IMG/VR virus record: IMGVR_UViG_3300009103_000156
Location: 1 to 23,802 of that record
DNA from: a virus
Length of the DNA: 23,802 nucleotides
Strand: one strand, 5' to 3'
Made by a program: the position numbers and the translations under genes. Shown piece by piece: positions 1 through 23,802 of the stretch (position 1 is the first letter of the stretch; the number at the start of each line of letters is the position of its first letter). Below the pieces are notes generated by a model. That model worked only from the letters and a program-made list of their open reading frames with translations, did no database searches and was not told the origin of the DNA.

Positions 1-8
1 CCCTTTTT

Positions 9-209
9 TTATCTCCAAGGTAAAAAATAAGTATCATTTTCCATTTCTTTAATAACCTTATTCACATCTTTACAAAGTAGGTTATAAGCAAATGGACTGC
101 CTAAGCGTTGAACTTTGTATTCCTTAGAGTTAATTATACAAATTCTAAATTTTCCAATTGTGTACCAAGTCTTTGGAAAGTAACCTTTTTTTCTGTCTTC
201 TTTTTTCAT
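9..209 (-). CDS. Small hypothetical protein (66 aa)
   Basis: I do not recognise this protein. The ATG at 209 was chosen because AGGGGG lies about 5 bases upstream on the minus strand. The frame is open further upstream to 308, but no ribosome site supports that longer form. The product is basic at its N-terminus (MKKEDRKK), then has an aromatic-rich middle (YFPKTWYTIGKF), two Cys and a C-terminal charged helix ending in FLPWR. No signal peptide or membrane segment is seen. It is transcribed leftward, away from the packaging genes, from the promoter at 246-274, so it probably belongs to an early or regulatory block outside the window. Confidence 0.6.
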   Translation of the reverse strand: MKKEDRKKGYFPKTWYTIGKFRICIINSKEYKVQRLGSPFAYNLLCKDVNKVIKEMENDTYFLPWR

Positions 210-245
210 TTTGTCCCCCTTGTCTATTATTATGTGTATATATAC

Positions 246-274
246 ATTATATAATGCATATATATTTAACTCAA
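246..274 (-). promoter_or_regulatory. Sigma70-like promoter for the leftward 66-aa gene
   Basis: On the minus strand TTGAGT (269-274) is followed by a 17-base spacer and a perfect TATAAT (246-251). The spacer is almost entirely A/T. The predicted transcript would start near 239 and leave about 30 bases before the ATG at 209, including its AGGGGG ribosome site. The fit is good for a housekeeping promoter, but AT-rich DNA yields such matches by chance. Confidence 0.5.
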
Positions 275-365
275 CAATTAAAAAATCCCATGTTTGGACG
301 CTAATCAAATAAGATCTATTTAGAAGAGCTCTCCAGTTTTTGGGTACTTATGAGTAAAAATTGAG

Positions 366-386
366 GGTAAATTAAGTTGATTTACC
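366..386. repeat. 7-bp inverted repeat in divergent intergenic region
   Basis: GGTAAAT (366-372) and ATTTACC (380-386) are perfect inverted arms around a 7-base centre. It lies between the leftward promoter and the methyltransferase start. No T-tract follows, so it is not an obvious terminator and could be an operator. The rest of the 210-484 interval is AT-rich, and I see no convincing rightward promoter in it. Confidence 0.3.
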
Positions 387-484
387 ATGTATGGAAAAAA
401 TTAATTTATTATTGACAATAACCGCCCTGGATTTTTGGCATTTTTTTATATAGTAATTGTTTAATAATTAACCAAGGGTTTTTA

Positions 485-1687
485 ATGGAAAAAAGAATAA
501 ATTGGCATGTAGAGAAGAGAAAAGTTAAAGATTTAAAGCCGTATACAAAAAATCCGAGGGTAATAACAGAGATAGGATTGGATAACTTAAAAAAAAGTTT
601 TGATGAAATTGGTTTTGCCCAACCAATAAATATAAATCTAGATAACACAATTTTAAGCGGGCATGCCAGGGTTCAACAACTTTTAAAAGAAAATATTGAA
701 GAGGTTGATTGTTATGTGCCTGATAGAAAATTGACACCTAAACAGGAAGAGGCTGTTATTATAAGGATGAATAAAAATGTGGCAGGAGAGTGGAATTTTA
801 AAATGTTGATGGATGATTTTGATTTTAGCGATCTTGAGGATTGGGGCTTTAAGGAAGAGGATTTTGAAAATTTAGAATTACCTGAAGTTGAAAAAATTTT
901 TGATGAGGAAAATGAGGATGAGGCTCCAGAGGTAAAAGGTGATCCAATTACTGAAAAAGGAGACGTTTGGGTTTTAGGAAATCATAGGCTTTTATGTGGT
1001 GACTCGACTTTAATTGATGATGTTGAGAAGTTAATGAATGGACAAAAAGCTGATATGGTTTTTACTGATCCTCCTTATGGGATTAATTATCAGTCAAATT
1101 GGGGTAGTGATTTTGATATTTTAAAAAATGATAATAAATTTTTAGATTTTATTCCATGTTTAGAAATGGCCACAAAAAATAATTCAGCCTGGTTTATATG
1201 GACTTCACATCATGTTTATTCGCAATGGAGGCTGATGTATAAGAACTATTATAAATCAACAGTTATCTGGAAAAAAAATAATGGGTCTATGGGTGATCTA
1301 ACTACGGACTATTCAATGAATTATGAGATGGCATTGTTTTGTGTAAAGGGTAGACCTAAATTTATAAATAAAAGACCTATGGCAGTATGGGAAATTTCAA
1401 GAGATCATACTGGTAATTATATTCATCCAACGCAGAAGCCAGTTGCATTGTCTGAATATGCCATGTCTCATTTTTTAAAATCTAACACTTTAGTTTTAGA
1501 TTTATTTCTAGGGTCCGGCTCTACTCTTATCGCCAGTGAAAAAACTAATAGGAAGTGTTACGGAATGGAGTTGGACCCAAAATATTGTGATGTAATTATA
1601 AAAAGGTGGCAGGACTTAACAGGTAAAAAAGCAATACTAGAAAAAACAAAACAAGCCTTTGATGAGTTAATCGAAAACAAAAACTAA
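485..1687 (+). CDS. ParB/Srx-domain fused to beta-class DNA (N6-Ade or N4-Cyt) methyltransferase
   Basis: This is a 400-aa phage DNA methyltransferase with two parts. Residues about 10-110 have the ParB/sulfiredoxin-like fold signature, with NPR near 23-25 and a GHARV box at 59-63, which corresponds to the conserved GxxR region of ParB proteins. After an acidic linker (130-150) comes an amino-methyltransferase. It has catalytic motif IV DPPY at 195-198, HPTQKP at 314-319 and the S-adenosylmethionine-binding motif FLGSGST at 341-347. Motif IV before motif I defines the beta class, which methylates exocyclic amino groups of adenine or cytosine. No restriction enzyme lies beside it, so it is an orphan enzyme that may protect phage DNA or mark it for packaging. 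AAGGG sits about 6 bases before the ATG. It is the first gene of the rightward operon, directly upstream of terminase, as in many Mu- and lambda-type phages. Confidence 0.9.
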   Translation: MEKRINWHVEKRKVKDLKPYTKNPRVITEIGLDNLKKSFDEIGFAQPININLDNTILSGHARVQQLLKENIEEVDCYVPDRKLTPKQEEAVIIRMNKNVAGEWNFKMLMDDFDFSDLEDWGFKEEDFENLELPEVEKIFDEENEDEAPEVKGDPITEKGDVWVLGNHRLLCGDSTLIDDVEKLMNGQKADMVFTDPPYGINYQSNWGSDFDILKNDNKFLDFIPCLEMATKNNSAWFIWTSHHVYSQWRLMYKNYYKSTVIWKKNNGSMGDLTTDYSMNYEMALFCVKGRPKFINKRPMAVWEISRDHTGNYIHPTQKPVALSEYAMSHFLKSNTLVLDLFLGSGSTLIASEKTNRKCYGMELDPKYCDVIIKRWQDLTGKKAILEKTKQAFDELIENKN

Positions 1688-1788
1688 GTAGAATACCATC
1701 TAAATTTTCATTGCATTGCAGGGATTTGGTTTACTTGATAAGCTTAATTAGCGGTATAACCGACACAAAAAGAAACGGGGGTCGCAAA

Positions 1789-2148
1789 ATGAAAAAAAAA
1801 GTAGGGCGGAAGAAAAAAGTTTTTGATTGGGAAAAATTCGATTCTATTTTGCAGTTCAAACCGCCAAAACAAGTATGCTCGGATATAATGGAAGTCTCAG
1901 AGGATGTTATAGAAAGGCGTATAAAAGAAAAATATCAATGCACTTTTACAGAATACAGGGCTCGAAGAATGGGGCCAATGAAAATCAGACTCGCTCAAAA
2001 GCTTATTCAATTAGCTTTAAATGGCGATAGGGGTTGTTTGATTTTTGCCTGTAAAGTTTTTCTAGGATGGAGCGATAAACCAATTGAAGAGCAAAATAAA
2101 GAAATTGCTAATGTGGTCTTAAATATACCTTCTAACCAAAGGGAATGA
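1789..2148 (+). CDS. Putative terminase small subunit
   Basis: This 119-aa protein starts with a very basic tail (MKKKVGRKKK), followed by a predicted helix-turn-helix (residues about 14-55). The C-terminal helices contain the pattern NGDRGCLIFACKVFLGWSDK. Small terminase subunits commonly carry a matching stretch (small residue, aliphatic run, K..LG..D). The small subunit recognises phage DNA and recruits the large subunit for packaging. The ATG at 1789 was preferred because CGGGGG lies about 7 bases upstream. The longer open frame back to a TTG at 1711 has no ribosome site. Its position just upstream of the large subunit supports the call, and the sequence match alone is modest. Confidence 0.65.
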   Translation: MKKKVGRKKKVFDWEKFDSILQFKPPKQVCSDIMEVSEDVIERRIKEKYQCTFTEYRARRMGPMKIRLAQKLIQLALNGDRGCLIFACKVFLGWSDKPIEEQNKEIANVVLNIPSNQRE

Positions 2149-2466
2149 ATGAGGATAATTTTTGATGAGGATGTTAAAGATAAAAATTATAAACATTACA
2201 TTAAAAAGAACCCGACAATTATAAGAGCTTTTCAGGTCGAGGATGATTTTAAGATTTATAAAGAGGGAAAAGGTTTTTTCGCTGAAGGGTCCAAAGGCGA
2301 CTATCTTATTATTTTAGAACCTGTTGAAAAGGGCTTTTATATTATAGAAAAAGAAACTTTTGAAAAATATTATAGGCTTTATGAGTTTAAACAAAGCCAT
2401 GACAATGTTTTATCTTTTCAAGAGCACATAGTTAAAAAAGAAATGGAATTAGAGCTTGATGAGTGA
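2149..2466 (+). CDS. Hypothetical phage protein (105 aa)
   Basis: This 105-aa acidic protein begins immediately after the stop of the putative small terminase and overlaps the start of the large terminase, so it is translationally coupled to both. The core (residues about 24-75: IIRAFQVEDD..., then GSKGDYLI, then FYIIEKETFEKYYRLYE) resembles small phage proteins that pair an AFQ strand with a GDY/GDW turn followed by a F.ATYE-type ending. Their function is unknown. No signal peptide or membrane segment is present. It is annotated by position and cadence only. Confidence 0.7.
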   Translation: MRIIFDEDVKDKNYKHYIKKNPTIIRAFQVEDDFKIYKEGKGFFAEGSKGDYLIILEPVEKGFYIIEKETFEKYYRLYEFKQSHDNVLSFQEHIVKKEMELELDE

Positions 2467-3856
2467 ATTAATTTTAGGTCCTCAAAAGGGACCTCAAGAG
2501 TTGTTTTTAAAAAATGATGCTGATATATGCATTTATGGAGGCTCTGCAGGTGGTGGCAAAACATTTTCGCTCTTATTAGACTTTTTAAGGCATTTTAATA
2601 ATAAAGATGCGGGGGCTGTTTGTTTTAGGAGGACCAGTCCTCAAGTTAGAAACGAAGGCGGTCTTTGGGACACTTCTAAAAATATTTATGGGCTATTAGG
2701 AGCCGAACCAAAGGAAAGTGTTATGACTTGGAAATTCCCATCAGGTTGTAAGCTTAAGTTTGGACACCTTGAATATGAAAAAAACGTTTTGGATTGGCAG
2801 GGGTCGCAAATTCCCATTATTTATTTTGATGAATTGACTCATTTTACGGAAAAGCAATTCTGGTATATGTTATCAAGAAACCGATCAATATCATCGATTA
2901 AGCCTTATGTCCGAGCGACAACAAACCCAAGCTCGAAGTCATGGGTTAAAAAGCTTATTGAGTGGTATTTATTACCGAATGGGCTGCCGGATTTAAAAAA
3001 ATCAGGAATTAAGCGATACTTTATAAGAATTGATGATAAGCTTATTTGGAGCGAATGTTTCAATAGCTTAAAAAAACAATATCCCGATAGTATTCCCAAA
3101 AGCTTCACATTCATCCCTGCAAGTTTGAATGATAACAAAATTCTTATGAAACAGGACCCAACCTATTTGGCCAATCTCCAGGCTTTAAGTAAGTTTGAAA
3201 GAATGCAATTATTAGATGGTAATTGGAATGTTCAAGAGACGGCTGGAATATTTTTTAAAAGGCATTACTTTACAGAGGTTAATGCAACGCCTAAACTAAT
3301 CAATATTGTAAGATGCTGGGACCGAGCCGCTACTGAATGGAATGAGGGTGATAAGGGTGACCCTGATTTTACAGTTGGTTTAAAATTAGGTGTTGATGAG
3401 GACGGAATTTATTATATCCTAGATATCATAAGAGAGAGATATAGTGCCTTAAAAGTCGAAAAGCTTATTGTTAACGCTGCAAAACAAGATGGAATTAATT
3501 GTATAGTTAAGGGGTTTCAAGACCCAGGGGGAGCAGGAAAAAATGAAATTGAAAATTTTACTAGAATGTTGGCAGGATTTAATGTGGTATACGAAAAAAT
3601 TAATGTTGATAAAATTACATCTTGTAAGGCTGTTAGTGCGCAGGCTGAGGCAGGAAATATAAAAATTTTAAAATCATGCAAAAACAAAGAAGAATTTTAT
3701 CATGAAAGTGAAAACTTTCCTGAAGTCTCACATGATGATATAATTGACGCCCTAAGTGGTGCTTTTAACTATTTGGCTTTTAAGAGAGTTGATGAATTTA
3801 CCGATGATTTTATTCCTAACAATATAACAACCGTCAATCATATAACCGAGTGGTGA
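2459..3856 (+). CDS. Terminase large subunit (DNA-packaging ATPase/nuclease)
   Basis: This 465-aa protein is the motor that pumps DNA into the prohead and cuts it. The N-terminal ATPase has Walker A GGSAGGGKT (27-35), an Arg-rich segment CFRRTSPQVR (55-64), Walker B IIYFDEL (120-126, with catalytic Glu after Asp) and a coupling motif ATTNP (153-157). The C-terminal RNase H-like nuclease has its metal-binding acidic residues in RCWDRA (285-290), QDPGG (354-358) and HDDIIDA (425-431). Length and motif order are complete. The ATG at 2459 overlaps the end of the preceding gene. A TTG one codon earlier is possible. The 3' stop is 4 bases from the portal gene. Confidence 0.96.
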   Translation: MSELILGPQKGPQELFLKNDADICIYGGSAGGGKTFSLLLDFLRHFNNKDAGAVCFRRTSPQVRNEGGLWDTSKNIYGLLGAEPKESVMTWKFPSGCKLKFGHLEYEKNVLDWQGSQIPIIYFDELTHFTEKQFWYMLSRNRSISSIKPYVRATTNPSSKSWVKKLIEWYLLPNGLPDLKKSGIKRYFIRIDDKLIWSECFNSLKKQYPDSIPKSFTFIPASLNDNKILMKQDPTYLANLQALSKFERMQLLDGNWNVQETAGIFFKRHYFTEVNATPKLINIVRCWDRAATEWNEGDKGDPDFTVGLKLGVDEDGIYYILDIIRERYSALKVEKLIVNAAKQDGINCIVKGFQDPGGAGKNEIENFTRMLAGFNVVYEKINVDKITSCKAVSAQAEAGNIKILKSCKNKEEFYHESENFPEVSHDDIIDALSGAFNYLAFKRVDEFTDDFIPNNITTVNHITEW

Positions 3857-3860
3857 TAGT

Positions 3861-5243
3861 ATGGGTTTTTTCGATAATATTTTTAATAAAAAGACTGAGG
3901 ACAAATTAGAATCGGAGGATAACAAAGAATTACCTTCATTTCACGGCGTACCAGTAGGATCTACAGGTACAGAAAATTACGGCGGTTATTTTGAAGAGGA
4001 ATATTTAGATGCTTTGAGGAATAATGAGCGAGCCGACGTTTTTGATAAAATGAGACGGTCTGATCCTCAAGTTATGATGTGTTTATCAGCTGTCAAAAAC
4101 CCCATAAAAAGCTCGTCCCCAGAAATTCATGCAGCTGGTGATGATTTTTATTATAAAAATGATGCCCGATTAATTGAAAAGATTTTATTTGAAAGTATGG
4201 CCACACCTTTCACTAGATTTTTAAGTGAGGCTTTAACCATGGTTGAATTTGGTTATTCCATGTTTGAAGTAACTCATAAAAACTTTATTAACCAACCTAT
4301 ATACAGCTCTGAAGGAAATAAAATATTAGATAGCTATACTGGTATTAAAAACATTTCTTTTAGAAGTCCTAAGACTATTGAGAGATGGAATTTAAATAAG
4401 GAAACCGGGGAATTATTGAGTGTCGATCAAATAGCTTATGGTGAGCTAAGCCGCCAGGTAACTATTCCTGCAAAATATTTATTACTATTTACTCTTAATC
4501 GAGAGGGATCAAATTATGAGGGCATTTCAGCACTAAGACCATGTTATGGAAATTGGTGGCGTAAAAATAACTTTAATAAGATTAACGCTATTGGGATTGA
4601 AAAATTTGCAGTCCCAACCCCAATCGCTACAATCCCTCAAGGTAGACAGGCATCAACACAGTACACAAAATTAATAACTGCATTGGAAAAATATACAACT
4701 CATCAATCGAATTATTTAATTAAGCCTGAAGGTTTTGATATAGATTTAAAAACTAATACCTATGATCCTAGTAAAGTTGAAACCTCGATTGAAAATGAAG
4801 ATAAACGGATGGTTAAAGCCTTTCTCGCCAATTTTCTAGAGTTGGGTATGAGCGGCTCCGGTGCCTATGCACTTTCAAATGATTTGAGTGACTTCTTTTT
4901 AACTGGCTTAGAGTTTATGGCTGAAGAAATTGCAGACCAGATTAATAAAAATCTCATTCCAGAATTAATAAAAATGAATTTTGGACCTCGAGATAAATAT
5001 CCCACATTAAAGTTTAGTGGAATTAGCGATAAGGCAGGGAAAGAGCTTGCAGATATTTTAAGTGTTTTAACAAATGCTCAAATATTGACGCCTGATGACA
5101 AGCTGGAAAAACACTTAAGAAAACGTTTGGGCGTAACGGAAATGAGTGAGGATGGACAAAGAATGCAATCTCCGCCGACAATAGATATGTCTTTAAGTGA
5201 GAAATTTGAGGCCTTAAGAAGAACAAAACGAAAGAGGTTTTAA
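3861..5243 (+). CDS. Portal protein, DUF935/Mu gp29-like
   Basis: This 460-aa protein is the probable dodecameric portal at the unique capsid vertex through which DNA enters and leaves. The region RSDPQVMMCLSAVKNPIKSS (about 66-85) is the usual portal opening. The C-terminal half (about 270-390) has the DUF935 pattern: a lipid- or nucleic-acid-proximal helix, IENEDKRMVKAFLANFLELG, then a Gly/Ser-rich SGSGAYALSNDLSDFF. Order after the large terminase and before a gpF-like protein is that of Mu-type head modules. A GGTGA ribosome site sits at the end of the terminase gene. The last base of its stop codon is shared with the next ATG (TAATG), so the next gene is translated by coupling. Confidence 0.9.
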   Translation: MGFFDNIFNKKTEDKLESEDNKELPSFHGVPVGSTGTENYGGYFEEEYLDALRNNERADVFDKMRRSDPQVMMCLSAVKNPIKSSSPEIHAAGDDFYYKNDARLIEKILFESMATPFTRFLSEALTMVEFGYSMFEVTHKNFINQPIYSSEGNKILDSYTGIKNISFRSPKTIERWNLNKETGELLSVDQIAYGELSRQVTIPAKYLLLFTLNREGSNYEGISALRPCYGNWWRKNNFNKINAIGIEKFAVPTPIATIPQGRQASTQYTKLITALEKYTTHQSNYLIKPEGFDIDLKTNTYDPSKVETSIENEDKRMVKAFLANFLELGMSGSGAYALSNDLSDFFLTGLEFMAEEIADQINKNLIPELIKMNFGPRDKYPTLKFSGISDKAGKELADILSVLTNAQILTPDDKLEKHLRKRLGVTEMSEDGQRMQSPPTIDMSLSEKFEALRRTKRKRF

Positions 5244-6178
5244 TGGGGGTTAGAAAGGAATTAGATCTACTTTTAAAAGATAGCGAAAAAGCCGTTTTAG
5301 ATGTTATGCAAAGTAATTTGGCTTTTATCGGTGATAGCCTTATAAATAGAATAATGGCCAAGGAGTCAGGCCTAAGTAATGCTACAAAACTCGACGCTAT
5401 TAAAGGAATTAAGGCGTCGGGTCTTGATGAATATAAAGATGATTTATTAGACGTTTTAACCATTATCGCCTATGAAACTCTGCGACAAGCCAAGAGAGAA
5501 GTCCCTAAAGCTAAGTATGAGTTGAGTGAGAATGAAATATATTCCATTCAATTTGTCGAAAGTAAAACCGTTAAAAAAGCTGCGAAAAAAATTAAAAAGA
5601 CTGATAAGAAAATTGAAACTATGTGGAAAAAGTTACCAGCGAAAATTCGCCGTAGGTTAAAAACCCAGCAAGAACTATTAGTAAAAACTCAACTCTCCGA
5701 TTTAGAAAAAGCTGTTTATTTTAATTATACAAGCTCGGTAGACCAAAAAAAGACACGGAAACAAATTAAGAAAGATATGCAGGACAATGCTGAGGACTTT
5801 ATTGACGGACCATCGATAAGGGCAGGGGCACCTTTAACCGCTCACCAGGCCATAGGTGAGGCCCGCAGTTCTTTTTTTCTAGATGATGATGTTATAAAAG
5901 AGATAGACGCCTTTGAATTTGTAAATAACTATATTCAAGATCGGACGCCAATTTGTACGGAATTAAACGGCACAATTTTTGCGATTGATGATCCTAACAT
6001 GTTTAAATTTACGCCGCCCCTTCATTGGAATTGTAGGTCAGTTATCCTGCCTATTTTGGCGGGTGATTTAAAGGGTAGAAAAATCGAAAAGTTAAAAATT
6101 AAAAAGTCTAATGAGAAATATCTGCAATTTAGCGAAAAACTAAAAGATTTTATTTTAGAGTATGAAACAACTTTTTAA
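5243..6178 (+). CDS. Minor head protein, Mu gpF/SPP1 gp7-like
   Basis: This 311-aa protein matches the phage Mu F-like head-morphogenesis family. The diagnostic C-terminal segment is at residues 232-271: QDRTPICTELNGTIF, then TPPLHWNCRSVILP, with two Cys (238 and 264) and a His-x-Asn-Cys-Arg core that resembles the family's metal-binding fold. The N-terminal two thirds are helical and very Lys-rich (residues 108-182). Members are present in a few copies inside the capsid near the portal. The ATG overlaps the portal stop (TAATG), with AGAGG just upstream. Confidence 0.88.
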   Translation: MGVRKELDLLLKDSEKAVLDVMQSNLAFIGDSLINRIMAKESGLSNATKLDAIKGIKASGLDEYKDDLLDVLTIIAYETLRQAKREVPKAKYELSENEIYSIQFVESKTVKKAAKKIKKTDKKIETMWKKLPAKIRRRLKTQQELLVKTQLSDLEKAVYFNYTSSVDQKKTRKQIKKDMQDNAEDFIDGPSIRAGAPLTAHQAIGEARSSFFLDDDVIKEIDAFEFVNNYIQDRTPICTELNGTIFAIDDPNMFKFTPPLHWNCRSVILPILAGDLKGRKIEKLKIKKSNEKYLQFSEKLKDFILEYETTF

Positions 6179-6186
6179 GGAATTTT

Positions 6187-7428
6187 ATGGCTGCTAAAAA
6201 AATGATTCAAACTATAATAGTTAAAAAAACCCCTGGGATGAATTTAGAAAAAGCTAAAGAAAAACTTAAAAAAGTAGGCGGACATTTTTTAAAAGTCGAT
6301 GAAAAGAAAAATTCTTATTATTTTAGACAAAAAGCCCCTGAATTATTTAATAAAGGGAGTTTTACCTCTTTTGAATTACCGCAGCAGGGTGTTATACTTA
6401 TTTATGCGTCTCTAAAAAGGAATAAAATTATGTCTGAGTTTAGATCATCTCCATTTATTATTAAGTTCAGTGAAGAAAATGCCCCTTCAAAAATTCAGAT
6501 TTTAAGAGCGGGGAAATTTTTCCATGATGGTCGAGAAATAGAAGTCGGAGAAAAAGATTTAAAAAATATGATTAAAAATTTTTCTGAAAAGGTAAGAGGG
6601 ATCGACCTGATGATAGATTTCTCCCATAACAGTGAAGGCGAGGCGGCTGGGTGGATAAAAAAACTAATATTGAGTGAGGATGAAAAAGAGCTATGGGCAG
6701 AAGTCGACTGGACGCCTACAGGAAAAAAAAGCTTAGATAATAAAGCTTTTAAATATATAAGTGCGGACTTCTCTTTTGCTTATAAAGATAATGAATCCTT
6801 AAAAGATTTTGGTCCAACCCTTTTTGGCGCTGGTTTAACTAATCGGCCAGTTGTTAAACAGATGGAGCCTATCGTATTAAGTGAAAATAAATATATTAAC
6901 CTTAACCAGGAAAAATTAATGACTGCAGAGACGAAAGGATTAGAAAGTGAGGCGAAGCTTCAAGAGGAAGAGGAAAAATTAAGCCCTGAAGAAATGGCTC
7001 AACTTATTAAAGATCTCAAAGATGATCTTTTGAAAAAAGATGAAGAATTAATTTCTTTGAGGAAAGATCTTGAGGATAAGCTGGCTGAGGATCAGGCGAA
7101 ATTAGCAGAGCTTAAAAAGGAAAAAGAGCTTATGGAAAAAAATCAATCTTTTGATAAAAAACTTTCTGAAGGGGTTGTTGTAGAGGCTCAAAGAAAGGCT
7201 TTTATTGATAATGACATGGATTTATTTCTATCTCTTCAATCAGAGATTAAACTTTCTGAAAGTGGTAACAATGTGATCCCTAAAGAGTCAAAATTAACTA
7301 AAGACACTTTTGAGGATGAAATCATTAAGCTCGCAGAAGAAAGGTCCGAAAAAGAAAGTATTTCACTAGATATTGCTATTTCTGAAGAATTAAAAAAGCA
7401 TCAAGAAACGAAAAAGTTATACGTTTAA
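6187..7428 (+). CDS. Prohead protease/scaffold, Mu gpI-like, with extra N-terminal domain
   Basis: This 413-aa protein has three parts. Residues 1-81 form a small separate domain (AKEKLKKVGGHF...KNSYYFRQK...FNKGSFTSFELPQQGV) that I recall from other phage head proteins. Residues about 82-235 are the Mu gpI-like protease, with the signature IDFSHNSEGEAAGWI (143-157), EVDWTPTGKKSL and FKYISADFSF. Residues about 245-413 are a highly charged coiled coil, as expected of an internal scaffold. Proteases of this type cleave the scaffold and mature the capsid. Two further in-frame ATGs with good ribosome sites (M82 at 6430 and M245 at 6919) suggest shorter products. The first ATG has AAGGA 6 bases upstream. 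Confidence 0.88.
   Translation: MAAKKMIQTIIVKKTPGMNLEKAKEKLKKVGGHFLKVDEKKNSYYFRQKAPELFNKGSFTSFELPQQGVILIYASLKRNKIMSEFRSSPFIIKFSEENAPSKIQILRAGKFFHDGREIEVGEKDLKNMIKNFSEKVRGIDLMIDFSHNSEGEAAGWIKKLILSEDEKELWAEVDWTPTGKKSLDNKAFKYISADFSFAYKDNESLKDFGPTLFGAGLTNRPVVKQMEPIVLSENKYINLNQEKLMTAETKGLESEAKLQEEEEKLSPEEMAQLIKDLKDDLLKKDEELISLRKDLEDKLAEDQAKLAELKKEKELMEKNQSFDKKLSEGVVVEAQRKAFIDNDMDLFLSLQSEIKLSESGNNVIPKESKLTKDTFEDEIIKLAEERSEKESISLDIAISEELKKHQETKKLYV
6430..7428 (+). CDS. Candidate internal start: protease without N-terminal domain (332 aa)
   Basis: The in-frame ATG (M82 of the longer protein) is preceded by AAAAGGA with about 8 bases of spacing. It begins exactly where the Mu gpI-like region begins (MSEFRSSPFIIKF). 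It could be the true start of an ordinary gpI protein, with the upstream 81 residues being a later fusion, or an alternative product. Sequence alone cannot decide which form is made. Confidence 0.35.
   Translation: MSEFRSSPFIIKFSEENAPSKIQILRAGKFFHDGREIEVGEKDLKNMIKNFSEKVRGIDLMIDFSHNSEGEAAGWIKKLILSEDEKELWAEVDWTPTGKKSLDNKAFKYISADFSFAYKDNESLKDFGPTLFGAGLTNRPVVKQMEPIVLSENKYINLNQEKLMTAETKGLESEAKLQEEEEKLSPEEMAQLIKDLKDDLLKKDEELISLRKDLEDKLAEDQAKLAELKKEKELMEKNQSFDKKLSEGVVVEAQRKAFIDNDMDLFLSLQSEIKLSESGNNVIPKESKLTKDTFEDEIIKLAEERSEKESISLDIAISEELKKHQETKKLYV
6919..7428 (+). CDS. Candidate nested scaffold protein (169 aa), Mu gpZ/lambda Nu3-like arrangement
   Basis: The in-frame ATG at M245 of the protease gene has CCAGGA about 7 bases upstream. 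The product would be the Glu/Lys-rich coiled coil alone (MTAETKGLESEAKLQEEEEK onward). In Mu and lambda the scaffold is produced from an internal start inside the protease gene and shares its C-terminus. This architecture fits that rule closely. The separate translation of this form is inferred. Confidence 0.5.
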   Translation: MTAETKGLESEAKLQEEEEKLSPEEMAQLIKDLKDDLLKKDEELISLRKDLEDKLAEDQAKLAELKKEKELMEKNQSFDKKLSEGVVVEAQRKAFIDNDMDLFLSLQSEIKLSESGNNVIPKESKLTKDTFEDEIIKLAEERSEKESISLDIAISEELKKHQETKKLYV

Positions 7429-7460
7429 GTTTAATTACTTTTTAAAAGGGAGTTTGAATT

Positions 7461-7844
7461 ATGGCAGCTATTACTCAACCAGTTAACATTTCAACTTTTA
7501 AAGCTGGTGGCACTATCGGAGCTTACAGGTTTGTTAAACTTTCAGCGGCTGGCACTGTTGTTGAATGTACAGCGAATGGAAAAGCAATTGGAATTCATCA
7601 AGGTGACTCATCTGTTTCTAGTGGGGAATTTTTAGACGTTGCTCTATCAGGTGGTGGCGCAAAACTACAAGTTAGTGAGACGATTGTTCAGTCTAATCTT
7701 TTAACTTCAACTGGAAATGGTCGTGGCGAAGTAGCGGATGCAGCCGGAGAGTTTGTCGGAGCAATTGCTTTTGAAGCAGGAGTAGCCGACGATATTATCG
7801 GTGTTAGGGTTATGAATTTTACAGCCCATGCCAGCGACGCTTAA
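7461..7844 (+). CDS. Capsid decoration/stabilising protein, DUF2190-like
   Basis: This 127-aa, Gly/Ala-rich beta protein has the family cadence: FKAGGTIGAYRFVKLSAAGTVVECT, then GKAIGIHQGD, then a repeat-like second half (GEFVGAIAFEAGVADDIIGVRVM). DUF2190-type proteins sit between scaffold and major capsid genes and bind the outer shell. AAAAGGGAG lies before the ATG, which predicts strong translation. The acidic, compact composition fits a high-copy virion protein. Confidence 0.82.
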   Translation: MAAITQPVNISTFKAGGTIGAYRFVKLSAAGTVVECTANGKAIGIHQGDSSVSSGEFLDVALSGGGAKLQVSETIVQSNLLTSTGNGRGEVADAAGEFVGAIAFEAGVADDIIGVRVMNFTAHASDA

Positions 7845-7886
7845 TAAGTTTTAATTTTTAAAAAATAAAAATAAGGAGATTTAAAA

Positions 7887-8816
7887 ATGAGTCAATACAA
7901 AGCTACGGTAGATAAACTTCTCACTCAGGCGTCAGCCGCATATATCCCAGAGGGTTTTGCCTGTGAGAGTATTCTTCCAGAGGTTAGAGTTAAGCAATGG
8001 TCAGGTAAGCTCGCCAAATACGGCACTAATCATCTAAGAATTGAAACTAATTATTCTGGTGGGCGTGGTGCTTATAGAAGAGTTAACCCAATTGTTAGAG
8101 AGCAATCTACTTATCAAATTGAAGGACACGGTATTGAGTCCCTGGTTTCTGCGGCGGATATTGCGAATGCGGATCAGCCTTATGATGCAATGAGAGATGA
8201 GGTTGTTGGATTAACTTCTCAACTAATTTTAGAAAAAGAAAAAACACTTGGCGACAGTCTGGGTGACACTGCTGTTCTGACACAAAATACAACTTTAAGC
8301 GGGACAGCGCAATGGAATGATTTTTCTAACTCAGACCCTATCGGCGATGCTGCGACTGCACGGTCAACTATTATGGACGGCTGCGGTGTTGCTCCCAATG
8401 CCGCTATTATGTCATGGCAGGTATGGAATAAACTAAGATTTTCTTCTAAGCTACTTGATGCTCTAGGTTATAAGTATAATAAGACTGGTGGCCTTGATAA
8501 TGATGAGCTTGCTGTCGCTTTGGGCGTTAAGAAAATCATTAGATCGGATGCTATGTATGAGTCGGCTGCGGAGGGACAGTCCTCGAGCCTCGCTCCGTGT
8601 TTTGGTAAAAATACTATTTTTGCAGTTGTCCCCGAAAGATCACAGCCTTATCAGGTCTCTTTAGGTTATAGAATTCAACAATCTGACCCTAGAAGAGTTT
8701 TTAAATATGCACAAAACAATCCTCCAGGATCTTTTTGTGTTCTTGTTGAGGATAATTATGATCTTTTTCTTTCAAACGTCAAAGCTGCATATCTAGTTAA
8801 AAATTGCATTGCTTAA
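7887..8816 (+). CDS. Major capsid protein
   Basis: This 309-aa protein builds the icosahedral shell. It lies at the canonical place after scaffold and decoration genes, has a strong AAGGAG ribosome site and is followed by a terminator-like hairpin. Features typical of this Mu/B3-type capsid group include an early segment AAYIPEGFACESILPEV (17-33). A central segment follows (NADQPYDAMRDEVVGLTSQL), with the motif APNAAIMSWQVWNKLRF. Its C-terminal sheet region includes DNYDLFLSNVKAAYLVKNC. No cleaved N-terminal delta domain is obvious, in line with the use of a separate scaffold. Confidence 0.88.
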   Translation: MSQYKATVDKLLTQASAAYIPEGFACESILPEVRVKQWSGKLAKYGTNHLRIETNYSGGRGAYRRVNPIVREQSTYQIEGHGIESLVSAADIANADQPYDAMRDEVVGLTSQLILEKEKTLGDSLGDTAVLTQNTTLSGTAQWNDFSNSDPIGDAATARSTIMDGCGVAPNAAIMSWQVWNKLRFSSKLLDALGYKYNKTGGLDNDELAVALGVKKIIRSDAMYESAAEGQSSSLAPCFGKNTIFAVVPERSQPYQVSLGYRIQQSDPRRVFKYAQNNPPGSFCVLVEDNYDLFLSNVKAAYLVKNCIA

Positions 8817-8831
8817 GTTTAAATAAAGCAT

Positions 8832-8854
8832 GGGGGGGAAACCCCCTTTGTTTT
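8832..8854 (+). terminator. Rho-independent terminator/attenuator after major capsid gene
   Basis: Seven G (8832-8838), AAA, then five C (8842-8846) form a strong GC hairpin followed by TTTGTTTT. It lies 15 bases after the capsid stop and before the next ribosome site. It probably lets only part of the transcription continue into the neck genes, which are needed in few copies. Confidence 0.7.
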
Positions 8855-8867
8855 ATTAGGAGGAAAA

Positions 8868-9056
8868 ATGTTTAAAACTAAAAAGAATTTCAGTTGTAAT
8901 GCTCTTAGAAAATTACAAGGTGAGAAAATTGATAATGAAGAATCTAAAATTATTTCTGATTTTATAGATGATCTAATTAAAGATGATATCATTGAGAAAA
9001 TAGAAGAAATTAAGCCTGTTAGAAAAAAAAGAGCTACTAAAAAAAAGGTGATTTAA
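8868..9056 (+). CDS. Small charged hypothetical protein (62 aa)
   Basis: It has an unusually strong AGGAGG ribosome site 5 bases before the ATG. The product has two acidic helices (NEESKIISDFIDDLIKDDIIEKIEEI) and a basic tail (VRKKRATKKK). Small proteins of this kind often sit between the capsid gene and the first neck gene in Mu-like phages. I do not know its role. It is a candidate assembly or neck accessory protein by position only. Confidence 0.7.
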   Translation: MFKTKKNFSCNALRKLQGEKIDNEESKIISDFIDDLIKDDIIEKIEEIKPVRKKRATKKKVI

Positions 9057-9057
9057 A

Positions 9058-9489
9058 ATGGCCTATTCGACTAATTCCGATATTCAGAGTGAGTTTAAAA
9101 GTCTGACTTATACTTCTGGAGGAATAAGCTCAACAGAGGTCGATAATTTTATCTTAGAAGAGGACGCTTTTATCGATGGAATTATAGGCAGAAAATATGT
9201 AGTCCCTGCAACTGGGACCTATGCATTAAGAATTTTAAAAACGATAAGCATTCAATTAGTTGTTTCTAGAGTTAAAAGGATTTTGGCGGTTAAAACAGGT
9301 CGCCCCGAATTAGATCAAGATAGTTCGTCAAATCTTTTTGCAATGGCCAAAACAAAATTAGATGATATAGCAGAAGGCAGATTGATTTTAAGTGATGCTA
9401 CTTTAGCTGAGACTAATGATGGAGTCGATTCTTTTGCAGTTAGCGATGATATAAAGCATGTTTTTAAGAGAGATGAACAGCAATGGTAG
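9058..9489 (+). CDS. Head-tail adaptor, DUF1320/Mu gp36-like
   Basis: This 143-aa helical protein has the adaptor-family opening (MAYSTNSDIQSEF). Next comes a segment around EVDNFILEEDAFIDGIIGRKY, where an early residue set begins the helix bundle and Y/V-P ends it, and then ILKTISIQLVVSRVKR. Such proteins form the first ring under the portal in the connector. It begins one base after the previous stop and overlaps the next gene by 7 bases, consistent with coupling in the neck module. Confidence 0.82.
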   Translation: MAYSTNSDIQSEFKSLTYTSGGISSTEVDNFILEEDAFIDGIIGRKYVVPATGTYALRILKTISIQLVVSRVKRILAVKTGRPELDQDSSSNLFAMAKTKLDDIAEGRLILSDATLAETNDGVDSFAVSDDIKHVFKRDEQQW

Positions 9490-10013
9490 GGAAAAATAAA
9501 TTTGGTTTTAAAGTTGATCCAGTAGGGGCTTTTAAAAAAGCTCTTATAAGGGCACAAAAAAGAAGTAATGATTTAAGACGTCCCTTTAAGCTTATTACCG
9601 ACAGTTTTTATAAAACTAATAAAGCTTTATTTCCTGAAAAAGGAAGTTATGGCCCCGATGTTTTTGAAGACTTGTCTGAAAACTATAAAAGAGAAAAGGA
9701 TAAAAAGCTTGGTTTCATTTATCCCATTTTAACGGCTACTGGTCGGCTGGGGGAATCTTTAACTGATCCGCAAGATCGGGACACCGTTGCTTTAGTTGTT
9801 GATAATAAAAAAAGTCTTTTGTTGGGGACTAAAGTGCCCTATGCGGGTTGGCTACAACTTGGCACTAAATTCATGCCTGCGAGACCTTTTCTAGTGGTCG
9901 GGACTGAGAAAGGGGAATGGGCTAAAAGCCTACATATAGAAAGAAGAAAAAAAGCATGGATGGAAATTTTAGAAGACCATTGTAGAGGCTCTTTAGCAAA
10001 AGGGAAAAAATAA
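9483..10013 (+). CDS. Phage virion morphogenesis / tail completion protein (Mu gpG-like)
   Basis: This 176-aa basic protein has the family's C-terminal hallmark: TATGRLGESL, VPYAGWLQLGTKFMPARPFLVVG (residues about 117-139 for the latter), where the GT..MPARPF motif is characteristic. Members help complete the head-tail junction. It overlaps the adaptor gene at its start and abuts the next gene at its stop (TAA then ATG with no gap). Confidence 0.83.
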   Translation: MVGKNKFGFKVDPVGAFKKALIRAQKRSNDLRRPFKLITDSFYKTNKALFPEKGSYGPDVFEDLSENYKREKDKKLGFIYPILTATGRLGESLTDPQDRDTVALVVDNKKSLLLGTKVPYAGWLQLGTKFMPARPFLVVGTEKGEWAKSLHIERRKKAWMEILEDHCRGSLAKGKK

Positions 10014-10487
10014 ATGGCCTATGACTTAGAAAATTTAATGAGTGATGTTAAAACAATAATGACCAGTCACCTCAATAATAAAATTGATGATATTAATAGC
10101 GAAAAGAGTGACTCCACCACTTTGTTAACAGTTGATAGTGATGCTTATTTTTTACAAGAATTAGACAGCACCACGATAAATTATAATCCCTTTGTTTTTT
10201 ATTCCTGTGAGGAAATAGAAGGGAGTGGATTTGGTCCAAATACACCGCAGGAGTTTTTAATAAATTGTGTTTTAATATTAGCCGACCAGTCGGCCTACAA
10301 TGATATTCCCATTCGGATGTTTAGGTATTTGAGGGCATTTAAAGAAATATTTGAAGAGAATTTTTCTATTAAAAGTAATTCCAATTTTATTTCTATTAAT
10401 CAAATCACCCCCATTCCTTTAACATCTTTAAACGAACAACAAGAATTTAGAGCAACAGGAATTCAAATTAGAACGAGTATAGGATAA
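10014..10487 (+). CDS. Putative tail terminator protein
   Basis: This 157-aa protein is encoded between the tail-completion and tail tube genes, where tail terminator (gpU-like) proteins are found. The central pattern (TPQEFLINCVLILADQSAYNDIPIRMFRYLRAFKEIFEENF) suggests the two strands and long helix of that fold. A final strand, FRATGIQIRTSIG, also fits. The family match is by layout and predicted fold, not by a motif I can name. It has no ribosome site of note and is probably coupled to the gene before it. Confidence 0.6.
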   Translation: MAYDLENLMSDVKTIMTSHLNNKIDDINSEKSDSTTLLTVDSDAYFLQELDSTTINYNPFVFYSCEEIEGSGFGPNTPQEFLINCVLILADQSAYNDIPIRMFRYLRAFKEIFEENFSIKSNSNFISINQITPIPLTSLNEQQEFRATGIQIRTSIG

Positions 10488-10506
10488 ACTAACAAGGAGA
10501 GTTAAA

Positions 10507-11382
10507 ATGGCACTATCGGCCCCCCGAAGTCTATTCGGAATTCACAGCATCTCACCATATTCAAGGACTGATGGTTCCTTTTACGGTGAGCTTAGAGTTT
10601 TAGAAAATTCAAGTTTAAGTTTAGCAGGTGAGACTATTGATCTACTTGGCGGGTCTAACAAGTTTCCCTGGGAAGCTGCCGATGGTGCCATTACAGCAGA
10701 AATGAGTTTGGCATTTTCGGAATATCCCGATTTTGTGTTTACTCTATTTTTAGGTAACGCCCCAACTAACAATGCAGCCGAAAGTGGTGGATCGGTTTCA
10801 GGTTTTGCTAATGTTAAAGGGACGTCTGTTCAAAATGGCTCTAATGGCATTGATGTTGTTGAGTTAACGAGCGGGGATACTGCTGATCTAAAGTTTGGGA
10901 AATATATTATTATAGCAACAGCCGCTAATACTTTTGATCTTTATTTAAGCTCTGATATTGATATCGGAAGAGGTACCGATGGAGACTATTTAACTGACGA
11001 CTTGAAAGTGGCTACTGGCTTAAGTGTAGCATCTGGCGATGCTATTGATGCCACCTTTGGTTTAACTTTTTCCAAGGTTGGGACGCCAGCATTTACAACA
11101 GGTGACAGCGCTGAATTTTATATTAGACCAATTAATACCGATAGCATGGATGTAACTATTGGCTCACAGGCTGATCAAAATTTTCCTAATTTCGGAGCGG
11201 TTTTATATGCTCAAAAGAAGGGAGATGGTGAGATGATAGAAATTGATGCATACAATTGTAAGGCAGTCGGAATGCCTATCAATTTTGCCAGGAATACTTT
11301 TAGTGCGGCGGAAGTTACCGTCAAGATGCTCTATGATAGCGCAAAAGATGGAGTCTTTAAGGTGAGATGGGTCCAGCCTTAA
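10507..11382 (+). CDS. Major tail tube protein
   Basis: This 291-aa Gly/Ala/Ser-rich protein has strong AAGGAG before its ATG and a hairpin after its stop, both signs of high-copy synthesis. The opening (APRSLFGIHSISPYSRTDGSFYGELRVLENSSLSL) and the long beta-rich middle with many T/G/D turns fit siphophage tube proteins. The residues about 95-200 look like an inserted Ig-like or decoration domain, since tube proteins are often nearer 150-200 aa. No sheath gene follows, which points to a non-contractile tail. Confidence 0.78.
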   Translation: MALSAPRSLFGIHSISPYSRTDGSFYGELRVLENSSLSLAGETIDLLGGSNKFPWEAADGAITAEMSLAFSEYPDFVFTLFLGNAPTNNAAESGGSVSGFANVKGTSVQNGSNGIDVVELTSGDTADLKFGKYIIIATAANTFDLYLSSDIDIGRGTDGDYLTDDLKVATGLSVASGDAIDATFGLTFSKVGTPAFTTGDSAEFYIRPINTDSMDVTIGSQADQNFPNFGAVLYAQKKGDGEMIEIDAYNCKAVGMPINFARNTFSAAEVTVKMLYDSAKDGVFKVRWVQP

Positions 11383-11383
11383 G

Positions 11384-11608
11384 TCAAACATCATCATGGT
11401 TATGTGGGGCGGTTTTCCGCCCCCTGACCCTTTTCCTTTTAGATTCTTTTAAGATCTCTGGTTTAATATACTCTCGATTTAAATTTAATGAGGCGTAGAC
11501 CATCCAGAGAGAAATATTCCCATCGGCATATTTGTCTGCAAGCCATTTAATTCTATTTTTTTCGAAAGTAGAAACTCTTATATGAATATAGTCGTTTAAA
11601 TTTTCCAT
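11384..11608 (-). CDS. Ribbon-helix-helix-like regulator encoded antisense within late operon
   Basis: This 74-aa protein fits the ribbon-helix-helix DNA-binding fold. A strand YIHIRVSTFEKN (7-18) would insert into DNA. Helix 1 is RIKWLADKYADG and helix 2 is SLWMVYASLNLNREYI, as in Arc/MetJ/CopG proteins (IRVS..E...IK.LA......S....A). A basic tail KRKRVRGRK follows. The ATG at 11608 has AAAGGA 5 bases upstream on the minus strand. It is the only leftward gene in the structural region and its start is preceded by the palindrome at 11625-11636, a likely autoregulatory operator. Its last codons overlap the hairpin after the tail tube gene. It looks like an independently expressed accessory gene (moron). 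It could be an antitoxin-type protein, but no toxin gene is beside it. Confidence 0.7.
   Translation of the reverse strand: MENLNDYIHIRVSTFEKNRIKWLADKYADGNISLWMVYASLNLNREYIKPEILKESKRKRVRGRKTAPHNHDDV
11406..11440 (+). terminator. Hairpin terminator/attenuator after tail tube gene
   Basis: GGGGCGG (11406-11412) and CCGCCCC (11417-11423) pair perfectly around a TTTT loop, followed by a loose pyrimidine tract ending TTTTCCTTTT. It lies 23 bases after the tail tube stop. The T-tract is interrupted, so it probably reduces rather than ends late transcription. It is also inside the 3' coding end of the leftward regulator gene. Confidence 0.55.
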
Positions 11609-11624
11609 AGTATCCTTTAGTATA

Positions 11625-11636
11625 TTGTGATCACAA
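11625..11636. promoter_or_regulatory. Palindromic putative operator TTGTGATCACAA
   Basis: This perfect 12-bp palindrome sits 17 bases upstream of the leftward ribbon-helix-helix gene and about 50 bases upstream of the tail chaperone gene. Proteins of that fold bind as dimers of dimers to short palindromes and commonly repress their own promoter. A minus-strand TATAAT at 11671-11676 (with TTCTCA 16 bases further upstream) could be the promoter of the regulator gene. The palindrome would then lie in the transcribed leader. Confidence 0.5.
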
Positions 11637-11687
11637 AAAAAACCGGATCTATTCTTAAATTTCGACTACTATTATAAGGGGGCTTTA

Positions 11688-12173
11688 ATGTTTGAGAACT
11701 TTAAAATTACTGATTTAATTCCAAAAAGGACTGAGTTTTATCTCAGGATTTTAGAAAAAAGTTTCTTTTTGCGACCTTGTACCCCTAAAGACATAATAGA
11801 TTTAAAAAATAAAGGGTTGGATGTAGAAAAAATCCTTCAAAATCCAATATCTGAGGATCTCTGCAAAATTGTTTTATATTTAATGGAGTATGAGTCAGCC
11901 GTAGATTTTAAAAAAGTTACTGTTAAGACGATTGATGTAGAAACTGGTGAGGAGAAAATAGAGGATCTTGGAGGTTATAATTTACTTCTTAAATGCATTA
12001 GTAACGTGAAAGAACAAATGGAAATGTTTTTTTCTTTACTTGGCTCAATGGGTTTTACTGATGAACAAGTGAAGAATTTAAGAAGAGAAACTTTAGAATC
12101 TATAAACTCAGTTGATTTTGATAAAAAACTTAAAAAAAAAGCCAAACCAATCAAAAAGAAAAAGGCATCTTAA
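11688..12173 (+). CDS. Tail assembly chaperone, short form (gpG-like)
   Basis: This 161-aa protein sits between the tail tube and tape measure genes, the fixed place of tail assembly chaperones, which coat the tape measure before the tube polymerises. The sequence is helical (RPCTPKDIIDLKNKGLD, then CISNVKEQMEMFFSLLGSMG) and ends in a Lys-rich tail (KKLKKKAKPIKKKKAS). The gene carries a run of nine A near its 3' end where a -1 frameshift would make a longer form. AAGGGGG lies upstream of the ATG. Confidence 0.8.
   Translation: MFENFKITDLIPKRTEFYLRILEKSFFLRPCTPKDIIDLKNKGLDVEKILQNPISEDLCKIVLYLMEYESAVDFKKVTVKTIDVETGEEKIEDLGGYNLLLKCISNVKEQMEMFFSLLGSMGFTDEQVKNLRRETLESINSVDFDKKLKKKAKPIKKKKAS
12134..12140 (+). 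other. Slippery site for -1 programmed frameshift (A AAA AAA)
   Basis: In the chaperone frame the codons are CTT AAA AAA AAA GCC, so the heptamer A_AAA_AAA (12134-12140) fits the X_XXY_YYZ rule. Slippage by -1 would continue at AGC (12140). The -1 frame is closed just upstream (TAA at 12122 and 12131) and open from 12134 to 12457, so entry must occur in this window or in the second Lys-rich run at 12153-12164. Confidence 0.7.
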
Positions 12174-12457
12174 ATTGGGCGGAGGTTTTTGATTTACTTT
12201 CGTTCAATTATGGATGGGACACTAATTATATATTAAGCTTATCATTGCATGAAATTTATTGGAGATTGAATTCAATCTCCAAAAGAAATAGTAATGAAAG
12301 AAAATTTGAAGCTTCATTGCATGGTGTGGAAGTTGAGAAACCAATGGATGAGAACAAAAAAGCGGACGAGGGATTAAGTGAAAATGAAAAAAAAGCTTTA
12401 AGTATTGCTTTAAAAAAGGCTCAGGAAAGGAAACGGATGGAGTTTCAAAGGAATTAA
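12140..12457 (+). CDS. Tail assembly chaperone frameshift extension (gpT-like part of gpGT)
   Basis: Read after a -1 shift, this adds about 105 residues to the first 151 of the short form, giving a fusion near 256 aa. The new part contains WAEVFDLLSFNYGWDTNYIL, then LHEIYWRLNSI and a charged helical end, which is the sort of conserved region seen in T-domains that contact the tape measure protein. No good independent start exists: GGAGG at 12181-12185 is not followed by a start codon in this frame, and the first possible one is a TTG at 12245 in mid-domain. The tape measure gene begins 3 bases after its stop. Confidence 0.75.
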   Translation, partial: SQTNQKEKGILNWAEVFDLLSFNYGWDTNYILSLSLHEIYWRLNSISKRNSNERKFEASLHGVEVEKPMDENKKADEGLSENEKKALSIALKKAQERKRMEFQRN

Positions 12458-12460
12458 GAA

Positions 12461-14500
12461 ATGGCTGAAAGTTTAACTATTAAAATTCATGGTGATATAA
12501 AAGAATTTCAGGCTGCGCTTAAAGGGACCCAAGCCGCTACTGCCGAACTACAAAGAGACTTAACCAATATCGCTGCTAAGGCTACAATTGCATTCGCTGG
12601 CCTTTCTGCGACAATTACAGGCTTAATTGCAACATATAGAACCCAGGAGCAAGCCGAAAAAAAACTAGAAACCGCTCTGGCATCAACTGGAAATGCCGCC
12701 GGATTAACAGCGGACGAATTAAAGCAAATGGCATCTAGTTTACAATCGGTTTCTACATTTGGAGATGAGGCGGTCATTGAGTCGCAGGCTCTACTTCTAA
12801 CTTTTACAAAGGTTGGAAAAGATGTTTTTCCTAAAGCTACCGAATCAATTTTAAATATGTCCGCCGCTATGGGGACTGATTTAAAATCGTCGACAATTAT
12901 GATCGGAAAGGCTTTAAATGATCCAATAGCCGGAGTAACTGCCTTATCAAGGGCAGGGGTTCAATTAACAGAGGACCAAAAAGAACTAATAAAATATCAA
13001 ACTGAATTTGGCGATATCGCAAAAGCGCAAACAATTATTTTAAAAGAATTGGAAACTCAATTCGGAGGGCAGGCTCGAGCAACAGCTGAAGGTACAGGTA
13101 GGTTTATACAACTTTCCAATACTTTAGGTGATATGGCTGAGGTTATAGGAAAACACTTAGTCCCACCATTAGCTGCGATGGCGAAAAAATTTAATGAAAT
13201 TTTGGTCGATATTTTAGGGACGAAGGGGGACCAATTTGGAAAAACGGCGGCGTCTATTTTATTAATTGCAACAAATGCAACTGTCCTTACAACAGGTCTC
13301 GCATTAACGGCTAAGGGATTAATCGCTGTAAGGGCTGCGGTTAAAGGTTTGGGTCTGTCATTAAAGGGATTAAGGGCGACCCTGGTGTCAACTGGGATCG
13401 GTGCCATTATTGTTGGCTTTAGTATAGCTATAGAAACATTTGTCATGGATTTTGATAAAAATATGAAAATTGTTATGAAGGTTTGGACGGCGACCAGTAC
13501 AGTTATGAAAAAAGTCTGGGATGCCACCATGAAATATTTAAATGATGAATGGCAGGGATTTATTCTTTTATTTGTCGCTGCAAAAGAATTAATTGGCGAT
13601 GGTATAACAGGTGTTGCGAATTTTTTTAAAAATCTATGGGAAAAAATAAGGGGTATAAATAAACAAGGGCTCACGGATTATAAAGACTCTTGGAATACTT
13701 CAAAAGAAGAAATAAAAACGGCGGAGGGCGAATGGTTAGAGTCAATGAAAGAGGCTCTCGGAGAGTATTATATTGTTGTAAAAGAGTTAATCGAAGGACA
13801 AAAGGAATTTGAGGAGGAAACTGCAAGGGCCAAATATGAAAAATTAAATGAGTTAAGACTTCAAGGAAGTAAAAAAGAGAAAAAAATTCTAATTGATCAT
13901 GAAAAATTTATTATGTCTGCTCAAAAAAGAGAGACTTTAGACTATTTGAAAAATAAAGAATTGCAAAAAAAAGCGGACGAAAAAAGATCCAAAGAAAGAA
14001 AAGCTAATTTAAAATCAACTTTGGGGACCATTTCAACATTACAATCTAGCTCTAATCAAGATCTTTTTAATATTGGTCGAGCTGGCGCTCTCGCAATGGC
14101 TTACATTGATGGAAAAGCGGCAGTAATTAAAGCCTTGGCCTCCGCCCCACCTCCATTTAATTTTGCCTTAGCAACAGCCGTTGGTTTAGCGGTCGCAGCT
14201 CAAATAGGGGAAATCGTCTCTGCTAAGCCGCCAAAAATGAATGATGGAGGTATGATCATGGGGTCACCTGGCATTGATCAAAATTTGGCGATGCTGTCGA
14301 GGGGTGAGCTGGTTGTACCGACTAGAAATTTTGAAGAAGTTGTTGGCGGTGTTTCTGGAAATAGAGATGCTGATATATTTGGCGAGTCACAAACCGTAAA
14401 TGTTTCAATTTCTTTTGAAGGGGACGAGGCGTCCCAGGTTTTAACGGCCCACCAGATAGAGGATAGGGCCTTAGGTGTTAGTCGTGAGGAGGTAGCCTAA
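12461..14500 (+). CDS. Tape measure protein
   Basis: This 679-aa protein sets tail length and is injected with the DNA. The N-terminus has heptad-like helices (about 10-70). The segment 85-215 follows the usual tape measure pattern (DEAVIESQALLLTFTKVG, MSAAMGTDLKSSTIMIGKALNDP). A long hydrophobic stretch at about 262-330 may span the host membrane. Next are Lys/Glu-rich coils (about 440-520) and a C-terminal domain. That domain has AYIDGKAAVIKALASAPPP, NDGGMIMGSPGIDQNLAMLSRGELVVP, the typical end of this family. At about 1.5 angstrom per residue the tail would be near 100 nm. The stop overlaps the next ATG (TAATG). Confidence 0.93.
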   Translation: MAESLTIKIHGDIKEFQAALKGTQAATAELQRDLTNIAAKATIAFAGLSATITGLIATYRTQEQAEKKLETALASTGNAAGLTADELKQMASSLQSVSTFGDEAVIESQALLLTFTKVGKDVFPKATESILNMSAAMGTDLKSSTIMIGKALNDPIAGVTALSRAGVQLTEDQKELIKYQTEFGDIAKAQTIILKELETQFGGQARATAEGTGRFIQLSNTLGDMAEVIGKHLVPPLAAMAKKFNEILVDILGTKGDQFGKTAASILLIATNATVLTTGLALTAKGLIAVRAAVKGLGLSLKGLRATLVSTGIGAIIVGFSIAIETFVMDFDKNMKIVMKVWTATSTVMKKVWDATMKYLNDEWQGFILLFVAAKELIGDGITGVANFFKNLWEKIRGINKQGLTDYKDSWNTSKEEIKTAEGEWLESMKEALGEYYIVVKELIEGQKEFEEETARAKYEKLNELRLQGSKKEKKILIDHEKFIMSAQKRETLDYLKNKELQKKADEKRSKERKANLKSTLGTISTLQSSSNQDLFNIGRAGALAMAYIDGKAAVIKALASAPPPFNFALATAVGLAVAAQIGEIVSAKPPKMNDGGMIMGSPGIDQNLAMLSRGELVVPTRNFEEVVGGVSGNRDADIFGESQTVNVSISFEGDEASQVLTAHQIEDRALGVSREEVA

Positions 14501-15342
14501 TGGCAGTCACAGGCGGAATTAAATTTTTTAATAAAAATAAAATAGCTGATGGGTCGACTGTAGCCTCATCGGGTACCAGTTCTTCAAAATTTATCTTGGA
14601 TTTAGATGTGGACACCTATTGGACCTCTTTAGGGTCAAGTGATGGTGTTAGTGAAGAAATAACAATTACAACTTCTAAAAGCCAATCCATTGATAGGATT
14701 TTATTACTAGACCATAACTTTAAAACTTATAATGTAAAATATTACGACGGTAGTTCTTATGTAGATTTTTCTAATGTTATTGGGATTGGAGGGGTTACCT
14801 CATCAACAATTAATGAAACTAATTTTTCTCAGGATAGCTCTTATTATGAATTTACTGAGGTTTCTACAACGTCAATTAGAATAACAGTCTCTCATACTCA
14901 AATCCCTAATCAAGATAAATATTTAAACCAAGCAATAGCCTCAACTGAGGTCGGGACCTTTGTAGGTTATCCTAATGTAAACAGCATTACAGTCGATAGG
15001 AATAATAAAGTAAAAAAGACTATTGGAGGGCGCTTTAGTGTTCAAAAAGGAAATAAAACATTTGGGTTTGATATTAGGTTTAAAAATTATCCTGCTAGCG
15101 ATATTTACAACGTTGATATTGACCTGGCTCTTAGCCTTTTTGAGACTGAAGAGCCTTTTATAATTTATGCCTGCGGGGGGCGGTATGAAAGTCAACATTT
15201 CACAAAAGCAATTCCAGGCTTTAGATTAAAAGATGCTTTTTTAATGCAAATTAACCAAGCTTATAAGCTCCGATATCTTAAAAATATTTATGTTAATCCA
15301 ATTGACCTAGGCGGTCTCCGATTGGTTTCTTCAATAGGGTAA
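14500..15342 (+). CDS. Distal tail / tail-tip protein with discoidin-like (F5/8 type C) N-terminal domain
   Basis: This 280-aa protein is preceded by GAGGAGG and overlaps the tape measure stop. Residues about 20-140 resemble a galactose-binding-like jelly roll. They include YWTSLGSSDGVSEEITIT, IDRILLLDHNFKTYNVKYYDG and YYEFTEVSTTSIRITVSHT, the first, middle and last strands of discoidin-type domains. The rest (about 150-280) looks like a tail-tip scaffold. By position it is the distal tail protein or an equivalent that joins tube to fibre. Sugar binding is possible but not shown. Confidence 0.68.
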   Translation: MAVTGGIKFFNKNKIADGSTVASSGTSSSKFILDLDVDTYWTSLGSSDGVSEEITITTSKSQSIDRILLLDHNFKTYNVKYYDGSSYVDFSNVIGIGGVTSSTINETNFSQDSSYYEFTEVSTTSIRITVSHTQIPNQDKYLNQAIASTEVGTFVGYPNVNSITVDRNNKVKKTIGGRFSVQKGNKTFGFDIRFKNYPASDIYNVDIDLALSLFETEEPFIIYACGGRYESQHFTKAIPGFRLKDAFLMQINQAYKLRYLKNIYVNPIDLGGLRLVSSIG

Positions 15343-15346
15343 AAGT

Positions 15347-16693
15347 ATGGCAAAATCTGAATTTACTCCTCGGGAGTATAAAATATATTTTACTCCTCGA
15401 ACAGGAGAGACTAGTTATGGGGCTGAAATAGAAGTTAGTGCCAAAATTATAGACACTGGCGTTTCTACTATGAAAAGGTCAATCGATGCCGGAGACTATG
15501 ATATAGGAGTTTTTTATTTCGGTGATGTAAACATAAAAGCACAAAATATTGATGGTGTTTTTAGTTCAGAATTTGATAATAGATCTATTTTTACTTATAG
15601 CCGTGATTTAACTAAGGTTAGGGTAGAGTATAATGACAAAGATGGTGCAGTCGATGTTTTTAATGGCCTCATAGACGATAAGGCTACAAAAGAAAATTTT
15701 ACAACTGAAGTTATAACTTTTAGAGCGCTGTCATTTGATAGCGTCATAAGAGTGGCGAGGGTGCCGCCGGACACTATCTCGGATGGGACTTTAGCCAGTG
15801 CTGCGTTTAAAAGTCTTTTAAATAGGAGCCAAATTACATCCGTTTTAACTTTTGATGCCACTAAAATAAATCCAGCTAATGATGTTACAATCGATGTCGG
15901 GGAAAAATTTGATAATATTACAACAAAAGATGCTATTTCTAAGCTTTTACTGGCGACAAATTCCGTTTTTATTATAGACTCTGATAATAAAATGGTTATT
16001 TCTAGTCGAGATCATGAATACACCTCAATTACCACGTTGTATGGGCCATACTCAAAGGTCGGGTCTCAAAATATTTTAAGCTTAAAAAAGTATAATGATG
16101 GAAAACAACGTCAATTCACAGTTGTGAAGGTTGGGGAGCAGACAAGTCTACAACAAAGTTATGTAGACAATTTTGGATATCGTCAAAAAAATATTACTTC
16201 ACTAGATTTTATAACCAATACCGACACTCAGAAATCTGTCGGGGAAAAACTAGTTGATGAATTTAAGTTTCCTAAAATAGAATTAGAAGTAGAGCTGGAA
16301 ACTAGTTTCGCAAAAGACTTTGAGCTATTAGACTGGGTCAATGTTGATTATCCTCTAAGAGTAGTCCCCGATGACAAATTTTTACCTATTGTAGATAGTT
16401 GTAAAATTGGCGAAACGTCAAAAGCGTTGCCTAATGAATATGGCAGTTCTAGAATTAGTTATAACACCACTTTTAAAGTTATTGAAATAAAAGAAAATGT
16501 AAAAACTTTAACAACTATCTTAAAGTTAAGGCAGACAGGCAAAGATCTAAGCGATGGATATTTTGATTATTCACTTATTTCAATCGTGGGAATTTCAAAA
16601 ATAGATATAAGCACCATCGGACCGGGTACTCAAGTTTTAGGTGAGTCACAAAATATAGATAGGGCCATAATAGGAACGACACAATCAGCATAA
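15347..16693 (+). CDS. Putative tail-tip hub / baseplate protein
   Basis: This 448-aa beta-rich protein follows the distal tail gene. Its opening (FTPREYKIYFTPRTGETSYGAEIEVSAKI) is followed by segments resembling hub-type tail proteins, with RSIFTYSRDLTKVRVEYND (about 78-98) and then DKATKENFTTEVITFRALSFDSVI. Its end (about 425-448, IGPGTQVLGESQNIDRAIIGTT) may attach to the fibre. I find no peptidase or lysozyme motif. It is called a hub by position and fold cadence, since no short motif settles it. Confidence 0.58.
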   Translation: MAKSEFTPREYKIYFTPRTGETSYGAEIEVSAKIIDTGVSTMKRSIDAGDYDIGVFYFGDVNIKAQNIDGVFSSEFDNRSIFTYSRDLTKVRVEYNDKDGAVDVFNGLIDDKATKENFTTEVITFRALSFDSVIRVARVPPDTISDGTLASAAFKSLLNRSQITSVLTFDATKINPANDVTIDVGEKFDNITTKDAISKLLLATNSVFIIDSDNKMVISSRDHEYTSITTLYGPYSKVGSQNILSLKKYNDGKQRQFTVVKVGEQTSLQQSYVDNFGYRQKNITSLDFITNTDTQKSVGEKLVDEFKFPKIELEVELETSFAKDFELLDWVNVDYPLRVVPDDKFLPIVDSCKIGETSKALPNEYGSSRISYNTTFKVIEIKENVKTLTTILKLRQTGKDLSDGYFDYSLISIVGISKIDISTIGPGTQVLGESQNIDRAIIGTTQSA

Positions 16694-16704
16694 AGGAGAT
16701 ATAA

Positions 16705-18531
16705 ATGGGAAATAATACTTTAAACACCAGGTCGAGTGGTGATGTAATTACCGCAGATTTTTTTAATGATTTTAATACGGCTCTTCAAACTACACAATAC
16801 GGTCGCAATAGCTCCGGGGCTGTAGTTTCCGGTCAAAACATGGGTGACTCGACTTTTCCTTTTGGGACTATTTATTCCAATGCTTTGATTGTTAACGGAT
16901 CGGCTTTAGATACTTCTCAAATAACAAGCCCATCTAATAGAATTGTCAGCGGCTCGACTAGGTCATCATCTAATCAACCTTATTTTTTAAAAGCTAATGG
17001 GTCGGCTGCGAGTGTTCAAATTACCGGGAATACTACTAACTTGGTTGTAGATGTAAACGGCTCTGCAGTAACCTGCAGCACAGATATAACTATTTCCTCT
17101 TTAAGTGCGGCGCCCTCATCTAATAATACCGCCCTGGTAAATATGGGCGATGCTGCTGATCAAGAACTAACTCGTTATTGGGGGGAGCCTCCTAATAAAT
17201 ATGTTTTGGCTCAGGCTAAAGATGCTGAACATACATTTTATGACTATATAACAATCGATACCGTTGGTAGTGAGATAAGTGGTTTAGTTGGTAATTATGC
17301 GGCTTTTAAAATTAATGATGGCTCCAATGATGAGTACTTTATAGCTTATGTAGAAAGTGCAACTAAATTAAGCAGAATTATCCGGGGAGCTTTTTTAAAT
17401 AATGTTGGGAAACCAATAAATAGGATTAAATTTGCAAATAATGACACTATAACATTGATGAAACTGACTTGGATTTTTTTGCAAAACGATGGGACCACGA
17501 CGGATGTAACTTATACAGCTCCAACGTGGTCAACGGATCAGCCTGGCTCCCCATCAACTGGAGACTATTGGTATGATCTAGTTAATTCTCAATGGAAAAG
17601 ATATTCAGGCAGTGCCTTTGTTACTATAAACCGAACCCTTCTGGGTGTATGTATCCAAGATACAAGCAATTGTGTAGCGTCTAGGTCTTTAGATTTTTAT
17701 TATCAGCCTAAAGATATTAATAAAATTGATCTAGAAGTTATTTCTAACACTAATGTAAAAGCCAAAGAAAATTTTTCTATGGCATGGGTTTATTCCAATA
17801 CTGTTAATTTTAGTTATACAGCTCCTGAATGGAATATCACAACTGACTTACTTTCAACAACAAACAATGATGCATATTTAAGTGAAACTGCATCTACTTA
17901 TTACTATCTATACTTAAAAGAAAATGGAGATAGGGCCATAAGCGACATAGGTCCTATTTACAGGCAGGATTTAAGAGGCGACTATCATCCGGCTAATCCT
18001 TATTTATGTGTAGGGGTTGTTTTCAATAATTCGTCAAGTAATTTTGAAGGAATGGTAACAACTAATGTTAGAAGTCTTTTACCTGCCACAGCTATGATAA
18101 GAGATGAGAAGGCGTGGAATGCCGATGGGGGAGGCGGGTCTACATCATGGTATACAAGAGACTTAAATGCCTTGTCAGGTGAGACGTGGTTTGTTTCTTT
18201 AGATAGTAATAAATTCATTCTGCAGCCGGGGGCCTATACTTTACAGGCACGGACTCCAAATGCACTTTCTGATAAAGCAATTACTCGCTTGTATGACGTA
18301 ACAAATACTACAGGGTACGATATAAGCTCTGCTGTTACTTTAAGGCATGCACAGGACGAGAGTGGGTTTACAATGTTTAATAGTTTTTTTGAAATAGAGA
18401 GTGAAACTGAATACAGAATAGAAAATCGATTAAGTAACGCCTCTTACTCTCAGGCGAGTGGATTTCAACAGGGTCTAGATTCTAGCATGCCATCTGTTTT
18501 TTGTGTTGTTGTAATTACTAAGCATAAATAA
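16705..18531 (+). CDS. Tail fibre / receptor-binding protein
   Basis: This 608-aa protein has a strong AAGGAG ribosome site and follows the tail-tip genes. Ser/Thr/Asn-rich beta segments run through residues 1-150. A short Trp/Tyr module (residues about 268-305: YTAPTWSTDQPGSPSTGDYWYDLVNSQWKRYSGSAFV) recurs in degenerate form later (YTAPEWNITTDLLSTTNNDAYLSE). After a GGGG hinge (about 483-486), the C-terminal 120 residues match a widespread phage fibre tip pattern. It consists of TRDLNALSGETWFVSLDSNKFILQPG, TLQARTP, ITRLYDVTNTTGYDI, and FEIESETEYRIENRLSNA. It is a jelly-roll-like trimeric head likely to bind the host receptor. Confidence 0.82.
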   Translation: MGNNTLNTRSSGDVITADFFNDFNTALQTTQYGRNSSGAVVSGQNMGDSTFPFGTIYSNALIVNGSALDTSQITSPSNRIVSGSTRSSSNQPYFLKANGSAASVQITGNTTNLVVDVNGSAVTCSTDITISSLSAAPSSNNTALVNMGDAADQELTRYWGEPPNKYVLAQAKDAEHTFYDYITIDTVGSEISGLVGNYAAFKINDGSNDEYFIAYVESATKLSRIIRGAFLNNVGKPINRIKFANNDTITLMKLTWIFLQNDGTTTDVTYTAPTWSTDQPGSPSTGDYWYDLVNSQWKRYSGSAFVTINRTLLGVCIQDTSNCVASRSLDFYYQPKDINKIDLEVISNTNVKAKENFSMAWVYSNTVNFSYTAPEWNITTDLLSTTNNDAYLSETASTYYYLYLKENGDRAISDIGPIYRQDLRGDYHPANPYLCVGVVFNNSSSNFEGMVTTNVRSLLPATAMIRDEKAWNADGGGGSTSWYTRDLNALSGETWFVSLDSNKFILQPGAYTLQARTPNALSDKAITRLYDVTNTTGYDISSAVTLRHAQDESGFTMFNSFFEIESETEYRIENRLSNASYSQASGFQQGLDSSMPSVFCVVVITKHK

Positions 18532-18545
18532 AAAAGGAATTTATA

Positions 18546-18929
18546 ATGAGTGAAACTAAAGAAAGTTTAGAAAAACGACTAAAACCACTTATTGAAAATA
18601 ATGTTTACTTTCAGAGAGCCTTTGGGGAAAAAATTGTAGAAATAAATGGAGAGTCTTTTAGTGTCCATAGGGACGAACAAATAAAAGAATGGAATAAAGA
18701 TGATCTTAATGACTTTGAGAAAAAAATTATTGCATTAGAAAATGCAAAAATTGAGATTGATCAAGAGGCTGCAATTGAAAAACCCTTAAAAGAGCGAAGG
18801 TTAGAATATTATAATATCGACAGGCTTTTACTTGAAGCAATTGCTGAAAAAGAAGAGGGGAGACCTGAAAAGATGATAGAATACCTAAAACTTCGAGCTG
18901 ATATAAAGCAAAAGCATCCGAAAACTTAA
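18546..18929 (+). CDS. Putative fibre-associated protein (127 aa)
   Basis: This acidic, helical protein follows the fibre gene and has AAAAAGGAA before its ATG. The C-terminal part (RRLEYYNIDRLLLEAIAEKEEGRPEKMIEYLKLRADIKQKHPK) has the R..YP.ID.L..AI.E..EG.......L...R..IK..YPK pattern seen in small proteins after fibre genes in many phages. Such proteins are often annotated as fibre assembly or tail accessory proteins. Function is inferred from this position only. Confidence 0.65.
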   Translation: MSETKESLEKRLKPLIENNVYFQRAFGEKIVEINGESFSVHRDEQIKEWNKDDLNDFEKKIIALENAKIEIDQEAAIEKPLKERRLEYYNIDRLLLEAIAEKEEGRPEKMIEYLKLRADIKQKHPKT

Positions 18930-18950
18930 TTTGAACGAGGCGGTTAAAGG

Positions 18951-19139
18951 ATGAAAAGTTTAATCACTACCTTACTGGGTGCCCTTATCATCGGGGCGAC
19001 CAGTACTTTGTGGGGGTTTAGTTCTGATATAAGCTCCCTAAAGAGGACTGTTTATTTTTTAGAGGCTGAAATTAAAGACATAAAAGGAAATCAGAAGGAA
19101 ATGCTCAATCATTTGATCGAGATGAGGAAAAGTAAATGA
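18951..19139 (+). CDS. Small membrane-anchored coiled-coil protein (62 aa), possible lysis protein
   Basis: One N-terminal membrane segment (residues about 5-23, ITTLLGALIIGATSTLWGF) is followed by a coiled-coil-like region (about 26-60). Such a protein could be a spanin- or holin-associated element, or a membrane chaperone. The start follows GAGGCGG by about 8 bases. It overlaps the next gene by 4 bases (ATGA), a sign of coupling. Confidence 0.65.
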   Translation: MKSLITTLLGALIIGATSTLWGFSSDISSLKRTVYFLEAEIKDIKGNQKEMLNHLIEMRKSK

Positions 19140-19411
19140 CAATGACAAACGCTGAACGTGATTTTTATTTAAGAATAATTGATGAGCGCCCTGGCTTAAT
19201 GCCAGTAGCTTATGAAATATCTAAATATAAGCACTCTTTAGATATCCAAGTGTGGTTAATTAAAAATAATTTAATTGGGAAAAATTTACAATCGTGGCTT
19301 AAAGAACAATTTGATAATTCAATCATGAGTATGATTAAATATATTGTTAAAAGAGTGAATGGCGATAAGGAAATTAAACCTATTTATGCACATAAAGACT
19401 ATAGAGTTTAA
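19136..19411 (+). CDS. Conserved-looking hypothetical protein (91 aa)
   Basis: Its ATG overlaps the stop of the membrane protein. The sequence (ERDFYLRIIDERPGLMPVAYEISKYKHSLDIQVWLIKNNLIGKNLQSWLK...) is a helical, mildly basic protein. I recall no function. There are no membrane segments and no Cys. In context it may be a late accessory or lysis-timing protein, but that is a guess. Confidence 0.7.
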   Translation: MTMTNAERDFYLRIIDERPGLMPVAYEISKYKHSLDIQVWLIKNNLIGKNLQSWLKEQFDNSIMSMIKYIVKRVNGDKEIKPIYAHKDYRV

Positions 19412-19430
19412 ACTTTTATAGGGGGCCACA

Positions 19431-19769
19431 ATGAGTCAAGATGTAAAAAATTTAATACCGTTAATTGAATTTCTTATGGAGCTTGGAAACGTTTTGGAAA
19501 AAGTCGTTAAGGATAAAAATTATGGTGCTTTTTTTAATCTAACTGATGAGCTTATGTCTTTTCAGGCAGTCGAATGGGATAAGGTTATTCCAGAGTTAAA
19601 AAATCTTGATCAAGAGGGGAAAAATTCTCTGCAAAAGGCAGCCAAGGATAAATTTGACCTTAAAAATGACAATATTGAATTTATTATTGAGGAGGCTATC
19701 TCTGTTTTACTCTCCGCAGGCTATCTGGTTAAAAGATGTGTAGATTTAAGAAAAAAAATCTCGGAATAA
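19431..19769 (+). CDS. Hypothetical helical protein (112 aa)
   Basis: It has AGGGGG before its ATG. The layout is a hydrophobic N-terminal helix, then WDKVIPELKNLDQEGKNSLQ, KDKFDLKNDNIEFIIEEAI and a last helix LLSAGYLVKRCVDL. This is similar in cadence to small phage proteins with alternate helices ending in LD.E...L......F.L......E..IE.A. Function is unknown. Its last 34 bases overlap the lipoprotein gene in another frame. Confidence 0.7.
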   Translation: MSQDVKNLIPLIEFLMELGNVLEKVVKDKNYGAFFNLTDELMSFQAVEWDKVIPELKNLDQEGKNSLQKAAKDKFDLKNDNIEFIIEEAISVLLSAGYLVKRCVDLRKKISE

Positions 19770-20422
19770 TAATTCTTTTAAGTTTGTTTTTACTTTTAAA
19801 TTGCTCTAGGACTTCAGATATTATTAAAGTAAAAATAAACTATAAAAAGAATTTGTCTTTTAAAGTAAATGGGCAACAGTTTAGAGGTGTTGGGGTGCCT
19901 TCCTTGGCCAAAGAATATCTGATAGAAATAGAGACGCCTTTTAAATTAAATTATGTAAAAATAGAAAGTTGTCATCGGGAAGTAGTTTTAAGAAATGCCT
20001 ATCACAAAAAAAGAATTTTAAAAAATAGGAAAAAATTTCAATTTAATTATAAGCCGATTGGCTTAGAGAAAGAGTGTATAGTTTTTATTACAGCCTTGAA
20101 TGAAAATGGAAAAGGAAAGTTTGGTCAAATTACTTTTGAAAGTCCTGAGTATAAAGTGATGGCAACAAATTACTGCAATGGCGTTAAAAGTAAAAATAAA
20201 GGCGTTTCTTTGTGTCAGACCAAAAAGGGTTTAATTCAGATGATTGAGTTTGATGAGGACTTAGTCGTTAAATCGACCTGCCCAATTATGTCTTACAATG
20301 GTAAAAATACTTTTAAGTATGAGCCGGAAAGTGGTGATTGTATTTTTCTTTTTATGGGAAAAGATCGACTTCATAAACTTGTTTCTTATGGTTATGACGA
20401 GATCATTTATGAGGATGAGTGA
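19736..20422 (+). CDS. Cys-rich exported lipoprotein
   Basis: This 228-aa protein has a lipoprotein signal peptide: a basic start (MCRFKKKN), hydrophobic core (LGIIILLSLFLLL) and Cys23. The residues before it are L-L-N, so the box is non-standard: Asn at -1 is not usual in enterobacteria. After Cys23 there are six more Cys (in ESCHRE, KECIVF, NYCNGV, SLCQT, STCPIM and GDCIFL), an even number that suggests disulfide bonds in the periplasm. The start overlaps the previous gene by 34 bases and has only a weak ribosome site. Phage lipoproteins with this build may block receptors or superinfection, or serve as outer-membrane spanin. I cannot assign either. Its stop overlaps the next ATG (TGATG). 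Confidence 0.78.
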   Translation: MCRFKKKNLGIIILLSLFLLLNCSRTSDIIKVKINYKKNLSFKVNGQQFRGVGVPSLAKEYLIEIETPFKLNYVKIESCHREVVLRNAYHKKRILKNRKKFQFNYKPIGLEKECIVFITALNENGKGKFGQITFESPEYKVMATNYCNGVKSKNKGVSLCQTKKGLIQMIEFDEDLVVKSTCPIMSYNGKNTFKYEPESGDCIFLFMGKDRLHKLVSYGYDEIIYEDE

Positions 20423-20613
20423 TGTTGAAAATTGTTGAGATAATTATTCCTTTTGCAATTAATTTAATAACAAAATGGCTATCTTATAATGATGAAAAAG
20501 AAGAGGTTAAAGAGAAATATTTAGACTTTATAGATCATTTAGAAAAAAATGAATCGAGGTCTAAAAAGATTGAAAAACAAATTGAGGCTTTAAGAGAAGA
20601 TTTATTTAAGTAG
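20422..20613 (+). CDS. Small membrane/coiled-coil protein (63 aa), last gene of late operon
   Basis: It has a hydrophobic or amphipathic N-terminal segment (residues about 2-21) and then a charged coiled coil (EEVKEKYLDFIDHLEKNESRSKKIEKQIEALRED). ATG at 20422 is preferred over GTG at 20419, as GAGG has better spacing (7 bases) to it. Layout recalls the protein at 18951-19139: both are small, with a membrane anchor and coiled coil, and they bracket the lipoprotein gene. It may be a holin- or spanin-type protein. Confidence 0.62.
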   Translation: MLKIVEIIIPFAINLITKWLSYNDEKEEVKEKYLDFIDHLEKNESRSKKIEKQIEALREDLFK

Positions 20614-20667
20614 AGACGACAAAAGTAAATTCATCGGGGAGAAGAATTCACTATGCCGCCTCTACTT
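20608..20667. repeat. Imperfect 13-bp inverted repeat between convergent operons
   Basis: AAGTAGAGACGAC (20608-20620) pairs with GCCGCCTCTACTT (20655-20667) at 11 of 13 positions, across a 34-base loop. It starts inside the last codons of the rightward operon. There is no T-tract, so it is either a weak or factor-assisted terminator or another structure. The remainder of this 99-bp gap (to 20712) shows nothing else I can support. Confidence 0.35.
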
Positions 20668-20712
20668 GAGATTTGGATGATGAATAAAATTATACATATC
20701 TTTTTTTAAAGA

Positions 20713-21135
20713 TCAAATTTTAATTGCAGCTATTAAATCACCGCGGCTTTTGATTGGTCTTATCCTGACCATGGCCCCTTGTCTTTCAGCTACCTCAAGA
20801 CTAGTCGTTTTAGAGTTACCACCTCCAGCCTCTATATGATAAAAATAATCAAGAGCAATAGAAACATGCGTGATCCGATCGACATTTTTTCCCCAAAAAA
20901 GTAGACTTCCAGGAGCAACACCGCTCCCTTTAGACTTTTTAATAAAGTGATTAAAAAGCCTCTGAGCAGTCTGATCACCTTTAGGGTCCAGCCCAACACA
21001 CCTAAGCACCTCTTGAACAAAACCAGAACAATCAAAACCGACCACACCTTCTCCGCCCCATCGATAAGGTTTCCCAATAAAAGTTTTAGAATACTCTAAC
21101 ATCAACTGCTTGGTTTCTTTTTCAAACAAATTCAT
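20713..21135 (-). CDS. NlpC/P60 family peptidase, putative endolysin
   Basis: This 140-aa cysteine peptidase has the family's core. Residues 16-45 carry SKTFIGKPYRWGGEG with the catalytic Cys36 in DCSGF. Histidine 90 (ITHVSIAL) and His100 (YHIEAGG) complete the likely triad. Such enzymes cut D-gamma-glutamyl-meso-diaminopimelate bonds or amide bonds of peptidoglycan. There is no signal peptide, so release would need a holin or other export. The start at 21135 was chosen because GGAAAG and AGAGG precede it. The frame extends to 21276 without a ribosome site. It is encoded on the early-type leftward strand, overlapping the gene before it by 14 bases, not next to the late lysis-like genes. It might instead be a tail-associated enzyme. 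Confidence 0.83.
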   Translation of the reverse strand: MNLFEKETKQLMLEYSKTFIGKPYRWGGEGVVGFDCSGFVQEVLRCVGLDPKGDQTAQRLFNHFIKKSKGSGVAPGSLLFWGKNVDRITHVSIALDYFYHIEAGGGNSKTTSLEVAERQGAMVRIRPIKSRGDLIAAIKI

Positions 21136-21454
21136 ACTTTCCAACCTCTTTTGTTCTAATAAGCCAATTGTAAATAGAGAAGACGGCGCCATAAAAAGTT
21201 TCGCTAGCATCCCCCAGTTTATAATTAGACTTCTCAACGCTAAACACATATTGAATATCCCTCTGTGTATCATCACCTTTTTTTTCTTTTTTAAAATGTG
21301 CTGTATAGAAACCTTGGCTCTCTAAGTGCTTTTTAATTTCCAGTGCTTTTTTCATTTTTTCTATTTCATCTTTTGGAATAAAGTTATTAGAATTTTCTAA
21401 ATTTTTTAATTCCCTTTTTATTGACCATTCATTTATCAATCTATAGTTTTTCAT
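21122..21454 (-). CDS. Hypothetical protein (110 aa)
   Basis: This helical, charged protein overlaps the next gene by 14 bases and its ATG overlaps the stop of the preceding gene (ATGA). The second half (QRDIQYVFSVEKSNYKLGDASETFYGAVFSIYNWLI) looks like a small mixed fold. I do not recognise the family. Its place in a coupled three-gene set with the zinc-ribbon protein and NlpC peptidase is the only clue. Confidence 0.68.
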   Translation of the reverse strand: MKNYRLINEWSIKRELKNLENSNNFIPKDEIEKMKKALEIKKHLESQGFYTAHFKKEKKGDDTQRDIQYVFSVEKSNYKLGDASETFYGAVFSIYNWLIRTKEVGKYEFV

Positions 21455-21864
21455 AGATAAGTGTCCTCATAAGTTGAGATGATATCTTTACAACGTGTGC
21501 AGATCCGATTAAATCGCCCATAAGCAACAAACCCTTTGTTGCATCTTAAGCAGTCTCGATCATAAGCTTTTTCCGCTGCGACCTCTCGGGGAATGTCAAT
21601 CAATCGGTTTTTTGCTCGCTCTATTTTTTTGTATAAAGAGTTGTATTGTTTTTGCTTTAATTGATCATGTTTAGATTTTTTTTCATTTTCTTTGGCCAAT
21701 TCTTCAAGATCATATAAATATTTTTTCATGCAGGGTTCACATAGAACATAATTTTTATTTTTGGTTTCTGTGAGTTGGCCGCAGGTTTTGCATGGGATCA
21801 TCATATACCGTTGCCTCCATGAGCGCTGTCCAGTTTTTCTTGGATAACTTAAGTCAACTTTCAT
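21451..21864 (-). CDS. Zinc-ribbon-like protein (137 aa)
   Basis: It has two Cys-pair modules. The first is CKTCGQL...CEPCMKK (residues about 25-46), with four Cys. The second is CLRCNKGF...RICTRCKD (about 104-127), a pattern common in phage zinc-binding proteins. The long middle helix (50-95) is very Lys-rich. It is probably a DNA- or RNA-binding protein. It may help regulate transcription. ATG at 21864 is 9 bases after AAAGG and lies inside a perfect 12-bp palindrome, which could let a regulator control it. Confidence 0.72.
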   Translation of the reverse strand: MKVDLSYPRKTGQRSWRQRYMMIPCKTCGQLTETKNKNYVLCEPCMKKYLYDLEELAKENEKKSKHDQLKQKQYNSLYKKIERAKNRLIDIPREVAAEKAYDRDCLRCNKGFVAYGRFNRICTRCKDIISTYEDTYL

Positions 21865-21873
21865 GATATCATG
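21862..21873. repeat. 12-bp palindrome CATGATATCATG over a start codon
   Basis: This perfect palindrome contains the start codon of the zinc-ribbon gene on the minus strand. The transcribed sequence also reads ATG ATA TCA TGA, a three-codon frame overlapping that start. It could be an operator or a fold that covers the start. Chance cannot be excluded. Confidence 0.3.
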
Positions 21874-21878
21874 CCTTT

Positions 21879-21926
21879 AAAAAAGCCCCCCCTTCAAGCG
21901 GCCAAAGCTTTTTACAGAGGGGGGGC
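21879..21926 (-). terminator. Rho-independent terminator after Erf-like gene
   Basis: On the minus strand GCCCCCCC (21926-21919) pairs with GGGGGGGC (21892-21885), followed by TTTTTT. The loop of 26 bases can itself fold (AAAGCTTT). It ends the transcript of the annealing-protein operon, so that the three genes beyond may have lower or separate expression. Any readthrough would serve them. Confidence 0.75.
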
Positions 21927-21940
21927 AGATGGTTAGACTA

Positions 21941-22564
21941 CTATAATTGTTTTTCCAACCACACAATTAAATCTCTTTTTGCTTTTTCATCTAGACTAAG
22001 AATGTAATTCTTATTTTCTTCGTGACTTTTAATTTCTACATTTAAGTGATCTAGAATGGTGTGAACAGGATTAGAAACTCCCTGTTTCTCCTTAACCTGA
22101 CAGTAATCGATAAGCAAATCTCCATAGCGTTTCTCATTGAAAGATTTTTCTTTTTCAAGGGCTGTTTCTGTATCTTTTCTTTTGGACTTTTCCCCTCCGG
22201 AGTTTTGCTTATCTATTGCGAGCATTAATTCATCTGCTGAACAATACTCTTCGCCACTCAATCCAATCGATGCTAAAGCTCTACCGATGGCGCTGGTTTC
22301 GCAATTTTCTAAAGCGGAATATTTATTAATATTCCCCACTCCCCTTTTCTCTTCAGCTAAGCCTGACCCGACAATTCGACCTTTCGGGTCAGTTATGGAG
22401 GCTTGGACTACAACAAACCCGGTCGTAAAACCATACTCTAAAATTTTAGTTTCAATTCCAAAGCCTGCGAATGATTGAGTAGTTCTAAATTCATTAACTC
22501 TCATTACAACCGTTTTATATTCCCTGCCATGGATGGGCACAGTGCCCTTATTCGCTTTTTTCAT
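21941..22564 (-). CDS. Erf-like single-strand annealing/recombination protein
   Basis: This 207-aa protein has the N-terminal domain of small phage annealing proteins. Strand-rich VPIHGREYKTVVMRVNEF starts it, and it has the key segment INKYSALENCETSAIGRALASIGLSG (residues about 79-104). Phages use such proteins to anneal single strands during replication and repair. A linker rich in Lys/Ser/Glu (120-145) leads to a C-terminal helical part (about 150-207), which might bind a partner. GGGGGG lies 7 bases before the ATG, and the start overlaps the stop of the gene before it. Confidence 0.72.
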   Translation of the reverse strand: MKKANKGTVPIHGREYKTVVMRVNEFRTTQSFAGFGIETKILEYGFTTGFVVVQASITDPKGRIVGSGLAEEKRGVGNINKYSALENCETSAIGRALASIGLSGEEYCSADELMLAIDKQNSGGEKSKRKDTETALEKEKSFNEKRYGDLLIDYCQVKEKQGVSNPVHTILDHLNVEIKSHEENKNYILSLDEKAKRDLIVWLEKQL

Positions 22565-22755
22565 TGCTTTTCCCCCCTTATGTACAGGTCGACATCCATC
22601 TCGTTTAAATCGCTCATAATTGCATTTAACATTTCACGTTTTCTTTCCTCTTTTTCTATAGCACGTTTCTCCCCAGAACAGCCGCAGAAAATGTTGCATT
22701 GTTTAAAGCAATACTCGCAATAGTGCCAAGTCTCATAATGTTCATACTTCATCAT
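22561..22755 (-). CDS. Small Cys-rich protein (63-64 aa)
   Basis: The N-terminal third has five Cys in about 15 residues (YCEYCFKQCNIFCGCSGEKR), a likely zinc-binding site, with His6 and His11 nearby. The rest is a charged helix. AAGGAG is before two adjacent ATGs (22755 and 22752), and the second has better spacing. The stop overlaps the start of the Erf-like gene, so the two are coupled. The role is unknown. A part in recombination is only suggested by this coupling. Confidence 0.72.
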   Translation of the reverse strand: MMKYEHYETWHYCEYCFKQCNIFCGCSGEKRAIEKEERKREMLNAIMSDLNEMDVDLYIRGEKQ

Positions 22756-22766
22756 CCATCTCCTTT

Positions 22767-22970
22767 TTAAGAAAAAATTTCTTCTGTTATAAATTCTTTA
22801 CACTCTCTCAGAGAAACAAACTCAGTAAACTTTTGATTTTTTATTACGTCGACCACATCCCAGGACTGGACCCATTTCTGTCCAGACGTTTTAATTAGTG
22901 TATAGCGATGAAAGTTATTGACTTTCACATGATATAAGCCGGGATTTTCTCGTTTAAGTACATAAGTCAT
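22767..22970 (-). CDS. Small hypothetical protein (67 aa)
   Basis: The ATG at 22970 follows GGAGG by 6 bases, and this ribosome site lies in the last codons of the gene before it, so the pair are linked. The product is a small beta-type protein (YHVKVNNFHRYTLIKTSGQKWVQSWDVVDVI) with a final helix. No motif known to me is seen. Confidence 0.66.
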   Translation of the reverse strand: MTYVLKRENPGLYHVKVNNFHRYTLIKTSGQKWVQSWDVVDVIKNQKFTEFVSLRECKEFITEEIFS

Positions 22971-23153
22971 TTAAAGCCTCCAATCACTTTCCATTTCATT
23001 TTTTACGTAACGGTCTCTTTTTATAACTGCATCGGCAAGCAAATCTAAAATTTCTTGTTCAGATAGTTTTTTATTCTTAAATAAACTTATAGTGAGATGT
23101 AGAATTATATTCTTTAGTTCTTTAATCTCAGATTTTAATTCATGATTTTGCAT
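22971..23153 (-). CDS. Small helical hypothetical protein (60 aa), first gene of leftward operon
   Basis: Highly charged helices (LKSEIKELKNIILHLTISLFKNKKLSEQEILDLLADAV...) are the main feature. AAAGG lies 10 bases upstream of the ATG. It is the first gene downstream of the leftward promoter at 23185-23213, so it is likely to be transcribed early. There is no signal peptide and no membrane segment that I can support. Confidence 0.62.
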   Translation of the reverse strand: MQNHELKSEIKELKNIILHLTISLFKNKKLSEQEILDLLADAVIKRDRYVKNEMESDWRL

Positions 23154-23157
23154 TTTA

Positions 23158-23186
23158 GTATTGCCTTTAAAAAGAGATTTTATAAT
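23158..23186 (+). promoter_or_regulatory. Candidate promoter for rightward initiator gene
   Basis: A perfect TATAAT at 23181-23186 reads toward the initiator gene at 23231. The -35 region 17 bases upstream is poor (GTATTG), so it would need an activator. It overlaps the leftward promoter, and the 77-bp gap therefore holds divergent control elements. Confidence 0.3.
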
Positions 23187-23213
23187 GATTGGTTAATGTA
23201 ATTATTTTGTCAA
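23185..23213 (-). promoter_or_regulatory. Candidate promoter for leftward operon
   Basis: On the minus strand a perfect TTGACA (23208-23213) is followed after 17 bases by AATCAT (23185-23190), a 4-of-6 match to the -10 box. It reads toward the gene starting at 23153. A second minus-strand box TATAAA lies too far away (23 bases) from this -35. Confidence 0.4.
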
Positions 23214-23230
23214 ACAAAAAAGGAGTTTTA

Positions 23231-23802
23231 ATGATTTTAGAAATAGATTTAGACCTAATAAAAGAAGTTGGCTTAAATGCAACTGTTGTTTTCTCTTATT
23301 TGAATAAAAAAAGAACTAATATTAAAACGAATGAGTTTTTTTCTGTAAAGTATAAAGATATAGAAAAAGAATTGGGCATAAAAAGACATAGTTTAAAAAC
23401 TGCAATTTCTCAGTTGGAAATCCATAAATTAGTTGAAATAAATGTAGTAAAAAACCTCATTTTCAAAGATGTAAGATTTAAAATTTTATGCAATGAAAAA
23501 CCTAAAAATGAAAAAACAATAGCGCGTCGAACGCCCTTAAACATCGATGTAGATTTCTACGACAACACCGCGTCACTCGATGTAGATTTCTACGACAACA
23601 CTGCATTAAAGTCCCTAAAAACCGATGTAGAATTCTACGACAACACCGCGTCATCTACGGTGTTAAAATCTACGACAACACCGCGTCAACACAGAGCGCC
23701 CTCTATATATCCTAGTAATAATATAAATATTATTACATTAATAAAAAAAGAAACGAGCCCTGAAGGCCTCGCTGGAATTGATGATGTTAGAAAAAATCTA
23801 CT
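23231..23802 (+). CDS. Replication initiator with internal origin repeats (partial; runs off window)
   Basis: The open frame starts at ATG 23231 with AGGAG 6 bases upstream and runs to the window edge (190 residues visible). Residues 1-88 look like a winged helix of phage initiator proteins: GLNATVVFSYLN, then SVKYKDIEKELGIKRHSLKTAISQLEIHKLVEI, a helix-turn-helix followed by a wing. Residues 100-160 are encoded by repeats. They read DVDFYDNTA, DVDFYDNTA and DVEFYDNTA (106-114, 117-125, 132-140), while the fourth DNA repeat is read in another frame as STTTPRQH. An AT-rich stretch encodes IYPSNNINIITLIKK. The gene is divergent from the early leftward operon. The protein probably binds the repeats in its own gene and loads host helicase, as lambda O does. 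The partner-binding C-terminus is not in the window. Confidence 0.75.
   Translation, partial: MILEIDLDLIKEVGLNATVVFSYLNKKRTNIKTNEFFSVKYKDIEKELGIKRHSLKTAISQLEIHKLVEINVVKNLIFKDVRFKILCNEKPKNEKTIARRTPLNIDVDFYDNTASLDVDFYDNTALKSLKTDVEFYDNTASSTVLKSTTTPRQHRAPSIYPSNNINIITLIKKETSPEGLAGIDDVRKNL
23544..23688 (+). repeat. Four iteron-like repeats inside the initiator gene (candidate origin)
   Basis: The 20-base core TCTACGACAACACCGCGTCA occurs at 23556-23575, 23589-23608 (three differences at the 3' end), 23634-23653 and 23669-23688. Repeats 1, 3 and 4 have identical cores. The first three also share CGATGTAGA(T/A)T before the core, so GTAGA..TCTAC forms a dyad in each (perfect GTAGAATTCTAC in the third). 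Distances are 33, 45 and 35 bases. The fourth is out of frame with the others, so the DNA itself seems to be conserved. All lie within the initiator gene, upstream of AT-rich DNA. Confidence 0.85.
23658..23683. repeat. 7-bp inverted repeat within fourth iteron
   Basis: CGGTGTT (23658-23664) is the reverse complement of AACACCG (23677-23683) inside the core of the fourth repeat, with a 12-base loop. This could form a cruciform or offer a reversed half-site for the initiator. It replaces the GTAGA..TCTAC dyad that the first three repeats have. Confidence 0.5.
23701..23750. other. AT-rich putative DNA unwinding element
   Basis: Only 7 of 50 bases are G or C (14%), and the stretch starts 12 bases after the last iteron. 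It includes TATATAT, AATAATATAAATATTATTA and an A-run. Within an AT-rich genome this is still the extreme, and the position matches the AT-rich region next to the iterons of lambda-type origins, where strands are opened. Confidence 0.65.

Follow-up and report, generated by a model that had tools for sequence, protein, structure and literature searches.

The initiator gp38 of phage SPP1 binds direct repeats of oriL inside its own gene 38, an origin that has an AT-rich unwinding element, and initiation there also requires gp39 and gp40 (PMC6316719). The initiators of phages TP901-1 and Tuc2009 bind repeats inside their own genes as well (PMC8965321), and Fhv_0043 of Francisella phage KIRK, a Phg_2220_C protein, has four iterons and an AT-rich origin in its gene, predicted to be lambda-like (PMC7924643). 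In the plasmid pSK41, whose origin is inside rep, Rep binds four semi-palindromic boxes that lie centrally within rep (PMC5703833, PMC7145576), and the peptide that they encode is a linker dispensable in trans (PMC5703833). In lambda ori, the iterons are imperfect inverted repeats that lie together with an AT tract in the middle of gene O (PMC7466680).

The window analysed here is the whole of the linear virus record IMGVR_UViG_3300009103_000156 (23,802 bases; G000 in the comparisons). Its plus strand carries ordinary tailed-phage genes, from a DNA methyltransferase and the terminase through the tail genes, which are followed by a minus-strand early block and then by a plus-strand initiator gene from 23231. 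We conclude with high confidence that this gene encodes the replication initiator of a tailed phage whose genome is about 30 kb in size and that it also contains the origin; the function proposed in the initial annotation is thus very probably right. The frame is still open at the contig end, so that the annotation saw just the first 190 codons, and the complete relatives of the protein have about 308-359 aa. The ATG at 23231 lines up with the starts of the relatives and is preceded by a plausible AAGGAG ribosome site, and an alternative upstream TTG lies at 23189 in the same frame. A promoter scan of the intergenic region upstream gave matches at chance level only. The features of the locus are as follows.

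23154..23230, no strand: intergenic region separating the initiator from the divergently oriented early genes
23231..23802, plus strand: initiator (replisome organizer) gene, ATG start, 3′-open at 23802, with homologues in G002, G005, G006 and G007
23249..23485, plus strand: predicted winged-helix DNA-binding domain, residues 7-85
23545..23575, plus strand: iteron 1, 31-bp unit, codon phase 2
23578..23608, plus strand: iteron 2, 31-bp unit with a degenerate 3′ end, codon phase 2
23623..23653, plus strand: iteron 3, 31-bp unit, codon phase 2
23658..23688, plus strand: iteron 4, 31-bp unit with a perfect CGGTG-N16-CACCG dyad, codon phase 1, 35 bp from the preceding unit
23696..23710, plus strand: junction element GCGCCCTCTATATAT, present unchanged in G002 and in similar form in the other relatives (alignment and gene sequences)
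23700..23750, no strand: AT-rich region, presumed DNA unwinding element
23786..23797, plus strand: conserved VRKN peptide just past the AT-rich region, its V-R-K invariant in five relatives

Iterons and AT-rich region inside the gene

Four copies of a 20-base core, described in the initial annotation, are indeed present on the plus strand at 23556-23575, 23589-23608 (3 mismatches), 23634-23653 and 23669-23688, three of them exact; no further copy was found elsewhere in the 23.8 kb record, and 100 dinucleotide shuffles yielded 0 core matches. The core is only part of the true unit, which came to about 31 bp when five genomes were lined up, with the consensus CGATGTAGAATTCTACGTCAACACCGCATCA. The ends of this unit form an imperfect dyad, CGRTG-N16-CACCG, in most units, and an inner dyad, GTA-N6-TAC, is centred at 10.5; self-complementarity of the unit was 0.55 at centre 10.5 and 0.53 at 13.5, compared with 0.10-0.41 at other centres. 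Copies 1 and 2 of the window have a long identical stretch in common, which suggests an in-frame 33-bp duplication between them, resembling the extra iterons in the O gene of Stx phages, where two extra iterons add 13 residues to O (PMC7466680). The search of phage genomes for the core that had been proposed at the outset was run on viral contigs with an exact 18-mer, and its three matches, each a lone site in unrelated surroundings, are what chance would give.

The GC content falls to 14% over 23700-23749, starting 11 bases past the last core copy, which agrees with the earlier statement that 50 bases of 14% GC follow within 12 bases. The 50-base minimum is 10%, at 23704, and only 0.29% of the 50-base windows of the record are at or below 14% GC. 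GC skew, likewise proposed as a check of the origin, had its local minimum in four records (G000, G002, G005 and G007) either inside the initiator gene or no more than about 0.16 kb away, but this minimum is not counted as independent evidence because transcription diverges at the same spot; taken over the whole record, the skew fails to close and mainly follows gene orientation.

Fold and family of the initiator

The winged helix that the initial annotation had read in the N-terminus was confidently predicted by AlphaFold for residues 7-85, with the order H-H-S-H-H-S-S and pLDDT mostly about 90, whereas the iteron-encoded middle was predicted to be disordered and the C-domain of G002 to be helical (pLDDT over 90). 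The closest structures among the fold matches listed, which were filled by N-domain matches and hardly sampled the C-domain, were the N-domains of RepA_N plasmid initiators (4pql, 4pt7, 5kbj and 4pta), with Z 9.6-11.2 and rmsd 3.7-3.8 over 90-95 residues at 13-16% identity for the window and Z 9.2-10.5 for G002; the top matches of the window, 4pql, 4pt7 and 5kbj, had Z 10-11 and rmsd 3.7 over 94-95 residues. As these matches rank just above other winged helices, they support the fold and a similar role rather than prove kinship. The absence of lambda O from the fold matches listed is no evidence either way. A PDB sequence search gave nothing significant, and the profile matches listed did not include RepA_N (PF06970), either at E up to 1 for the window frame or at E up to 0.1 for three of the complete relatives.

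Profile matches place the complete relatives among the TIGR02220/Phg_2220_C initiators, to which SPP1 gp38 also belongs. G002 matched TIGR02220 at E 4e-28 (97.7 bits against a cut-off of 66.65), Phg_2220_C (PF09524) was found in G002, G006 and G007 at E 1e-22 to 1e-24 (78-84 bits against a cut-off of 27), and the complete relatives matched phrog_428, ‘replication initiation protein’, at E about 1e-32. G002 further matched SPP1 gene 38 (47% over the C-domain, E 2e-17) and r1t ORF11 (49% over the C-domain). The window copy ends before the C-domain, so it is assigned to the family through the homology of its first 190 residues, and its frame matched phrog_428 at E 1e-5. Two features of the family were also found, the repeats between the N- and C-domains and the AT-rich element beside the repeats.

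Sequence comparison thus makes SPP1 gp38, rather than lambda O, the nearest known system. The two share a homologous C-domain as well as repeats and an AT-rich element mid-gene, between the DNA-binding and C-terminal domains, and the sequence of SPP1 gene 38 has short repeats at the same relative position. They differ in that the iteron sequences are unrelated, the units here being about 31 bp long and spaced 33-67 bp, in contrast to the short tight repeats of SPP1; in addition, similarity of the N-domain was undetected in the tblastn match, the next gene in the relatives encodes a DnaB-like ATPase and not gp39, and a PWM scan of all five records found no second, oriR-like array. TP901-1 ORF13 and Tuc2009 Rep2009 are likewise replisome organizers that bind in-gene repeats, and the C-domain of r1t ORF11 is homologous, but these three have other repeats and N-domains and lactococcal hosts. 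KIRK Fhv_0043 has Phg_2220_C, in-gene iterons and an AT-rich origin in common with the present gene and differs in phage lineage. The RepA_N initiators (the Rep proteins of pSK41 and pTZ2162), which gave the best fold match of the N-domain and also have in-gene boxes that encode a linker, differ in their low identity and the lack of a RepA_N Pfam match here, in the annotation of the C-domain, and in being plasmid-borne.

The lambda-like plan of the initial annotation, that is, an initiator with a winged helix, in-gene iterons and an AT-rich element just downstream, is well supported. Its claim of a new origin type does not hold, since the complete relatives match TIGR02220/Phg_2220_C and show homology to SPP1 gene 38, and since the same plan has been published for several phages and plasmids. 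What is new is the iteron sequence set, in an uncultivated phage group, while the arrangement itself is already known; the putative origin of this group is thereby placed, and an exact, testable 31-bp iteron is supplied.

On this anatomy, dimers of the initiator would use the N-terminal winged helix to bind the four 31-bp iterons that lie midway along the initiator gene; they would bend and crowd the iteron DNA and help to melt the AT-rich stretch at 23700-23750. The helical TIGR02220/Phg_2220_C C-domain, which in the window would lie past the contig end and is taken from the relatives, may then recruit the helicase machinery, the partner probably being the DnaB-like/AAA_25 ATPase of the next gene in the relatives. 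The iteron region would be translated as a disordered linker between the two domains.

Conservation of the array and alternative readings

With the window protein as query, no relatives were found among viral contigs, and the protein alone gave only matches of E 0.1, to O-like proteins of Lactobacillus phages. The terminase as query gave 44 relatives, and an initiator homologue was found in four of the 18 terminase-related records searched (G002, G005, G006 and G007). All four carry their own repeat set at the same place in the gene. G005 has two units, G002, G006 and G007 have three each, and the window has four. All five genomes share a last spacing of 35 bp; of the four that also have a penultimate spacing, three show 45 bp and G006 shows 67 bp. 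The G007 record is classed as linear, and its ends overlap by 408 bp at 96% identity, which indicates a nearly complete genome of about 30.3 kb, probably circularly permuted.

A helicase or helicase-loader gene lies downstream of the initiator in G002, G005 and G007, at a position that in the window falls past the contig end. It encodes a Walker-A ATPase of 281-283 aa, which in G005 and G007 matches DnaB-like/AAA_25 families, and in G007 it is followed by a RecU-like endonuclease gene.

The repeats could have been kept for the protein, if the V-D/E-F-Y-D-N-T-A peptide that they encode repeatedly had its own function, and window copies 1-3 do share a frame and the relatives do retain N-T-A peptides. 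We regard this as very improbable, because the codon phase of the last unit differs from that of the preceding unit in every one of the five genomes (the G006 copies have phases 2, 0 and 2), and because conservation is higher at third positions than at first and second ones: between G000 and G002, identity in the iteron block is 0.80 at third positions and 0.68 at positions 1/2, whereas in the N-terminal domain it is 0.52 at third positions and 0.67 overall. Moreover, the region is predicted to be disordered, and the matching linker of pSK41 is the one dispensable in trans (PMC5703833). The phase change of the last unit, the third-position excess and the constant last spacing indicate that the DNA itself, not the peptide alone, is constrained. 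The repeats could also be operators, by which the initiator would mainly control transcription of its own gene or of the downstream helicase gene while the origin lay elsewhere. A winged helix suits either role, and the early genes diverge just upstream of the initiator in the window and in the relatives, but the array lies 300-460 bp into the coding sequence, away from the promoter and abutting the AT-rich element, homologues of known function (SPP1, TP901-1) use such sites as origin, and the nearly complete G007 has no second array; an operator function in place of an origin is therefore improbable, if somewhat less so than the peptide function.

It is just as improbable as the latter that the gene belongs directly to the lambda O family. 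The plan is the same, with imperfect-inverted-repeat iterons and an AT tract mid-gene (PMC7466680), and marginal matches to phrog_345, ‘O-like’, were obtained for G002 (E 6e-4) and G007 (E 0.06), none being reported for the window frame or G006. The phrog_428 and TIGR02220 matches are far stronger, however, the iterons are 31 bp long here and 19 bp in lambda, and the product of the gene that follows matches helicase-type DnaB-like/AAA_25 ATPases, no match to lambda P being reported. As far as these searches tell, what the gene has in common with lambda O is the plan; in sequence, two relatives match O-like proteins, and only marginally.

The preferred reading, a gp38-type initiator with its origin inside its gene, may be extended tentatively to a distinct lineage of in-gene phage origins, which we consider possible but doubtful. 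Such a lineage would combine a RepA_N-like winged helix with a gp38-type C-domain, and a 31-bp bipartite iteron of two nested dyads (centres 10.5 and 13.5) with a fixed 35-bp end spacing, iteron and initiator changing together between relatives, including the wholly different iteron of L070. In that record, a more distant initiator (2974-3969, plus strand), 37% identical to G002, contains GAGTCATTGCAGTGTAAT followed by an A/T palindrome, in three copies at 33-bp spacing, and then an AT-rich stretch.

In-gene arrays across the family and neighbouring genes

In-gene arrays, defined as three or more 11-mers within 250 bp, were surveyed in family genes, and an array was found in 42 of 75, compared with 2 of 225 shuffles and 8 of 127 non-family ORFs taken from the same loci and similar in length. 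The length limits of the family and control sets were not quite the same, and some of the family genes are closely related to one another, so that these counts are not fully independent. The other 33 of the 75 had no array by this criterion, so that either the in-gene array is not universal or divergent arrays were missed by the search. In the 60 bp that follow the last repeat, 29 of the array-bearing genes had a mean GC content of 29% compared with 38% gene-wide (Wilcoxon p 1e-5), and in 18 of these 29 the GC minimum of the gene fell within this stretch, with 13% expected. The survey suggests that TIGR02220 initiators commonly have the origin inside their gene, and not only in the few phages studied so far, and origins may thus be predictable from sequence in many unannotated phages. 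In L100, a neighbouring gene (3719-4564) has 15 copies of an 11-mer, mostly in 15-bp steps, which is a coding tandem repeat unrelated to the initiator.

Several other genes of the window and its relatives were noted. A phrog_11717 protein is encoded at 21941-22564 (minus strand), and at the corresponding early position G002 and G007 encode a larger protein, that of G007 being a RecT annealing protein, which suggests an exchange of recombination genes at this position. An NlpC/P60 peptidase at 20713-21276 (minus strand), on the strand opposite to the structural genes, is probably an endolysin or a tail-associated hydrolase. At 485-1687 (plus strand), the window encodes a ParB-like/DNA methyltransferase fusion; G005 (L061 3476-4658, minus strand) retains the ParB-like part, but in place of the methyltransferase part it has an overlapping ORF in which a Walker-type ATPase motif is apparent.
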